The notes beneath the pieces are model-generated. The model ran no database searches. It saw only the letters and a list, made by a program, of their open reading frames with translations, and was not told the origin of the DNA. Shown here piece after piece: positions 1 through 60,159 of a stretch of 60,159 nt of DNA. The position numbers and the translations under genes are program-made. The DNA lies in NCBI GenBank assembly GCA_900314975.1, contig OMXI01000017.1, forward strand, positions 1 through 60,159. The letters are read 5' to 3'. The DNA comes from an uncultured Eubacteriales bacterium (lineage in GTDB: Bacteria > Bacillota > Clostridia > Oscillospirales > Ruminococcaceae). Within the stretch, counting starts at the first letter, position 1, and the number at the start of each line of letters is the position of its first letter.

Positions 1-2340
1 TCGGGAATAAGCTCTGTAAAGCTCAACGAAGGCACAACGACGATAAAGTTCTGGGCTTTTATCAAGTGCGGCAGTATGAAGAGCATAACGATACCAAAGA
101 GCGTAACGAGTATCGAAAATCAGTCGGTGGGCTACTACCATAAGGAAGATACCGACCCTGTCAGCAAGATAAGCGGATTTGTTATCTACGGCTATACTGG
201 CTCCGCAGCCGAAACTTATGCTAGGAACAACGGCATTACGTTCCAATCTATCGGAACGGTCTGCCAGCACACATACGGCACTCCGACATGGACATGGAGC
301 GGCTACACCGCCGCAGCCGCAGCCTTTACCTGCACAAAATGCAGCACAAAGCAGACAGTAAATGCCACCATAACAAATGCAGTTACCAAAGCCGCAACCT
401 GCTCGGCAACGGGCGTGAGAACATACACCGCGACGGCGTCTTTCGGCGGAAAGAGCTATACCAACACAAAGACGGAGACCATTGCAGTAAACTCAAACGC
501 TCACAGCTGGAACACAACGGCAACATGGACGTGGAGCGGCTACACCTCGGCAACTGCAAAGGTGACCTGCAAGAACAACAGCAGTCACACTCAGTCTGCA
601 AATGCGACCATAACAAGCGCTGTTACCAAGGCGGCGACCTGCTCGGCAACAGGCGTGAGAACTTACACCGCTAAAGCGACTGTCAACGGCACGTCGTTTA
701 CGGATACAAAGACGGAGACCATTGCAGTAAATTCCAGCGCGCACAGCTGGAAAGCACCGACTTACAGCTGGTCAAGCGACAACAAGACCTGTACTGCAAC
801 AAGAGTCTGCGCAAATAACGCAAACCACAAGGAGACAGAGACAGTCACCGCGGCAGTCACATCTACCGCAGCGACCTGTACGGCAGCAGGCTCGACAACA
901 TACACCGCGACCTTCAAAAACTCTGCATTTGCAAAGCAGACAAAGAGCGTTTCGGTAGCAGCACTCGGTCACAGCTACACGACAACAGTCGTTGCGCCTA
1001 CCTGTACCGCAAAGGGATATACTCTGCATAAGTGTACACGGTGCAGCTACAGCTTCCAGTCTGATTTCACCGATATGATCGATCACAGCTGGGGAGCCTG
1101 GACTGTAACAAAGCAGCCGACAGCTACGACAACCGGTACGAAAGAGCGCACCTGCTCGGTATGCAAAAAGAAGGAAACGGCGACAATTCCCGTTACCACG
1201 CATACCCACAGCTATACCACAAAGGTCGTTGCACCTACCTGTACCGCACAGGGCTACACGCTGCACACCTGTTCATCTTGCGGCGACAGCTACAAGGATA
1301 CCTACAAAAACGCACTCGGTCACAGCTACAGCAATACAGTCTATGCACCGACTCCGATAAAGCAGGGCTACACGCTGCATAAGTGTACAAGAGCGGGCTG
1401 CGGCTACAACTATTCCGACAACTACACCGCAAAGGCGACTATACGCTTGTCGGGAAAGAACAGATACGAAACGGCTATGAATATTGCCGACCAGCTCAAA
1501 AAGGAAAATAACAACGCGGCATTCCAAAGCATTATAATTGCTTCGGGTACAAGCTTTGCGGATGCTCTGTCGGCATCGTACCTTGCTAAAGTTAAAAACA
1601 GCGGCAACACGCCGATACTGCTTGTTGCAAATGCTGATTCGATAATGGACAGCGTTGTGGCATACGTTAAGAAAAACGCCGCATCGAGCGCGACTATCTA
1701 TCTTGTCGGCGGCGAGGGCGTCGTGCCAAAGGCTATGGTGACAAAGCTCAACGCAAACGGCTTTAAAAACGTTAAGCGCCTTGCAGGCAGAACAAGATAC
1801 CTCACAAACATCGAGGTTCTCAAAGAGGCGGGCGTTACCAATCAGGAACTGCTCGTTGCATCGGGTATGGACTACGCTGACGCCCTTTCGGCATCAGCTG
1901 TCGGCAAGCCGATACTGCTTGTTGCATCAACGGGACTGACGGCTGAACAGCAGACATATCTTAAGACATTGAAATCCACCACGGCAACGATAATCGGCGG
2001 CACGGGCGCAGTCAATACCGCTACCGAAAGTCAGATAAGAGCGCTTTTCAAAAGCGGAACAAGGCTGGGCGGAAAGAGCAGATTTGAAACGTCTGTTCTC
2101 GTGGCGCAGAAGTATATCACAAAACCACCTGCTGTTACGCTGGCATACGGACTTGATTACCCTGATGGCTTGTGCGGCGGACCTCTTGCTATGAAGTACG
2201 GCTGTCCGCTTATCCTTACCACAAGCGCAAGCTACACGCAGGCTAAAACCTATGCAAAATCAATAGGCGCAACAAGCGCGGCAGTGTTCGGCGGCGCGGC
2301 GCTTATAAACGATAATGCGGTGAAGAATATTCTTTCGTAA
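1..2340 (+). CDS. Surface protein with CWB2 cell-wall-binding repeats, 5' end missing
   Basis: The reading frame is open from base 1, so the gene starts upstream of the window. The first visible residues (CGSMKSITIPKSVTSI) look like the last leucine-rich repeat of a BspA type. After that come about 60-residue Cys-containing repeats (TWTWSGYT, AATCSATGVRTYTA, TKTETIAVNS, HSW) and CxxC-containing HSY/YTLHKC units. The last 290 residues hold three repeats starting RLSGKNRYETA, RLAGRTRYLTN and RLGGKSRFETS, the hallmark of cell wall binding repeat 2 (PF04122), known from clostridial surface-layer proteins to hold them noncovalently on wall polysaccharide. The protein is therefore probably secreted and wall-bound, with the LRR and repeat part exposed. 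Substrate or partner cannot be read from the sequence. Confidence 0.85.
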   Translation, partial: SGISSVKLNEGTTTIKFWAFIKCGSMKSITIPKSVTSIENQSVGYYHKEDTDPVSKISGFVIYGYTGSAAETYARNNGITFQSIGTVCQHTYGTPTWTWSGYTAAAAAFTCTKCSTKQTVNATITNAVTKAATCSATGVRTYTATASFGGKSYTNTKTETIAVNSNAHSWNTTATWTWSGYTSATAKVTCKNNSSHTQSANATITSAVTKAATCSATGVRTYTAKATVNGTSFTDTKTETIAVNSSAHSWKAPTYSWSSDNKTCTATRVCANNANHKETETVTAAVTSTAATCTAAGSTTYTATFKNSAFAKQTKSVSVAALGHSYTTTVVAPTCTAKGYTLHKCTRCSYSFQSDFTDMIDHSWGAWTVTKQPTATTTGTKERTCSVCKKKETATIPVTTHTHSYTTKVVAPTCTAQGYTLHTCSSCGDSYKDTYKNALGHSYSNTVYAPTPIKQGYTLHKCTRAGCGYNYSDNYTAKATIRLSGKNRYETAMNIADQLKKENNNAAFQSIIIASGTSFADALSASYLAKVKNSGNTPILLVANADSIMDSVVAYVKKNAASSATIYLVGGEGVVPKAMVTKLNANGFKNVKRLAGRTRYLTNIEVLKEAGVTNQELLVASGMDYADALSASAVGKPILLVASTGLTAEQQTYLKTLKSTTATIIGGTGAVNTATESQIRALFKSGTRLGGKSRFETSVLVAQKYITKPPAVTLAYGLDYPDGLCGGPLAMKYGCPLILTTSASYTQAKTYAKSIGATSAAVFGGAALINDNAVKNILS

Positions 2341-2350
2341 TAATTCAAAG

Positions 2351-2384
2351 GACCTTTCGCAGAAAATGCGGAAGGTCTTTTTTT
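2351..2384 (+). terminator. Rho-independent terminator of the surface protein gene
   Basis: GACCTTTCGC pairs with GCGGAAGGTC (one G-U) across a 7-base loop and is followed by seven T. It begins 10 bases after the stop codon. Confidence 0.85.
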
Positions 2385-2395
2385 GTGCAAAACGG

Positions 2396-2424
2396 TTGAA
2401 ATAAGTGCGAAAATGTGTTATACT
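2396..2424 (+). promoter_or_regulatory. Sigma-A promoter of the hybrid histidine kinase
   Basis: TTGAAA, 17-base spacer, TATACT, about 40 bases before the start codon. Confidence 0.7.
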
Positions 2425-2463
2425 ATTGTTAATATTTCGTGACAGTTTTACGGAGGTGAGAAC

Positions 2464-5004
2464 ATGGCACAGACTGATAAAAGCAAGCCGATAAGCCGCT
2501 TTTATGACCTTTTCCGCGCAAACGGGATAATGCAGACCCGTAATAACAGAGCTAAGGTGCTTAACTGCTGTATTTCGCTGGAACTTATTTTCTCGTTCTC
2601 CATTTTCGGATTTATCTCGCTGAAAAATATCGCGATGACAACTGTGCATATCCCTGTAATCATAGCGGCGATGCTCGGCGGTCCGTTCAACGGTGCTGCT
2701 GCGGGACTGGTTTTCGGGCTTACAAGTATGTGGAAGGCAAGCGTTTCGGCAACTGCCTACGGCGACATTATTTTCTCTCCGTGGAAAAGCGGCGACGTTG
2801 TGGGCAGCCTTGTGCTTTCGCTTGGCATGCGTGTACTGTTCGGCTTTGCGGCAGGGCTTATGTTCTCGGCAATGTTTCGGTGGCTGGACAAAAAGTGGCA
2901 CGCGGCTGGCAGTGCGGTCATCGCGGTAGTCTCCACTATACTTCACAGCTTTATCGTTTCGTGTGCAATGAAGGTGTTCTTCCCCAAGGCGCACAGCGCG
3001 AGCTTGATACAGTCGATACAGCCGAGCCTGCGTCACATTGTAGTATGGCTGATAACAGCGGCGGCTGTGTTTGCTGCGTATAAGCTGTGTTCTTTGACAA
3101 AGCTGCTTGATGCGTACAGAGAGGTCATCGAGTACAAGCGCAGTCATCAGGCGGCGGGAAGCAGATTTCTTGTGTTCATAATGCTTATCTTTCTTGTTAT
3201 CTCTGCGGCGATAGTTACGCACTCGTTTGACAGGCTTGAGCTTATAAACATCACCGACACCGCCACACCTACGGATATGACTGCCGTGCATATCGCAGCG
3301 CAGCAGCTTGTCGCGCTGACAGGCGTTATATACATAGTCTCGCTGATACTTATGTCTGTATACGAAAAAGGCAGCATAGCAAGCAGCATGCTCAAAGAAA
3401 AGCAGCAGGAGGAGATATACAGGCAAAAGCTGCAGAAAACACTTGACGTTATGCAGGCGCTTTCGAGGGATTACGAGGTCGTTCTGAATATGGACCTTGA
3501 AGCTGATAAGGTCACAATGTACCGATGCAGCGAGGAACTGTCAGGCATAGTTGACGAGCCGTCACTTGAGCTGCCGTTTTACGAGGCAGGCGAGAGGTTT
3601 TTCAGAATGTTCGCCTGCGATGAGGACCTGCCCGAGCTGCTTGAGCTGACCACAAAGGAAAAGGTAATGGAATATCTCAAAAATGATGAGATATTCACGC
3701 ACGTTTTCAAAAACAAGAAGGGGCGCTACGGCGAGACGAAGATAGTGCCTGTAAGCGAGCATGAATTTGTGTGCGGCTATACAGATGTGGACAAGACCAT
3801 ACGGGAAAAAATCAAGCAGCAGGAAAAGCTGGAGGAGGCTATGCGCGCTGCCGAGGCTGCAAACAGCGCAAAATCCGCTTTCCTGCTGAATATGAGCCAC
3901 GATATACGCACGCCGATGAACGCGATAATTGGCTACACCGATATTCTTTCAAAATATAGAAATGACGAAAAGAAATTTGAGCGCTGCACGGGCAACATAA
4001 GAGCCTCGGGCAAGTATCTTCTGGACCTTATCAACAACGTGCTTGAAATGGCGAGGATTGAAAGCGGCGTGGAGGAGATAAATGAAAAACCGTGCGATAT
4101 ACGTTCGATACTTGGCAGCACATATATCGTGTTCAAGGAAGAGGCGGAGAAGAAGGGCATAACCCTTACCTATGACAGCAGAATAGTACACGACTATCTT
4201 TACTGCGACAAGGTGAAGATACAGGAGATCTATCTCAATATCATTTCTAACGCCGTCAAGTACACCGATAAGGGCGGCAGCATCAAGATAATTTCAAACG
4301 AGCTGCCCGATGACCGCGAGGGCTGGTGCAGGATACAGATAAACATTTGCGACACGGGAAGAGGTATGTCGCAGGAGTTTCTTGAGCACATCTACGACGA
4401 TTTTGCGCGCGAGCAGGACAGCACGTCTTCGGGCATAACGGGCACGGGTCTTGGAATGGGCATCGTCAAGAAGATAGTCACCATGATGAACGGAGAGATA
4501 TCCATAGACAGCCAAAAGGGCAAAGGCACGACGGTTCGCGTTACCATACCTCACAGGATAGCCGACGAGTCGCAGGTCGAAAGCCGCGAAACGCCGATAG
4601 TGCGCGACAATTCTTTGTTCGAGGGCAAGAGGGTGCTGCTGGCGGAGGACAACGAACTCAATGCAGAGATAGCCGCCGAGCTTCTGAGCGACGTGGGTTT
4701 GCAGGTCGAGCGTGCGCAGGACGGAATCATCTGCGTATCAATGCTTGAGACCGCAAAGGCAGGATATTACGACATTATTCTTATGGACGTTCAGATGCCG
4801 AACATGGACGGCTATCAGGCGACGGGCATAATCAGGCAGCTTGCCGACAAGCAAAAGGCGCAGATACCGATAATCGCGATGACCGCCAACGCTTTTGCAA
4901 AGGACAGGGAGGAGGCGCTCAAGGCGGGTATGAACGAGCATATAAGCAAGCCTGTGAGCATAGACAAGCTGATATCCACGATGTCGAAATTCATAAGCAA
5001 ATAA
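2464..5004 (+). CDS. Hybrid histidine kinase with an ECF S-component-like membrane sensor
   Basis: 846 residues; GGAGGTGAG lies just before the ATG. Residues about 35-210 form several membrane helices with the stretch HIPVIIAAMLGG..AAGLVFGLTSMW, which resembles substrate-binding S components of ECF vitamin transporters. One more helix pair follows (about 235-300), then a short coiled coil and a PAS-like region (about 315-445). The HisKA box NMSHDIRTP puts the phospho-accepting His at 479; ATPase boxes N (NAVKYTDKG), G1 (DTGRGM) and G2 (GTGLGMG) are intact. The C-terminal receiver domain has AEDNELN and LMDVQMPNMDG, phospho-Asp at 775. So it should sense a ligand in or at the membrane and relay phosphate His to Asp; no output domain or response regulator gene is adjacent. 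The S-component resemblance is from motif memory, not a search. Confidence 0.85.
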   Translation: MAQTDKSKPISRFYDLFRANGIMQTRNNRAKVLNCCISLELIFSFSIFGFISLKNIAMTTVHIPVIIAAMLGGPFNGAAAGLVFGLTSMWKASVSATAYGDIIFSPWKSGDVVGSLVLSLGMRVLFGFAAGLMFSAMFRWLDKKWHAAGSAVIAVVSTILHSFIVSCAMKVFFPKAHSASLIQSIQPSLRHIVVWLITAAAVFAAYKLCSLTKLLDAYREVIEYKRSHQAAGSRFLVFIMLIFLVISAAIVTHSFDRLELINITDTATPTDMTAVHIAAQQLVALTGVIYIVSLILMSVYEKGSIASSMLKEKQQEEIYRQKLQKTLDVMQALSRDYEVVLNMDLEADKVTMYRCSEELSGIVDEPSLELPFYEAGERFFRMFACDEDLPELLELTTKEKVMEYLKNDEIFTHVFKNKKGRYGETKIVPVSEHEFVCGYTDVDKTIREKIKQQEKLEEAMRAAEAANSAKSAFLLNMSHDIRTPMNAIIGYTDILSKYRNDEKKFERCTGNIRASGKYLLDLINNVLEMARIESGVEEINEKPCDIRSILGSTYIVFKEEAEKKGITLTYDSRIVHDYLYCDKVKIQEIYLNIISNAVKYTDKGGSIKIISNELPDDREGWCRIQINICDTGRGMSQEFLEHIYDDFAREQDSTSSGITGTGLGMGIVKKIVTMMNGEISIDSQKGKGTTVRVTIPHRIADESQVESRETPIVRDNSLFEGKRVLLAEDNELNAEIAAELLSDVGLQVERAQDGIICVSMLETAKAGYYDIILMDVQMPNMDGYQATGIIRQLADKQKAQIPIIAMTANAFAKDREEALKAGMNEHISKPVSIDKLISTMSKFISK

Positions 5005-5037
5005 AAAGGTCCGCAGAAATCGTTCTGCGGACTTTTT
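5004..5037. terminator. Bidirectional terminator between kinase and PrsW-like gene
   Basis: GTCCGCAGAA/TTCTGCGGAC stem with 4-base loop, A-run before and T-run after. It serves the two convergent genes. Confidence 0.85.
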
Positions 5038-5039
5038 GG

Positions 5040-6122
5040 TTACTGCCCGTTCGGGTAGTTGTAATTGTTGTTTTGATACTGCTGCGGATTTGCATACGGG
5101 TCAACGAACTGACCCTGCGGTGCATAGCCGTTTTGCTGGTATCCGCTTTGGTACTGGTACGGGCTTTGATACTGGTAATTGTTCTGGTAGCCGTACTGGT
5201 ATTGAGTATTGCCGTAGGCTTGGTTCTGTCCGAATCCGTTTTGGAACTGCGTGTTCGGCTGTGTATAGCCGTTGGGTGTATAGTAGCCCTGCGCGCCGTT
5301 TTGGTACTGCGGCTGGTAGCTGTTTGCGTAGCCGTTTTGGTAGCCGTACTGCTGATAGTAGTCATACGGATAAGTCGGGAACTGATAGAACGGCACGCCC
5401 ATACCCGGCATATTCACATCGTTCTTTGACGACTTGTGAATGATGACAAGTGCGGTTATTGTGATAACTATCTCGTAGGCGAAGAACAGCACGATAATGC
5501 CGTCTATATTATCTTCGGAGAAGAGACAGAAATCATAGAATCCGTGAGTGATGATAGGCACAAAGAACGCAAGGAACATATTCTTGTTCTTGCCGCTGTT
5601 GTCGCCTGCGCAGAAACAGTATTTTGCCTTGCCGTAGAAAAGTCCCATAAACACTGCGTCTATTGCGTGACCGGGCACTGACAGCAGACCGCGCACAAGT
5701 GCGACCTGGTATGTACCAAGCTTGGTAAGATACAAAATATTCTCAAGCGTTGCAAAACCAAGTGAAACGATAACGGCGTAGACTATGCCGTCAAAGGTGT
5801 AGTTGAAAGCCCTGTGCTTCCACGTTCTGAGCCGCAGCACGAGGAACTTGAAGCCCTCCTCGGCGAGAGCGACGATAAAGAAACACATTATAAAGTTGTA
5901 GCCTGTGCTGCCTTTTGCGACCACCTCAGCCAAGCCTTTTTCCAAAAGACCCTCTGCGACCACCGCGCCTATAACGGAGATAGTTGCACCCATTATGAAA
6001 AGACTAATCAGCAGACCGATAGGTTCCTTTTCCGCTTTATCCTTATGATAGATAAATGCGATGATGAACACCGCGGGTATAATTGCAAGAATAACAAGTA
6101 CGCCCGTGCTTGGCATAAGCAC
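5040..6122 (-). CDS. PrsW-family intramembrane metalloprotease with Q/N/Y/G-rich tail
   Basis: 360 residues with about seven to eight membrane helices up to residue 235. The sequence VALAEEGFKFLVLR carries the EExxK motif of PrsW proteases, and later membrane histidines (PGHAIDAVFMG, THGFYDF) are the expected zinc ligands. PrsW of Bacillus subtilis cleaves anti-sigma factor RsiW at site 1; no RsiW-like gene is next to this one, so the substrate is open. Residues about 240-360 form a low-complexity tail of Tyr, Gln, Asn and Gly (QNGY, YQYQ, NNYN units), unusual for the family and probably cytoplasmic or external disordered sequence. A sigma-A promoter lies directly upstream. Confidence 0.85.
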   Translation of the reverse strand: MLMPSTGVLVILAIIPAVFIIAFIYHKDKAEKEPIGLLISLFIMGATISVIGAVVAEGLLEKGLAEVVAKGSTGYNFIMCFFIVALAEEGFKFLVLRLRTWKHRAFNYTFDGIVYAVIVSLGFATLENILYLTKLGTYQVALVRGLLSVPGHAIDAVFMGLFYGKAKYCFCAGDNSGKNKNMFLAFFVPIITHGFYDFCLFSEDNIDGIIVLFFAYEIVITITALVIIHKSSKNDVNMPGMGVPFYQFPTYPYDYYQQYGYQNGYANSYQPQYQNGAQGYYTPNGYTQPNTQFQNGFGQNQAYGNTQYQYGYQNNYQYQSPYQYQSGYQQNGYAPQGQFVDPYANPQQYQNNNYNYPNGQ

Positions 6123-6168
6123 CCCATCCTTTTTCTAAATGTATTTGACAATTCAAAGTGTCGCCTTG

Positions 6169-6197
6169 ATTATAACATATATTTTTACATTTTGCAA
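6169..6197 (-). promoter_or_regulatory. Promoter of the PrsW-like gene
   Basis: On the minus strand TTGCAA (6197-6192), 17-base spacer, TATAAT (6174-6169), about 45 bases before the start codon. Confidence 0.65.
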
Positions 6198-6207
6198 CAC
6201 CGCACGC

Positions 6208-6234
6208 AAAAAAACCGCCCGAATAATCGGGCGG
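6208..6234 (-). terminator. Terminator of the hydrogenase-like gene
   Basis: Minus strand stem CCGCCCGA/TCGGGCGG with 4-base loop followed by seven T; 12 bases after the stop codon and upstream of the next promoter. Confidence 0.9.
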
Positions 6235-6246
6235 AAATTTTTGGTG

Positions 6247-7932
6247 TCAGGTGTTTGTTGCTTCTGCGAGAGTGGTGTTGATATTAACAACCAAGTCTCT
6301 GATATCGTTGATGTGCTGGTTGATAAGCTCGGTATTCTTGTTTGTGCTTTCAACGTTGTCATTAAGCTCGTGGAAAGCGGTAGCAGTCTTTTCAAGAATG
6401 CCTACGAGTGTTTTCAGACCTGCATTGTCAAGGCTTGTATTAGCGCTGCAGAACGTGATAACGTTTGTCAGCAGGTCGTGAACGACCTTTGCTCTCTGCT
6501 CGGTAGCATCGTTAGACGAGCTTATCTCGCCCATTGAGCCTACGATATTGTTAACGTCCTGGTCGAGCTTGTCGGAAAGGTCACGGCACTTGCCTGTGAT
6601 CTCAGCCAGCTTTTCGTGCTGTGCGGTCAGAGCCGAGTGACGTGCAAGCAGTACGGACTTGCCGTGTACGATACAGTTATCGGAGGTATTGAGTCCTCTG
6701 AAGATAGCGATAGCCATTTCACGACACGAACGGTAGCCGCAAGCGTGGCAGTTGTAGTTTCTGTCCTGCTCGGTATGCTTGCCCATAGACTCGAAGATAG
6801 GGTCGAGCTGCTTGTCTGTCGGAACAGGTGTAGGGATAGCAGGCAGGTAGCTTCTTGTGAAATCGTTGGCATTAAGCTCTTCATCAAAGCGCTTGAACAG
6901 CTTGTCCTCTGCGCCTCTGAAGAATCCGCCCGAGGTCTTTCTTCTGCTCTTTGCTTCCTTTTCAACCTCACGCATTGTTTCCATAACGTCAAAAACAGTT
7001 CTCTTTGAGCCAGTACCAGCACCTACGTTACAGCCGAACTCACACGACAGAACGTCGAATACTGCGGGGTGCTTGCTCTCGGGCAGTGATGCGTAAAGGT
7101 CAAGCTCTGGGTAAACCTTATGTACACCCTCGGAGGTGGTGATGTTGATATCGGGGTCGTGCAGCCAGATGTTATCACGAAGTCCGCCCGGACGAGGATA
7201 GATACCGCCGACCTGACCCTGCTCAAACTCAAAGTCGTACTTGAAATCACCTGCATAATCAGGCGGGATAACGATATGGTTCTTCTCAAAGAACTCATCA
7301 AGCTTCTGGAAGGTAACGTTGTACTCAACAAGACCTGTTTCCATAAACTCGTTCTTTTTAGCGATACAAGGTGAAAGAACAAGTATCTTGTTCTGTCTTT
7401 GCAGATATTTCTTGATATAAACTACCGTACACATAATAGGGCTGTGTATTGGTGAGAGGTTTTTCAGCAGCTTTGGCTGATATGTCTCAATATACTTTAC
7501 AATAGCTGCGCATGGCTGTGTTACAACATTGCCGACAGTCTTTTTCTGTATAGCACGCAGATGCGCCCATGTACAGATGTCAGCACCGAAGGATACGTCA
7601 TAAACGAGCTGTCCCTGTTTTCTGAACCAGTTGAGGATACCCTTCCACTTATCAGGGAACGTCGACTTGATAGCAGGTGTTGCAAGAACGATCATCTTCT
7701 CCTTGCGGATAGCTGCCAGAGCCTCCTCGGTATCATCTATAAAATCTCTTGCGCCGTGTGAACAGTTGCGCACGCACTCACCGCAGGCTATACAGCGGTC
7801 AGGGTTTACTGTTGTTACAAATCTTCCGTCCTCAAGCATCTTGGTGATATTAGCCTCAGGTGCAGGACAGGTTCTTACGCAGGCATTACAGCCCACACAT
7901 TTTTCAGGTTTAACAATAATGAGTTCTTTCAT
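6247..7932 (-). CDS. Sensory-type [FeFe]-hydrogenase (group C/D-like), HydS-like
   Basis: 561 residues from an ATG preceded by GGGAGG; an in-frame upstream extension has no ribosome site. Order: two [4Fe-4S] ferredoxin motifs (CVGCNACVRTCP, CIACGECVRNC), the H-cluster domain with TQPCAAIVKYIE, LSPCIAKKNE and LSCEFGCNVGAG, then a further Fe-S domain (CHACGYRSCRE..C), then about 115 residues of helical coiled coil with Asn/Thr-rich heptads. In the first H-cluster motif the proton-relay Cys of catalytic enzymes (TSCCP) is replaced while the ligand Cys stays. That pattern is typical of slow, sensory hydrogenases such as R. albus HydS. No PAS domain is seen; the helical tail could transmit the signal. 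Activity needs HydEFG maturases, not in this window. Confidence 0.85.
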   Translation of the reverse strand: MKELIIVKPEKCVGCNACVRTCPAPEANITKMLEDGRFVTTVNPDRCIACGECVRNCSHGARDFIDDTEEALAAIRKEKMIVLATPAIKSTFPDKWKGILNWFRKQGQLVYDVSFGADICTWAHLRAIQKKTVGNVVTQPCAAIVKYIETYQPKLLKNLSPIHSPIMCTVVYIKKYLQRQNKILVLSPCIAKKNEFMETGLVEYNVTFQKLDEFFEKNHIVIPPDYAGDFKYDFEFEQGQVGGIYPRPGGLRDNIWLHDPDINITTSEGVHKVYPELDLYASLPESKHPAVFDVLSCEFGCNVGAGTGSKRTVFDVMETMREVEKEAKSRRKTSGGFFRGAEDKLFKRFDEELNANDFTRSYLPAIPTPVPTDKQLDPIFESMGKHTEQDRNYNCHACGYRSCREMAIAIFRGLNTSDNCIVHGKSVLLARHSALTAQHEKLAEITGKCRDLSDKLDQDVNNIVGSMGEISSSNDATEQRAKVVHDLLTNVITFCSANTSLDNAGLKTLVGILEKTATAFHELNDNVESTNKNTELINQHINDIRDLVVNINTTLAEATNT

Positions 7933-7983
7933 TATATCCGTTCCTCCCATGATTTTGATGACATCTGTTGTGAAAAATCGGAA

Positions 7984-8010
7984 ACCGTATGCCCTACTTA
8001 CAGTTTCCGT
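7984..8010 (-). other. Stem-loop in the hydrogenase 5' leader
   Basis: In the mRNA, a 9-bp stem CGGAAACTG/CGGTTTCCG (one G-U) with a 13-base loop, followed by ATTTTT. It sits between promoter and start codon and resembles a weak attenuator. Confidence 0.45.
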
Positions 8011-8022
8011 CACCATGATATA

Positions 8023-8051
8023 ACTATAACACATTGTTTACATTTTGTCAA
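8023..8051 (-). promoter_or_regulatory. Promoter of the hydrogenase-like gene with Rex-like operator
   Basis: Minus strand TTGACA (8051-8046), 17-base spacer, TATAGT (8028-8023). The 18 bases TTGACAAAATGTAAACAA (8051-8034) overlap the -35 box and match 11 of 14 fixed positions of the Rex consensus TTGTTAA-N4-TTAACAA. Rex control is inference. Confidence 0.6.
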
Positions 8052-8246
8052 TAGTTGTCCAGGCATGTCGATTAAATCTTTTAAAGCTTTAAAAGCCCGA
8101 AGCTGCGCGGCTTTATATAAAACGGGTATTTTAAATTCAGAACATTTCAACAAAAAATGCCATAAAAATTATACGAATAGAGCAGAAAAAGTTGTGAAAT
8201 TTGCTTCTTGGGGCGTGATTTTGTTTACAATTTCGGGCAAAAAGCA
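8052..8246. other. Intergenic region with an 18-bp perfect palindrome
   Basis: No supported gene. It contains CTTTTAAAGCTTTAAAAG at 8078-8095, a perfect palindrome about 27 bases upstream of the hydrogenase -35 box; a possible operator. Confidence 0.4.
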
Positions 8247-8276
8247 GAAAACCGCCGTTACTATCGGCGGTTTTTG
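8247..8276. terminator. Terminator of the HAD phosphatase operon
   Basis: ACCGCCG/CGGCGGT stem, 7-base loop, T-rich on both strands; four bases after the stop of the minus-strand HAD gene. Confidence 0.75.
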
Positions 8277-8280
8277 CATT

Positions 8281-8874
8281 TTATTCCATTGAAACGATTT
8301 GCTCAAACAGCTGCTCGCCAGTCTGCGAGGTAAAATGTATACCTTTCATGCCAAGCTTTTGTGCGGCGTCGACATTTTTTTGCGTATCGTCGATAAACAC
8401 GCACTCCTCGGGCTTGAGCGAATACCTTTTACAAAGGCGAAGATATATCTCGGGATCGGGCTTTGTTTTTTTCTCAAAGCAGGAGAACACACCGCCGTCT
8501 GTAAGCGGGATAAACTCCAGCGCCCACGGTGCAGTATGCATAAGGTATGTGAAGTAGTTTGACAGGTAGTAGACCTTATGACCCTTTGCTTTGAGCTTTT
8601 GTATAAGCGGCACCGCATAATCGCGCATTTTCGGGCATTCGCCCAGCCTTGCAAAAACAAGCCGTATCTGCTTTTCGTACTCGGGTGCGTGCGAAATAAA
8701 CATATCAAGCACCTGCTCGTCTGAAAGCGCACCTGTATCAAGCTCTATCCAGTCGCCGCTTCGCCACATAGCGTCAAGCACCTTTTCTGCAGCGGTCTCG
8801 TCAAGCAGCTGCCGTACAAAGTCCTCAAAGTAAAAATCCACAAGCACCATGCCGATGTCAAAAATAACGTTCAT
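8281..8874 (-). CDS. HAD-superfamily phosphatase (YihX-like)
   Basis: 197 residues, the usual length for class IA HAD phosphatases. Motif I is FDIGMVLVDF with the nucleophile Asp at residue 6; Gly replaces the second Asp, as in YihX-type sugar phosphatases (DLGNV). Motif II is YYLSNY, motif III KPDPEIY, motif IV CVFIDDTQKNV. The helical cap lies between residues 15 and 90. It probably dephosphorylates a small sugar phosphate in the cytoplasm; the exact substrate cannot be told. AGGAG precedes the ATG and the gene starts 9 bases after the stop of the membrane protein gene, so the two are probably co-transcribed. Confidence 0.85.
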   Translation of the reverse strand: MNVIFDIGMVLVDFYFEDFVRQLLDETAAEKVLDAMWRSGDWIELDTGALSDEQVLDMFISHAPEYEKQIRLVFARLGECPKMRDYAVPLIQKLKAKGHKVYYLSNYFTYLMHTAPWALEFIPLTDGGVFSCFEKKTKPDPEIYLRLCKRYSLKPEECVFIDDTQKNVDAAQKLGMKGIHFTSQTGEQLFEQIVSME

Positions 8875-8883
8875 TCTGCACTC

Positions 8884-9597
8884 CTAAAGATCAATAAATT
8901 TGCCCGCGACGGTTTTATACTGCTCGGGCTTATAAAGGAACGTGACCTTTATCTGCTCCTTTGACCATTCGAGCTTATATTTGCCCTGGTTGCGCAAGCC
9001 GTCGGCTGTTTTGAATGTACCCAGCTTTTCAGCCTTCTGGTTTTTGATCTGATAAATGTCGCCGTAGCCTGTATCTGCGTGGTCTCTCTCGCAAATCACG
9101 ATACTTCTGCTTTTGTCGGGTGAGTCATAGCGGAAGTAGGCGGGGTCGTGGTCGGACAGGTCGCCCTGATAGTTGACGGCGACTATCATCATTCCGATAA
9201 TGACGGTAGCGGCGGCAAGCACCAGCGAGACCGCGATATTTCGCACCTTGGCAGAGGCTTTTGAGTGCAGCAGGCTGTCAAAGGGTATTGATGCGATGAT
9301 AAGCACCGTTGCGGCGGCAAACACCGCCAAAAGCACCGAGTCGTACTTTCCGTACGAGCTTTGCGGGATTATTATGCCGTTGTGGTAGGAGTAGGTGACT
9401 GTCTCTGCTTTGAGGTGGACAAACACATATATCCCAAGCCCTGTGAGCAGCACAGCCGCTGACAGTATCCGCAGAAAGCAGGCGGCACGCACACGCTTGC
9501 GCAGGCGCTTGTTCAGAAAGGCTCTTAAGGATACATAGGTGCAGTATATATAGTAAACGATAAGCACGCTTACCATTATTTTTATAAACACCTGCAT
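8884..9597 (-). CDS. Unknown membrane protein with extracytoplasmic C-terminal domain
   Basis: 237 residues from the ATG that follows GAGGTGACAGGT; a longer in-frame start at 9645 lacks a ribosome site. Membrane helices are visible at about 3-20, 40-60, 85-105 and 118-142; then a soluble domain of about 95 residues (FRYDSPDKSRSIVICERDH..YGDIYQIK) of mixed strand character. I recognise no family. It is first gene of a two-gene unit with the HAD phosphatase, under its own promoter. Function unknown. Confidence 0.7.
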   Translation of the reverse strand: MQVFIKIMVSVLIVYYIYCTYVSLRAFLNKRLRKRVRAACFLRILSAAVLLTGLGIYVFVHLKAETVTYSYHNGIIIPQSSYGKYDSVLLAVFAAATVLIIASIPFDSLLHSKASAKVRNIAVSLVLAAATVIIGMMIVAVNYQGDLSDHDPAYFRYDSPDKSRSIVICERDHADTGYGDIYQIKNQKAEKLGTFKTADGLRNQGKYKLEWSKEQIKVTFLYKPEQYKTVAGKFIDL

Positions 9598-9656
9598 ACC
9601 TGTCACCTCACTTAAAAAAGTGCAAAACGCACACCTTATCATCATTTCCCGTCATT

Positions 9657-9685
9657 AGTATAGCACAACTGCACTCTGCCGTCAA
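9657..9685 (-). promoter_or_regulatory. Promoter of the membrane protein/HAD operon
   Basis: Minus strand TTGACG (9685-9680), 17-base spacer, TATACT (9662-9657). Confidence 0.7.
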
Positions 9686-9730
9686 TATTAAATGTCTGAC
9701 TGACTGAAATGGGATTTTCTTTAGGAAATC

Positions 9731-9800
9731 TTTATGAAAATAAGACTTTTTTAAGATTTGATTTAAGAGTTATTTCAGAAACGGCTGTTACAATGATAAT
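9731..9800 (+). promoter_or_regulatory. ABC exporter promoter with upstream direct repeats
   Basis: A -10-like GATAAT (9795-9800) has only a poor -35 (ATTTCA, 9772-9777). Upstream lie TTTATGA (9731), TTTAAGA (9750) and TTTAAGA (9762), the last two 12 bases apart and abutting the -35. This is the layout of promoters activated by an OmpR-type response regulator; inference only. Confidence 0.4.
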
Positions 9801-9840
9801 CAGAGAAAAGAAATGCACGAAAATTTAAAAAATCTTGTAA

Positions 9841-9905
9841 CGAAATCAAGACCTTTCGCGTCTAACCTGTGTGAACACTTCGGGGACGCAAAAGCTGATT
9901 TCCGA
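9841..9905 (+). other. Structured mRNA leader of the ABC exporter
   Basis: Nested pairing: GAAATCA (9842-9848) with TGATTTC (9896-9902), and CTTTCGCGTC (9853-9862) with GACGCAAAAG (9885-9894, one mismatch). Not a riboswitch family I recognise. Confidence 0.45.
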
Positions 9906-10013
9906 CGCTTAAGGATTTCTTAATAAAAAATGTGCTATGTTAAGAACAATGCGGGAACAAAACAAAAAAATGAAGTGGAGAACAAAAGAAAAATGGAAAC
10001 GGAGGAGAACACT

Positions 10014-12497
10014 TTGGGAGTATTTTTAAAGTACATTTCCAAGAACATGCTGGAAAGAAAGGGCAGGCTGTTCCTGCTTATCTTTTCAATAATGATAAGC
10101 GTGGCGCTGCTGGTCGCAAGCCTGGGACTTATCGACTCGGTGGTTGACAGCTACGTTCAGCCTATGAAGATAGCGGCGGAGGGAAAGGATATCGGTATCA
10201 CTTCAAATACCGAAGAAAAATTCTTCTCGCTTGAGGACATCAACGCAAAGGGCGTTGAGGACATCACGGGCGAACTCAGAGCAACAGGTGTCATCAATGA
10301 CGACGATGAGGTAAAGTATGTTTCACTCGTCGGCAGAAAGTCCTTTGACAAGAAAATGGTCGAGGGCGGTTTTCAGAATGCTAATGATAAGAACATCATC
10401 ATTTCAGACCGTATCGCAAAGGAATACAGTGTCAAGGTAGGCGGAAAGCTCACGATAGCTATCGGCGGCAAAAAGGCAGAGTACACCGTAAGCGGTATCG
10501 CTGCAAACGACGGATGCTTTTATTCGGATAAGAAAAAGGAATTTATCGCAGTCGTTCCTTATGACTATATGAACGAGCTGCTCAAAGCCGGCGGCAAGTA
10601 CAACTACGCTACCGCAAAGATGAGCGACTCTGATGCAGTTGTAAAGGACGCAGTCAAGGATTTCAACGATGCAAACGAAGCGGTAAAATCCTACATCCTC
10701 GTTGACGACACAACAGTAGGTACAGAGTCCATTACAATGGGACTTTACGGAATGCTCGCACTGGTATGTATCGTATGCGTTATCATCATCTGCGGCGCAT
10801 TCAAGCTGATAATCACAGAAAGACTTCCCATTATGGGAACATTTATGAGTCAGGGCGCAACAAGAAAGAAGCTTCAGCGCATAATCCTTATGGAAGCTGC
10901 CCTGTACGGCGTTATCGGTTCTGTATTCGGCGTAGTGCTGGGTGAGTTCGGACTTGCAATGTTCACCAGAAGCTTTGCACCGCTCAAGGAATACGGAATC
11001 TACCCACCGATAACGATCAACACAGTACACATTATTATTGCAGTACTGTTTGCACTTATCCTTTCGGTAGGCTCGGCTTGGCTGCCTGCAAGAAGCATAA
11101 AGAAGCTTCAGGTCAAGGACGTTATCCTCAACCGTGTTGAGACAAAGCACAAGAAGGGCGCTGTAAGATTTATCGCAGGCTGCGTACTGCTCGCATTTGC
11201 GATAGCAGGTTTTGCAAGCAATGCACAGTGGACGGTAGATATGAGCGGACTGCTCTTCTTCGCAGCATTCCTCGGAATAGTAATGATGTCAAGAAAGCTG
11301 CTCAAAGTCCTTTCGGGAATCTTCGCAAAGCTGTTCAGAGGCAACACCACAGCGTTCCTTGCGATGAACAACATCAAGTCCTCAAAGCTTTTGAGAGGAA
11401 ACATCACACTGCTTGTGGTTTCACTTTCAGCAGTATTCGCAATAGTTTCCGTGGGCGCATCAATGAAAACCCTCGTTGTTTCGGCATACGAGGAGCTTAA
11501 CACAGACTACACTGTATCAAACATCATAGCAAGCCCGTCTGAAACCACATCTACCGAGATACTTATTGATAAGCTCTCACAGGTAGACGGCATCGACAAG
11601 GATTCAGTTTTTGCAGAGTATGGCGCTTGGACCGAGAAAGACAACTACCAGTTCTCGATAATGGCAGCAGAGCCGACCAAGTATGCAGAGTATATGCAGT
11701 ATTTCGAGTTTGACTCGGCAAAGAACAAGGACACCTATGAAAAGTATAAGAACGATACCAACAAGGGTATTCTCGCAGGCGACGTTGTTGCAAAGAAGTT
11801 AAACAAGAAAGCCGGCGAAAGTGTTGAGCTTGAGGTAAATGGCAAGAAGGAAACCTTCAACATCGTCGGTACATTCGACAGCAAGGTCTACAACAACGGC
11901 AGAGTCGTACTTATGAAGCCTGAAGATATGATGAGCGCATTCAATATCAAGGAAGCGTGGGAGATAAACTTCAGACTTGAAAAGGGTGCAGATCCCGCAA
12001 AGGTAGAAAAGGAATTCAAGCCTATCATCAGCGATATGGGTGCAACCTATATGTCCAGAGACGATATGATGGATGAAAATGTTAAGGTCAATCAGATGAT
12101 AATCGACATCCTTTCGATATTCTCTTACCTCGCACTTGTTATCACTGCAATAGGTATCCTCAATAACATTTCTATCTCCTTCCAGCAGAGAAGAAAAGAG
12201 TTTGCAGTAATGACCTCGGTAGGTATGAACGCTAAAAAGCGCAAGAGACTTGTGCTTTCCGAGAGCGTATCAAGCGTTATCTGGAGCCTTGCGATAGCAG
12301 TTCCGTTCTCCGTTGTCGTAAACGGCATAATGGAAAAGCTGTTCAAGTTCGTAGAGCTGCCGATGAACGTAGCGTTTGACTGGAAGTCACTTCCGATATA
12401 TTCAGTAGTTGCACTGGCCGTAGTGCTTATAGCAACACTTTCCACAATGAGAAAATCCAAGAAACTCAACGTAGTAGCAGAACTTAAGTATGAATAA
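10014..12497 (+). CDS. ABC transporter permease, FtsX/MacB type with two FtsX domains
   Basis: About 827 residues. I chose the TTG at 10014 because GGAGGAG stands 8 bases before it; the ATG at 9993 is the alternative and lacks a good ribosome site. One N-terminal helix, a large extracytoplasmic domain (about 40-240), a FtsX core with three helices (about 250-375), two more helices, a second extracytoplasmic domain (about 500-690), and a second FtsX core (about 700-825) with the usual 'MxSVGMNAKKRKRL' cytoplasmic loop. This duplicated layout is common for Firmicutes exporters of antimicrobial peptides or lipoproteins. The ATPase gene follows after 16 bases, so both form one exporter. Its substrate is not evident. 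Confidence 0.9.
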   Translation: MGVFLKYISKNMLERKGRLFLLIFSIMISVALLVASLGLIDSVVDSYVQPMKIAAEGKDIGITSNTEEKFFSLEDINAKGVEDITGELRATGVINDDDEVKYVSLVGRKSFDKKMVEGGFQNANDKNIIISDRIAKEYSVKVGGKLTIAIGGKKAEYTVSGIAANDGCFYSDKKKEFIAVVPYDYMNELLKAGGKYNYATAKMSDSDAVVKDAVKDFNDANEAVKSYILVDDTTVGTESITMGLYGMLALVCIVCVIIICGAFKLIITERLPIMGTFMSQGATRKKLQRIILMEAALYGVIGSVFGVVLGEFGLAMFTRSFAPLKEYGIYPPITINTVHIIIAVLFALILSVGSAWLPARSIKKLQVKDVILNRVETKHKKGAVRFIAGCVLLAFAIAGFASNAQWTVDMSGLLFFAAFLGIVMMSRKLLKVLSGIFAKLFRGNTTAFLAMNNIKSSKLLRGNITLLVVSLSAVFAIVSVGASMKTLVVSAYEELNTDYTVSNIIASPSETTSTEILIDKLSQVDGIDKDSVFAEYGAWTEKDNYQFSIMAAEPTKYAEYMQYFEFDSAKNKDTYEKYKNDTNKGILAGDVVAKKLNKKAGESVELEVNGKKETFNIVGTFDSKVYNNGRVVLMKPEDMMSAFNIKEAWEINFRLEKGADPAKVEKEFKPIISDMGATYMSRDDMMDENVKVNQMIIDILSIFSYLALVITAIGILNNISISFQQRRKEFAVMTSVGMNAKKRKRLVLSESVSSVIWSLAIAVPFSVVVNGIMEKLFKFVELPMNVAFDWKSLPIYSVVALAVVLIATLSTMRKSKKLNVVAELKYE

Positions 12498-12513
12498 AAG
12501 AGAGGTAAAAATT

Positions 12514-13251
12514 ATGAGCAATGTAATTCAAGCAGTAAAGGTAAACAGATCTTTCGTAAACGGCAAGGAAACAACACACGTTCTTAAAGATATAGACCTT
12601 AATGTACAGAAAGGCGAGTTCATCTCCATTATGGGACCTTCGGGCAGCGGCAAGTCAACTCTGCTGTATTTGCTCGGCGGACTTGACCAGCCAAGCGAGG
12701 GCAGCGTAAGCATCAACGGCGTTGATTTAAGCACCCTCAAGGATAAAGAGCTTTGCGCTATGAGAAACGAAGAAGTCGGCTTTGTGTTCCAGTTCTACAA
12801 CCTCGTACCAAACCTCTCGGTAGAGGATAACATCGCTCTGCCTCTTATGATAGCAGGCAAGAAGAGAAGCGCATACAAGGACAGACTTGACGAGTGTCTG
12901 CGCATTATCGGTATGGAGAACAAGAGAAAGCTCACCCCAAGAGAGCTTTCGGGCGGTCAGCAGCAGAGAGTTGCTATCGCAAGAGCGCTCGTGTTCGACC
13001 CAGATATCATCTTCCTCGATGAGCCTATCGGAAACCTCGACTCCAAGACAGGCACAAGCCTTATGGAGCTGTTCAGAGATATCAACCAGAAGTACAACAA
13101 GACTATCGTACAGGTGACACACTCCGAGTCAGCTGCAATGTACGGCACAAAGCTCGTTAAGCTCGTTGACGGTGAGATAACCTCTATCGACGATATCGTA
13201 AGTGGACAGATAGTAAAGAGTACTGTAGTTTCCGAGCACGTTGCATCATAA
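12514..13251 (+). CDS. ABC transporter ATPase (LolD/MacB family)
   Basis: 245 residues from the ATG after AGAGAGG; an in-frame ATG at 12490 overlaps the permease and has no ribosome site. Walker A GPSGSGKST, Q-loop FVFQFYNL, signature LSGGQQQR, Walker B IIFLDEP and switch His in VTHSE are all intact. It powers the FtsX-type permease encoded just upstream. The family (LolD, YtrE, BceA) works as a homodimer on the inner membrane face. Confidence 0.95.
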   Translation: MSNVIQAVKVNRSFVNGKETTHVLKDIDLNVQKGEFISIMGPSGSGKSTLLYLLGGLDQPSEGSVSINGVDLSTLKDKELCAMRNEEVGFVFQFYNLVPNLSVEDNIALPLMIAGKKRSAYKDRLDECLRIIGMENKRKLTPRELSGGQQQRVAIARALVFDPDIIFLDEPIGNLDSKTGTSLMELFRDINQKYNKTIVQVTHSESAAMYGTKLVKLVDGEITSIDDIVSGQIVKSTVVSEHVAS

Positions 13252-13315
13252 GAGCCGAAAGATAAAACAGGGGAGCAGAAAGGAAAGTATTAAAGATAGT
13301 ATTCATAACCATAAT

Positions 13316-13358
13316 AGACCCATAGCACTTAAAAACAATAACCAAGTGCTGTGGGTCT
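13316..13358 (+). terminator. Stem-loop after the ABC ATPase gene
   Basis: A 15-bp stem, AGACCCATAGCACTT with AAGTGCTGTGGGTCT (one G-U), 13-base loop. Few T follow, so it may be a partial terminator or mRNA-protecting hairpin ahead of the lipoprotein gene. Confidence 0.55.
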
Positions 13359-13395
13359 TAAATGGGTTTAAGAAAAAAACAAGGAGGATACTCAA

Positions 13396-13794
13396 ATGAA
13401 AAAAACAGCAGTTTTTATCATTGCCGTTATACTTTGTACAATGTGCCTTACAGGCTGCGGCGGATATAGATCAAAGTATGAAGCGGTGGCTTTGGTTCAT
13501 TCCAATACCCCGCAGCGCGGTGAACTGGCATTCTCCGAGTTTAAGGGTACATATGTGTTCAAGCTCAAGCGCCCCGACGAGAATGCAAAATTAGCAGTAG
13601 GCGGCAAGCTGCAAAGCGGCAGCCTGACTGTGTATGTTGACCACGACGGCAAAAAAAGAGAGTTTCTGACGATAGACGAGCCGGGCAAAATGCAGATGAA
13701 TACTAAGAAAGGGCTTGAAAACGAAACTATCTATGTTATAGTCCAGGCTGATAACAAGTGTTATGAAGGCGCTTTGGTCATCAAGTTTATGTAG
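13396..13794 (+). CDS. Small lipoprotein of unknown function
   Basis: 132 residues; AAGGAGG is well placed before the ATG. A signal peptide ends in the lipobox LTGC, so the mature protein begins at Cys21 and is anchored in the outer face of the membrane. The mature part looks like one beta-rich domain (YVFKLKRP, GSLTVYVDHDGKKREF, ETIYVIVQAD). The family is not recognised. It lies downstream of the ABC exporter and upstream of a CPBP-like membrane protein, which suggests, but does not show, a shared role at the envelope. Confidence 0.8.
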   Translation: MKKTAVFIIAVILCTMCLTGCGGYRSKYEAVALVHSNTPQRGELAFSEFKGTYVFKLKRPDENAKLAVGGKLQSGSLTVYVDHDGKKREFLTIDEPGKMQMNTKKGLENETIYVIVQADNKCYEGALVIKFM

Positions 13795-13821
13795 GCAGAC
13801 CTACAAAGAGGAGATAGAAAA

Positions 13822-14553
13822 ATGACAGAGAATAAAAACAGCAAAGCAGCCTTTCTGCTGCCTTTTAGGTGTATAGTCTTTGTGCTGGTGTTTGTCATCG
13901 GCGCGGCGATAACAGGCAAAGATGTGAAAGACATCAGCAACTGGTGGTCGATAGTCGCAAGTGCAGTAAATATCGTTACTATACTTATCATAGTGCTTGC
14001 CGCAAAAAAGTCGGGCAGGACATACCGTGAACAGCTGAATCTGAAAAAGGGATTGGACACGCCGAAAAGGACGATAATTCTTGTGATTCTTTTCTGCGCT
14101 GTCGGAATGTCGGGTATGTACATATCAGGACTTATCTGCTACGGCTCGGTTATGCCGAAGGTGACGCTCAACGTTGCTGCACCTATGCCGCTTGCGCTTG
14201 CGATAATAAACCTTATCGCACTGCCCGCAACCATCGCATTTGCCGAGGACGGGCTGTATCTTGGCTGCGGTGTGAACAGCTTTAAGAACAAGTACGCAGC
14301 GGTCATTATCCCTGCGTTTTTCTACACGTTGCAGCACTGCTTTATACCGACTATTTTCGATGCAAAGTATATGCTTTACAGATTTCTTATGTTCCTGCCG
14401 CTGACGGTCATTTTCTGCGTGTACTATCGCAGGAAAAAGAACCCTGTGCCGCTGATGATAGCCCACGCGGTGCTTGACTTTGCAACGGGTATGCTTATAC
14501 TTATCACATCCTCAAGCGCGCAGGTGTATGAAAAAATGGAAAGTATGCTGTGA
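13822..14553 (+). CDS. CPBP-family (Abi/Rce1-like) membrane protein
   Basis: 243 residues with about seven membrane helices. The stretch AEDGLYLGCGVNSF, followed by FFYTLQHCF and IAHAVLDFATG, matches the order of the three CPBP metalloprotease motifs (EExxxR, FxxxH, HxxxN/D). Here the Glu-Glu pair reads Glu-Asp and the Arg is missing, so proteolytic activity is uncertain. Bacterial relatives include bacteriocin self-immunity proteins. It sits 27 bases after the lipoprotein gene and its stop is nearly fused with the next gene, so it belongs to a multi-gene unit. Confidence 0.75.
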   Translation: MTENKNSKAAFLLPFRCIVFVLVFVIGAAITGKDVKDISNWWSIVASAVNIVTILIIVLAAKKSGRTYREQLNLKKGLDTPKRTIILVILFCAVGMSGMYISGLICYGSVMPKVTLNVAAPMPLALAIINLIALPATIAFAEDGLYLGCGVNSFKNKYAAVIIPAFFYTLQHCFIPTIFDAKYMLYRFLMFLPLTVIFCVYYRRKKNPVPLMIAHAVLDFATGMLILITSSSAQVYEKMESML

Positions 14554-14567
14554 TCGGAGAGAATAAA

Positions 14568-15335
14568 ATGCTTGGTATTTATTTCAGCGCAACGGGCAAT
14601 TCAAAATACGCATCAGAGGTGTTTTTAAACGATCTTGACACTTGCGCGCCCGTCATTTCGATAGGGGATAAGAACGCAGCGCAGATGCTGAAAGAGACTG
14701 ACGAGGTAGTTTTCAGCTATCCCGTGCAGTACAGCGCTGTGCCTAAGATCGTCAGGGATTTCATCGAAAGGACAGCGCCTTTGTGGCAGGGCAAAAGGGT
14801 TTTCGTTATTGCGACTATGGCGATGTTCAGCGGTGACGGCGCAGGGGTTCTTGCACGGCTTTTGAAAAAGCACGGTGCCGTGATAACGGGCGGTCTGCAT
14901 TTGCAGATGCCTGACAGCATTGCCGATGAAAAGGTGCTTAAACGCTCGTTTGAAAAGAATAAAAGGCTTGTGGAAAAGGCAAGGGCAAAGGCTGTTAAAG
15001 CGGCTCGCGGCATTAAAAGCGGTCGCTATCCGCAGCAGGGGCTGGGCGTTTTACCGCGCTTTGCGGGCTTTATCACCCAGCGGCTCTGGTTTGGTCACCG
15101 CACGCTGAAATACTATTCACGCGGATTGAAGGTCGATGCGCAAAAGTGCATTGGCTGCGGCAGATGCGCTTGTGTCTGCCCGACAGGGAACATCTTGGTG
15201 CAGGGCAAAACGGCTGTTGGCGGCAGAAAATGCACGGTGTGCTACAGCTGTGTGAACCGATGTCCCGTGCAGGCGATAACGCTGCTGGGAAAAGAGGTCA
15301 TAGAGCAGACGGCTATTGAAAAATACACAGACTGA
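14568..15335 (+). CDS. EFR1-type flavodoxin/ferredoxin fusion protein
   Basis: 255 residues from the ATG after GGAGAG (a GTG at 14550 overlaps the previous stop). N-terminal flavodoxin-like domain: IYFSATGNSKY is the FMN phosphate loop, with VFSYPVQYSAVP following. C-terminal part has two [4Fe-4S] motifs, CIGCGRCACVCP and CTVCYSCVNRCP. This EFR1 family is common in gut Clostridia and is expected to carry electrons in the cytoplasm; partners are unknown. It is the last gene of the unit that begins with the lipoprotein or the ABC exporter. Confidence 0.85.
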   Translation: MLGIYFSATGNSKYASEVFLNDLDTCAPVISIGDKNAAQMLKETDEVVFSYPVQYSAVPKIVRDFIERTAPLWQGKRVFVIATMAMFSGDGAGVLARLLKKHGAVITGGLHLQMPDSIADEKVLKRSFEKNKRLVEKARAKAVKAARGIKSGRYPQQGLGVLPRFAGFITQRLWFGHRTLKYYSRGLKVDAQKCIGCGRCACVCPTGNILVQGKTAVGGRKCTVCYSCVNRCPVQAITLLGKEVIEQTAIEKYTD

Positions 15336-15342
15336 CAATAAA

Positions 15343-15380
15343 AAAGCCCGAAGGCAGCAAATAAACTGCTTTCGGGCTTT
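15343..15380. terminator. Bidirectional terminator between ferredoxin fusion and trpB
   Basis: AAAGCCCGAA..TTCGGGCTTT stem extended by GCAG/CTGC, A-run on one side and T-run on the other; serves both convergent genes. Confidence 0.85.
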
Positions 15381-15392
15381 ATCGTTATTCTA

Positions 15393-16766
15393 TCAATCTA
15401 CCTTGGGCATTTTAGCAACGCTCTTTGCTATCTCCTCATCGGTAGGGATATAGTCGCTCATCTCGCCGTCATTGTACTTCTGATATGCGTACATATCAAA
15501 GTAGCCTGTACCTGTGAGACCGAACAGGATAGTCTTTTCCTCGCCTGTTTCCTTGCACTTGAGAGCCTCGTCGATAGCGACTCTGATAGCGTGGCTGCTC
15601 TCGGGAGCGGGGAGAATACCCTCTGTTCTTGCAAACTGCTCGGCAGCTGCGAAAACGCTTGTCTGCTCAACACTGCGTGCGGTCATAAGTCCGTCGTGAT
15701 ACAGCTGTGAAAGCACGCTGCTCATACCGTGGTAGCGCAGACCGCCTGCATGGTTCGGTGAAGGCATAAAGGTGCTGCCCAGGGTATACATCTTTGCGAG
15801 CGGGCAGACAGCGCCTGTGTCGCAGAAATCGTAGCCGAAAGTACCTCTTGTGAGGGACGGGCAGGAAGCAGGCTCGACAGCGATAAATTCGTAGTCTGCC
15901 TCGCCGCGCAGCTTTTCGCCCATAAACGGTGAGATAAGTCCGCCGAGGTTTGAACCGCCGCCTGCGCAGCCGATTATCATATCGGGCTTGATGCCGTACT
16001 TATCCATAGCAGCCTTTGACTCAAGACCGATAACAGACTGGTGCAGAAGTACCTGCGAAAGCACCGAGCCGAGTACATATCTGTAGCCCTCCTGTGAGGT
16101 AGCTGCCTCGACAGCCTCCGAGATTGCGCAGCCCAGTGAGCCGTTGGTTCCGGGGAACTCTGCATTTATCTTCTTGCCGACCTCTGTAGTCATAGAAGGC
16201 GAAGGAGTTACGTTTGCGCCGTAGGTGCGCATTACCTCACGTCTGAAAGGCTTTTGCTCGTAGGACACCTTTACCATATAAACCTGGCAGTCAAGTCCGA
16301 GATAAGCGCAAGCCATTGAAAGCGCCGTGCCCCACTGACCTGCACCTGTTTCGGTGGTAACGCCCTTGAGGCCCTGCTTTTTAGCGTAGTAAGCCTGTGC
16401 GATGGCGCTGTTGAGCTTATGGCTGCCGGAGGTATTGTTTCCCTCGAATTTGTAATAGATCTTTGCAGGTGTGCCGAGAGCTTTTTCAAGGCAGTATGCC
16501 CTTACCAGCGGAGAGGGTCTGTACATCTTGTAAAAATCAAGTATTTCCTGCGGAATATCGATATACGCTGTTGTGTCGTCAAGCTCCTGCTTTGCAAGCT
16601 CTGTGCAGAAAACGTGGCTTAATTCCTCCACGGTGCAGGGCTGATGCGTTGCAGGGTTGATAAGCGGCGCGGGCTTGTTTTTCATATCTGCGCGCACGTT
16701 ATACCATTGCTTTGGCATTTCGTTTTCATCAAGATAGATCTTGTACGGGATTTCTTTGCTGTTCAT
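15393..16766 (-). CDS. trpB: Tryptophan synthase beta chain, TrpB2 type
   Basis: 457 residues from the ATG with AAAGG nine bases before it. It makes L-tryptophan from indole and serine with pyridoxal phosphate. The PLP lysine lies in NTSGSHKLNSA, the phosphate-binding Gly loop is CAGGGSNLGG, and GxETGAGQWG is the substrate loop. The N-terminal extension (YLDENEMPKQWYN) and length mark the TrpB2 branch, which lacks the TrpA-contact region and often works alone as an indole salvage enzyme. No trpA or other trp gene is adjacent. A tRNA-Trp T-box in the leader matches this function. Confidence 0.93.
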   Translation of the reverse strand: MNSKEIPYKIYLDENEMPKQWYNVRADMKNKPAPLINPATHQPCTVEELSHVFCTELAKQELDDTTAYIDIPQEILDFYKMYRPSPLVRAYCLEKALGTPAKIYYKFEGNNTSGSHKLNSAIAQAYYAKKQGLKGVTTETGAGQWGTALSMACAYLGLDCQVYMVKVSYEQKPFRREVMRTYGANVTPSPSMTTEVGKKINAEFPGTNGSLGCAISEAVEAATSQEGYRYVLGSVLSQVLLHQSVIGLESKAAMDKYGIKPDMIIGCAGGGSNLGGLISPFMGEKLRGEADYEFIAVEPASCPSLTRGTFGYDFCDTGAVCPLAKMYTLGSTFMPSPNHAGGLRYHGMSSVLSQLYHDGLMTARSVEQTSVFAAAEQFARTEGILPAPESSHAIRVAIDEALKCKETGEEKTILFGLTGTGYFDMYAYQKYNDGEMSDYIPTDEEIAKSVAKMPKVD

Positions 16767-16799
16767 AACATTCATCCTTTCTGTATTGCGGGAAGCAAA

Positions 16800-17062
16800 C
16801 AAAAAAACCTGCCCCATTTTACAACGGGACAGGATGTATTTCCTGCTGTGCCACCCAGTTTGTCAGCTTTCACGCTGCTTTTAACGTACTATCATACGCT
16901 CAACCCTTAACGCAGGTTCTACGTCTTGCCTAATCGGGTCAATGCCTTTTCGGTTCGCCCTCACGAGTCCATTCACAATATGTCTGTATACCGCGCTTTC
17001 ACCTGCCGCGGCTCTCTTTGATACAGCTGCATAAAGCTACTTACTCTCGCTCAATGGTTTAT
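16800..17062 (-). promoter_or_regulatory. T-box riboswitch specific for tRNA-Trp
   Basis: Read on the minus strand, the 16861-16842 region contains AACTGGGTGGCACAGCAGG, the T-box sequence that pairs with uncharged tRNA. Upstream, stem I carries GTGAATGGACTC; the specifier codon TGG is at 16971-16969. The terminator stem CCTGTCCC/GGGGCAGG with a run of T ends near 16800, about 34 bases before the trpB start. When tRNA-Trp is uncharged, readthrough should raise trpB expression. Confidence 0.9.
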
Positions 17063-17082
17063 GGCTGATATTTACGAGTATG

Positions 17083-17111
17083 ATAATAGCACATCTTTCA
17101 CATTTTGTCAA
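17083..17111 (-). promoter_or_regulatory. Promoter of the T-box/trpB transcript
   Basis: Minus strand TTGACA (17111-17106), 17-base spacer, TATTAT (17088-17083). No terminator separates it from the anti-sigma gene upstream, so some readthrough is possible. Confidence 0.8.
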
Positions 17112-17127
17112 GTGCTTTTCAAAAATA

Positions 17128-17772
17128 TTATTCCAGCATTATTGCTATCAATGTTCCGTCGGGCATATCCATCTCGATACGGCTGAATTTTTCTCTCTTT
17201 TTGACCTTGAAATCGGTTATAGCACCCTGCTCTTTCAGATCTTCCGCGAGCTTGGTTACCATTTCCATTCTGTGTTCAAGGTCGGCGGCGATGAATTCGT
17301 CGGTTTGTTTAAGATCCTTCATAGCCTTCTCTGCGTCAAGCGCTTCGCCTTTTGTTACGACTTCTACTCCGGCTTTCGGCTTTGCCGAGGATACGGCATC
17401 TGCGGCTTTATCTTCAACATTGTCCGAGCCGTATGTTTTGTCACGTCCGGCGACTGCGTTTTTGTAATTATCCCCATTGCCTGATATATCGCCCTTTGCC
17501 GAAATGGTTGTATCTGTTTTGACCTCGTTCTCCTTGGAGCTCATAAACACGACTGTGCCTGCAACGACTGCGGCAAGGCAGGCTGTAAGTGCGATGAACT
17601 TTACTATTCCCGAGCTTTTTGATGCGGTCTGTGTTATCTCCTGCCTTTTCTGCTGCTCGTCAGCTTTGGCGGATGCATCTATTCTTTTATCTATTCTGTC
17701 CCACAGCTTATCCATATCGGGTGAGCTTTTCTGCATATGCTCCTGATAAGCATCTTGTATTCTTTTAGTCAT
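17128..17772 (-). CDS. Putative anti-sigma factor, single-pass membrane protein
   Basis: 214 residues from the ATG following AAGGAGG; the start overlaps the last 8 bases of the sigma gene, so translation is coupled. A charged cytoplasmic N-terminus of about 55 residues (MTKRIQDAYQEHMQK..DKLWDRIDKRID) precedes one membrane helix (about 58-78) and a variable Lys/Glu/Gly-rich outer domain. No zinc-binding anti-sigma motif is visible. The call rests on its place directly after an ECF sigma gene and on this topology, typical for membrane anti-sigma factors. The signal released by it is unknown. Confidence 0.7.
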   Translation of the reverse strand: MTKRIQDAYQEHMQKSSPDMDKLWDRIDKRIDASAKADEQQKRQEITQTASKSSGIVKFIALTACLAAVVAGTVVFMSSKENEVKTDTTISAKGDISGNGDNYKNAVAGRDKTYGSDNVEDKAADAVSSAKPKAGVEVVTKGEALDAEKAMKDLKQTDEFIAADLEHRMEMVTKLAEDLKEQGAITDFKVKKREKFSRIEMDMPDGTLIAIMLE

Positions 17773-18313
17773 ATAGTTCACCCTCCTTGTACAGTTTTTT
17801 TAGCCGCTCTATCGCGGTTCGGTAGTTCCACGCGACAGTACCCTGCGGTATACCCAGCGTTTCGCTTATCTCCTGAAGTGTCAGCTGCATGCCTATGTGC
17901 ATATCGACTATCTGTCTTTGCTTGGGGTTGAGAGCATTTAATGCCTCGCCAAAGGTCATACTGCTTTCAACGTCTTTTTCGATATCCTGCGTATCGGCAA
18001 GCTGTGTATCGGACTCGTCGTCGTCAAGCTCAAAGCTCTGCCGCCCGTTTTTGCGAAGAAAATCCAGGGCAAGATTTCTTGACATCACTGTTATGTAGCG
18101 CTTGTGACCGTTTCCTGCCTTGTACTGCGAAGCTGTTTCCCACAGCTTCATAAACAGGTCTGCTGTGAGGTCCTGCGCATCATATTCGCTTTTGACGATA
18201 CCCAGTATCACCTGATAGACCTGTTTTGCGTAAGCGTCGTAGATTTCTTTCAGCCCGTCTTTTTCCCCTTGAACAATGCGGGCAACCGCCGCGTCAAACT
18301 GCGCATCGGTCAT
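17765..18313 (-). CDS. ECF-type RNA polymerase sigma factor
   Basis: 182 residues. Region 2 spans about 20-95 (IYDAYAKQVYQVILGIV, AQDLTADLFMKLWE, RYITVMSRNLALDFLR) and region 4 about 120-180 (LNPKQRQIVDMHIGMQLTLQEISETLGIPQGTVAWNYRTAIERL, shown in pieces by its helix-turn-helix QEISETLGIPQGTV). An acidic linker (DDDESDTQ) joins them. Regions 1.1 and 3 are absent, as in ECF factors. GGGGG precedes the ATG. It forms an operon with the membrane anti-sigma protein, so it likely answers an envelope signal. Confidence 0.88.
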   Translation of the reverse strand: MTDAQFDAAVARIVQGEKDGLKEIYDAYAKQVYQVILGIVKSEYDAQDLTADLFMKLWETASQYKAGNGHKRYITVMSRNLALDFLRKNGRQSFELDDDESDTQLADTQDIEKDVESSMTFGEALNALNPKQRQIVDMHIGMQLTLQEISETLGIPQGTVAWNYRTAIERLKKLYKEGELYD

Positions 18314-18432
18314 TGTTTTTCCCCCTTGCTGTTTTATTTACGTTTGAACGTAGGTGTTTTTATTGTGCTATCTTTCACAAATTTCAAGCACACTTTTTGT
18401 GCATAATTTTATAATTCGGCTTTTACCCACAC

Positions 18433-18461
18433 ATTATACTATATTTTGCGCCATATTGCAA
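18433..18461 (-). promoter_or_regulatory. Promoter of the sigma/anti-sigma operon
   Basis: Minus strand TTGCAA (18461-18456), 17-base spacer, TATAAT (18438-18433). A second candidate nearer the gene (TTGAAA, 17, AATAAA) may be the autoregulated one. The leader also has ACGTT-TG-AACGT at 18340-18351. Confidence 0.5.
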
Positions 18462-18473
18462 GCGCCGAACGGC

Positions 18474-18510
18474 AAAACAAATCCCCGCAAACGCAAATCG
18501 TTCACGGGGA
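18474..18510 (-). terminator. Terminator of the GH3 gene
   Basis: Minus strand CCCCG-TG-AACG/CGTT-TG-CGGGG hairpin followed by ATTTGTTTT, 11 bases after the stop. Confidence 0.6.
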
Positions 18511-18520
18511 GAATTATTCA

Positions 18521-21217
18521 TCACTGTTCAAGGCGTTTGAACTTTATGCTTATTGGGTCAATGCCTGCGAGGCGGAAATGCAGTCTGACCACGGAGAAGC
18601 GCGAGAAGAAATACGCTTTTTCTACCGTATGGCTTACAGGCTTGCCGCCCGTGCCGTTCCAGGTGAAAGTACCCATTGACGTTCCTACGCAGAACACTGT
18701 GACTGGCATCTGCGCAAGTTCGCTCGCATTTGAGCTTGCGGTAAGGGTTATGCTGTAAGCGCCCTCCCTGGCTCTCTCGACAGTAAAGCTGTAGTCCATA
18801 TTTCTGCGCACCTTGACATCACAAAGGTCTATTTCCAGCTCGTCCTCAAGGTAGTAGACTCTGCTTGCAGCCTCCTGGTCTATCGTTTCATCGGGCTTAT
18901 TTACAACCTCTACCGTTTCGTCCTCGCCCATAATATGCTTCATAGCGTGGGTGTCAAGCAGGAAGGAGAGGATATTCTTTGCGCAGCGCTGAAGCTCTGC
19001 TCTTGTCAGTTCACCGTTTTCAAGAGCCTGCTGCACGTTGTCGGTGTGCTGCTCGCTGTTTGCGCAGACCATATAGACATCGTTCTGCGCTCTTACCATT
19101 GCGGCAAAGTTGTTTTTATCGGGCTCGCAGTCGCGGTCGTTGATATTTGCCCACCAGTCTGTCATGGCAAAGCCGTCAAAGCCCCACTGCTGTCGCAGGA
19201 TAACGGTATCAAGGTCAAAGCTACCCGCTGTCCACAGGTCGTTGACCTTGCCGTAGGTGGTCATAACAGAGCGGTTTTTGCCGCACTTTACAGCCATTTC
19301 AAAGCCGCGCAGGTAAATCTCGCGCAGCGCTCTTTCGCTGACAGCGGAGTCAAGGAAATGTCTGTTTGTTTCCTGGTTGTTGCCGCAGAAATGCTTTATC
19401 GTTCCCTCAACGCCCTGCGAGTGCAGACCGCGTAGCTCGCTTGCTGCCATAACGCCCGTGAGATAAGGATCCTCGGAGAAATATTCAAAGTTTCGTCCAT
19501 TGAGCGGGTGGCGGTGGATGTTCATACCGGGTCCGAGCAGGCAGTCAACATTGTTGGCGCGCATCTCAAGTCCGAGGAATGCGAAAAGTTCCTGTACAAG
19601 CGGCTTGTTGAAGGTCGAGGCGATAAGGGTGCCGTTTGGCAGGCTGAATGCCTTTGTGCCCGTGTCAAGACGCATACCCGAAGGTCCGTCAGAGCAGCAG
19701 CCGCAGGGAACGCCCATTTGTTTCAGATGCTCGCTCACGCCGCCGAAAGCTGCGGCAGTACCCGGGGTTACCTTCGGCGAGCACATACCTTCGCCGCGCA
19801 CAAGCACGTTAAGGTCGGTATCATCAAGCTGCGCGATGAAATCTTCAAGGGTGCATTTGCCGTTTTTAACGTCTGCAAGCTTGAAGCCTTTGTCGCCAGT
19901 GAAAGCTATCTCACTTGGCAAAAGCTCGTTTCTGCGCTGCTTTTCGTCTATCTTTGAGAGGGGGACTTTTTCAAAGGCGGGTACGCCGCCGCGGTTTACA
20001 ACTCTTTCAAACTCCATAACAGGTGCGAGTGCCTGCGAAAGCTGCTCAACCAGTTTTGTTTCATTCAGCTTGAAAGCGCACACCTCGTCGGCACTGCGAA
20101 CGTCGCTGCCCGCGTAGATCTTATACACGCCCTCTTCGAGAACCCACGCATAAGGGTAGCCCGTAACGCCGCTGTCGTCGTAGCTTGAGAACTTTCTTTC
20201 CTCGACGGTTATGGTGAGCGTCTGTTCCTCGCCGGGTGCAAGCTCTTTGGTCTTTTCAAAGCCGCAAAGCACCTTTGCAGGCTTGCCAAGCTTGCCCTGC
20301 GGTGCTTCGCAGTAGACCTGAACGACCTCTTTGCCTGCGCAGCTGCCGATGTTTTTAACTGTCGCGGTGACAGTGACTTTATCGCCGTCGAAGCTTGCGC
20401 CTGCGCTTATCTCAAAATCGGTATAGGAAAGACCGAAGCCGAACGGGTAGCGCACTTTTTCCTTTGCAAAAGTCTCGAACCAGCGGTAGCCGACGTAGAT
20501 ATCCTCGGTGTAGAAATTCCTCTCGGTGTTGTGGAAATACTTGTCCGACGGGTAATCCTTGACATCGCTGGGTGAGACCTCGCCCAGAAGCACCCTTGCT
20601 GCGCCTGTTCCGCCTGTCATTCCGCCCTGCCAGATGTAAAGGACAGCCTCAGGCTCAAGCTCGTCGACAAAGCTCATATCTATGATGTTTCCGACGTTGA
20701 GAACGACTATCATTCTCTTGAAATGCTTTCTTACGGTTTTCATCATTTCAAGCTCGTCATCGGTCAGCTTATAAGAGCCTGCGGTGTTTGAGTTATCCTG
20801 CTCCTCACCTGCCGTTCTGCCGATAACTACTACGGCAGCTTGTGCGGTCTGCGCGGCTTTTGCGGCAAGCTCGTCGCTTAAGGGCATTTCCTTTTGGCAC
20901 CACGGCTCGCCGCCCCAGCCCTCGCCGAAATCGTGCGGATTTTCGTTGAGCCAGTCGCGGTAGGTGTTCAGTACATCTTCATTGAGCTTTGCACCTGCTT
21001 CAAGCAGACCGTCGGTGATATTTGTCACTTTCGCAACGTTGACCATTCCGCCCGAGCCTGTACCGCTTTTGTAGTAGTCAAGCTGTATGCGCCCGAAAAC
21101 AGCCGTTTCTTTATCCTTATCAAGCGGCAGCCCGCCCTGGTTGCGCACCAGAACTGCGCCCTCGGCATTTATCTGCGCTGCCTTTTCAATATATTCATTC
21201 CAATCAAGCTTTGCCAT
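18521..21217 (-). CDS. Glycoside hydrolase family 3 beta-glucosidase with swapped domains
   Basis: 898 residues; AAGGAGG precedes the ATG. Unlike most GH3 enzymes, the (alpha/beta)6 sandwich domain comes first (about 1-265, GxAVLVRNxGGLPL and AVVVIGRTAGEEQD), then a fibronectin III-like domain (about 270-385), then the TIM-barrel catalytic domain (about 450-800). The barrel has GPGMNIHRHPLNGRNFEYFSEDP, KHFCGNNQETNR and the nucleophile Asp687 in GFAMTDWW. The same reversed order is known for beta-glucosidases of R. albus and Butyrivibrio fibrisolvens. No signal peptide is visible, so it probably splits cello-oligosaccharides or other beta-glucosides inside the cell. Confidence 0.93.
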   Translation of the reverse strand: MAKLDWNEYIEKAAQINAEGAVLVRNQGGLPLDKDKETAVFGRIQLDYYKSGTGSGGMVNVAKVTNITDGLLEAGAKLNEDVLNTYRDWLNENPHDFGEGWGGEPWCQKEMPLSDELAAKAAQTAQAAVVVIGRTAGEEQDNSNTAGSYKLTDDELEMMKTVRKHFKRMIVVLNVGNIIDMSFVDELEPEAVLYIWQGGMTGGTGAARVLLGEVSPSDVKDYPSDKYFHNTERNFYTEDIYVGYRWFETFAKEKVRYPFGFGLSYTDFEISAGASFDGDKVTVTATVKNIGSCAGKEVVQVYCEAPQGKLGKPAKVLCGFEKTKELAPGEEQTLTITVEERKFSSYDDSGVTGYPYAWVLEEGVYKIYAGSDVRSADEVCAFKLNETKLVEQLSQALAPVMEFERVVNRGGVPAFEKVPLSKIDEKQRRNELLPSEIAFTGDKGFKLADVKNGKCTLEDFIAQLDDTDLNVLVRGEGMCSPKVTPGTAAAFGGVSEHLKQMGVPCGCCSDGPSGMRLDTGTKAFSLPNGTLIASTFNKPLVQELFAFLGLEMRANNVDCLLGPGMNIHRHPLNGRNFEYFSEDPYLTGVMAASELRGLHSQGVEGTIKHFCGNNQETNRHFLDSAVSERALREIYLRGFEMAVKCGKNRSVMTTYGKVNDLWTAGSFDLDTVILRQQWGFDGFAMTDWWANINDRDCEPDKNNFAAMVRAQNDVYMVCANSEQHTDNVQQALENGELTRAELQRCAKNILSFLLDTHAMKHIMGEDETVEVVNKPDETIDQEAASRVYYLEDELEIDLCDVKVRRNMDYSFTVERAREGAYSITLTASSNASELAQMPVTVFCVGTSMGTFTWNGTGGKPVSHTVEKAYFFSRFSVVRLHFRLAGIDPISIKFKRLEQ

Positions 21218-21271
21218 AATAGACCTCCTTATAATATCTCCTGTTGTATGAATTTATCTGCGTCTGTGCAT

Positions 21272-22018
21272 TCAGCGCGACAGCAGTTTAAGAAATTTCT
21301 TGTCATTCATCTGTTCGTTTGTAAGATACTCGCCGTCAAAAAACAACGCATATGTTGTTATTGGCGTAGGTGCGTTCTGAGCTGTCTGCTTGTCGGTAAT
21401 GTGGATCGCTCTGAACTGCACGCCCTGCTGCTGTGCGGTCTGCTGCACTATAGGGACATATTTAGCATTGAACGGACACTGACTGGTATAATAAAGCACG
21501 TAGCCCTTTTCATCGGTATGCGGATCTTTAGCACACGGTTTGAACTGCGGCTTTTCGGCATTCTTATCAAACGCAAGGAACCATAGCTGTATGCCGTTTG
21601 AGCTTTCGTCGCACACCTCAAATCCCTTGTGAGCGAGATATTTCGGGTCGGCTAAAAACGGCTTTTTCTTTGCACTTGACAGGATACAAAGTCCCTTTTT
21701 GCCCTTGCTTTTACTGTCTTTGATGCACTCTTCGAGCAGGTCGTTTGAGTAGCCGTGTCCTTTAAACGAGCCTGACACCCACAGACAGTCGATGTACATA
21801 TATCCGTCTGCGATGATGGGATTCCACGCATTTTCGGCGGGTATATACTCTATGAAGCATTTGCCGCGCTCAATGCTTTTGAGAAAGACAAGCCCTTCGT
21901 CAAAGCGCTGTGCAAGCCACGCTTTTTTTGAGGACACCTGAACGTCCTTGTTGTTTGAGATAGCACAGCAGATATGCTCGCTTTCAAGATTTTGCTTTGT
22001 CACCTGAATATACTGCAA
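21272..22018 (-). CDS. GNAT acetyltransferase with YoaP-like C-terminal domain
   Basis: 248 residues if translation starts at the TTG at 22018, which has GGGGAGGG seven bases upstream; the only upstream ATG (22054) has no ribosome site. N-terminal GNAT fold (about 1-140) with acetyl-CoA loop region SFKGHGYSNDLLEECI; the C-terminal part (about 150-245, VLYYTSQCPFNAKYVPIVQQ, FDGEYLTNEQM) resembles the thioredoxin-like YoaP domain. B. subtilis YoaP is an acetyltransferase of unknown substrate. It ends 54 bases before GH3 and no clear promoter separates the two, so they may be co-transcribed. Confidence 0.8.
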   Translation of the reverse strand: MQYIQVTKQNLESEHICCAISNNKDVQVSSKKAWLAQRFDEGLVFLKSIERGKCFIEYIPAENAWNPIIADGYMYIDCLWVSGSFKGHGYSNDLLEECIKDSKSKGKKGLCILSSAKKKPFLADPKYLAHKGFEVCDESSNGIQLWFLAFDKNAEKPQFKPCAKDPHTDEKGYVLYYTSQCPFNAKYVPIVQQTAQQQGVQFRAIHITDKQTAQNAPTPITTYALFFDGEYLTNEQMNDKKFLKLLSR

Positions 22019-22052
22019 AAGAATCCCTCCCCGAACAAAATATCTAAAAAAC

Positions 22053-22081
22053 ATTATAACGGATTTTTGTCAATAATGCAA
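22053..22081 (-). promoter_or_regulatory. Promoter of the acetyltransferase gene
   Basis: Minus strand TTGCAT (22081-22076), 17-base spacer, TATAAT (22058-22053), 35 bases before the TTG start. Confidence 0.65.
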
Positions 22082-22164
22082 GAGATTTTTGTGCAGTTTT
22101 TCAGTTAAAAGATATGACCTTAACAGGCTTTCAGGGAACGGTGAAAGTCATAGGCAGGAATATA

Positions 22165-22201
22165 CAAAACTTTGACAAAAAGAGCAAAGTTTTGATATAT
22201 T
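22165..22201 (+). promoter_or_regulatory. MATE pump promoter with inverted-repeat operator
   Basis: CAAAACTTTG (22165-22174) and CAAAGTTTTG (22185-22194) are perfect inverted repeats, centres two helical turns apart. They straddle the -35 box TTGACA (22172-22177); the -10 TATATT is at 22196-22201 after 18 bases. A repressor site of TetR or MarR type is likely; the regulator gene is not here. Confidence 0.7.
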
Positions 22202-22255
22202 TTTGGATCGCAAAATGCTACTATCTGTGTAGAGAAAAAGAAAGGAGAGAGCGTT

Positions 22256-23614
22256 ATGGCACTTGACAAGGCGCTTTACAAAAAGCTGTTCACGATAGTT
22301 ACGCCTATTGCGTTTCAGTTTCTGACGGCATCGCTTGTAACGGCAAGTGATGCGTTTATGCTGGGATTTCTTGACCAGGATTCGTTGTCTGCCAGCTCGC
22401 TTGCAGGGCAGGTATCATTTGTTTTCAGCCTGTTCTACGGAGCTTTTGTGTTCGGCAGCACCGTTCTTGCGGCACAGTACTGGGGCAAGGGCGACAGAAA
22501 TGCAGTCGAGCAGGTGCTTGCGATAACTATGCGCTACTCGCTGCTGGTGGGCATCATTTTCACTGCGGCGTGCCTTATATGTCCGCGCGCGATAATGCAC
22601 ATTTTCACATCGGACGAAAAGCTGATAGCGGCAGGTGCAAGGTATCTGCGGGTCGTTTCGCCGTCGTATGTTCTGGGCGGCTTTACGCAGGCGTACTACG
22701 GAATTATGAAGGTCTGCGACAGGGCAAAGCTTTCCTCACTTATCGGGTCGCTGTCGGTATTTCTCAATATCGGGCTGAACGCGCTGCTGATTTTCGGCAT
22801 TGGCTTTTTCCCGAAGATGAATATTATGGGTGCGGCGCTTGCAACAGACCTTGCAAGAGTGTTTGAAACGGTGTTCGTGCTTATCGTTATGGCAAAGGGC
22901 AAATGCCCGAAGCTGCGCGTAAAGCTGATGATCCGGCTTGAAAGCAGGGTCTTGCACCGCGATTACCGGAAATACACCCTGCCGATACTTATCAACCAGC
23001 TTGGCTGGGGCGGCGGAGTGACTATGTACTCGGTAATTATGGGGCATCTCGGCTCGGACGCTGTGGCTGCGAACTCGATAGCGAGCATTGTGCGCTCAAT
23101 GATAGCCAGCTTTTGCTGGGGCATTGCTTCGGGCGTGGGTATCATACTCGGTGCTATGCTCGGGCGCGGTGAGCTTGAAAAGGCGAAAAAGGCAGGCGGC
23201 AGCTTTGTGCGTTTCTCAATTGTCGTGGGGGTACTGTCGGGACTTGTTGTGCTGGCGGTGACACCGATAGTTCTGGCTGTGATAAAGCTTGAACCGACGG
23301 CGCAGCACTATCTGAAATATATGATGCTGTTTGCAGCGTACTACATAATCGGCAATTCACTCAATTCGACGATAATCTCGGGGATATTCCCATCGGGCGG
23401 CGACACGAGGTTTGGTATGGTGTGCGACGTGGTGACGCTGTGGGCGGTCGTTGTGCCGCTGGGTGCGCTCGCGGCATTCGTGCTGAAGCTGCCTGTGCTG
23501 GCTGTGGCGGCGATTCTTACGCTTGATGAGTTTGTAAAGCTGCCGTGGGTGTACAAGCACTATGTAAAATACAAGTGGGTGAAGAACATCACGAAGGAAA
23601 ACGTGAACGGATAA
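22256..23614 (+). CDS. MATE-family multidrug/Na+ efflux transporter
   Basis: 452 residues, normal for MATE, with twelve membrane helices in two similar halves; AAGGAGAG precedes the ATG. Signature stretches are TPIAFQFLTASLVTASDAFMLG, in two pieces FQFLTAS and DAFMLG, with AGQVSFVF in helix 2, and PILINQLGWG and SIASIVRSMIASFCWGIASGVGI in the second half (short blocks NQLGWG and WGIASGVG). MATE proteins export cationic drugs or metabolites in exchange for Na+ or H+. It is a single-gene unit with its own operator-bearing promoter and terminator. Confidence 0.92.
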   Translation: MALDKALYKKLFTIVTPIAFQFLTASLVTASDAFMLGFLDQDSLSASSLAGQVSFVFSLFYGAFVFGSTVLAAQYWGKGDRNAVEQVLAITMRYSLLVGIIFTAACLICPRAIMHIFTSDEKLIAAGARYLRVVSPSYVLGGFTQAYYGIMKVCDRAKLSSLIGSLSVFLNIGLNALLIFGIGFFPKMNIMGAALATDLARVFETVFVLIVMAKGKCPKLRVKLMIRLESRVLHRDYRKYTLPILINQLGWGGGVTMYSVIMGHLGSDAVAANSIASIVRSMIASFCWGIASGVGIILGAMLGRGELEKAKKAGGSFVRFSIVVGVLSGLVVLAVTPIVLAVIKLEPTAQHYLKYMMLFAAYYIIGNSLNSTIISGIFPSGGDTRFGMVCDVVTLWAVVVPLGALAAFVLKLPVLAVAAILTLDEFVKLPWVYKHYVKYKWVKNITKENVNG

Positions 23615-23619
23615 GACTA

Positions 23620-23646
23620 AAGACGGGCTTGATGTCCGTCTTTTTT
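23620..23646 (+). terminator. Terminator of the MATE gene
   Basis: AAGACGG/CCGTCTT hairpin followed by six T, six bases after the stop. Confidence 0.85.
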
Positions 23647-23659
23647 GTCTATAAATGCC

Positions 23660-23688
23660 TTGACGGTGCGGCGGGTAGGGTGTATAAT
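23660..23688 (+). promoter_or_regulatory. Promoter of the methyltransferase gene
   Basis: TTGACG, 17-base spacer, TATAAT, 36 bases before the start codon. Confidence 0.75.
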
Positions 23689-23724
23689 CATAATCGGAGT
23701 AAAATGCGGCAGTGAGGTGAGAAA

Positions 23725-24345
23725 ATGAACAATCCGTGGGAAGAGATAAGCCTTGACGATTACGAAAAGCACATGAGCCTTGACAGCGTAAGGCAGCTGC
23801 AGGCGATGAATGAAATAATGCGCAGTCAGTTTTGCGCGCACCCTGCAAAGACAGCTATGGTGCTTGGAGCTGCGGGCGGCAACGGACTTGAACACACGCG
23901 CGGCGGCGGATTTGAAAAGGTGTACGGGGTAGACATCAACGCCGATTATCTGCGTGAGGCGGCGCGGCGCTTTGAGGATATGGCAGGTGTGCTGGAATGG
24001 CTTAAAATAGACCTTTTAAGTGAGGCGGAAAAGCTGCCGCGGGCGCAGCTGGTGATAGCAAATCTGCTGATTGAGTACATTGGCTGCGAGGCGTTTTGCA
24101 AAGCCGTTTTGCAGGTGCAGCCCGAATATGTTTCGTGCGTTATACAGATAAATACCGACGAGGAAAAGTGGGTGTCGGATTCGCCGTATCTGCACGCTTT
24201 TGACAGGCTCGGCGAGGTGCATCATCAGATGCGGGAGAGCGAGCTTGAAAAGGCTATGGCACAGATAGGCTACAATATGGTTTTAAAATCTTGCGAGCCG
24301 CTGCCAAACGGCAAGGCGCTGGTAAGGCTTGATTTTGAGAAATAA
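23725..24345 (+). CDS. Class I SAM-dependent methyltransferase, substrate unknown
   Basis: 206 residues; GTGAGGTGAG precedes the ATG. SAM-binding motif I is MVLGAAGGNGLEHT (about residues 44-57) and motif II ends the next strand with YGVDINADYL, whose acidic Asp contacts the ribose. Motif IV-like AQLVIANLLIEYI follows. The rest (EVHHQMRESELEKAM) is the usual cap before the last strands. The acceptor cannot be read. It is monocistronic, between its own promoter and terminator. Confidence 0.8.
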   Translation: MNNPWEEISLDDYEKHMSLDSVRQLQAMNEIMRSQFCAHPAKTAMVLGAAGGNGLEHTRGGGFEKVYGVDINADYLREAARRFEDMAGVLEWLKIDLLSEAEKLPRAQLVIANLLIEYIGCEAFCKAVLQVQPEYVSCVIQINTDEEKWVSDSPYLHAFDRLGEVHHQMRESELEKAMAQIGYNMVLKSCEPLPNGKALVRLDFEK

Positions 24346-24370
24346 GGACACAGGCAGACAAATCAATACG

Positions 24371-24405
24371 GGCGGCAGAGAGGTAAAATGCTCTGCTGCC
24401 TTTTT
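24371..24405 (+). terminator. Terminator of the methyltransferase gene
   Basis: GGCGGCAGAG/CTCTGCTGCC stem (one mismatch) followed by TTTTT. Confidence 0.8.
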
Positions 24406-24487
24406 GTATGAGATTTTAACCAATGGGCAGGTTGGAGGTTTTACGGAATAACTGACAATTATCATTGCTTTTTGTGCAAAAAAATTG

Positions 24488-24516
24488 TTGACTTTGAGGG
24501 TAAAATCTGATATATT
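24488..24516 (+). promoter_or_regulatory. Promoter of the c-di-GMP gene pair
   Basis: TTGACT, 17-base spacer, TATATT. Transcription should begin near 24523, leaving a 120-base leader. Confidence 0.7.
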
Positions 24517-24539
24517 TTTAATTAGGTAATGAAATACGA

Positions 24540-24624
24540 CGGTTTGGGTATTATTAACAAGCTGACTGAAAGCAGGCTTTGATATCCGATATTTGCAGGG
24601 CGGAGCTGTGCTTTGCCTAAACCG
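24540..24624 (+). other. Structured 5' leader of the c-di-GMP operon
   Basis: CGGTTTGGG (24540-24548) pairs with CCTAAACCG (24616-24624, one G-U) and closes a domain holding a second hairpin, AAGC-bulge TGA-CTG-AAAG-CAG-GCTT (24559-24579), and G/C-rich pairing around 24594-24613. The fold ends 7 bases before the ribosome site AGGGG. It does not match c-di-GMP-I or -II riboswitch consensus as I know them. Candidate cis-regulatory RNA. Confidence 0.45.
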
Positions 24625-24643
24625 ACATAAAGGGGCGCTTTGA

Positions 24644-27271
24644 GTGTTTACATGGAATTTTCAGTATATTTCAAAGGCAAGGCTCGCCGAAACATTTGAG
24701 CAGCTTCGGCTCAATTCGCAGACGGGCGATATACTTGTGCGCATACACACTGCGATACATATCGAGGACGAGGCTGTTGACCTTGCAAGGTTCATAGCAA
24801 AGCTCGTTCCCGGCGCGCATATTTTCGGGACAAGCACATCGGCTGTAATAAGCTGGGGCAAGCTGATACAGAACCAGTGCGTAATATCGGTGACGCAGAT
24901 GTCAAAGGGCAGGGTCAGAAAGGCTATGCTGCCCACGTTTGACCAAAGCGGTGCGCCTATCGCTGTGGATAGGCTGTGCCAGAGCGTGAAGGACGCGGTG
25001 ATAGACGACGAAACAAAGCTGATGCTGACGTTCCTTACGGGAAAGTATCTTGATGTGTACAGCTTTGTTGAGAGGTGCAACGACTTTTTCCCGGGGGTGC
25101 AGATGATAGGCGGACTTGCAAACACCTCGGAAATAAATCTGCGCAAGTTTCTTGATTCAGGCTTTGTGTTTGACGAAAACGGCTGGAGCAACAAGGGTAT
25201 CATACTTGCGGCTATCGGCGGAAGCGAGGTCGAAAGCTACAGCTCGTACGCAACGGGCGTTCAGGTAATTGGTGAGGACTGCGAGATAACCGATACATTC
25301 GGCACCTGCATACTGTCTATTGACGGCAAGGACGCGGCGGGCGAATACCGCGTAGGTATCGGCGACGAGCTTAAAACACGCCCCGAGCTGACAAATCTTT
25401 TCCCGTATGTATATTCGCAGACAAGCGATATACCTATATTTGTGCGCTTTTCGGACGATACGAGCATAGAGCAGGCTTTCCCAAGGGACAACCCGATAAA
25501 TCGGACTGCGTATGACACGCATACGAATCTGGATGTGTCCTCAAAGCGCGAGATGATAAACGCAAACCACAATGTTTCGGCGGGTAAGAAGCTCAAACGT
25601 GCGTTCATTTATGACGGAAAGATAATCTCTGACAACCGCACGCTTTTTCGGCATATCGAGAATTTTGAGAAGGCGGAGACTATTTTCGGATACTCCTGCA
25701 TAGCCCGCTCGATGATATACGCAAACTGCGTAAAGTGGGAGCTTTCCGCTTATGAAAACTCAAATATCTGCGGCTGTATAACCGAGGGCGAGATAGCACA
25801 CGTCAATGGGAAAAACACGTTTGCAAACTGCTCGTTCGTTGTGTCGGTAATAGGCGAGGAGCCTGCAACGCAGATGTACAATCCGTATGCCTTTTCGCAC
25901 ACGGACTCGCTTGCGGCGGATAACCAGGAGCTTATCGACTATCTGTACGATGTTGAGAACAAGCTTATCAAAAACGAGCGTTCGCAGGCGGCTGACAGCC
26001 TGAAGGCTTTCGTGCGCGACTGTGAGCTGAAGCTGCTGTACTCGCAGACGGAGGATATACCCAACGCGGCGGCTATGAATATGGACATCAAGCTAAAGGG
26101 CTATGACCGCATATGCATAATCAATGTGTTTGATATGTCAAGCATAAAGACGGTGTTCTCCGAACAGCTTATAGAGCTTACATACAAAAACTATGTGTCA
26201 AAGTGCGTGAGCTTTGCAAAGCGCAAAAAGTACTCGATATATCTTATCAAGGACTGGATGCTGGCTATAGGTGCGCCCTCTTATATGGTCGCGCTGTCGG
26301 AGTTCATAGAGGATATGAAAAATCTGCAGAAGGACTTGTTTGAGGTGTCGGAGGACTATATCTCGATAGTGCCGCTGTTCAGCCTTATAGACGACTGCGA
26401 CGTTGACAACACGTATCAGGCATATTATTCCATGCTGCTTGAAATGAAGCAGAAAAATATACAGTTCTACGTGCGTGATGCGCGCAGGGGCGAGCTTGAT
26501 GAGGACAGCATACGCCAGAGGTACCATATGGTGAACGTTATCAACTATGCTATCTCGCACGACAAGGTGATACCGTACTATCAGGGCATTTACGACAACG
26601 AGCAAAAGGATATCCACCATTACGAGTCGCTTATGAGGCTTGAGGACGAGAACGCAAGGGTGTACTATCCTGCGCAGTTCCTTGATGTTGCGAGGTCTTA
26701 CGGTCTGCTGTACGATACTATCTCCGAAACGATGATACGCAAGGTGTTTGCACGCTTTGAAAACGAAGAGGGAAAGAGTGTGAGCATAAATCTCGGAATA
26801 AGGGATATCAAAAACCGCGAGCTTACGGACTTTATATACGGCTTTCTTTCGACGGCAAAGCACCCCGAAAACTTTGTGTTTGAGATACTTGAAAACGAGG
26901 ATATCGACGATTACGACGGGCTTATCGCTTTTGTTGACAGGATACACGACCTGGGCGGTCTTATCTCTATTGACGATTTCGGCAGCGGATATTCCAATTT
27001 GCAGCATATTGCGAGCATACACTCGGACTATCTGAAGATAGACGGCTCTATCGTCAAAAACTGCTGTGAGGATTCGCAGTCTGCAAATCTTATCGCGCTT
27101 GTGTCGGACTGGAAAAAGCTGAGCAACAAGAGCTTTCGCATAATTGCGGAGTATGTGGAGAATCAGGACATTCAGGACCTGCTGATGAAATACGGCATCG
27201 ATTTTTCGCAGGGGTATCTTTTTTCGATGCCAAGCCCCGAATTATGTGAACCGAAACGGTCGGAGGAGTAG
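24644..27271 (+). CDS. FIST-domain sensor with EAL phosphodiesterase domain
   Basis: 875 residues from a GTG eight bases after AGGGG. Residues about 20-220 and 225-370 look like FIST and FIST_C sensor domains (GTSTSAVIS, IGGLANTSEINL, FGYSCIARSMIYAN), a soluble sensor for small ligands, perhaps amino acids. A linker region (about 440-620) precedes a C-terminal EAL domain (about 630-870). The EAL motif reads ESL-x-R, and the metal and catalytic residues appear kept: Asn in SINLG, Glu in FEILEN, DDFGSGYSN, Lys in YLKIDG, Glu in IAEYVEN, QGYLF. It should hydrolyse c-di-GMP. No membrane helix is present. The cyclase gene follows 3 bases later. Confidence 0.88.
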   Translation: MFTWNFQYISKARLAETFEQLRLNSQTGDILVRIHTAIHIEDEAVDLARFIAKLVPGAHIFGTSTSAVISWGKLIQNQCVISVTQMSKGRVRKAMLPTFDQSGAPIAVDRLCQSVKDAVIDDETKLMLTFLTGKYLDVYSFVERCNDFFPGVQMIGGLANTSEINLRKFLDSGFVFDENGWSNKGIILAAIGGSEVESYSSYATGVQVIGEDCEITDTFGTCILSIDGKDAAGEYRVGIGDELKTRPELTNLFPYVYSQTSDIPIFVRFSDDTSIEQAFPRDNPINRTAYDTHTNLDVSSKREMINANHNVSAGKKLKRAFIYDGKIISDNRTLFRHIENFEKAETIFGYSCIARSMIYANCVKWELSAYENSNICGCITEGEIAHVNGKNTFANCSFVVSVIGEEPATQMYNPYAFSHTDSLAADNQELIDYLYDVENKLIKNERSQAADSLKAFVRDCELKLLYSQTEDIPNAAAMNMDIKLKGYDRICIINVFDMSSIKTVFSEQLIELTYKNYVSKCVSFAKRKKYSIYLIKDWMLAIGAPSYMVALSEFIEDMKNLQKDLFEVSEDYISIVPLFSLIDDCDVDNTYQAYYSMLLEMKQKNIQFYVRDARRGELDEDSIRQRYHMVNVINYAISHDKVIPYYQGIYDNEQKDIHHYESLMRLEDENARVYYPAQFLDVARSYGLLYDTISETMIRKVFARFENEEGKSVSINLGIRDIKNRELTDFIYGFLSTAKHPENFVFEILENEDIDDYDGLIAFVDRIHDLGGLISIDDFGSGYSNLQHIASIHSDYLKIDGSIVKNCCEDSQSANLIALVSDWKKLSNKSFRIIAEYVENQDIQDLLMKYGIDFSQGYLFSMPSPELCEPKRSEE

Positions 27272-27274
27272 TAT

Positions 27275-29482
27275 ATGAAACGCTCGAACAAACACGAGAC
27301 CGTTATCGGTATGGTGCTTGAGGATATCTATACGGATTTCTCCAAGGAACTGATACAGAGCGTGCTTAATGCCATACCCCAGAACAAGAACATCAGACTT
27401 GTGGTGCTTGCGGGAAAGTATGACCACGGTGACGGCGAATACACCGACCACGTTTACAAAACGGTCTATAATACGATATTTAAATTAAGCGAGATGTGCG
27501 ACCTCGACGGTCTTATAATACACCTTGGCAGCATAGGCAGCCAAAGGGGTGAGAAAAAGGTCGAAATGCAGCTTGAAAGGTACAGGAGCATCCCGAAAAT
27601 CTTTATTGCGTGCAGTGCGCCCGACCTGACAACAGTTAATTATGACAATGAAACGGGCATAAGAGAGGCTGTTGATGCGCTGGTCAACGTGAACGGGCTT
27701 ACAAGGCTGTGTATGCTCGGCGGACGTGATGACAACACCGATGCACAGCTGCGCAAGGAAATATTTGCGCGCTGCCTTAAAGAAAACGGCATTGAGTTTA
27801 CCGAGCAAAACTATGTAAGCTCGTCTATGTCCGTAAACACCGAGGCGGAGGCTGCGGAGCTTTTGGATAAAAACCCGAATACACAGGCGATATTCTGCGT
27901 AAATGACGCGGCTGCAAAGGGACTTTACAACGTTATGGAGCAGCGCGGGCTTGTTCCCGGCAGGGATATACTTGTGTTCGGCTTTGACAACACCAAAATG
28001 GCGGGCGAGATGATACCCTCGCTTTCGTCGGTGGGACTTGCAGACTGCACGCTGGGGCAGAAGGCGCTGGAGCTTTTGTGTGCAAAGCTGGCGGGCGAGG
28101 ACGTAAAGTCTGCGCTTGTGCCGACAAGGCTGTACGGGCGCGAGTCGTTCCCGCACGAGATGTACGATTACAACGAGCTTGACCTGCTCAAATGCGACAG
28201 GCAGTTTATATACAGAATGTTTGACGACTGCTTTTACAGGTATAAAAGCGAAACGCGCAGCAGGGAAGATGTTGACCTCAAGCGGCTGTTTTACGAGATA
28301 ATGTCAAGACTGCTCACGGCGGTGAACCGCAGATATATGAGCATTGAGGACTACGAAAAGATATGCGGTATGGTCGACAGGTTCTTTGAAAAGGGCGCTA
28401 TGCACTATACCGACGCGGTCAAGCTGCTCAAAAGCACGGACAGGCTTCAGGCAGGTATAACAAACTCGCAGAGGTCGGTATCGGCAGGGTATATGGTCGA
28501 CAGGATCTTTCTGCGGATAAAGGACAGGACGGTCATTGCGCTGTCCGAGCAGAATATACAGGATAACGAGGGCTTTATCTCAAGCAGGGAGAACATTCAG
28601 CAGTTTCTTATCAACGGAACGGCTTACGGCGGCGCAAAGCAGGACACGATAGAAAGCATTATCAGAAATATCGATAAGCTGGGAATAAGAAATGCCGCAT
28701 TTTATATGTTTGACGAGGCGGTAGTGTACAACAGCGCAAACCCGTATATGTTCCCCGAGAACATAAATCTGCGCTGCGTGATAAAGTCGGGCGAGCTGTA
28801 TGTGGTGCCGAAGCAGCGGCAGAAAAGCACGATAAGCAGCATATTCACGCGCAGTGAGCTGCCTGTGAGGTGCAGCGGCTTCGTGGTGCTGCCTGTGTTT
28901 TACAGAGACCTTATTTACGGCGTTTTCCTTTGCGAACTGACGAATGATATCTACAACCGCGGAGAGTATCTTGCGGTGCAGCTGGGCAGAACGGTCTACC
29001 TCAACGACGAGCAGGCGGTCATTCGGCTTGCCAATACGGATGTGCTTACGGGACTTTACAACAGACGGTATTTTTACAACTACTTAAGCGGTCCTATGCT
29101 CAATAAGTTCTATCTGCTGTATCTGGATCTTGACCATTTTAAAGCGATAAACGATACTTTCAGGCACCACGTGGGTGACGAGGTGCTTATTCAGACCGCG
29201 GAGTTTATAAAGGAAAAATTCCCCGATGCGCTTTTGGCGCGCCTGGGCGGCGACGAGTTCGCGGTGATCGACTTTTACAGCACTGACGAGGAGATAAAAC
29301 GCAAGTGCGCCGAGCTTGAAAATACCGTAAAGACGGAGTTTGGGAAGTACGGCTGCGCAACGGCGCTGAGCATAGGTCTGGTATATGCCGACGGCAGCGG
29401 AGTCGATATAGACAAGCTGATACAGCAAAGTGATGCCGCAATGTACGAGGAAAAAAGAGCGCATCACACCACCAAAATATGA
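27275..29482 (+). CDS. Periplasmic-binding-like sensor with GGDEF diguanylate cyclase domain
   Basis: 735 residues; GGAGGAG precedes the ATG. Residues about 10-290 form a type 1 periplasmic-binding/LacI-like domain (GMVLEDIYTDFSKEL, IFCVNDAAAKGLYNV, LVFGFDNTKMAGEM) without a signal peptide and without a DNA-binding head, so it senses its ligand in the cytoplasm. About 300-420 is helical; about 420-570 is GAF-like. The GGDEF domain (about 590-735) has LTGLYNRRYF, LDLDHFKAIND and an intact RLGGDEF; the RxxD inhibitory site is missing, so feedback by product may be absent. It makes c-di-GMP and is encoded with the FIST-EAL hydrolase, giving two opposing, differently gated enzymes in one operon. 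Confidence 0.9.
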   Translation: MKRSNKHETVIGMVLEDIYTDFSKELIQSVLNAIPQNKNIRLVVLAGKYDHGDGEYTDHVYKTVYNTIFKLSEMCDLDGLIIHLGSIGSQRGEKKVEMQLERYRSIPKIFIACSAPDLTTVNYDNETGIREAVDALVNVNGLTRLCMLGGRDDNTDAQLRKEIFARCLKENGIEFTEQNYVSSSMSVNTEAEAAELLDKNPNTQAIFCVNDAAAKGLYNVMEQRGLVPGRDILVFGFDNTKMAGEMIPSLSSVGLADCTLGQKALELLCAKLAGEDVKSALVPTRLYGRESFPHEMYDYNELDLLKCDRQFIYRMFDDCFYRYKSETRSREDVDLKRLFYEIMSRLLTAVNRRYMSIEDYEKICGMVDRFFEKGAMHYTDAVKLLKSTDRLQAGITNSQRSVSAGYMVDRIFLRIKDRTVIALSEQNIQDNEGFISSRENIQQFLINGTAYGGAKQDTIESIIRNIDKLGIRNAAFYMFDEAVVYNSANPYMFPENINLRCVIKSGELYVVPKQRQKSTISSIFTRSELPVRCSGFVVLPVFYRDLIYGVFLCELTNDIYNRGEYLAVQLGRTVYLNDEQAVIRLANTDVLTGLYNRRYFYNYLSGPMLNKFYLLYLDLDHFKAINDTFRHHVGDEVLIQTAEFIKEKFPDALLARLGGDEFAVIDFYSTDEEIKRKCAELENTVKTEFGKYGCATALSIGLVYADGSGVDIDKLIQQSDAAMYEEKRAHHTTKI

Positions 29483-29490
29483 AATTACAG

Positions 29491-29521
29491 GAAAGGCTCG
29501 CAAAAGCGAGCTTTTCTTTTT
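29491..29521 (+). terminator. Terminator of the c-di-GMP operon
   Basis: GCTCGC-AAAA-GCGAGC hairpin with TTTTCTTTTT, 13 bases after the stop. Confidence 0.9.
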
Positions 29522-29553
29522 GTGCGCAGGGCGCAGAAAAGGGAAAGGAAATA

Positions 29554-29582
29554 TTGACTTTATCTTGGCGGGGTGCTATAAT
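29554..29582 (+). promoter_or_regulatory. Promoter giving a probable leaderless mRNA
   Basis: TTGACT, 17-base spacer, TATAAT. The predicted first base (about 29589) is only 3-4 bases before the ATG at 29593. Confidence 0.8.
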
Positions 29583-29592
29583 ATTTCTGACA

Positions 29593-30351
29593 ATGGCAAA
29601 AGCGCAAAAAAACGCAGAGCCAAATCCTTTCAGCGACAGGCGGTTGAAGCAAATGGAGTACGACGGCAAAATGCCGCAGGGCAATTACGACAGCCCGCAC
29701 AAAGATGAATATGACAAGATGGTCGAGCAGATAAAGGCGAAAAGAAAGGCTATGAGCAAGTCGATATGGACCGACGAGCCGCTTTTGAAGCCATATAAAT
29801 CTATCTGGATAGATGACGAGGAGGAGCGCGAGGAGGTGTCCCAGCCCCAGCCCGTTCAGCCTGCGGCGGAGGAACAGGCGGCAGAGCAGGTGAACGAGGC
29901 AGACCCGTTCAACGCGCATACCCCCGAGTATTACGAGCCTAACCCAGTGATAAGAGATGCAAGAAATGAGCAGCTCGCGTTCGGCGTGCAGCCCGAGCAT
30001 TACGATGAGGTCATAATGCCGTTTGTAAACGAATATTCGGTGGAGAGAAAGCTGCCCGACCAGCGCAGACACCTCAGCCGAAAGCCAAAGGCAAACGCGG
30101 CGGTGGAGTACGCTGCGAGAAACAGTGCGCCCAGGCAGGCAGCACCTGCGCAGGAACAGCAGGCAAAGCCTGTTATGCATAAAATACGCCACGAGAGGTT
30201 CTTTGACGACGAGGGCGAGCCGCTGACCAGACACGTGCCCGAGCTGAGCAAGCGCAAAAGACCGAAAATGATACCGCTGTCGCAGCGCAGACGGATAAGG
30301 CAGACGCCTGCGAACGACATAGATGCGGAAAGCTATGAGGACGATAATTGA
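29593..30351 (+). CDS. Unknown soluble, charged, low-complexity protein
   Basis: 252 residues from the ATG at 29593. An open frame continues upstream to 29479 but crosses the terminator and promoter, so that part is unlikely to be translated. No ribosome site is present; the promoter places the ATG almost at the transcript end. The protein has no membrane segment and no recognised domain. It is rich in Glu, Gln, Pro, Ala and Arg, with short patterned pieces (KSIWTDEPLLK, KSIWIDDEEE, RFFDDEGEPLTRHV) and a basic C-terminal stretch (KRKRPKMIPLSQRRRIR). It is probably largely disordered. Neighbours give no hint of function. Confidence 0.7.
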   Translation: MAKAQKNAEPNPFSDRRLKQMEYDGKMPQGNYDSPHKDEYDKMVEQIKAKRKAMSKSIWTDEPLLKPYKSIWIDDEEEREEVSQPQPVQPAAEEQAAEQVNEADPFNAHTPEYYEPNPVIRDARNEQLAFGVQPEHYDEVIMPFVNEYSVERKLPDQRRHLSRKPKANAAVEYAARNSAPRQAAPAQEQQAKPVMHKIRHERFFDDEGEPLTRHVPELSKRKRPKMIPLSQRRRIRQTPANDIDAESYEDDN

Positions 30352-30533
30352 TGTCGAAAATTGCCGAAGCTTGCTGCGGATTACAGCGGCTTTGCGAGAA
30401 CGTTTTAGTTAAACGAAAAACAAAAATAAAGTGTTAATTGTTTATAACAAATAACAACATTCTATAAACCTTGCATAAAAAGCTTGTTGTTTGGTTAAAT
30501 CGACTTTACTTTTTATAACTTTTTGCACAAAAG
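30352..30533 (+). other. Long AT-rich 3' region
   Basis: No gene seen. AT-rich spacer between the unknown protein gene and the terminator at 30534. Confidence 0.5.
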
Positions 30534-30559
30534 AGCGCCAATAAATTCGGCGCTTTTTT
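30534..30559 (+). terminator. Terminator upstream of the giant surface protein gene
   Basis: AGCGCC/GGCGCT hairpin, 9-base loop, followed by TTTTTT. Confidence 0.8.
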
Positions 30560-30572
30560 ATTTCTGCTATCG

Positions 30573-30601
30573 TTGACATTTTTGGTACAGTATTGTATAA
30601 T
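30573..30601 (+). promoter_or_regulatory. Consensus sigma-A promoter of the giant surface protein
   Basis: TTGACA, 17-base spacer, TATAAT: a full consensus promoter, about 90 bases before the start codon. Confidence 0.85.
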
Positions 30602-30692
30602 AAATTAAGATATTATTACAATGGCATTTTGTCACTTGGGGTTTGTAATAATATGGAATTATGAATTTTTTATGAAAAGGAGAGGCGATTCA

Positions 30693-33600
30693 ATGAAAAA
30701 GAGATCATTGTTCAAGCGATTGTTCAGCGGCATTGTCGCAACAGCTCTCGCAGCAACGATCTGCTTCGGTGACGGGGTGTTTAAAGACATCTTCGCAAGC
30801 GCCGTGGGCGAGGCTCAGACCGTTAATGTCAATTTCTATGACAACGGCGACCCTGCTGTCTACGATGCACACGAAAACGGCATGAGATATTTCGTGCTTG
30901 GTGCTATCGTTGACAAGGACGCAGGACCAAAGATCGCTGCAACGGCTGCGTATGAAGACCAGATCATTGCGTGGGACTGCAAGGAGATAACTCCGCAGAC
31001 AAATGCTGCATCTACTGTTGTGTTCGAAAAGTTCTACAAGAACGATATGGACCACACCAAGTTTGACAGGGATCAGCCGGAGGTTCAGTTCGATGCCGCA
31101 AAGCACAAGTTTATCACTCGTGTTTACAGGTATTGGGTGACCAGAGATGCGTACGGCAGCACTCAGCCGTCAGAGAACCCACATTCAACAAAGGGAGTTG
31201 AGCCCACTAACCTGATCGCTCCTGAGGGAACGTTCCAGGCAATGGTGCCTTACGAGGGATTCTTTACATATCACGAGCAGTCATCTGACTCGTTCCCTGA
31301 CTATATCCCGTCGAATAAGCAGAGCGGCAATACCACTACTGTTGAGTTCAACAAGCACGAGAATGAGTACTATGTAGACGTGAATTTTGCAAAGCCTACT
31401 ACTATCACATCGGACGAGTATTACTATGTTCTGGTCGAGGTAGAGCATCAGAATCACGATACTTCGTATTTCTGCTCACAGCTGGTAGCTGACAACACCA
31501 ACAAGGTCGAGCTTGTTATTCAGGATAAAGACAATAAGAACCTGAAGAAGTCCGATAATACTGTTGATCAGTATACCGGCAACGAGCCTTCGACAAAGGT
31601 AAGACTCTTCAAGGCTTCCAAGGAGTGCAATGTTGGCAACCTTCTTGCAGGCGAGAATTGCTCGGAGGTTAAAGCAGGCGACTTTGCAAAGACACAGAAG
31701 GTAGAGTTCAAGGAGCAGGTCAAGGACACTTCGAGCGATGTGACCACAAAGTACTATGAGGTCATCAACCTGCTCAAGTCTGATGAAAACGACAATTACA
31801 CCTATGAGGATATCCTGGGCAGCGGTATCTCGTTTGGTATCACCGCTGACAGATTTGCTCTTAAGGGTCATATGCAGACAAACCTCGCGGTCAACTACTT
31901 CAGAGATACGAAAGACGGACAGAACTTTGAGTGCGACCTTTCGGAACCGTCTGCGGGCGACCATTTCATAGCATATTTTGCAGAGCTTTCCGATCCTACC
32001 GATATCGCTGATGATGCGGACGGTACTATCACCATAGGCAATACAAAGAGACCCGGCGTTATGCACGTTGATCTGAACAATATCAACCGTGTGAAATTCA
32101 CAGGCGGCGGAGACCAGTGGTTCGGCAGCCTGAGCGAGTCCAGCATGCCGGCAGCGGATATAAAGGGCAATGTTGTTGATCCGACTATCCGGCAGATGCA
32201 GGCAATGTCCAATCTGCTTGCTTCCAAGAATGCGAATATAACTCCTTATCTTGACGGAACAAGGTATGTTATTGATTCGCGTGACTATCCTGATGATGCG
32301 ACCATCTATGTAGACGCTGACGCGCTTGTCAAGGATAACAGGAACTGCGACGTCGAGTTCTTCAAGAAGGAAAATCAGACGATAGTTATGAATTTCAAGA
32401 ACACCAAGAATGTTCATGTAAATTCGTACAACGTTAATTATGTAAAGGATGGCGAGCTTAAAACTATCGGTTCGGCTACATCGGACGGTCTGGAAGTTGA
32501 CGAGCAGGTAATGAGAAAGATCGTTTGGAACTTCAACAGCTGCTATAACACTGATGAAGAGTTCAAGGCTAACAACGATCCCTGCGTTGAGATATCCAAT
32601 ACCGCAGGTACATTCCTTATTCCTAATCCGACGACTGTTACACATATGACAGGTACATCTTCGGGCTGGATAATGACAGCAGGATACTTTGAGAATACAT
32701 CGGGTGAGTGGCACTTCCCATATCACAAGATGAAGCCATATGAGGCTCCGAAGAGCACATCTGTTGTTGTTTCAAAGAGAGCTATCACAGGCGATAAGGA
32801 GCTTAAGGGCGCTACTATCCAGATCGTTGATAAGGTAACAGGCAAGAATATCGGCGACACTATCTGGGAGAGCCTTGTTAATGTTAATGAGGGCGTTGAG
32901 GCACTTACTGCTGATATAGGCGGTCTCAAGGACGTTAAATACGGTATACAGTGGACATCCGGCGACACTGAAAAGACTATCGTGCTCAGAGACGGTTCGT
33001 ACACTCTCAAGGAGTTCGGTGATGAGTTCGTTTCTGGCGGCGCTACATACAGCGTTGTAACATCTTCCGTTGACTTTGAAATAATGAACGGACAGATCAC
33101 AAAGACTCCGAAGGCTGTTACCGAGGCTGACGGCGGCTCTATCAAGTATGATGATAAAACCAATACTATTATAATAAGAGACGCACAGAAGGGCGGCCCG
33201 ACAAAGACCTATGTAAATATCAACAAGACTGATATCACAGGTCAGAAGGAGCTTAACGGCGCAACTCTTACAGTTTACAAGAAGGACGGCGAAACGCTGA
33301 CCAAGGTAGACGACGAGAACAATCCTTGGACATCCAAGGACGGCAAGCAGCTTTCACTCGCACTTGAGGACGGCACTTATGTCCTCAGAGAAACAGGCGA
33401 CGAGGTAACAGACGCTGACGGCAAGACCTATAAGGTAATGTCAACTGACGTTGAGTTCACCGTTGCAGACGGCACAGTTACAAGCACTGCGGCAAAGAGC
33501 AGCTTCACAGAGCTTGCTGGCAAGGAAGGCGCAGTACTCGAAAATGACGCAGCATCAGGCGAGTATACACTCACTATCTGCGACGCTGCAAACACCACAC

Positions 33601-36600
33601 CTGTTAAGATTAACAAGACTAATATAACGGGCAGCACAGAGCTTTCGGGCGCTAAGCTTGCAGTTTACAATTACGATTCCACCAAGACCGACGGCAAGGG
33701 CACACAGGTTGGCGAGACCTGGACATCTGCTCCGAACAAGACAATGGACCTCGTTCTTGAGGACGGCACTTATGTTCTTGAGGAAACAGGCGACAATATT
33801 ACAGATGCAGACGGAAAGACCTATAAGGTTATACCAAGCACTGTTAAATTCACAGTAAAGAACGGCACAGTTACATCGACAGACACAGTCGCAAGACCAG
33901 GTGAGGTCGATAAGGCAAACGGCGGAGCAGTACTCAGCGGTACAAACCTCACTATCTGCGACGCTGCAAACACCACACCTGTCACAATCAACAAGACTGA
34001 TGTAACAGGCGACAAGGAGCTTGAAGGTGCTGCCATTACAGTTAAGCAGGGCGACAAGGTCGTAAAGACATGGACGTCCAAGGCTGGCGAAACAATGGAC
34101 CTCGTTCTTGAGGACGGCACTTACACACTTGAGGAAACAGGCGACAACATCACAGATGCAGACGGAAAGACCTATAAGGTAATCCCAAGCGCTGTTACAT
34201 TCACGGTAAAGAACGGCACAGTTACATCAACAGGCGCAAAGACCAAGTTTGACGATGTTGATAAGACAAACGGCGGCACAGTACTTAATGGCACAAACCT
34301 CACTATCTGCGACGCTGCAAACACCACACCTGTTAAGATCAACAAGACCGATGTAACAGGCGATAAGGAACTTGAGGGTGCAACCCTTACAGTTAAGCAG
34401 GGCGATAAGGTCGTAAAGGAATGGACATCCAAGGCTGGCGAAACAATGGACCTCGTTCTTGAGGACGGCACTTACACTCTTGAGGAAACAGGCGACGAGA
34501 TAACCGACGCACAGGGCAACAAGTACAAGGTTATCGGCAGCACTGTTACATTCACGGTTAAAAACGGCGCTGTAACATCAACAGGCGCAAAGACCACATT
34601 CGATGATGTCGACAAGACAAACGGCGGCGTTGTTGTCAAGGGCACAGAGCTTACTATCTGTGACGCAGAGGTTCCTAAGGCTAACGTTAAGATCAACAAG
34701 ACTGACGTAACTGGCGATAAGGAGCTTGCAGGCGCAACCCTTACAGTTAAGCAGGGCGACAAGGTCATCAAGACTTGGACATCAAAGGCAAACGAAACAA
34801 TGGACCTCGTTCTTGAGGACGGCACTTACACCCTTGAGGAGTCGGGCGATAACATCACCGACGCACAGGGCAATACCTATAAGGTTCTGGGCAGCACCGT
34901 AACATTCACAGTAACAAACGGCGTTGCAACAGCAACAGGCGCAAAGACCTCGTACAGAGATATCGATGAAAAGGTCGGCGGCGTTGTTGAGACAGCAGAA
35001 AACACCTTTGTTATCTGCGACGCAGTTGTTCCGAAGAACACTGTAACTATCAACAAGACCGACGTAACAGGCGAAAAGGAACTCACAGGTGCTACCCTCA
35101 CGGTTAAGAAGGGCGACAAGGTCGTTAAGACATGGGAGTCCAAGCCGAACGAGACAATGGACCTTGAACTCGAGGACGGCACTTACACACTCGAGGAAAC
35201 AGGCGATAACATCACAGACGCTGACGGAAATACCTATAAGGTCATCGGCAGCACTATCACATTCAAGGTAGAAAACGGCGTTGTTACATCAACAGGTGCA
35301 AAGACCACATTTGACGATGTTGACGAGACAACAGGCGGCGTTGTAGTGAAGAATAACACTATCACTGTAAGCGACGCAGTCAAGACCGTAAAGGTAACGA
35401 TCGCAAAGACTGATATAACAGGTCAGCAGGAAGTCAAGGGTGCAAAGCTTATCCTTAAGGACAGCAAGGGCACACAGGTAGGCGAGACCTGGGTATCGGG
35501 CGGCACAAACGGAAGCAAGTTTGAAGTATCACTTGCACCTGGCAAGTACACACTTACAGAGGCACCTGAATCAGTCGTAACAGATAATGACGGCAACAAG
35601 TATCAGGTAATTACCTCGACTTACGAGTTTGAGGTAGGCACTGACGGCAAGGTCAAGGATTCCAAGGCAGTGGATACCAACGAGGGTTCTATCGCTGCCG
35701 GCAATAACAACACTATCACAGTTGTTGACGCACTTGCACCTGTAAAGACACCTGTTCACTTCAACAAGACCGACATCACAGGTCAGAAGGAGCTTGCAGG
35801 CGCTACACTTACAGTTTATGCAAAGGGCGCAAACGGCGAACTTACAAAGGTTGAGGACGCTTACAATCCTTGGGAGTCAAAGATCGGTGCACAGCTTACA
35901 CTCCAGCTCGGCGACGGCGACTATGTACTTAAGGAAACAGGTACGCAGGTAACTGACGCTGACGGAAAGAGCTACAACGTTCTTGCAACAGATGTTGAGT
36001 TTACAGTAGCAAACGGCGTTGTAACATCAACAGGCGCAAAGACCAAGTTCGAGGACGTAACAACAGAGGGCGCTGTTCTTAACAAGGACAACAGCGGCGA
36101 GTATGTTCTCACTGTATGTGATGCAGTTAAGACATATAAGGTAACAATTGCAAAGACCGATGTAACAGGTCAGCAGGAAGTCAAGGGTGCAAAGCTTATC
36201 CTTAAGGACAGCAAGGACACACAGATCGGCGAGACCTGGGTATCGGGCGGCACTAACGGAAGCAAGTTTGAAGTATCGCTTGAACCGGGCAAGTACACTC
36301 TTACAGAGGCTGCGGATTCAGTCGTTACAGATAACGACGGCAACGAGTATCAGGTAATCACCTCTACCTACGAGTTTGAGGTAGGTACCGACGGCAAGGT
36401 CAAGGATTCCAAGAAGGTTGACTCCAACGAAGGTACAATTTCCGCAGGCGACAACAACACTATCACAGTTGTTGATGCGATCAAGCCTGCAAAGCCGACA
36501 TTCGTTCACATCAACAAGACCGACATCACAGGTCAGAAGGAGCTTGCAGGCGCTACACTTACAGTTTATGCAAAGGGCGCTGACGGCAATCTGACAAAGG

Positions 36601-39110
36601 TTGATGACGCTAACAATCCTTGGGTTTCAAAGGCAGATGCACAGCTTACGCTTGCACTCGCTGACGGAGACTATGTACTCAAGGAAACAGGCACACAGGT
36701 AACAGACGCACAGGGCAAGACCTATAAGGTTCTTTCCTCTGATGTTGAGTTCACAGTAGCAAAGGGCGTTGTAACCTCAACAGGCTCAAAGACCAAGTTT
36801 GAGGACGTAACGACCGAGGGCGCTGTTCTTGCAAAGGACGCTGCAAGCGGTGAGTATACGCTCACTATCTGCGATGCAGCTAACAAGACATCTGTAACAC
36901 TCAACAAGACTGATATCACAGGAGATAAGGAGCTTGCAGGTGCTAAGCTCACTATCAAGCAGGGCGAAACAGTAGTTGGTGAGTGGGAATCCGTAATCGG
37001 ACAGACCAAGACATTTGAACTCGAGGACGGCACATATACTCTCGAGGAGACAGGCACAAAGATCACCGACAACGACGGCAATACCTATGACGTAATACCA
37101 AGCGCAGTAACATTTACCGTTAAGAACGGAACAGTAACATCAGCAGATGCAAAGACTTCGTTCGATGATGTAGATGCAAAGGGCGGCGCAGTTCTCAGCA
37201 GAACAACACTTACTATCTGCGATGCAAAGACAGTTGTTCCAAAGACACCTGTTAAGATCAACAAGACCGATGTAACAGGCGAAAAGGAGCTTACAGGCGC
37301 TACACTTACTGTTAAGCAGGGCGACAAGGTAATCGACAGCTGGACATCCAAGCCGAACGAGACAATGGAGCTTGAGCTTGAGGACGGCGACTATACTCTC
37401 ACCGAGACAGGTGACGAGGTAACAGACGCTGACGGCAAGACCTATAAGGTGATCGGCAGTGAGGTCAAGTTCACAGTTAAGGACGGCAAGGTAACATCAA
37501 CAGGCGCAAAGACCACATTTGACGACGTTGACAAGACCACAGGCGGCGTAGTTGTTAAGAACAATGACATTACTATCTGCGACGCTGCAAACACCACAAA
37601 GGTTATAATCAACAAGACAGACGTTACAGGTGAGAAGGAACTCACAGGCGCTAAGCTCACAGTTAAGCAGGGCGACAAGACAATCAAGGAATGGACATCC
37701 AAGCCCAACGAGACAATGGACCTTGACCTTGAGGACGGCGAGTATACTCTTACTGAGACGGGCGACGAGATAACCGACAGCGATGGAAAGACCTACAAGG
37801 TTATCGACAGCGAGGTCAAATTCACAGTTAAGAACGGTACTGTAACATCAACAGGCGCAAAGACCACATTTGATGATGTTGACAAGACCACAGGCGGCGT
37901 TGTTGTAAAGGATACACACCTTACGATAAGCGATGCTGCAAAGGTAACACCTGTTGTTCTCAACAAGACCGATATCACAGGCGATAAGGAACTTAAGGGC
38001 GCAACACTTACTATCAAGGATTCAAAGGGCAAAGAGGTTGCAAGCTGGACTTCCGAGATAGGCAAGACAAAGACAGTTGAGCTTGAAGACGGCGACTACT
38101 CGCTGACAGAGTCGGGCGACGAGGTTACAGACAGCGACGGCAAGACCTACAAGGTTCTTGGTACGGTACTTGATTTCACAGTCAAGGACGGCACTGTAAC
38201 AGCAACAGGCGCAAAGAAGACATTCAACAAGGATGCAAGTGACGGCTACGTTGTTCTTCAGGACAACAAGCTCACAGTCTGCGACGTAATGGAGCTTACA
38301 AAGGTTAAGCTCAACAAGACCGATATCACAGGCGATAAGGAACTCGCAGGTGCTACACTTACTATCAAGGACAGCAAGGACAAGGAAGTTGCAAGCTGGA
38401 CATCAGTGATAGGCAAGACCTACGAGGTAGAGCTTGAAGACGGCGAGTACACACTTACCGAGACAGGCACGAACGTAACAGATGCAGACGGCGAAAAGTA
38501 CGATGTTATGACATCTTCCGTTAAGTTCACAGTATCAGGCGGAAAGGTAACATCACAGACAGTTCGCACCGACTTTGACGAGACTGCACAGACCGGCTTT
38601 GTAGTTCTCAAGAACAAGACAGAGCTTACAGTATGTGACGTTAAGAAGAATCAGAGCAACGTTTCATCTTCTGGTTCGGGACAGTCAGAGCCTTCTATGA
38701 GCGTATCATCACCACAGGTAAGCTCACAGCCTTCGGGCAGTGTATCTTCGGATCAGAGCCAGCAGTCAAATCCGAGCCAGAGCGTATCGACACCGAGCCA
38801 GAGCGTTTCAACGCCAAGCCCAAGTGTTTCGACACCTCAGTCATCATCGGTTAAGCCTGTAACATCTTCGGACGGCAGCAGCGTTTCAACAAACGGAACT
38901 TCGCCATCCGGAACTACAAAGAGCACGGACGGCACAGCCAGCACGACCGCAAAGTCTTCGACAAACGGTCAGCCTCCTGTAACAACTACTACAGGCAACG
39001 GCGGCGGCAATCCTCCGCAGACAGGTCACAGCGGTTCTTCCGTAACAGTAGCAGCTCTGCTCGCAGCAGTTGCAGTACTGGCAGTTCTTAAGAAAAAGAA
39101 CGATGAATGA
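30693..39110 (+). CDS. Giant sortase-type surface protein with 16 Cna-B-like modules
   Basis: 2805 residues from the ATG after AAGGAGAGG (an ATG at 30621 has no ribosome site). Signal peptide at residues 1-45 (MKKRSLFKRL..ATALAAT). Residues about 45-690 form a non-repeated head of unknown fold. Then 16 modules of about 105-125 residues (690-2650) each start with (N/A)KTDxTGxxExxGAxL, continue with W-T-S..LEDGTYxLxETGD and TDxDGxxYxV, and end with TICDA or TVVDA. This is the pattern of Cna-B/SpaA prealbumin-like domains; the Lys in KTD, Glu in EETG and Asp in CDA are placed to form an intramolecular isopeptide bond. A Ser/Thr/Pro linker (about 2650-2770) leads to NPPQTGHSG, a hydrophobic helix and KKKNDE, a sortase sorting signal. 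It likely forms a long stiff adhesin. Confidence 0.9.
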   Translation: MKKRSLFKRLFSGIVATALAATICFGDGVFKDIFASAVGEAQTVNVNFYDNGDPAVYDAHENGMRYFVLGAIVDKDAGPKIAATAAYEDQIIAWDCKEITPQTNAASTVVFEKFYKNDMDHTKFDRDQPEVQFDAAKHKFITRVYRYWVTRDAYGSTQPSENPHSTKGVEPTNLIAPEGTFQAMVPYEGFFTYHEQSSDSFPDYIPSNKQSGNTTTVEFNKHENEYYVDVNFAKPTTITSDEYYYVLVEVEHQNHDTSYFCSQLVADNTNKVELVIQDKDNKNLKKSDNTVDQYTGNEPSTKVRLFKASKECNVGNLLAGENCSEVKAGDFAKTQKVEFKEQVKDTSSDVTTKYYEVINLLKSDENDNYTYEDILGSGISFGITADRFALKGHMQTNLAVNYFRDTKDGQNFECDLSEPSAGDHFIAYFAELSDPTDIADDADGTITIGNTKRPGVMHVDLNNINRVKFTGGGDQWFGSLSESSMPAADIKGNVVDPTIRQMQAMSNLLASKNANITPYLDGTRYVIDSRDYPDDATIYVDADALVKDNRNCDVEFFKKENQTIVMNFKNTKNVHVNSYNVNYVKDGELKTIGSATSDGLEVDEQVMRKIVWNFNSCYNTDEEFKANNDPCVEISNTAGTFLIPNPTTVTHMTGTSSGWIMTAGYFENTSGEWHFPYHKMKPYEAPKSTSVVVSKRAITGDKELKGATIQIVDKVTGKNIGDTIWESLVNVNEGVEALTADIGGLKDVKYGIQWTSGDTEKTIVLRDGSYTLKEFGDEFVSGGATYSVVTSSVDFEIMNGQITKTPKAVTEADGGSIKYDDKTNTIIIRDAQKGGPTKTYVNINKTDITGQKELNGATLTVYKKDGETLTKVDDENNPWTSKDGKQLSLALEDGTYVLRETGDEVTDADGKTYKVMSTDVEFTVADGTVTSTAAKSSFTELAGKEGAVLENDAASGEYTLTICDAANTTPVKINKTNITGSTELSGAKLAVYNYDSTKTDGKGTQVGETWTSAPNKTMDLVLEDGTYVLEETGDNITDADGKTYKVIPSTVKFTVKNGTVTSTDTVARPGEVDKANGGAVLSGTNLTICDAANTTPVTINKTDVTGDKELEGAAITVKQGDKVVKTWTSKAGETMDLVLEDGTYTLEETGDNITDADGKTYKVIPSAVTFTVKNGTVTSTGAKTKFDDVDKTNGGTVLNGTNLTICDAANTTPVKINKTDVTGDKELEGATLTVKQGDKVVKEWTSKAGETMDLVLEDGTYTLEETGDEITDAQGNKYKVIGSTVTFTVKNGAVTSTGAKTTFDDVDKTNGGVVVKGTELTICDAEVPKANVKINKTDVTGDKELAGATLTVKQGDKVIKTWTSKANETMDLVLEDGTYTLEESGDNITDAQGNTYKVLGSTVTFTVTNGVATATGAKTSYRDIDEKVGGVVETAENTFVICDAVVPKNTVTINKTDVTGEKELTGATLTVKKGDKVVKTWESKPNETMDLELEDGTYTLEETGDNITDADGNTYKVIGSTITFKVENGVVTSTGAKTTFDDVDETTGGVVVKNNTITVSDAVKTVKVTIAKTDITGQQEVKGAKLILKDSKGTQVGETWVSGGTNGSKFEVSLAPGKYTLTEAPESVVTDNDGNKYQVITSTYEFEVGTDGKVKDSKAVDTNEGSIAAGNNNTITVVDALAPVKTPVHFNKTDITGQKELAGATLTVYAKGANGELTKVEDAYNPWESKIGAQLTLQLGDGDYVLKETGTQVTDADGKSYNVLATDVEFTVANGVVTSTGAKTKFEDVTTEGAVLNKDNSGEYVLTVCDAVKTYKVTIAKTDVTGQQEVKGAKLILKDSKDTQIGETWVSGGTNGSKFEVSLEPGKYTLTEAADSVVTDNDGNEYQVITSTYEFEVGTDGKVKDSKKVDSNEGTISAGDNNTITVVDAIKPAKPTFVHINKTDITGQKELAGATLTVYAKGADGNLTKVDDANNPWVSKADAQLTLALADGDYVLKETGTQVTDAQGKTYKVLSSDVEFTVAKGVVTSTGSKTKFEDVTTEGAVLAKDAASGEYTLTICDAANKTSVTLNKTDITGDKELAGAKLTIKQGETVVGEWESVIGQTKTFELEDGTYTLEETGTKITDNDGNTYDVIPSAVTFTVKNGTVTSADAKTSFDDVDAKGGAVLSRTTLTICDAKTVVPKTPVKINKTDVTGEKELTGATLTVKQGDKVIDSWTSKPNETMELELEDGDYTLTETGDEVTDADGKTYKVIGSEVKFTVKDGKVTSTGAKTTFDDVDKTTGGVVVKNNDITICDAANTTKVIINKTDVTGEKELTGAKLTVKQGDKTIKEWTSKPNETMDLDLEDGEYTLTETGDEITDSDGKTYKVIDSEVKFTVKNGTVTSTGAKTTFDDVDKTTGGVVVKDTHLTISDAAKVTPVVLNKTDITGDKELKGATLTIKDSKGKEVASWTSEIGKTKTVELEDGDYSLTESGDEVTDSDGKTYKVLGTVLDFTVKDGTVTATGAKKTFNKDASDGYVVLQDNKLTVCDVMELTKVKLNKTDITGDKELAGATLTIKDSKDKEVASWTSVIGKTYEVELEDGEYTLTETGTNVTDADGEKYDVMTSSVKFTVSGGKVTSQTVRTDFDETAQTGFVVLKNKTELTVCDVKKNQSNVSSSGSGQSEPSMSVSSPQVSSQPSGSVSSDQSQQSNPSQSVSTPSQSVSTPSPSVSTPQSSSVKPVTSSDGSSVSTNGTSPSGTTKSTDGTASTTAKSSTNGQPPVTTTTGNGGGNPPQTGHSGSSVTVAALLAAVAVLAVLKKKNDE
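32761..38640 (+). repeat. Sixteen tandem Cna-B-like module repeats
   Basis: Modules begin near 32761, 33213, 33602, 33981, 34332, 34684, 35042, 35391, 35754, 36138, 36505, 36891, 37251, 37599, 37951 and 38302. Modules 8-9 and 10-11 are near copies as a pair (about 750 bases). Confidence 0.9.
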
Positions 39111-39138
39111 TCGCTGAAAACCGATAAGTAAATCTACA

Positions 39139-39175
39139 ATTAAGGCACTTCTTTACGGGGTGCCTTAATTTTTTG
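39139..39175 (+). terminator. Terminator of the giant surface protein gene
   Basis: TTAAGGCAC/GTGCCTTAA hairpin followed by TTTTTT. Confidence 0.85.
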
Positions 39176-39178
39176 CAG

Positions 39179-39207
39179 TTGACAAAGCGAAAGAAAAACA
39201 TTATAAT
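39179..39207 (+). promoter_or_regulatory. Consensus promoter of the unknown gene/ppa operon
   Basis: TTGACA, 17-base spacer, TATAAT, 48 bases before the start codon. Confidence 0.85.
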
Positions 39208-39255
39208 CTAATTACCGATAGACTAAATCAAAGAACTTCAGGGCAGGGAAAAGAT

Positions 39256-39828
39256 ATGGATAACACGCAATTTGTTTTATGTCAGGGCGTAAGCCTTGCA
39301 GATACGGGCGATGTCGTTTCGGCGTTCACGGTAAAGGGAGAAAATATTGAGGGCGTATTGAGCGCACCGCTTGTGATACCTGCCGCAAAAGCCTTTATCA
39401 AGGCGGTCAAGGAGCCTGTATTCTTCTTTATCGAGCTGCCGCACGAGAATTCGGAAAGCTATGACACGTACTATCTGGACAACTGCACCAAAAAGGTTGC
39501 AGGCGCGATAATAGACTGCTACGGCGAAGTGCTGGCGAACGACGGTGTGTCGCGGTTTGGTTTTGGATCAAATGCGACCGAGGAGGAAATATATTTCCGC
39601 GATTATCAGGAGTTTTCAGCCTATGTAAAATCACCTCAAACGCTCACGCAGAGCCTTGAGCAGCTCGGCGCACAGAAAAAGGAGAAGATTAAGACGCTGT
39701 GGGATATGATGAATGACGAAAACCCGGGCTGTCTTACGGCGGTAGAGCTTGACGGCGAGACCGTATTTGATATACCCGATGCACTGAAAGAGGCGGGAAT
39801 GTACAAGTTCAAGGAGGAAAGCATATGA
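39256..39828 (+). CDS. Unknown cytoplasmic protein co-transcribed with ppa
   Basis: 190 residues; CAGGGAAAAG precedes the ATG. No signal peptide or membrane helix. Mixed alpha/beta composition (QFVLCQGVSLADTGDVVSAF, EPVFFFIELP, KKVAGAIIDCYGEVLANDG) with a helical C-terminal third (SLEQLGAQKKEKIKTLWDMM). I recognise no family. Its last four bases overlap the start of the pyrophosphatase gene (ATGA), so the two are translationally coupled and probably expressed together. Confidence 0.75.
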   Translation: MDNTQFVLCQGVSLADTGDVVSAFTVKGENIEGVLSAPLVIPAAKAFIKAVKEPVFFFIELPHENSESYDTYYLDNCTKKVAGAIIDCYGEVLANDGVSRFGFGSNATEEEIYFRDYQEFSAYVKSPQTLTQSLEQLGAQKKEKIKTLWDMMNDENPGCLTAVELDGETVFDIPDALKEAGMYKFKEESI

Positions 39829-40355
39829 ACATATGGCACGATATTTCACCAAAGGCAATAACAAAAGATAAGTTTACCGCGGTTATCGAGATACCCAAAG
39901 GCTCAAAGGTAAAGTATGAGCTTGACAAGGCGACGGGTCTTCTGCGCATGGACAGGATCTTGTACACATCTACTCACTATCCTGCGAACTACGGATTTAT
40001 TCCCAGAACCTATGCAGAGGACGGCGACCCGCTCGATGTGCTGGTCATCTGTTCGGAAAAGCTGGTTTCAATGTCGCTGGTGGAGTGCTACCCGATAGGC
40101 GTGATAAAGATGCTCGACAACGGCGCAAACGACGAAAAGATAATCTGCGTGCCTGTCAATGACCCTACCTACAACGACATCAACGACATCTCCGAACTTC
40201 CCAAGCATATCTTTGATGAGATGAAACACTTTTTTACCGTCTACAAGAACCTTGAGCACAAGGATACTGTTATTGACGACGTGCAGAATAAGGCGGAGGC
40301 AGTGGCGATTGTTGATAAGTGCATCGACCGTTACATTGAGTGCTACTGTAAATAA
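39825..40355 (+). CDS. ppa: Inorganic pyrophosphatase, family I
   Basis: 176 residues, the usual size. It hydrolyses pyrophosphate to phosphate in the cytoplasm and pulls biosynthetic reactions forward. Family I motifs: EIPKGSKVKYE near residue 22, THYPANYGFIP near 50, and the metal-binding EDGDPLDVLV near residue 66; a further Asp-rich loop follows (VNDPTYNDIND). AAGGAGG lies within the end of the preceding gene, which overlaps by four bases. Confidence 0.95.
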   Translation: MNIWHDISPKAITKDKFTAVIEIPKGSKVKYELDKATGLLRMDRILYTSTHYPANYGFIPRTYAEDGDPLDVLVICSEKLVSMSLVECYPIGVIKMLDNGANDEKIICVPVNDPTYNDINDISELPKHIFDEMKHFFTVYKNLEHKDTVIDDVQNKAEAVAIVDKCIDRYIECYCK

Positions 40356-40401
40356 TTTTGGCTTTTGTGCAAATTGACGAAAAATATAGGAATATGGCAA
40401 T

Positions 40402-40445
40402 AAATGCAGTTGTTTTTGAATAAAAACGGCTGCATTTTCTGTTTA
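40402..40445 (+). terminator. Terminator after ppa
   Basis: AAATGCAG-TT-GTTTTT/AAAAAC-GG-CTGCATTT hairpin with T-rich tail. Confidence 0.75.
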
Positions 40446-40898
40446 AAGCGAAAAAATATTTGAAAAAATGACAAATGTGTCGTTGTAATAATTAAATGAG
40501 TTACCTAAAAATTTGTTACCGTTTTTTAATAATTCGTCCTGCTCGCCGTCAATCAGAGAGAACTGACAAAAATAAACAGCTGAAATTGGACGCAAAATAC
40601 AATTTTTTTGAAAGATACTATTGACGTATACTATATGTAGTGGTATAATATAACCAACAATCGAAAATGTAATCATCGGCGTTTGTGCGCAAACTGTTTG
40701 CGAGTGCAATATGTTTGAAAAAAACGGCGTGCAAAATACCGCATATGGTATGGCTAAAAATTGAGATTGCGTTCACAGATTACAGAATTATTACACAATG
40801 CGCGGTTTTAGTTACAATTTCGACCCGATGCGCCGCAGACCGCCTGCGGCTGTCCGCAGAAAATCAAGTCTTTAATGAAGATTTGGGGATTTTTACGA
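40446..40898 (+). other. Intergenic region with an orphan promoter and hairpins
   Basis: A strong promoter lies at 40621. Downstream are CGCAAA-CTG-TTTGCG near 40688 and the hairpin GCCGCAG-ACCGC-CTGCGGC at 40832-40850. The open frames here overlap mraZ regulatory sequence and have no ribosome site. It could be a long mraZ leader or a small RNA. Confidence 0.45.
40621..40649 (+). promoter_or_regulatory. Upstream promoter before the dcw cluster
   Basis: TTGACG, 17-base spacer, TATAAT; 389 bases before the mraZ start. Confidence 0.65.
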
Positions 40899-40927
40899 TT
40901 GATATTTCCGTTTGGATAGTGTATAAT
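40899..40927 (+). promoter_or_regulatory. mraZ-proximal promoter of the dcw cluster
   Basis: TTGATA, 17-base spacer, TATAAT. Confidence 0.75.
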
Positions 40928-40933
40928 GAGTGT

Positions 40934-40959
40934 ACAGTGGTGAAAAGTGCGAAAAAGTG
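40934..40959 (+). promoter_or_regulatory. MraZ-binding direct repeats
   Basis: ACAGTG, AAAGTG and AAAGTG at 40934, 40944 and 40954, an exact 10-base period, right after the -10 box. MraZ is known to bind such AAAGTG arrays before its own operon, so this is a likely autoregulatory operator. Confidence 0.7.
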
Positions 40960-41037
40960 GTATGCAGTACCAAAATTATTGCAAAATTCACCCAAAACTC
41001 AATTTCGGCATTATTTTCAAACGGGGAGGTGGACAGC

Positions 41038-41493
41038 TTGCCGCAGGAAAACGAGCGCAAAAGCGTGCTTAACAGTATGCTTACGGGCACGTTCAATCAA
41101 ACAATGGACGTAAAGGGAAGATTGAGCTTTCCCGCAAAGCTGCGAGAGGCGCTGGGCGAGAGGTTCATCGTTACCAAGGGTATAGACGGCTGTCTGTTCG
41201 TCTATTCGATTGAAAATTTTGAGAAAAAGGCTGAAAAGATACAGTCGCTGCCGCTGGCAAAGGCGCGGGCGCTGCAAAGGAGCTTTATGGCGTGGGCGTG
41301 CGAGGTCGAACCTGATAAGCAGGGAAGGATACTTGTGGCGCAGTCGCTGCGTGAAGCCGCAGGGCTTGACAAGGAAATTGTCGTTGCGGGCGTGTGCGAC
41401 AGATGCGAGATCTGGGACAAGCAGCGCTGGATGCAGTTCAATGAGCGCAGCGAAAGTGAGCTTGCCGAGGATCTGGAAGGACTTGACTTTTAA
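41038..41493 (+). CDS. mraZ: Transcriptional regulator MraZ
   Basis: 151 residues from the TTG that stands 8 bases after GGGGAGG; the ATG at 41079, where most MraZ proteins begin (MLTGTFNQTMD), has no ribosome site, so this protein carries about 13 extra N-terminal residues. Two SpoVT/AbrB-like halves: DVKGRLSFPAKLRE near 20 and PDKQGRILVAQSLRE near 95. MraZ assembles into rings that bind direct repeats at the head of the dcw operon and controls it; three such repeats lie just downstream of its promoter. Confidence 0.93.
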   Translation: MPQENERKSVLNSMLTGTFNQTMDVKGRLSFPAKLREALGERFIVTKGIDGCLFVYSIENFEKKAEKIQSLPLAKARALQRSFMAWACEVEPDKQGRILVAQSLREAAGLDKEIVVAGVCDRCEIWDKQRWMQFNERSESELAEDLEGLDF

Positions 41494-42428
41494 TGGAGTT
41501 TAAGCATGTTTCCGTTTTGCTTTCGGAGTGTATCGAGGGGCTTGCGATAAAGCCCGGCGGAATATACTGTGACGGCACGGCAGGCGGTGCGGGTCATTCG
41601 CGTGAGATAGCAAAGAGGCTTGATGCGGCAAGGGGCGGTCGGCTGATTTCGATAGACAGAGACCCCGATGCAGTTGCGGTCGCAGCTGAAAGGCTCAAAG
41701 ACCTGCCTGCAACAGTCGTCAAGGGCAACTACTCGCAGATGGATGAGATACTGGACGGTCTTGGGATAACAGGCGTTGACGGGATTTTGCTCGATCTGGG
41801 CGTTTCGTCGTTCCAGCTTGACAATGCAGACAGAGGGTTTTCCTATCATGCCGATGCGCCGCTGGATATGCGCATGAGCCGCGAGGGAATGAGCGCAAGG
41901 GACGTTGTCAACACCTACAGCGCGCAGCAGCTTTCAAAGGTCATCTTTGAGTACGGCGAGGAAAAATTCGCAAGAAGCATTGCGGCGGGGATAGTGAAGG
42001 CAAGAGAGCAAAAGCCTATCGAGACTACGCTCGAGCTTGCCGAAGTTATTAAAAACAGCGTTCCGCAAAAAGCAAGGCGCGAAAAAAATCCCTGCAAAAA
42101 GACTTTTCAGGCGATACGCATTGAGGTCAACAGCGAGCTTGAGCATTTGAGTTTGGCGCTGGACAAAGCGTTTGACTGCCTTAATATCGGCGGAAGACTG
42201 TGCATCATTTCTTTCCACTCGCTTGAGGACAGGCTCGTAAAGCAAAGGTTCAAGACGTTCTGCACGGGCTGCATTTGTCCGCCGGACTTCCCTGTGTGCG
42301 TGTGCGGTAAAAAGCCGCGGGGCAAAATGATCACCAGAAAGCCGATTGAGGCGGCACAGCAGGAGCTTGAAGCAAACAACCGAAGCCATAGCGCGAAATT
42401 GAGAATTATAGAAAAGATAGAGAAATAA
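41493..42428 (+). CDS. rsmH: 16S rRNA (cytosine-1402-N4) methyltransferase
   Basis: 311 residues; start overlaps the mraZ stop (TAATG), indicating coupled translation. It methylates C1402 of 16S rRNA near the P site using SAM. Motifs: HVSVLLSECIEGL at the N-terminus, the SAM loop CDGTAGGAGHSR, DGILLDLGVSSFQLD, RGFSYHADAPLDMRM, and the C-terminal FHSLEDRLVK and RSHSAKLRI. Full length for the family and in the standard place after mraZ. Confidence 0.97.
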   Translation: MEFKHVSVLLSECIEGLAIKPGGIYCDGTAGGAGHSREIAKRLDAARGGRLISIDRDPDAVAVAAERLKDLPATVVKGNYSQMDEILDGLGITGVDGILLDLGVSSFQLDNADRGFSYHADAPLDMRMSREGMSARDVVNTYSAQQLSKVIFEYGEEKFARSIAAGIVKAREQKPIETTLELAEVIKNSVPQKARREKNPCKKTFQAIRIEVNSELEHLSLALDKAFDCLNIGGRLCIISFHSLEDRLVKQRFKTFCTGCICPPDFPVCVCGKKPRGKMITRKPIEAAQQELEANNRSHSAKLRIIEKIEK

Positions 42429-42441
42429 AAAAGCTGTATAG

Positions 42442-42530
42442 AGAGAAAAGCTAAAAAAGAGAGAAAACTTTAAGAGAGTAAAAAACCTAAAAAGAGAGTA
42501 AAAACCAGAGAGCTTATAAAAAGAGAGAAA
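42442..42530 (+). repeat. Purine-rich GAGAG repeats between rsmH and ftsL
   Basis: Six GAGAG cores (42442, 42460, 42475, 42494, 42508, 42523), mostly as AA(A)GAGAG(A/T)AA, 14-19 bases apart, in a nearly pure A/G stretch. No hairpin. Possible RNA-binding or standby ribosome region. Confidence 0.6.
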
Positions 42531-42560
42531 GCTTGTGTAAAACCAAGAGGTGCTTGACTA

Positions 42561-43028
42561 ATGGCAAAGGTACATAATCTTGCCTACGACTACGACGAAT
42601 TTGAAGAAAACGCCGCAGCCGCAGACAGAGACATTGAGCATAAAAAGAATACAGCAGAGAAAGGGTTCTTTTCGATAAAGTTCATGATCCCCTGCATTAT
42701 CGTAGGTCTTTTGCTTTGTGCGATGATTTACGGAAAGGTGCAGATATCGGGACTTTGTGCAGAGCAGACCCGTCTTCAGCATGAGCTGACCGAGCTTGAG
42801 GATAACAACACCAGCCTTGAATCAGAGCTTGCGCAGAAAACAAGCATGACAAAGGTGGAGGAGTATGCCCGAAATGAGCTTGGTCTTGTTAAGCTTGACA
42901 AATCGCAGATAGAGTATGTTGAGGTCAATAACGAGGCAGTGGCTAATGTTATTGAACACAAAGACCGCAGCGTATTTGTGAGGATCAAAAACTGGTTCGT
43001 CTCGGTGCTGGAATATATCGGGCTGTGA
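42561..43028 (+). CDS. ftsL: Cell division protein FtsL/DivIC-like
   Basis: 155 residues, a bitopic membrane protein: cytoplasmic part 1-40, one membrane helix (about 41-60, FMIPCIIVGLLLCAMIY), then a leucine-zipper-like coiled coil (about 65-100, LQHELTELEDNNTSLESEL in heptads) and a short outer tail. The pattern ARNELGLVKLDKSQIEYV is typical of FtsL/DivIC. It belongs to the FtsQLB subcomplex that activates septal synthesis. FtsL is preferred over DivIC because of its place between rsmH and the PBP gene. Confidence 0.85.
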   Translation: MAKVHNLAYDYDEFEENAAAADRDIEHKKNTAEKGFFSIKFMIPCIIVGLLLCAMIYGKVQISGLCAEQTRLQHELTELEDNNTSLESELAQKTSMTKVEEYARNELGLVKLDKSQIEYVEVNNEAVANVIEHKDRSVFVRIKNWFVSVLEYIGL

Positions 43029-43164
43029 TGAATACAATAATTATGAGGAAAGTTAGAGACAAGAATATTTGTTTCTGGCTTTCTTGTTCTATACTGCCAG
43101 CGAAAATTTCGGCAGTTGCGAAAACGTTTAAGTAACTACATTGGCACTCAAGAGGGAGTAATTT

Positions 43165-45492
43165 ATGACTGACAGACCAAGCGCAAGAATGCGGAAAAGA
43201 CTCAATTGGCTTATCGTGCCCATTGGTATCGTCGCATTTTATATCGCTTATTCAATATTAAAGGTCGCTGTTATCGAGGGAAGCTACTGGAAGGCGCTTG
43301 CCAACGGGCAGCAGCTGCAAAGCACGGTCGTTTCCGCATCAAGAGGTACTATCTATGATGCAAAAGGCTCAGTGCTGGCGCAGAGCGCAACGGTGTACAC
43401 CGTCTTTTGCGACCCCGTTATGCTCAAGGGCTTTCTTGACAAGAAGGACAACACCAAGAAAGAGTTGGAGCAGCTGGTAAAGGACGAGAAGGATGACGAC
43501 GACCGCAAGGAGTATCAGGAAAAGCTGAACAAAGCCAGGACAGGCGAGGAGATAATGCAGGAGCTTGTGAGCTTTTTATCGCAAAAGCTTACTACCGATA
43601 CCGCAACGGTACGCTCGGCACTGAGTGACCAAAGCTCGCGCTACAAGATAATCAAGCGTGACGTTGAAAGGTCGCTTTCGACGGAGATTGAGAAAAAGCT
43701 GACAGAGCTTAACATAGACGGCGTAAGGTGCGAGCCTACGACAAACCGCGTTTATCCGCAAAGCTCGCTTGCGTCCAACGTTATCGGTCATACCGATTTC
43801 GACGGCAAGGGCATTTACGGTATCGAGTCGTACTACAACGAGCAGCTTTCGGGCGTTGACGGAAGAATAATCACCGCAAAGGACGGCGACGGAAACGAGA
43901 TACCCTACCGCTACAAGCAGCAGTATAACGCGCAGAACGGCTACAACATAAATCTGAACATAGACTCAAACATTCAGTATATGCTTGAAAAATCGCTGAA
44001 AGAGGCGGTCGCCGAGCATAAGCCGAAGTACAGGGCGGCGGGCATAATTATGAACCCCAATACCGCGCAGGTGCTTGCTATGGCGACGGAGTACAGCTAT
44101 GACCCCAACGAGCCGGGTGAGATAACCGATAAGGCGACGGCGCAGATGCTCGCGGGTATGGACGAAAAATCGGAGGAGTATACCAAGAAAAGACTTGATG
44201 CGTGGTCGACACAGTGGAAGAACAAAGCAGTCTCCGAGCTTTACTTCCCGGGCTCTGTATTCAAGATATTCACGGGTGCATCCGCACTTGAAGAGAATGC
44301 GATAACGCTGAAGGATACATTCAGCTGCAATACAAAGATAAAGGTCGCAGACAGAGAGTTCAACTGCTGGTCGTTCGTTGACCACGGTATGCAGGACTTG
44401 CAGCTTGCGATGACACATTCGTGCAACCCTGCATTCGTGCAGATAGGTCTGACGCTGGGCGGCGAAAAATTCTGCGACTATCTCGATGCGTTCGGCTTTA
44501 CCGACCTCACAGGCATTGACCTGCCGGGCGAATCGGTATCGCTGACGATCACAAAGGACAGGATAGGTCCTGTTGAGCTTGCATCTTCGTCATTCGGACA
44601 GACAAACAAGCTCACGCCGATACAGATGATAACTGCCGCATCGGCTGTTGTCAACGGCGGAAACCTGCTTACACCGCAGGTGGTCAACACCGTTACCGAC
44701 GAAAACGGCAATATCGTCAAGAAAAACGAGGTCATCAAAAAGCGCCAGGTCATCTCAAAGAGTACATCTGATGAAATGCGCACGATACTTGAAAACGTCG
44801 TGCTGGGCGAAAAAGGCTCAAACTGCTATATACAGGGCTACCGCATAGGCGGTAAGTCGGGTACGTCGCAGAAGCTGGACGAGGACCCCAAGGGTACAAC
44901 TTATGTTTCTTCATACTGCGCGTTTGCACCCGCAGACGACCCGCAGGTGATAATGCTCGTGCTGGTCGATGAACCGACGGGCGACAAGTACTACGGAAGC
45001 CAGGTAGCTGCACCTGTGTGCGTTAAGGTGATGAAGGAAATGCTGCCTTATCTGGAGATCTTCCCGCAGTACACAGAGGAAGAAAGAAAAACGCTGCAGA
45101 TATCTGTTCCCAACGTTCAGACCTACAAGGTCGAGAGCGCGAAAAAGACGCTCGAATCCCAGGGACTGACGGTCAAGGTCATTGGAAACGGCGAGAATGT
45201 TGTAAAGCAGTATCCTACGGGCGTTTCTATCGAAAACGGCGGAACGGTCGTGCTTTGCACCGACGACACCAAGCCCGAGACTGTAACGGTACCGAGCCTT
45301 ATGGGTCTTACAAGGCAGCAGGCAAAAGACCTGCTTTCAAGCTACAATCTGAATCTGACGGCGCAGGGTTCGGGCGCAAGCGAGGAAAATGCAGTCGCGC
45401 AGGGCGACCAGCAGGCTGTCGCAGGCAGAACGGTACCTGTCGGAACGTCGATAACAGTCACGTTCAACAGCAAGACCGTAGCTTCGCAGTAG
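43165..45492 (+). CDS. Septal class B penicillin-binding protein with two PASTA domains (FtsI/SpoVD-like)
   Basis: 775 residues; GAGGGAG precedes the ATG. One membrane helix (about 14-32), the dimerisation domain (about 45-240, ASRGTIYDAKGSVLA), then the transpeptidase: active Ser364 in PGSVFK, second motif SCN, third motif KSGT. It cross-links septal peptidoglycan and is the target of beta-lactams. Two C-terminal PASTA domains (about 648-705 and 710-772, VPNVQTYKVESAKKTL and VPSLMGLTRQQAKDLL) are usual in Firmicutes FtsI and SpoVD. Its genomic place points to the vegetative division enzyme, partner of FtsW. Confidence 0.93.
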   Translation: MTDRPSARMRKRLNWLIVPIGIVAFYIAYSILKVAVIEGSYWKALANGQQLQSTVVSASRGTIYDAKGSVLAQSATVYTVFCDPVMLKGFLDKKDNTKKELEQLVKDEKDDDDRKEYQEKLNKARTGEEIMQELVSFLSQKLTTDTATVRSALSDQSSRYKIIKRDVERSLSTEIEKKLTELNIDGVRCEPTTNRVYPQSSLASNVIGHTDFDGKGIYGIESYYNEQLSGVDGRIITAKDGDGNEIPYRYKQQYNAQNGYNINLNIDSNIQYMLEKSLKEAVAEHKPKYRAAGIIMNPNTAQVLAMATEYSYDPNEPGEITDKATAQMLAGMDEKSEEYTKKRLDAWSTQWKNKAVSELYFPGSVFKIFTGASALEENAITLKDTFSCNTKIKVADREFNCWSFVDHGMQDLQLAMTHSCNPAFVQIGLTLGGEKFCDYLDAFGFTDLTGIDLPGESVSLTITKDRIGPVELASSSFGQTNKLTPIQMITAASAVVNGGNLLTPQVVNTVTDENGNIVKKNEVIKKRQVISKSTSDEMRTILENVVLGEKGSNCYIQGYRIGGKSGTSQKLDEDPKGTTYVSSYCAFAPADDPQVIMLVLVDEPTGDKYYGSQVAAPVCVKVMKEMLPYLEIFPQYTEEERKTLQISVPNVQTYKVESAKKTLESQGLTVKVIGNGENVVKQYPTGVSIENGGTVVLCTDDTKPETVTVPSLMGLTRQQAKDLLSSYNLNLTAQGSGASEENAVAQGDQQAVAGRTVPVGTSITVTFNSKTVASQ

Positions 45493-45538
45493 TGCGAATT
45501 TAAAGGAATAAATCTCACATTTCGGGGGAAATGATAAA

Positions 45539-46987
45539 ATGAAACTGTATGAATTGATGAAGGACATCGCAAGGGTGGATGTTCCCGACCGCGAAATAAG
45601 CGGAGTTACAAGCGATACAAGAAGCGAGATAAAGCCCGGCACGGTGTTTGTGTGCATAAAGGGAAAAACCTTTGACGGACACGACGCTGCAAAGGATATG
45701 CTTGCAAAGGGCTGCTGTGCCGTAGTGTGCGAGCGCGACCTCGGACTTGATGAGCAGATAATCGTTGAGGACACAAGAACGCTTTATCCTATGATGTGTG
45801 CTGCGTGGTTCGGCAACCCGCAAAGCAAGATAAAGCTTATCGGCGTTACGGGTACAAACGGCAAGACTACTATCACTACGATGATAAAGAAAGTGCTTAC
45901 CTCGTTCGGCTGCAAGGTCGGTCTTATCGGCACCTGCCAGAACGAGATAGGCGACAGGATATACCCCACGACCAGAACGACTCCAGAGCCGTATGACCTT
46001 TACGAGCTTTTCAGCAAGATGGTCGATGCGGGCTGCGATTATGCGGTAATGGAGGTATCCTCGCAGGGACTTGAACAAAAGCGCGTAGCTGCGTGCAGAT
46101 ACAAGGTCGGCGTGTTCACCAATCTTACGCAGGACCACCTTGACGTTCACGGCACTATGGAGAATTATTACCTTGCAAAGAAAGAGCTTTTCAAGATATC
46201 GGATACTGCGATAATCAACTGCGATGACGAGTACGGCAGAAGGTACATCAAGGAAGTTGACTGCCCTGTAAAGACCTATTCCGTGGGCGGTGATGCGGAC
46301 TTTATGGCTGACGACGTGCTGCTTTGCGCAAGCGGTGTAAAGTATGTTTTCTCCGACGGGAAGAAAAAGCATAATGTGACATTCCCGATGCCCGGTCTGT
46401 TCAACGTTTCAAATTCGCTGGCTGTTATAGCTTGTATGGAGACGCTGGGATATGACGTTGAAAAGACGATAAAGGCTATCGCAAAGGCGGGCGGCGTTCG
46501 CGGCAGAGCCGAGATAGTCCCCACAAAGAGAGATTTTACAGTTATATGCGACTATGCACATACCCCCGATGCCCTTGTCAACGTGCTTAAAGCTATCAAG
46601 GAATGCTCGGTGGGCAAGGTGAAGTGTCTGTTCGGCTGCGGCGGAAACAGAGATGCTACAAAAAGACCGCTTATGGCGGCTGCGGCTGCGGATAATTCAG
46701 ATTTTCTGATAGTTACGTCGGATAACCCGAGAAACGAGGATCCCGAGGAGATAATCAAGGATATCCTCAAAGGACTTGACGGAAAGAGTACGCCGTACAT
46801 AAAGATTTGCGACAGGCGCGAGGCTATACACTGGGCTATAAAGAACGCCGAAAAGGACGATATAATCGTGCTTGCGGGCAAGGGTCACGAGGATTATCAG
46901 ATACTTGCGGGCGGCGTGAAGATACATTTTGACGAGCGTGAGGTAGTGGCAGAGGCGCTTGAGGAGCTTGCCAAAGAGGGAAGATAG
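45539..46987 (+). CDS. murE: UDP-MurNAc-tripeptide synthetase (meso-DAP adding)
   Basis: 482 residues. It ligates the third stem amino acid to UDP-MurNAc-L-Ala-D-Glu with ATP. Uridine-binding N-terminal domain (SGVTSDTRSEIKPGTVFV), ATP loop VTGTNGKTTITTM, then the MurE C-terminal domain with VTSDNPRNEDP. The DNPR form of that motif is known to choose meso-diaminopimelate over lysine, so the wall of this organism is probably mDAP type. Followed by murF after 45 bases. Confidence 0.95.
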   Translation: MKLYELMKDIARVDVPDREISGVTSDTRSEIKPGTVFVCIKGKTFDGHDAAKDMLAKGCCAVVCERDLGLDEQIIVEDTRTLYPMMCAAWFGNPQSKIKLIGVTGTNGKTTITTMIKKVLTSFGCKVGLIGTCQNEIGDRIYPTTRTTPEPYDLYELFSKMVDAGCDYAVMEVSSQGLEQKRVAACRYKVGVFTNLTQDHLDVHGTMENYYLAKKELFKISDTAIINCDDEYGRRYIKEVDCPVKTYSVGGDADFMADDVLLCASGVKYVFSDGKKKHNVTFPMPGLFNVSNSLAVIACMETLGYDVEKTIKAIAKAGGVRGRAEIVPTKRDFTVICDYAHTPDALVNVLKAIKECSVGKVKCLFGCGGNRDATKRPLMAAAAADNSDFLIVTSDNPRNEDPEEIIKDILKGLDGKSTPYIKICDRREAIHWAIKNAEKDDIIVLAGKGHEDYQILAGGVKIHFDEREVVAEALEELAKEGR

Positions 46988-47032
46988 GCAGGCAGATTCA
47001 GGACAAGAAACAGTTGAGGAGTTGAACCTTGT

Positions 47033-48388
47033 ATGGAACAGATAAGACTGTCTGAAATAGTCAAGGCGGTGAACGGAAGCTACGGCTATGATGCGGATAT
47101 GATGATAGACAATATCTCTACCGATACCCGTACCATAAACGAGGGCTCTGTTTTCCTTGCGCTAAAGGGTGCGCGCTTTGACGGACACGACTTTGCGGCA
47201 AAGGCTATGGAGCTTGGTGCGCAGGCGGTCATAACCGAGCGTGCTGTAGAGGGCGCAAGATGCATTATCGTTGATTCCACCGCAAAGGCTTTGCTTGACC
47301 TTGCGGGCTACTACAGGGATAGGTTTGACATTCATCTCGTGGGTGTTACGGGCAGCGTGGGCAAGACCACCACGAAGGATATGATAGCGCTGGTCGTTGC
47401 GCAGAAGTATAAAACGCTCAAAACACAGGGCAATCTGAATAACGAGATAGGTATGCCCAAAACTCTTTTCGGGCTTGATAAAGACACGCAGGCGGCTGTT
47501 ATCGAAATGGGCATGAGCGCGCGCGGCGAGATATCGCGTATGTCCATGTGCTGCAAGCCGACAGTGTGCGTGATAACAAATATCGGTGTTTCGCATATCG
47601 AAAAGCTCGGCTCGCAGGAAAACATTCTTGCGGCAAAGCTGGAGATACTTGACGGCGCAAAGCAGGGCGCTCCGCTGATATTGAGCATGGACGACAAGTT
47701 CCTTGCAAATGCCGAGGTACACGGCTTGCGGAAGGTGTACTATTACAGCGTCAAGAACAAAAACTGCGACGTTTATGCTAAAAATATCATAAGCAAGGGC
47801 GGCGGAGTGAACTTTGATATATGCTTCGGTATGCAGATAGTACACGCGCGGCTGAACTGCATAGGTGTGCATAATGTCAAGAATGCGCTTGCGGCGTTCT
47901 GCGTGGGGCTTGCGCTGGAGGTGCCTGTTGACGATATACTCACGGGTATTGAGAGCTTCAGACCCGAGGGACTGCGCCAGAATATAACACGCAAAAGCGG
48001 CATAAACTTTGTGGTCGACTGCTACAATGCCGCGCCCGATTCGATGAAATCAAGCATTTCTATGCTTGACCAGGTGGAGACAGACGGTATGCGCTACTGT
48101 ATCCTTGCGGATATGCTTGAGCTTGGCGAAAAGAGCAGCGAGTTCCATAAGACCGTAGGAAAGTACGTTGCGCAGTCAAATGCCGACAGACTGTACTGCT
48201 ACGGCGAGCTTGCAAGGAATTACATAATCGGCGCCGTGGAAAACGGCTTTGACAGAAACCGCTGTATGCATTTTTCCGACAGGGACGAACTTGCGGATTA
48301 TCTCAAGAGCAAGCTGAAAAACGGAGACTCGGTGCTGCTCAAGGGCAGCAGGGGAATGGCGCTGGAGGAAGTTTTCAAGGCTCTTTAA
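47033..48388 (+). CDS. murF: UDP-MurNAc-pentapeptide synthetase
   Basis: 451 residues. It adds D-Ala-D-Ala to the UDP-MurNAc-tripeptide. N-terminal domain with ISTDTRTINEGSVFLALKG, in short ISTDTR, shared with MurE; ATP loop VTGSVGKTTTKDM; NEIGMPKTL and later DCYNAAPDSMKSS are typical of MurF, and LKGSRGMALEEV ends the protein. GAGGAG is 11 bases before the ATG. It lies between murE and the MraY-like gene in the dcw operon. Confidence 0.95.
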   Translation: MEQIRLSEIVKAVNGSYGYDADMMIDNISTDTRTINEGSVFLALKGARFDGHDFAAKAMELGAQAVITERAVEGARCIIVDSTAKALLDLAGYYRDRFDIHLVGVTGSVGKTTTKDMIALVVAQKYKTLKTQGNLNNEIGMPKTLFGLDKDTQAAVIEMGMSARGEISRMSMCCKPTVCVITNIGVSHIEKLGSQENILAAKLEILDGAKQGAPLILSMDDKFLANAEVHGLRKVYYYSVKNKNCDVYAKNIISKGGGVNFDICFGMQIVHARLNCIGVHNVKNALAAFCVGLALEVPVDDILTGIESFRPEGLRQNITRKSGINFVVDCYNAAPDSMKSSISMLDQVETDGMRYCILADMLELGEKSSEFHKTVGKYVAQSNADRLYCYGELARNYIIGAVENGFDRNRCMHFSDRDELADYLKSKLKNGDSVLLKGSRGMALEEVFKAL

Positions 48389-48412
48389 CGGGCTTTTCAA
48401 AGGAGTGCGGAT

Positions 48413-49462
48413 ATGGATTGGCAGGTGCAGAGCATTGTCATTGTGACGGAGCTTGCCGCAGGATTTGTGCTTTTCAGGTTGTTTATCCCGTTTTTCAGAC
48501 GGATAAAGACGGGCAAATTTGACCTGTATATCGGCGACAGATTCAAAAAAGACGGCTCGGAGTCTAAATTTGCGGGCGTGCTGATGCTGATAACGGCGGC
48601 GCTCGGGCTGACGGTTGGTCTTATCGGCAAACACTTCAAAAGCACAATGGAATTATCTGCAAACAATAAGCTGCCTGTTTACGCAGCGTGCGGTGCGGTG
48701 GTACTGACCGTGTGCGCGCTGGGTACGGTGCAGGACTATCATAAGGAAACAAAACGAGGCACGGGACTTAAAAAACGGTGGGTGGTTCTCACCGAATTTG
48801 TCGTGTGTCTTGGTTTTTCATATATAGCGAAAATTTCGGGAATAATCGACACAAAACTGCTGCTGCCGTTTCATTGGGGAAATATTGAACTGGGATTTAT
48901 ATTTTATCCATTGACAGCGGTGCTTATGATTGTTATAATAAACTTAACGGAACTGCACGATTGCCCCGCTGGAGTGGCAGATTATGGGTGCGACGGGCTT
49001 TGCGCCGTCAGCGCAATGGTGTTCTCGCTGGCGATAGCGTGCATAGGTGCGGTGTACCCGTGGCTTGAACTGCCGCAGATGCTGGGCATAGTTACGGCGT
49101 GCAGCTGCGCGGCGTTTCTCGTTTGGGGGATAAGTCCGTCAAAGATATACCTCGGGCAGTCGGGAAGTATGTTTTTGGGCGCGATGCTTGCGCTGATAAC
49201 GGTGACCTCCAACCTGCCGCTTTTCTATCTGACGGGCGGTATCGTGTTTATTGCCGACGGCGTGTGTACGCTGACGGGTCAGATCGTCTTTAAGACGAAA
49301 AAACAGCTGCTTTTCAAGGGACTGACGCTGCACGGGCATCTGTCAAACCGCGGCTGGAGCGATTATAAAATAATGGGAGTAAGCGTCCTTGCGGCGCTGC
49401 TGGGCGCAGTCGGCGCGTTCTTTTATATTAGCTACGGCGACAGCGTTTTACTGAATAAATAG
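48413..49462 (+). CDS. MraY-family membrane protein with degenerate active site
   Basis: 349 residues, about ten membrane helices, at the place of mraY (between murF and ftsW). AAGGAG precedes the ATG. Family traces: TVQDYHK for VDDYRK, INLTE..CDGL for NLTDGLDGL, YLGQSGSMFLG for FMGDVGSLALG, LTLHGHLSNRGW for PIHHHYELKGW. Measured against E. coli MraY, D115 is Gln107 here (D116 is kept as Asp108), D267 is Gln249, and the HHH triplet reads His-Gly-His (307-309). These Asp residues bind Mg and are essential for phospho-MurNAc-pentapeptide transfer. So it is either a catalytically dead paralogue, with a true mraY elsewhere, or a diverged enzyme. The frame is intact and the gene lies tightly in the operon, so it is not a decaying pseudogene. 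Confidence 0.8.
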   Translation: MDWQVQSIVIVTELAAGFVLFRLFIPFFRRIKTGKFDLYIGDRFKKDGSESKFAGVLMLITAALGLTVGLIGKHFKSTMELSANNKLPVYAACGAVVLTVCALGTVQDYHKETKRGTGLKKRWVVLTEFVVCLGFSYIAKISGIIDTKLLLPFHWGNIELGFIFYPLTAVLMIVIINLTELHDCPAGVADYGCDGLCAVSAMVFSLAIACIGAVYPWLELPQMLGIVTACSCAAFLVWGISPSKIYLGQSGSMFLGAMLALITVTSNLPLFYLTGGIVFIADGVCTLTGQIVFKTKKQLLFKGLTLHGHLSNRGWSDYKIMGVSVLAALLGAVGAFFYISYGDSVLLNK

Positions 49463-49517
49463 AGAAAAAGATAAATACAATTGGTTAGTGTAAAGATTTT
49501 TACAGGGAGGAAGAATT

Positions 49518-50741
49518 TTGGCAAGCAAGACAATAGAGCCAAGTGATGTAAATTATTACGACGAGCTTCCCCAAAGGCGCCCTGTTGCACAGGCAAGAAA
49601 GAAACTGAATTTCCGCTTTATCCTTACCGAGATAGATAAGCCGCTTTTCGTGCTGATAATGCTGCTGCTTATGTTCGGTATGGTAATGATGTTCTCCGCA
49701 TCATACGGATGGAGCCTTGCAGAATCGGGAAGCGGTACGACATATCTCAAAAAGCAGGCAATGGTAGCGGGAATAGGCGTGGTTATCATGCTTGTTCTCT
49801 CGTCGCTTGATTATCACCTGTTCCAGAATACTTATGTGGTTTATGCGGGGTTTGTCGCCTCGCTGGGCATTTGTATGTACACGGCGTTTTTCGGAGTGGA
49901 GACCGCTAACGCAAGGCGCTGGATAGAGATAGCGGGTATACAGTTCCAGCCTTCAGAGCTTCTGAAGGTCGCGTTCATACTGATATTTGCGTATATTATG
50001 GCGGTCAACTTCCGCAGGTTCAATAACTGGAGATACTGCGTAATACCTTTCCTTGTGATTATGGGAATAGTTACGGGTATACTTGTGCTTCAAAGACATA
50101 TGTCGGCGGTAATGCTCGTGGCTATCATTGGCATAGGCATGATGTTTGTCAGCGGTATGCCTGCAAAGACGTTCTGGCGCTTTATCGCGTTTCTTGTAGT
50201 CGCAGGCGTGCTTGTGCTTGCGTTCAAGATGATTTCGGGCGGTACGGGCTTTTCGTACATTACCGACAGATTTGAAAGCTGGCAGAACCCAGAGGGCGAC
50301 CCGCAGGGCACGACCTGGCAGACCTATCAGTCACTGCTTGCTATCGGTTCGGGCGGCTGGACGGGACTGGGCTTTGGTGAGTCAAGGCAGAAGTTCCTTT
50401 ACCTGCCGATGTCGCAGAATGACTTCGTGTTCTCTATCGTTTGCGAGGAGCTTGGCTTTGTCGGCGGTATGGTAGTCGTGCTGCTGTTTGTGCTTTTCAT
50501 CGCAAGAGGTTTCTATATCGCAAATCACGCAAAGGACAGATTCGGTATGCTCGTTGCTGCGGGCATAACGATGCATATAGGCGCGCAGGCGTTTTTCAAC
50601 ATAATGGTTGCCTGCAACGCTTTTCCAAATACGGGAATATCGCTGCCGTTCTTCAGCTACGGAGGCACGGCGCTTGCGGTTCAGCTGGCGGAGATGGGCA
50701 TACTGCTGAGCATCTCACGTCAGGCGAGATTGAAAAAGTAG
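49518..50741 (+). CDS. ftsW: SEDS peptidoglycan polymerase FtsW
   Basis: 407 residues from a TTG seven bases after GGGAGG. Short cytoplasmic N-terminus, then ten membrane helices. SEDS signatures: MMFSASYGWSL in the first segment, ARRWIEIAGIQFQPSELLK, ERFESW-like DRFESWQNPEGDP, LGFGESRQKFLYLPMSQNDFVFS and the final PNTGISLPFFSYGGTA, seen here as short blocks FQPSE, SQNDF and SYGG. It polymerises lipid II at the septum together with the class B PBP encoded four genes upstream. Position after mraY-like and before murG fits FtsW rather than RodA. Confidence 0.93.
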   Translation: MASKTIEPSDVNYYDELPQRRPVAQARKKLNFRFILTEIDKPLFVLIMLLLMFGMVMMFSASYGWSLAESGSGTTYLKKQAMVAGIGVVIMLVLSSLDYHLFQNTYVVYAGFVASLGICMYTAFFGVETANARRWIEIAGIQFQPSELLKVAFILIFAYIMAVNFRRFNNWRYCVIPFLVIMGIVTGILVLQRHMSAVMLVAIIGIGMMFVSGMPAKTFWRFIAFLVVAGVLVLAFKMISGGTGFSYITDRFESWQNPEGDPQGTTWQTYQSLLAIGSGGWTGLGFGESRQKFLYLPMSQNDFVFSIVCEELGFVGGMVVVLLFVLFIARGFYIANHAKDRFGMLVAAGITMHIGAQAFFNIMVACNAFPNTGISLPFFSYGGTALAVQLAEMGILLSISRQARLKK

Positions 50742-50776
50742 CACTTTGGCAAAGTTCATTTCAGGGAGCGTTTGTT

Positions 50777-51907
50777 ATGTACAGAGTTTTGCTTGCGGGC
50801 GGAGGTACGGCAGGTCACGTTAACCCTGCACTCGCTATCGCAGAGATAATCAAGGATAAGTATCCCGATACACAGTTTTGCTTTGCGGGAAACCCCGACA
50901 AGATAGAGGCTGAACTTGTGAAAAAGGCGGGGTACAGGTTTGAGCCTGTAAGGATAGAGGGTTTTCAAAGGCATATCAACCCTGCGAATATCAAGAGAAA
51001 TTTCAAGGCGGTAAGCTACCTGATGAAATCGGGCAGAACCTGCAAGAATATAATCAAGGACTTTAAGCCTGACCTTGTTGTAGGTACGGGCGGATATGTA
51101 TCGGGACCTGTTGTAAGAGCCGCTGCAAAAATGGGCATAAAGACAGCTGTCCACGAGCAGAACGCTTATGCGGGCGTTACAAACAAGCTGCTTTCAAAGC
51201 ACGCCGACCTTGTGATGTTAAGCGTAAAGGAAGCAAAGAAGTATTTTGAGAAGGCAAAGAAAGTCGTTGTAACGGGGCTGCCCGTGAGAAAGGCTTTCAG
51301 CAAGATGTCAAAGCAGGAGGCAAGAAAGCAGCTTGGCTTTGATGCTGACACCGTCTGCGTGCTTTCTACGGGCGGAAGCCTTGGCTCACTGACTATCAAC
51401 AGGTATGCGGCAAAGCTGCTGAAATACTATCAGGATAATGATATCAAGGTCAACCATATACATTCCTACGGCACATATCCCGATTATAAGGACTATGTGA
51501 AAACGCTGGAGGAAAGCGGCGTAAAGGTCAATGACGACCCGCACAGGATAGTTGACAGCTACATAAATATGCCCGTGGCTATGGCTGCGTGCGACCTCGT
51601 TATAACCCGCTGCGGCGCGTGCGCCCTTACGGAGATCGAGGCTATGGGCAGACCTGCGGTGATGATACCATCGCCTATGGTTGCGGAAAATCATCAGTAC
51701 TACAACGGGTTGGTGCTGCAAAATGCGGGTGCGGGTGTTGTTATCGAGGAAAAGGACCTCACGGAAGAAGGATTTATCAAGACGGTCATGGAGTATATCG
51801 GTGACCGCGCAAAGCTGGAGGAGTCGGCGAAAAATGCTGCAAAGCTGCATATTGCAGACACTCGCGAAAGGATAATGCAGGCGCTTGACAAGCTGCTTGA
51901 AAAGTGA
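50777..51907 (+). CDS. murG: UDP-GlcNAc:lipid I N-acetylglucosaminyltransferase MurG
   Basis: 376 residues from the ATG after CAGGGAG; the frame is open further upstream but overlaps ftsW. It adds GlcNAc to lipid I at the inner membrane face. Family GT28 motifs: LAGGGTAGHVNPAL with the Gly loop at residues 7-13, HEQNAYAGVTNKLL, TGLPVRKAF, TGGSLGSL and the UDP-GlcNAc-binding CDLVITRCGACALTE. Directly follows ftsW in the dcw operon. Confidence 0.96.
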   Translation: MYRVLLAGGGTAGHVNPALAIAEIIKDKYPDTQFCFAGNPDKIEAELVKKAGYRFEPVRIEGFQRHINPANIKRNFKAVSYLMKSGRTCKNIIKDFKPDLVVGTGGYVSGPVVRAAAKMGIKTAVHEQNAYAGVTNKLLSKHADLVMLSVKEAKKYFEKAKKVVVTGLPVRKAFSKMSKQEARKQLGFDADTVCVLSTGGSLGSLTINRYAAKLLKYYQDNDIKVNHIHSYGTYPDYKDYVKTLEESGVKVNDDPHRIVDSYINMPVAMAACDLVITRCGACALTEIEAMGRPAVMIPSPMVAENHQYYNGLVLQNAGAGVVIEEKDLTEEGFIKTVMEYIGDRAKLEESAKNAAKLHIADTRERIMQALDKLLEK

Positions 51908-51942
51908 AGAAAAACAAAGTTGACTGTTAAGAGGACATTTAA

Positions 51943-52866
51943 ATGGCTAAGAAGAAAAAGAAGAATATCGCTGACGGCTCGGGCGATATGGACCCCATAA
52001 AGCTGCCCGACCAGAAGAAAATAAGAGCGCTTAACACTGAAACGCGCCGAGGAAGCGCGATGAATCAGTATGCGGACTCGCTGTTTTCCAATGACAAAAG
52101 CAGAAAGCAAGGCTCGTTTGAAAGGGCTATCGCTTACGAAGACCCGGGAAGGAACCTCACGCTTGCTTCCGAGGAGGAGGAAGAAGAGGAAGAGGAGGAT
52201 ATCACCGAGTTTGCCGCAAGGCAGGTGCCAAAGGCAACGGGTCTTAACAGGGGCGTAAAGCTGGGCGGACAGTATGTCAGAAAAAAGACTATCGTGATGT
52301 GGTGCGTGTTAGCTCTGTCGTTTCTGCTTATAATGATGTTTGCGTTTCCGCCGATAATAAGCGATGACGTTGACGGCAGCAAGACGGCGCAGGACGTTGA
52401 CATCTTCAAGGATATGGGCACTACCGAGCTGAAAAAGTATGCCTCGGAGCATTACTCGGTAAATGCCGATATGGAGAAGTTCTTTACATCGGAAAAGTCG
52501 GACAATTACCGCGTGGCAGAGCTTTCGTTCAATGTAAGGAATCTTTCGCCGTTCAAGGTCGAAATACCAAAATTCGTTGTGTCAAAGGTAGATGCGCCGT
52601 ACAAAAACAAGATAGGATATATACAGTCCGAAATCGGTGAAGACGGCAAAGATGTTCCGATCACAATACCTGCGTTCAGCTCAAAGAAAATAAAGATAAG
52701 AGTTGTTGTAAACGTTGCTGAAATGAGCGAAAAAGAGTTCAATGATGCGCTTTCTTCTATGATAATCTCGACAAAGGGAATGAACAAGAAGGTGTTCGGT
52801 CTTTCAGTGCCGTGCGTACCTTATTTCATCTTCGTTTCCAATAACATTTCGCTGGATCTGGACTAA
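51943..52866 (+). CDS. Unknown single-pass membrane protein in the dcw cluster
   Basis: 307 residues. A charged cytoplasmic part (1-115) starts with Lys-rich MAKKKKKN and has a run of nine Glu followed by Asp near residues 77-86. One membrane helix at about 120-142 (MWCVLALSFLLIMMFAF). The outer domain (about 145-307) is beta-rich (NYRVAELSFNVRNLSPFKVEIP, KKIKIRVVVNVAEM) and may be a LEA/FxLD-like or immunoglobulin-like fold; I recognise no family. It lies between murG and murA, in the same direction with short gaps. Its topology is that of FtsQ, FtsL and DivIC, so it may be an accessory division protein (inference). Confidence 0.75.
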   Translation: MAKKKKKNIADGSGDMDPIKLPDQKKIRALNTETRRGSAMNQYADSLFSNDKSRKQGSFERAIAYEDPGRNLTLASEEEEEEEEEDITEFAARQVPKATGLNRGVKLGGQYVRKKTIVMWCVLALSFLLIMMFAFPPIISDDVDGSKTAQDVDIFKDMGTTELKKYASEHYSVNADMEKFFTSEKSDNYRVAELSFNVRNLSPFKVEIPKFVVSKVDAPYKNKIGYIQSEIGEDGKDVPITIPAFSSKKIKIRVVVNVAEMSEKEFNDALSSMIISTKGMNKKVFGLSVPCVPYFIFVSNNISLDLD

Positions 52867-52933
52867 TTTTTTTCACCGAGACTGCGCGATTTGCATAAGA
52901 TAAGTCAGACCTTTATTTCGGGGAGTGACGCTT

Positions 52934-54193
52934 ATGCAAAAGCTTGTTATAAGAGGAGAAAAACGTCTGTACGGCGAGATCGCCGTGCAGGGTGCAAAAA
53001 ACAGCGCACTTGCTCTGCTTGCAGGGTGTACGCTGTGCTCGGGCGAGGTGCGGCTTACGAACTGTCCCGCCTTGAGCGATGTTTTCGCGGCTTGCCGCAT
53101 ACTTAACAGACTTGGCTGCAAAAGCAGATACAGCGAGCATACCGCCTATGTGAATGCGGGCAGTATCAGCGAATGTGCAGTCCCAGAGGATATGATGCGC
53201 GAGATGCGCTCGTCAATTGTGTTTCTCGGCGCAATACTTGGCAGAAAGGGTCAGTGCGAGCTGTCCTTCCCGGGCGGGTGCGAGCTTGGTCCGCGCCCGA
53301 TAGATATGCACCTTTCCGCGCTTGAACAAATGGGCGCGAGGATAACCGAGGAGTACGGTGTGCTGTGCTGTGAATGTCCGTACGGGCTGCACGGCGCAAA
53401 GATAAGCCTGGGCTTTCCGTCTGTGGGTGCGACGGAGAATATTATGCTTGCTGCTGCGCTTGCAAAGGGCGAAACGGTAATTTACAACGCGGCGAGAGAG
53501 CCTGAGATAACAGACCTTGGCAATTTCCTTAACTGCTGCGGTGCAAGGATATCGGGGCAGGGGACATCAACAGTCGTTATAAGCGGCGTGGAAAAGCTCC
53601 ACGGCTGCGAATACGAGGTAATGCCCGACAGGATAGCTGCGGCAACTTATATGGCAGCTGCGGCGATAACAGGCGGCGAGCTTGACTTGAAAAACGCAAG
53701 GGCGCAGGAGCTTGAAGCGGTCATACCCGTTTTTGAGCAGATGGGCTGTGCGGTGTTTACTTATGACGAGAGGATATATATAAACTGCAAACGTCCGCTG
53801 AAAGCGGTCAGAACGATACGCACGATGCCGTATCCGGGCTTTCCTACTGATGCGCAGGCTGTGGTAATGGCGGCGCTGACAAAGGCAAAGGGCACGAGCG
53901 TTGTGGTAGAAAACATTTTTTGCAGCCGATACCGCCACGTTGACGAGCTGGTGAGAATGGGTGCAAATATCAAAGCAGAAGGGAAAGTTGCGGTCATAGA
54001 GGGCGTGAAAAGGCTCTACGGCGCAAGAGTGAGAGCGTGCGACCTTCGCGGAGGCGCGGCGCTTGTGCTTGCAGGGCTTGGCGCGCAGGGCGAAACTGAA
54101 GTCGAAAAGGTGTGCTACATCGACCGCGGCTATGAAAATATAGAAAAGTATCTGCGCGAAGCAGGCGCGGATATCACAAGAATGACAGGTTAG
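52934..54193 (+). CDS. murA: UDP-GlcNAc 1-carboxyvinyltransferase MurA
   Basis: 419 residues from the ATG eight bases after GGGGAG (a GTG at 52925 is too close to it). It transfers enolpyruvate from PEP to UDP-GlcNAc, the first committed wall step. N-terminal QGAKNSALAL with the catalytic Lys-Asn pair, catalytic Cys116 in PGGCELGPRPIDMHL, the site attacked by fosfomycin, and late FPTDAQAVVMAAL. Cysteine rather than Asp predicts fosfomycin sensitivity at this enzyme. Low-GC Gram-positives often have two MurA; this one is inside the dcw cluster. Confidence 0.94.
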   Translation: MQKLVIRGEKRLYGEIAVQGAKNSALALLAGCTLCSGEVRLTNCPALSDVFAACRILNRLGCKSRYSEHTAYVNAGSISECAVPEDMMREMRSSIVFLGAILGRKGQCELSFPGGCELGPRPIDMHLSALEQMGARITEEYGVLCCECPYGLHGAKISLGFPSVGATENIMLAAALAKGETVIYNAAREPEITDLGNFLNCCGARISGQGTSTVVISGVEKLHGCEYEVMPDRIAAATYMAAAAITGGELDLKNARAQELEAVIPVFEQMGCAVFTYDERIYINCKRPLKAVRTIRTMPYPGFPTDAQAVVMAALTKAKGTSVVVENIFCSRYRHVDELVRMGANIKAEGKVAVIEGVKRLYGARVRACDLRGGAALVLAGLGAQGETEVEKVCYIDRGYENIEKYLREAGADITRMTG

Positions 54194-54216
54194 GAAACAA
54201 AGCAGGGAAAGGTAAA

Positions 54217-55584
54217 ATGAAGGATGTTGTAAGGTCTGCATCGACAAGAGGTGCAAACAGTGAAAACAAAACAAAATCAAAGCACGAACAAGGCAGTATC
54301 GTGGGCTATTGCGCTATTGCCTTTGTTTTTGTGTCTTTGATAGTTCTGGTGCTGTGCCTGACGGTGTTTTTCAAGGTGAAATTGGTCGAGATAAACGGCG
54401 TAACGCTCTACCGCGATGACCAGATACTCGGCGTGGGCGGCATACTCAAAGACGAAAACCTTGTGCGCACAGATACCTCGCTTATAAAGAAAAGACTTGA
54501 GGAAAACCTCGTGTTTATCGAGGAGGCAAAGGTCGAAAAGAAATACCCGTCGACGCTTATAATAAGTGTGACGGAGGCGGAAAAAGCCGCTGATATCGTT
54601 ATCGACGACAAGGTGTGCGTGGTGTCAAAGTCGGGCAGGGTGCTTGAAATGGGCAACACGAAAACTACGGGCGGGATTCCCGTGGTAAGAGGCTTTGAGC
54701 TTACCAGCAAGAAGGTCGGCGAAAAGCTCGCAAGCAAGGACGAGAGCAAACTGAAAATCTACAAGGACCTTTTGAAGATAATCGACTCTATCGGTATGGA
54801 CAAAATCACAGAGATAGACCTTAACAGCCGCTCGGGAATCATACTTTTGTACGACGGCAGGATAACGCTTGAGCTGGGAAGCTCTATGGATCTTGATTAT
54901 AAGCTGAACTATTTCAAATCGGTCATTGACAGTAAGCTGTCGGACGATTTCAAGGGCAAGCTGGTCTACAACGGCGCTGACAGCGGTATCTCGGCGATAC
55001 CCGACGGCGCGGGCAAGAAAGACGAAGCAAAGGATGATTCGTCGGCTGCCGATAAGGATAAGGACAAGGATAAGCAGGACGCTCAAAACGGCGCAGGTAC
55101 GGGCGATGACCAGAACACAGATGCCAACACAAACGCCAATACCGATGCCAACGCAAACGCAAATACCGATGCGAACGCTGACCTTGGCGGCAATACCAAC
55201 TACGGCTATATGCAGCAGGATCAGAACGGAACGCAGGGCTACGGTTATATGCAGCAGCAGGATCAGAATGGCACGGGCTATGATTACAATAACGGCGGTA
55301 CAGGCTACGACTACGGCTACAACAATGGTACAACAGGTTATGACTACGGCTACGGCTATAACAACGGCACGACAGGCTATGACTACGGCTACGGCTACAA
55401 CAACGGCACGACGGGCTATGACTACGGCTACGGCTACAACAACGGTACAACGGGCTATGACTATGGCTACGGATTTAACAACGGCACAACAGGCTATGAC
55501 TACGGCTACGGATACAACAACGGCGCAACGGGTTATGACTACGGCGGTTCATACGATTATAACGCGGGCGGATATGGCTATTGA
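54217..55584 (+). CDS. ftsQ: Cell division protein FtsQ/DivIB with Tyr/Gly/Asn repeat tail
   Basis: 455 residues; AGGGAAAGG precedes the ATG. Cytoplasmic N-terminus, one membrane helix (about 29-52), POTRA domain (about 53-130, VKLVEINGVTLYRDDQIL, KKYPSTLIISVTE) and the beta domain (about 130-255, ending VYNGADSGISA). This core is a normal DivIB. After it come a Lys/Asp-rich linker (about 262-290), Asn/Ala/Asp repeats (DANANANT), and 13-residue repeats GYDYGYGYNNGTT to the end. The tail, about 200 residues on the outer face, is far longer than usual tails and prion-like in composition. FtsQ binds FtsL/DivIC and checks septal synthesis. Confidence 0.9.
   Translation: MKDVVRSASTRGANSENKTKSKHEQGSIVGYCAIAFVFVSLIVLVLCLTVFFKVKLVEINGVTLYRDDQILGVGGILKDENLVRTDTSLIKKRLEENLVFIEEAKVEKKYPSTLIISVTEAEKAADIVIDDKVCVVSKSGRVLEMGNTKTTGGIPVVRGFELTSKKVGEKLASKDESKLKIYKDLLKIIDSIGMDKITEIDLNSRSGIILLYDGRITLELGSSMDLDYKLNYFKSVIDSKLSDDFKGKLVYNGADSGISAIPDGAGKKDEAKDDSSAADKDKDKDKQDAQNGAGTGDDQNTDANTNANTDANANANTDANADLGGNTNYGYMQQDQNGTQGYGYMQQQDQNGTGYDYNNGGTGYDYGYNNGTTGYDYGYGYNNGTTGYDYGYGYNNGTTGYDYGYGYNNGTTGYDYGYGFNNGTTGYDYGYGYNNGATGYDYGGSYDYNAGGYGY
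55300..55546 (+). repeat. 39-base tandem repeats coding the FtsQ tail
   Basis: One 33-base unit (55300-55332), five 39-base units (to 55527) and a partial unit, coding GYDYGYGYNNGTT-type peptides; few base differences between units. Confidence 0.9.
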
Positions 55585-55681
55585 CCGCGAAAAAATTTGT
55601 TGAGTATGTACAATTTCAGCAGAAATTTTGATTGATTAATTGTTTTTTAATAGAATTTTTAAATCAATGTCAATAAAGCGC

Positions 55682-55710
55682 TTTACATTTGCGCAAATAT
55701 GTGATAATAT
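55682..55710 (+). promoter_or_regulatory. ftsZ promoter
   Basis: TTTACA, 17-base spacer, TAATAT, in the 236-base AT-rich gap after ftsQ. It gives ftsZ a transcript separate from the operon. Confidence 0.6.
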
Positions 55711-55820
55711 AGTACTATCTAATAATGTGCAGACTGGGCGTATTGTGTCAAAACGGCACAGCTTATACACTTTGGAATGTGAATAATTACAGATAAACAT
55801 AATATAGGAGGATAAGGAAT

Positions 55821-56957
55821 ATGGGTTACGAAATCGTAGACGAGCCGGTAGCAGGCGCAAAGATAAAGGTCATCGGTGTCGGCGGCGGCGGCGGAAACGC
55901 TCTTAACGGCATTATCGCACAGGGTATAAGAGGTAATGTTGAGTATATCGCTGTTAATACAGATGCACAGGCTCTGAAGAAGTTTGATGCTGAAAATACT
56001 ATCCAGATAGGCAGAAAGCTCACAAAGGGACTCGGCGCAGGCGCAAAGCCCGAGATCGGTGAGTCTTCAGCACAGGAGAGCAAGGACGAGATAGCTGAAA
56101 AGATCAAGGATGCCGATATGGTATTTATCACCGCAGGTATGGGCGGCGGCACAGGTACAGGTGCGGCTCCTGTTATTGCGGAGATCGCAAGAGAGCTTAA
56201 CAAGCTCACAATCGGCGTTGTTACAAAGCCTTTCAAGTTCGAGGGCATCAAGAAGATGGACAGAGCTGAAAAGGGTATCGAGGCTCTCAAGAAGAACGTT
56301 GACGCTCTTATCGTTATCCCTAACCAGAATCTTATAGATACTGATATGAAGAATCTCACAATGGCACAGGCTTACGCTATCTCTGATAACGTGCTCAAGA
56401 CCGATGTTATCGCTATTGCAGAGATCATCACAAGACATGACGAGATAAACGTTGACTTTGCAGACGTTACAACTATCCTTACCAATGCAGGACAGGCTCA
56501 CATAGCTATCGGTCACGGCGAGGGCAAGGACAAGGTTCAGGATATTCTCAATCAGGTCGTTACATCAAGTCTGCTTGAGACATCTATCGCTGGCGCAAGA
56601 AGACTTATCGTCAACGTTACTATGTCGCCTGACCTCACGGTTCTTGATATGGCAGAGCTTACAGAGGCTATTTCCAATGCGGCTGATGACGGCGCTGATA
56701 TCATCTTCGGTAACGGCACTGACGAGAACGCAAAGGATACTATGGACGTAACAGTTATCGCTGCTGATTTTGCAGACAATGCAGAGCCTGTAGAGGTTAA
56801 GCCTGTTAATCCTTTCGCAAAGTTTGCTCCGAGAGCAGAGGACGAGGAGAAAAAGGCAGATGCAAAGGCTGATGCAGAGGCTATGCAGAAAGCCGGCGTA
56901 AAGGCTGCTGACAACCCGAATTACTACGACGATATCTTCAATATCTTCAAGAAGTAA
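55821..56957 (+). CDS. ftsZ: Cell division GTPase FtsZ
   Basis: 378 residues; GGAGG precedes the ATG. GTP-binding: VIGVGGGGGNALN, VNTDAQAL, the tubulin signature GGGTGTGAAP near residue 113, and the synergy loop NVDFADV with the catalytic Asp. The core ends near residue 318; a short charged linker (EDEEKKADAKADAEAM) leads to the C-terminal peptide DDIFNIFKK, a variant of the usual DIPxFLRxR tail that binds FtsA, SepF or ZapA-type partners. No ftsA gene is nearby, which fits a SepF-anchored Z ring. Confidence 0.97.
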   Translation: MGYEIVDEPVAGAKIKVIGVGGGGGNALNGIIAQGIRGNVEYIAVNTDAQALKKFDAENTIQIGRKLTKGLGAGAKPEIGESSAQESKDEIAEKIKDADMVFITAGMGGGTGTGAAPVIAEIARELNKLTIGVVTKPFKFEGIKKMDRAEKGIEALKKNVDALIVIPNQNLIDTDMKNLTMAQAYAISDNVLKTDVIAIAEIITRHDEINVDFADVTTILTNAGQAHIAIGHGEGKDKVQDILNQVVTSSLLETSIAGARRLIVNVTMSPDLTVLDMAELTEAISNAADDGADIIFGNGTDENAKDTMDVTVIAADFADNAEPVEVKPVNPFAKFAPRAEDEEKKADAKADAEAMQKAGVKAADNPNYYDDIFNIFKK

Positions 56958-56982
56958 TACGAATAGCAAATAATATTGTAAC

Positions 56983-57015
56983 GATGAGGCAAATCAGTTA
57001 ATGATTTGCCTTATC
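56983..57015 (+). terminator. Stem-loop after ftsZ
   Basis: A 13-bp stem GATGAGGCAAATC/GATTTGCCTTATC (one G-U), 7-base loop. Little T follows, but stem strength and place suggest a terminator. Confidence 0.65.
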
Positions 57016-57123
57016 TAAACTTTATACGCAAACTATAGATAGTCCTTTGCGAGCCATGGGAGAACTATATATAGAAATTGTCAGAAAATCGTGTGTTTTC
57101 CGAAACTTTTTATTGAAAAACAC

Positions 57124-57152
57124 TTGAATTTTCGGGATTGTTTTGGTATAAT
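57124..57152 (+). promoter_or_regulatory. Promoter of the DivIVA-like gene
   Basis: TTGAAT, 17-base spacer, TATAAT; transcription from about 57159 gives a 137-base leader. Confidence 0.75.
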
Positions 57153-57180
57153 GAATATAAGGTCGTTACGGCTCGTTGTA

Positions 57181-57221
57181 TCGGGGGCAGATGTCGGAAG
57201 TTGTCCGAAAAAACTCCCCGA
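57181..57221 (+). other. Stem-loop in the DivIVA-like gene leader
   Basis: TCGGGG/CCCCGA (57181-57186 with 57216-57221) encloses TCGGA-AGTTG-TCCGA. Family not recognised. Confidence 0.4.
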
Positions 57222-57295
57222 AAATGTTCAGCCTGCAAGGGCGGCTTTTGACATATAATTTTTATTTTTGACTAATGTATTTTGGAGGGAATATT

Positions 57296-58297
57296 ATGGC
57301 AAGCAATGGATTTTTGAGAACTGTTAGAGTTGGTGGATTTGATAAGCAGGACGTTCTTGCTTACGTTGACGACCTTACCTCAAAGATTTATACCCTTGAG
57401 GCACAGGTAAACGACCAGAATGAAACCATAGAGAGACTGGAAAAATCAGCAGGCAGCGCTCAGAAGCAGGATTTCGAGGGCAAGAAAGAGCTTGAGAAAA
57501 AGGTCGAGGATGCTAAAAATAAGGTAGCAGAGCTTATGGCTTCTACCGATACCATGAAGGTAAGGATCGCTGACTACGAGCAGCAGATAGGCGAAAAAGA
57601 CGCTGAAATAGAAAGACAGAAGAACGAGATCGAAGAGCTTAAGGAAAAACTGGAGCAGGCTGAAAAGAATGCAAGCAGCGGCGGAAACAACAACGCTGCT
57701 CTTGAGCTGGGCAACGTATTTATCGAGGCACAGAATACTGCTAACAAGCTTGTTTCCGAGGCTAAAGCCAATGCAAAGGCTATGGAGGAGGAAGCACAGA
57801 ACCTTCAGAACCAGATACTCGACGATGCAAACGCACAGGCTGAAAAGCTCGTTACATCTGCACAGACAGAGGCTGATGCTACTCTTACAAATGCAAAGCA
57901 GAACGCTGCTAATATGGTAGCTCAGGCAAGAGCAGAGGCAGAGCAGACTACTTCTACCGCTAATGCAGAGGCTGAAAGAGTCAGAAGTGAAGCTAACGCA
58001 GAGGCACAGAAGGTTACAAGTGAGGCTAACGCAGAAGCACAGAGAGTTACAACAGAGGCTCGTATGCAGGCTGATAAGACCATCAAGGATGCACAGGAGA
58101 GTGCTGTTACTATCAGAGCACAGTCCGCTGACATCAGAAAGAACGTTAAGGAGCAGTTCACTGCACTCAGCGATAACGTTCAGAAGCTTGTTACTACACT
58201 TAATGACCTGTACGGAACAAGCATCGGTTCTGTAAACAATGCAAGAGACCTTATCGATGACGGTCTTGCACTTGTTGAGGACCAGGAGCAAGCATAA
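57296..58297 (+). CDS. DivIVA-like coiled-coil protein
   Basis: 333 residues from the ATG after TTGGAGGG. The N-terminal block FLRTVRVGGFDKQDVLAYVDDL, here split as RTVRVGGFDK and DVLAYVDDL, is the DivIVA domain that binds curved membrane. A long coiled coil follows (about 30-125), a Gly/Asn break (SSGGNNNA), then Ala/Glu/Gln helices with repeats of 8-11 residues (EANAEAQKVTS, EANAEAQRVTT) like apolipoprotein or ATP-synthase b helices. It likely organises poles or division sites in the cytoplasm. It directly precedes a fumarase-type beta subunit gene by 6 bases, with no functional link known. Confidence 0.85.
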   Translation: MASNGFLRTVRVGGFDKQDVLAYVDDLTSKIYTLEAQVNDQNETIERLEKSAGSAQKQDFEGKKELEKKVEDAKNKVAELMASTDTMKVRIADYEQQIGEKDAEIERQKNEIEELKEKLEQAEKNASSGGNNNAALELGNVFIEAQNTANKLVSEAKANAKAMEEEAQNLQNQILDDANAQAEKLVTSAQTEADATLTNAKQNAANMVAQARAEAEQTTSTANAEAERVRSEANAEAQKVTSEANAEAQRVTTEARMQADKTIKDAQESAVTIRAQSADIRKNVKEQFTALSDNVQKLVTTLNDLYGTSIGSVNNARDLIDDGLALVEDQEQA

Positions 58298-58303
58298 CGT
58301 CAG

Positions 58304-58861
58304 ATGTCTGAATTTGCAAGAGTTGATTCGTCAGAGCTTAAAGCAAGAAGCGGTGAATTCCGCTGCGGCGATAAGATTCTTCTGACAGGATATGTGTATA
58401 CCGCGAGAGATGCCGCACACAAACGTTTTGCTGCGCTGCTCGACGAGGGTAAGGAGCTTCCGATACCACTTGAGAATGCGGTCATATACTACGCAGGTCC
58501 TACACCCGCGCCCGAGGGCAGACCGATAGGTTCGTGCGGTCCGACAACATCAGGTCGTATGGATAGGTTTGCACCGAGGCTGCTTGACCTCGGTCTTGGC
58601 GGGATGATAGGAAAAGGCGAAAGGTCGCAGGAGGTCGTTGACGCGATAGTGCGCAACAAGGCGATTTATCTGTGTGCAATAGGCGGTGCGGGCGCGCTGG
58701 CGTGCAACTGCATCAAATCCTGCGAGGTCGTTGCGTTTGATGACCTCGGCTGCGAGTCGGTGAAAAAACTGTATGTGCAGGATTTCCCGCTGATAGTTGC
58801 CGACGACTGCGAGGGTAATGATATCTTCAAAAACGGCAGAAAAGAATACTGCTCGCTGTAA
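58304..58861 (+). CDS. Class I fumarase/tartrate dehydratase beta subunit
   Basis: 185 residues, the normal size for a separate beta subunit. Motifs: KILLTGYVYTARDAAHKR, AVIYYAGPTPA, GPTTSGRMD, GLGGMIGKGER, and AIGGAGALACNCIKS. In class I hydro-lyases the alpha subunit holds the [4Fe-4S] cluster and the beta subunit part of the substrate site; together they interconvert fumarate and malate (or tartrate and oxaloacetate). The alpha gene normally lies next to it but is not in this window. No good ribosome site precedes the ATG, so translation may be coupled to the DivIVA-like gene 6 bases upstream. Confidence 0.88.
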   Translation: MSEFARVDSSELKARSGEFRCGDKILLTGYVYTARDAAHKRFAALLDEGKELPIPLENAVIYYAGPTPAPEGRPIGSCGPTTSGRMDRFAPRLLDLGLGGMIGKGERSQEVVDAIVRNKAIYLCAIGGAGALACNCIKSCEVVAFDDLGCESVKKLYVQDFPLIVADDCEGNDIFKNGRKEYCSL

Positions 58862-58874
58862 TGTGATAATACAG

Positions 58875-58905
58875 CAGCCGCATCAGTTCGGTGCGGCTGT
58901 TTTTT
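58875..58905 (+). terminator. Terminator after the beta subunit gene
   Basis: CAGCCGCA/TGCGGCTG hairpin followed by six T, 14 bases after the stop. Confidence 0.92.
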
Positions 58906-58991
58906 GTTCGTCAAAATGACAATAATTGCGCGCTCAAATGTGTAAGTTGTTACAAATATTATTATTTGTAAATTTTATTTTAACGTTTCCC

Positions 58992-59020
58992 TTGACTTTC
59001 GATTTGGGAAATGGTATCAT
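58992..59020 (+). promoter_or_regulatory. Promoter of the SigH-like gene
   Basis: TTGACT, 17-base spacer, TATCAT, 32 bases before the start codon. Confidence 0.7.
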
Positions 59021-59052
59021 ATATTTACATTGGTGTATGGGGCGGTTTTGAT

Positions 59053-59619
59053 ATGGATAGTGCGCTTTCAGAGTATAAGTCGATGACCGATGAGGAGCTT
59101 GTACGCAGTGCGAAAAATGATAAAAAAGCCGTTTCAGAGCTGATTGTAAGATACCTGCGGACTGTGCATTTCCTTGCGGGAAGATACTCTGCGGGCATTT
59201 ATGAGGATCTGGTCCAAGAGGGCTTTATGGGACTGCTCAAGGCGGTCAATACGTACAGACCCGACGAGAATGTGAAGTTCTCCACATACGCAAATGTGTG
59301 CGTGAAAAACAGAATATTAAGCTCGCTGAAAAGAAACAGTCTGATAAGCGGTGAGGAGTTCACCGAGGATATCGTGCAGTCTCTTTTTGAGAGCGAAAAG
59401 ACCGCAGATCCTGAAAGCATCGTTATCGAAAACGAGCGTATGGACGAGGTCTATAAAAAAATCACTTCGGCTCTGTCGGAGCAGGAGTGGAGGGTATTTC
59501 AATTATTTTTAACCGGAATGGCTTATAATCAAATGGCATTAAATCTTGGCGTTAGTGTTAAGTCGGTAGACAATGCAATGCAAAGGGTCAGGCGAAAATT
59601 GAAATCCGTGCTGAAATAA
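59053..59619 (+). CDS. Sigma-70 family factor, SigH/Spo0H-like
   Basis: 188 residues from the ATG after GGGGCGG; an upstream in-frame start at 59011 overlaps the promoter. Region 2: YEDLVQEGFMGLLKAVNTY with the core-binding DLVQEG, and KFSTYANVCVKNRI for -10 recognition. Region 4 (about 140-185): LSEQEWRVFQLFLTGMAYNQMA with helix-turn-helix NLGVSVKSVDNAMQRVRRKL, in short SVKSVDNA. This is the SigH (Spo0H) layout, which in Bacillus governs early sporulation and competence; the target genes here are unknown. Confidence 0.85.
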   Translation: MDSALSEYKSMTDEELVRSAKNDKKAVSELIVRYLRTVHFLAGRYSAGIYEDLVQEGFMGLLKAVNTYRPDENVKFSTYANVCVKNRILSSLKRNSLISGEEFTEDIVQSLFESEKTADPESIVIENERMDEVYKKITSALSEQEWRVFQLFLTGMAYNQMALNLGVSVKSVDNAMQRVRRKLKSVLK

Positions 59620-59620
59620 G

Positions 59621-59649
59621 TTGAAAAGATGCTTTGTGTATCTTTTATA
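59621..59649 (+). promoter_or_regulatory. Weak promoter before the tRNA-like element
   Basis: TTGAAA, 17-base spacer, TTTATA (or 19 bases to TATATA). Predicted transcript start is about 59652-59658, close to the first base of the tRNA-like element. Confidence 0.4.
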
Positions 59650-59650
59650 T

Positions 59651-59713
59651 AGCCGAATAGCTTAATTGCAGAGCGTTGTTTATCAAAGGTGTCGGTGCAA
59701 GTCCGACGAGGCA
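59651..59713 (+). pseudogene. tRNA-like sequence, probably a degenerate tRNA
   Basis: D-arm GCTT-AATTGCA-GAGC (59660-59674, with T58/A59 at positions 8 and 9) and a perfect T-arm GTCGG-TGCAAGT-CCGAC (59691-59707) are in tRNA order. Only 16 bases join them (23 expected), so the anticodon arm and variable loop are broken, and the acceptor pairs only as GCC/GGC. It lies in the leader of the zinc-ribbon gene and is followed by TTTTTTT. Confidence 0.5.
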
Positions 59714-59740
59714 AAATTTTTTTAATCGAGGTATAGTATT

Positions 59741-60019
59741 ATGTACGAGGACAAGACATTAGTATGCAAGGACTGCGGTAACGAGTTCGTATTCACAGCA
59801 GGCGAGCAGGAGTTCTACGCTGAAAAGGGCTTTACAAACGAGCCGCAGAGATGCAAGGCTTGCAGAGATGCAAGAAAGCAGGCAAGCAAGGCTGACAGAC
59901 AGACCTACACAGCTACATGCGCAGCATGCGGCGGCGAGGCTGTTATTCCTTTCAAGCCAAGAGAGGACAGACCTGTATATTGCAGTGAGTGCTTCGCAAA
60001 GATGAAAGAGGAGCAGTAA
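59741..60019 (+). CDS. Small zinc-ribbon protein
   Basis: 92 residues; TCGAGG precedes the ATG. Two CxxC pairs near the N-terminus (CKDCGNEFVFTAGEQEF, then CKAC) form one zinc ribbon; a second set (CAACGGEA and CSEC) forms another, with a Lys/Arg-rich helix between. The pattern fits the 'probable zinc-ribbon' plus CxxC_CxxC family of small proteins common in Firmicutes and Patescibacteria; their function is not established, and nucleic acid binding is only a guess. Monocistronic with a strong terminator. Confidence 0.88.
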   Translation: MYEDKTLVCKDCGNEFVFTAGEQEFYAEKGFTNEPQRCKACRDARKQASKADRQTYTATCAACGGEAVIPFKPREDRPVYCSECFAKMKEEQ

Positions 60020-60036
60020 TACTAATATCAAAAGCA

Positions 60037-60067
60037 AAAGAGCCGCCAAAGTGACGGCTCTTTTTTG
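60037..60067 (+). terminator. Terminator of the zinc-ribbon gene
   Basis: AGAGCCG/CGGCTCT hairpin followed by TTTTTT, about 20 bases after the stop. Confidence 0.92.
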
Positions 60068-60071
60068 TTGT

Positions 60072-60159
60072 GCAACGAAAACCCCCAGCTATGCTGGGGG
60101 TTCAAAAAAGCTTTAGCTATGAGTAGAAAAACAAAACCTCCTATGATAGAATAAGAGTA
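60072..60159 (+). mobile_element. Probable left end of an IS200/IS605-type element, cut by window edge
   Basis: AACCCCCAGC-TAT-GCTGGGGGTT (60080-60102) is a perfect 10-bp hairpin with a 3-base loop, followed by TCAAAAAAGCTTTAGCTATG and a 12-codon frame (60119-60154, MSRKTKPPMIE) with an internal CCTCC. Subterminal hairpins of this kind mark the ends of IS200/IS605 elements, which transpose as single strands. No transposase is inside the window, so the call rests on the hairpin and on resemblance to clostridial copies. Confidence 0.5.

Follow-up and report, generated by a model that had tools for sequence, protein, structure and literature searches.

The mraY-like gene in the dcw cluster of an uncultured member of the Ruminococcaceae encodes an intact protein, conserved by purifying selection, that has lost catalytic residues of MraY. 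The best explanation, to which we give a probability of about 0.6, is that this dcw protein is a conserved pseudoenzyme descended from a normal MraY and that lipid I synthesis has passed to a second, divergent MraY-like protein, here called MraY2, encoded elsewhere in the genome. The parts of this explanation differ in strength. The product of the dcw gene is almost certainly a functional protein. Judged from sequence, MraY2 very probably makes lipid I and the dcw protein is highly likely to be dead as an MraY. We use the term pseudoenzyme in the sense that catalytic residues have been lost from a protein still under purifying selection.

The stretch of DNA analysed (the window, 60,159 nucleotides) is contig C41 of a genome that comprises 91 contigs, totals 2.92 Mb and is 98.5% complete. 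Family matches give the gene order rsmH, a PASTA-type PBP, murE, murF, the MraY-like gene, ftsW, murG, an ORF, murA, a further ORF and ftsZ, with the ftsW, murG and PBP matches falling below cut-offs. The MraY-like gene lies at 48413-49462 on the forward strand, as do the neighbouring murF, ftsW and murG genes; the preliminary description had reported an intact MraY-like protein of 349 residues between murF and ftsW, and the coordinates, length and open frame are all confirmed. The upstream neighbour is murF (47033-48388), downstream are an ftsW/SEDS gene (49518-50741, start codon provisional) and murG (50807-51907, start chosen by us). Many bacteria carry murD between murF and ftsW; it is absent from that interval in the window (48389-49517). 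A 455-residue ORF at 54217-55584 occupies the position expected for ftsQ/divIB and resembles FtsQ by eye. It has no NCBIfam match at 1e-5, and its Tyr/Gly/Asn-rich tail is encoded by about six copies of a 39-base unit.

The dcw protein matches PF00953 (Glycos_transf_4) with 62.5 bits against a curated cut-off of 27 and is thus a member of the family by descent. On the MraY equivalog profile TIGR00445 it scores 81.3 bits, below the curated 192; the one canonical family member whose score we show reaches 285 bits. All five solved structures matched at E<=0.01 are MraY. An AlphaFold model (pLDDT 81, pTM 0.86) has MraY as its best solved match (TM 0.78), and all 38 Foldseek matches of the model at E<=0.001 are MraY chains or human DPAGT1. 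Among 32 invariant residues 26 fall within the 90 of 349 positions that we ourselves assigned to the cytoplasmic face (p 6e-12). The protein resembles MraY (TIGR00445; PF00953, phospho-N-acetylmuramoyl-pentapeptide transferase) in fold, length and position between murF and ftsW, but differs in lacking equivalents of D267, D115 and the middle His.

E. coli numbering is used for these residues; according to a review (PMC5039524), Mg lies near the D267-equivalent and the D115-equivalent deprotonates C55-P. The D115 position is occupied by Gln107 (codon 48731-48733), with the next residue, D108 at the D116 position, kept. At the D267 position, that of the Mg-binding Asp, there is Gln249 (49157-49159), whose flanking Gly residues are kept in LGQSG. 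HHH is replaced by HGH, residues 307-309 (49331-49339). In loop C, residues 183-197 (48959-49003), NLTDGLDGL is disrupted to DCPAGVADYGCDGLC, being interrupted by an insertion (HDCPAGVADYGCDGL). In loop A, residues 33-55 by our assignment (48509-48577), the canonical GPxWHxxKxGTPTMGG has become GDRxxxDGSEPxxGG in the genus consensus. Alignment with the solved MraY 5jnq pairs LDDY with VQDY, MGDTGS with LGQSGS and PIHHHF with TLHGHL. The two Gln residues, the HGH and the broken NLTDGLDGL had been noted in the preliminary description, and they agree with this alignment and with that of the genus. Since the Mg-binding Asp is missing, the dcw protein should not transfer phospho-MurNAc-pentapeptide.

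It had been proposed that the genome be searched for a second mraY with DD and GD motifs. The PF00953 search returned two matches, the dcw copy and a gene on contig C76, so the dcw copy is not the only candidate. The C76 protein, MraY2, has 322 residues and carries the motifs DD (GYFDD), NxxNCxDGxDG (NVTNCADGVDGLC), MGDAGS and HDH. It scores 76.6 bits on the mraY profile as opposed to 24.6 on that of wecA, below the mraY cut-off of 192; three other MraY2 copies, at 82-99 bits, are likewise below it. Residues were counted in 42 MraY2 sequences, 27 from the genus and 15 from other genera, numbered on the canonical relative from genome G115. D110, D111, N180, N183, D186, D189, D243 and the first His of the catalytic site are kept in 42/42 and the third His in 41, whereas all 42 have Asp in place of the middle His. 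MraY2, which also occurs in Ruminococcus albus and Lachnospira pectinoschiza, has PF00953 and the MraY fold in common with the dcw protein. It retains the catalytic residues, and an MraY-like GWSDTQVV segment follows HxH. Unlike canonical MraY it forms a separate gene clade, lies outside the dcw cluster, has HDH for HHH and scores below the TIGR00445 cut-off.

MraY2 is widespread, with at least 505 confirmed stretches among genome contigs, of which the best 80 were taken. A location in a polysaccharide cluster was considered and rejected, as the neighbours differ across ten loci and no such cluster is evident (ORF listing, by eye). Flanking sequence was fetched for 11 genus loci; each has a TIGR00374 flippase-like gene near MraY2 on the same strand (for example L001:111-1232; L058-L068), and four have a FemAB-type gene nearby. 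For the pair G004/G018 (L010/L019) the dS of MraY2 is 1.08, compared with 0.15-0.46 for four dcw genes, which hints at recombination or replacement of MraY2.

The genus survey covered 29 genomes, the window genome among them, and included R. albus KH2T6, 8 and AR67 (G003, G004, G005) and the Ruminococcus MAGs G010 and G020. PF00953 matched twice in 26 genomes and once in three; 28 dcw copies and 27 MraY2 copies were recovered, that of the dcw cluster in G026 being reduced to a 75-base edge fragment. The MraY-like gene sits between murF and ftsW in the window and in 27 other genus loci. All 28 dcw copies match PF00953 at E<=0.001 and have an open frame, even where identity to the window protein is as low as 32%. 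None keeps the D267-equivalent. The first Asp of the DD motif survives in two and the second in all 28; of the HHH motif, the first His is kept in 28/28, the middle in 0/28 and the third in 27/28. Sister species might have retained the Asp residues, which would have pointed to a local change or a sequence error in the window gene. That explanation is rejected, since the D267-equivalent is lost genus-wide, from all 28 dcw copies.

The family was sampled with 119 genomes, mostly one per genus. PF00953 matches were found in 113 and none in six. MraY2 was assigned to 16 genomes including that of the window (G000), on the strength of PF00953 matches and profile scores, not of an MraY2 profile run over all 119. 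Among these 16 the dcw gene has a D267-equivalent in two (G046, G096), Asn in one (G070) and another replacement in 11 (G000, G056, G058, G063, G077, G098, G106, G108, G136, G140, G145), and the gene is absent from two (G091, G101). The other 95 family genomes each have one match of canonical strength, that of G122 in two pieces. For 35 of them, chosen mostly for high scores, residues were checked, and D110, D111 and D243 are kept in all 35. Three genomes have a degenerate dcw copy with MraY2 not detected, and we count them against the pseudoenzyme reading: G130 and G011 of the family sample, the latter 99% complete, and G007, which like G011 belongs to the genus. In G125 (L269), one of the six family genomes without a PF00953 match and 95% complete, no MraY-type gene was found by PF00953 or three profiles, and the FtsW-type match is weak.

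Two further genera were surveyed in depth. In the genus of G108 (g81) 20 of 21 genomes have a PF00953 match, G179 having none, and 17 of 18 full-length dcw copies lack the D267-equivalent, G170 being the one that keeps it. Two more g81 copies are partial: that of G180 is cut by contig ends, and that of G172 (L317) is split over two frames, for which a frameshift and an assembly error are both possible. Both Asp of the DD motif are kept in most g81 copies, so the loss there concerns D267 and the His sites. In the genus of G056 (g29) 19 of 21 genomes were matched. The D267-equivalent is missing from all 17 full-length copies and from one more that is truncated at a contig edge; one further match is a short fragment. 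MraY2 is present in all 42 genomes searched in these two genera (40/40 further members plus G108 and G056). Each of the three genera is degenerate in its own way; G167, G171 and G173 are single-contig genomes, so assembly gaps are not the explanation there.

A set of 73 degenerate dcw proteins was assembled from 28 genus copies, five from near relatives, 17 each from g81 and g29 and six from single genera, leaving out G170 (D267 kept), G070 (Asn) and partial or split copies. The D267-equivalent is found in 0/73, a value partly due to construction because the single-genus copies were picked as not intact, the genus copies being unselected. The middle His is also absent from all 73. Both Gly of the GxxG around the D267 site and G190 are kept in 73/73, the second Asp of DD in 70, and P52 and G56 in 72 each. 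The D267 position itself is occupied by Q, R, E, S, A, H and others across lineages. An alignment of orthologues had been suggested as a check on whether the Gln residues are conserved under purifying selection; such selection on the dcw protein holds (11 pairs, below), but the D267 site is variable. That other genera are degenerate too, and that some genomes have no dcw gene at all, extends the observation beyond the preliminary description.

PF00953 alone proved unsuitable as a detector of degenerate copies and was rejected for this purpose, as it missed the degenerate gene of G058 that was seen on reading the locus. We accepted absence only where the murF-ftsW junction had been read; in L. 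pectinoschiza and four genomes like it, a search with a canonical-MraY profile served instead. In G091, G101, G158, G159 and G160, which represent one or two lineages, murF directly adjoins ftsW and there is no dcw MraY. The canonical-MraY profile found the MraY2 locus alone in four of these and two MraY2-type loci in G159. It likewise found only the MraY2 locus in L. pectinoschiza (G151), G153, G154, G155 and G157, where absence rests on this profile search and murF is apart from ftsW in those fetched. The MraY2-type genes are thus the sole MraY candidates found in the five genomes and in L. pectinoschiza, which is why MraY2 very probably makes lipid I. The missing dcw gene also implies that its role is dispensable or replaceable in those five genomes. 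In the Lachnospira MAG G156 (L297, L257) MraY2 occurs together with a canonical dcw MraY, which may reflect contamination.

These genomes bear on whether the dcw protein might still be a working MraY that uses other residues, with MraY2 a different phosphoglycosyltransferase. The gene is at the mraY locus and under selection, the 76.6 bits of MraY2 fall below the curated 192 for mraY, and three genomes (G046, G096, G170) hold MraY2 together with a dcw copy that has the D267-equivalent. We nevertheless regard this as very improbable given that dcw MraY is undetected in five genomes and L. pectinoschiza, all with MraY2-type genes, that the catalytic residues of MraY2 are conserved in 42/42 with a better match to mraY than to wecA, and that the degenerate copies share no replacement at D267.

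Selection was assessed by pairwise dN/dS (NG86), using for the genus 11 close pairs that we chose. The dcw copy gives 0.065-0.187 (11 pairs), far below 1. The corresponding ranges are 0.029-0.100 for MraY2 (9 pairs), 0.011-0.084 for murF (11 pairs) and 0.023-0.158 for ftsW; the dcw value is above that of murF in 11/11 pairs and above most MraY2 values. In g29 the dcw copy gives 0.118-0.281 (5 pairs) and in g81 0.111-0.548 (0.55 in one pair), with 0.070-0.366 for murF in the same g81 pairs; the g81 comparisons are limited to pairs of >62% identity with unsaturated sites, and the flanking genes there are partial. With dN/dS above that of murF in all genus pairs and up to 0.55 in g81, constraint on the dcw copy is looser than on its neighbours.

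Is the dcw gene then a slowly dying relic, persisting because clean deletion is rare in an essential operon or because its translation is coupled to that of ftsW? The excess over murF would fit, as would the very divergent copies in G136, G058 and G145, the split copy in G172 and the short distances from the gene to murF and to ftsW in 27 genus loci. We consider it unlikely because dN/dS is well below 1 in the genus and g29, all 28 genus frames are open at identities down to 32% and residues have been newly fixed. Deletion is also evidently possible, since murF adjoins ftsW in five genomes.

In an MraY gene tree of 66 sequences the 32 dcw copies, canonical and degenerate, form one group (UFBoot 100). 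By position and by this tree the window dcw protein is the true orthologue of dcw MraY and the gene elsewhere is an outlier paralogue. The preliminary description had offered a true mraY elsewhere with a conserved pseudoenzyme at this locus as one of two possibilities; the second MraY-like gene and the intact, selected dcw copy bear this out, but the roles of orthologue and paralogue are the reverse of those supposed. Within the group G106, G108 and G177 are nested beside the intact G170 (97), and G145, G058, G077 and g29 fall together, contrary to a tree of the flanking genes. The other degenerate copies are possibly grouped by their long branches, and on account of these and of the conflict the gene tree was rejected for counting losses. 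The flanking-gene tree (murE, murF, ftsW and murG; 57 genomes, each with three or all four of these genes; 1725 columns) places degenerate G056 with intact G144 (0.999), G108 with intact G048 (0.99) and G058 with intact G134 and G096 (0.985), several other nodes being weak (0.15-0.57). It calls for seven irreversible losses (Fitch 6), a count that treats missing genes and the Asn of G070 as loss. Because the trees conflict, the gene tree separating fewer losses with confidence, we give a range: the sequences indicate that loss of D267 is repeated, at least two times and perhaps seven.

The other possibility raised in the preliminary description was new chemistry. The dcw protein would then have a remodelled pocket and be an enzyme of another kind, or a sensor that binds a metal or a ligand. 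At 17 positions at least 96% of the genus copies carry the same residue, and it differs from the canonical consensus; two of the 17 are inside an insertion and six are in loop A (T33, D42, R43, D47, S49 and E50). The charged D42, R43, D47 and E50 lie next to the kept D108, D183, D194 and H307, and most invariant positions are cytoplasmic by our assignment (26/32), all of which could suit new chemistry. However, only the Ruminococcus clade has the loop A motif, which the other degenerate genera lack, the many different residues at the D267 position do not look like a single new active site, and the gene context gives no hint of a new pathway. New chemistry is therefore the less likely of the two possibilities raised, and we judge it improbable. 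With the loop A motif so restricted, the degenerate copies may not all share one function.

A role in one life stage, such as sporulation or asymmetric division, has a precedent in the dcw-encoded SEDS protein and class B PBP of Clostridioides difficile. As described in PMC10693644, these dcw peptidoglycan synthases, SpoVE and SpoVD, are sporulation-specific. There, as with dcw MraY, the vegetative role is carried elsewhere and the gene stayed in the cluster; the difference is that SpoVE and SpoVD are still peptidoglycan synthases, whereas the dcw MraY is without catalytic residues. The window PBP has spoVD as its best match, below cut-off, but the FtsW-type protein scores higher for ftsW than for spoVE, both below cut-off. 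We think such a role improbable for the dcw protein.

The pseudoenzyme reading would then run as follows. Catalysis of lipid I synthesis would have moved to the divergent, stand-alone MraY2 (on C76 here), after which the D267 site would have decayed repeatedly and differently by lineage, the dcw protein retaining the MraY fold, with its cytoplasmic face conserved, beside murF and ftsW. It would most likely be a membrane scaffold that possibly still binds UDP-MurNAc-pentapeptide or undecaprenyl phosphate, and which might hold MurF, MurG and FtsW at the membrane or modulate MraY2, possibly as a dimer partner. According to the review cited above (PMC5039524), mutating conserved polar residues in the loops of B. 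subtilis MraY abolished activity but left UDP-MurNAc-pentapeptide binding intact, and for other bacteria PMC6420597 reports that MraY interacts with both MurG and MurF. Given the fold, the conservation of the cytoplasmic face, these binding-competent mutants and the contacts with MurG and MurF, a non-catalytic scaffold or substrate holder is the most economical proposal. We infer such a role with only modest preference over any other. A wider and more tentative idea, to which we would give somewhat less than an even chance, is that MraY in general does a second job, independent of catalysis, within the lipid II and division machinery encoded by dcw genes, and that this job is exposed where a lineage has MraY2. 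A literature search, which drew mostly on papers available without subscription, found no description of a degenerate dcw MraY alongside a second MraY.

MraY is essential, almost universal and a target of antibiotics. In whole genera, cultured R. albus included, its catalysis appears to have been separated from its place in the division gene cluster. Annotation by position would misidentify the working MraY of these bacteria. The observations also raise a testable question, whether MraY organises MurF, MurG and FtsW apart from its synthesis of lipid I.
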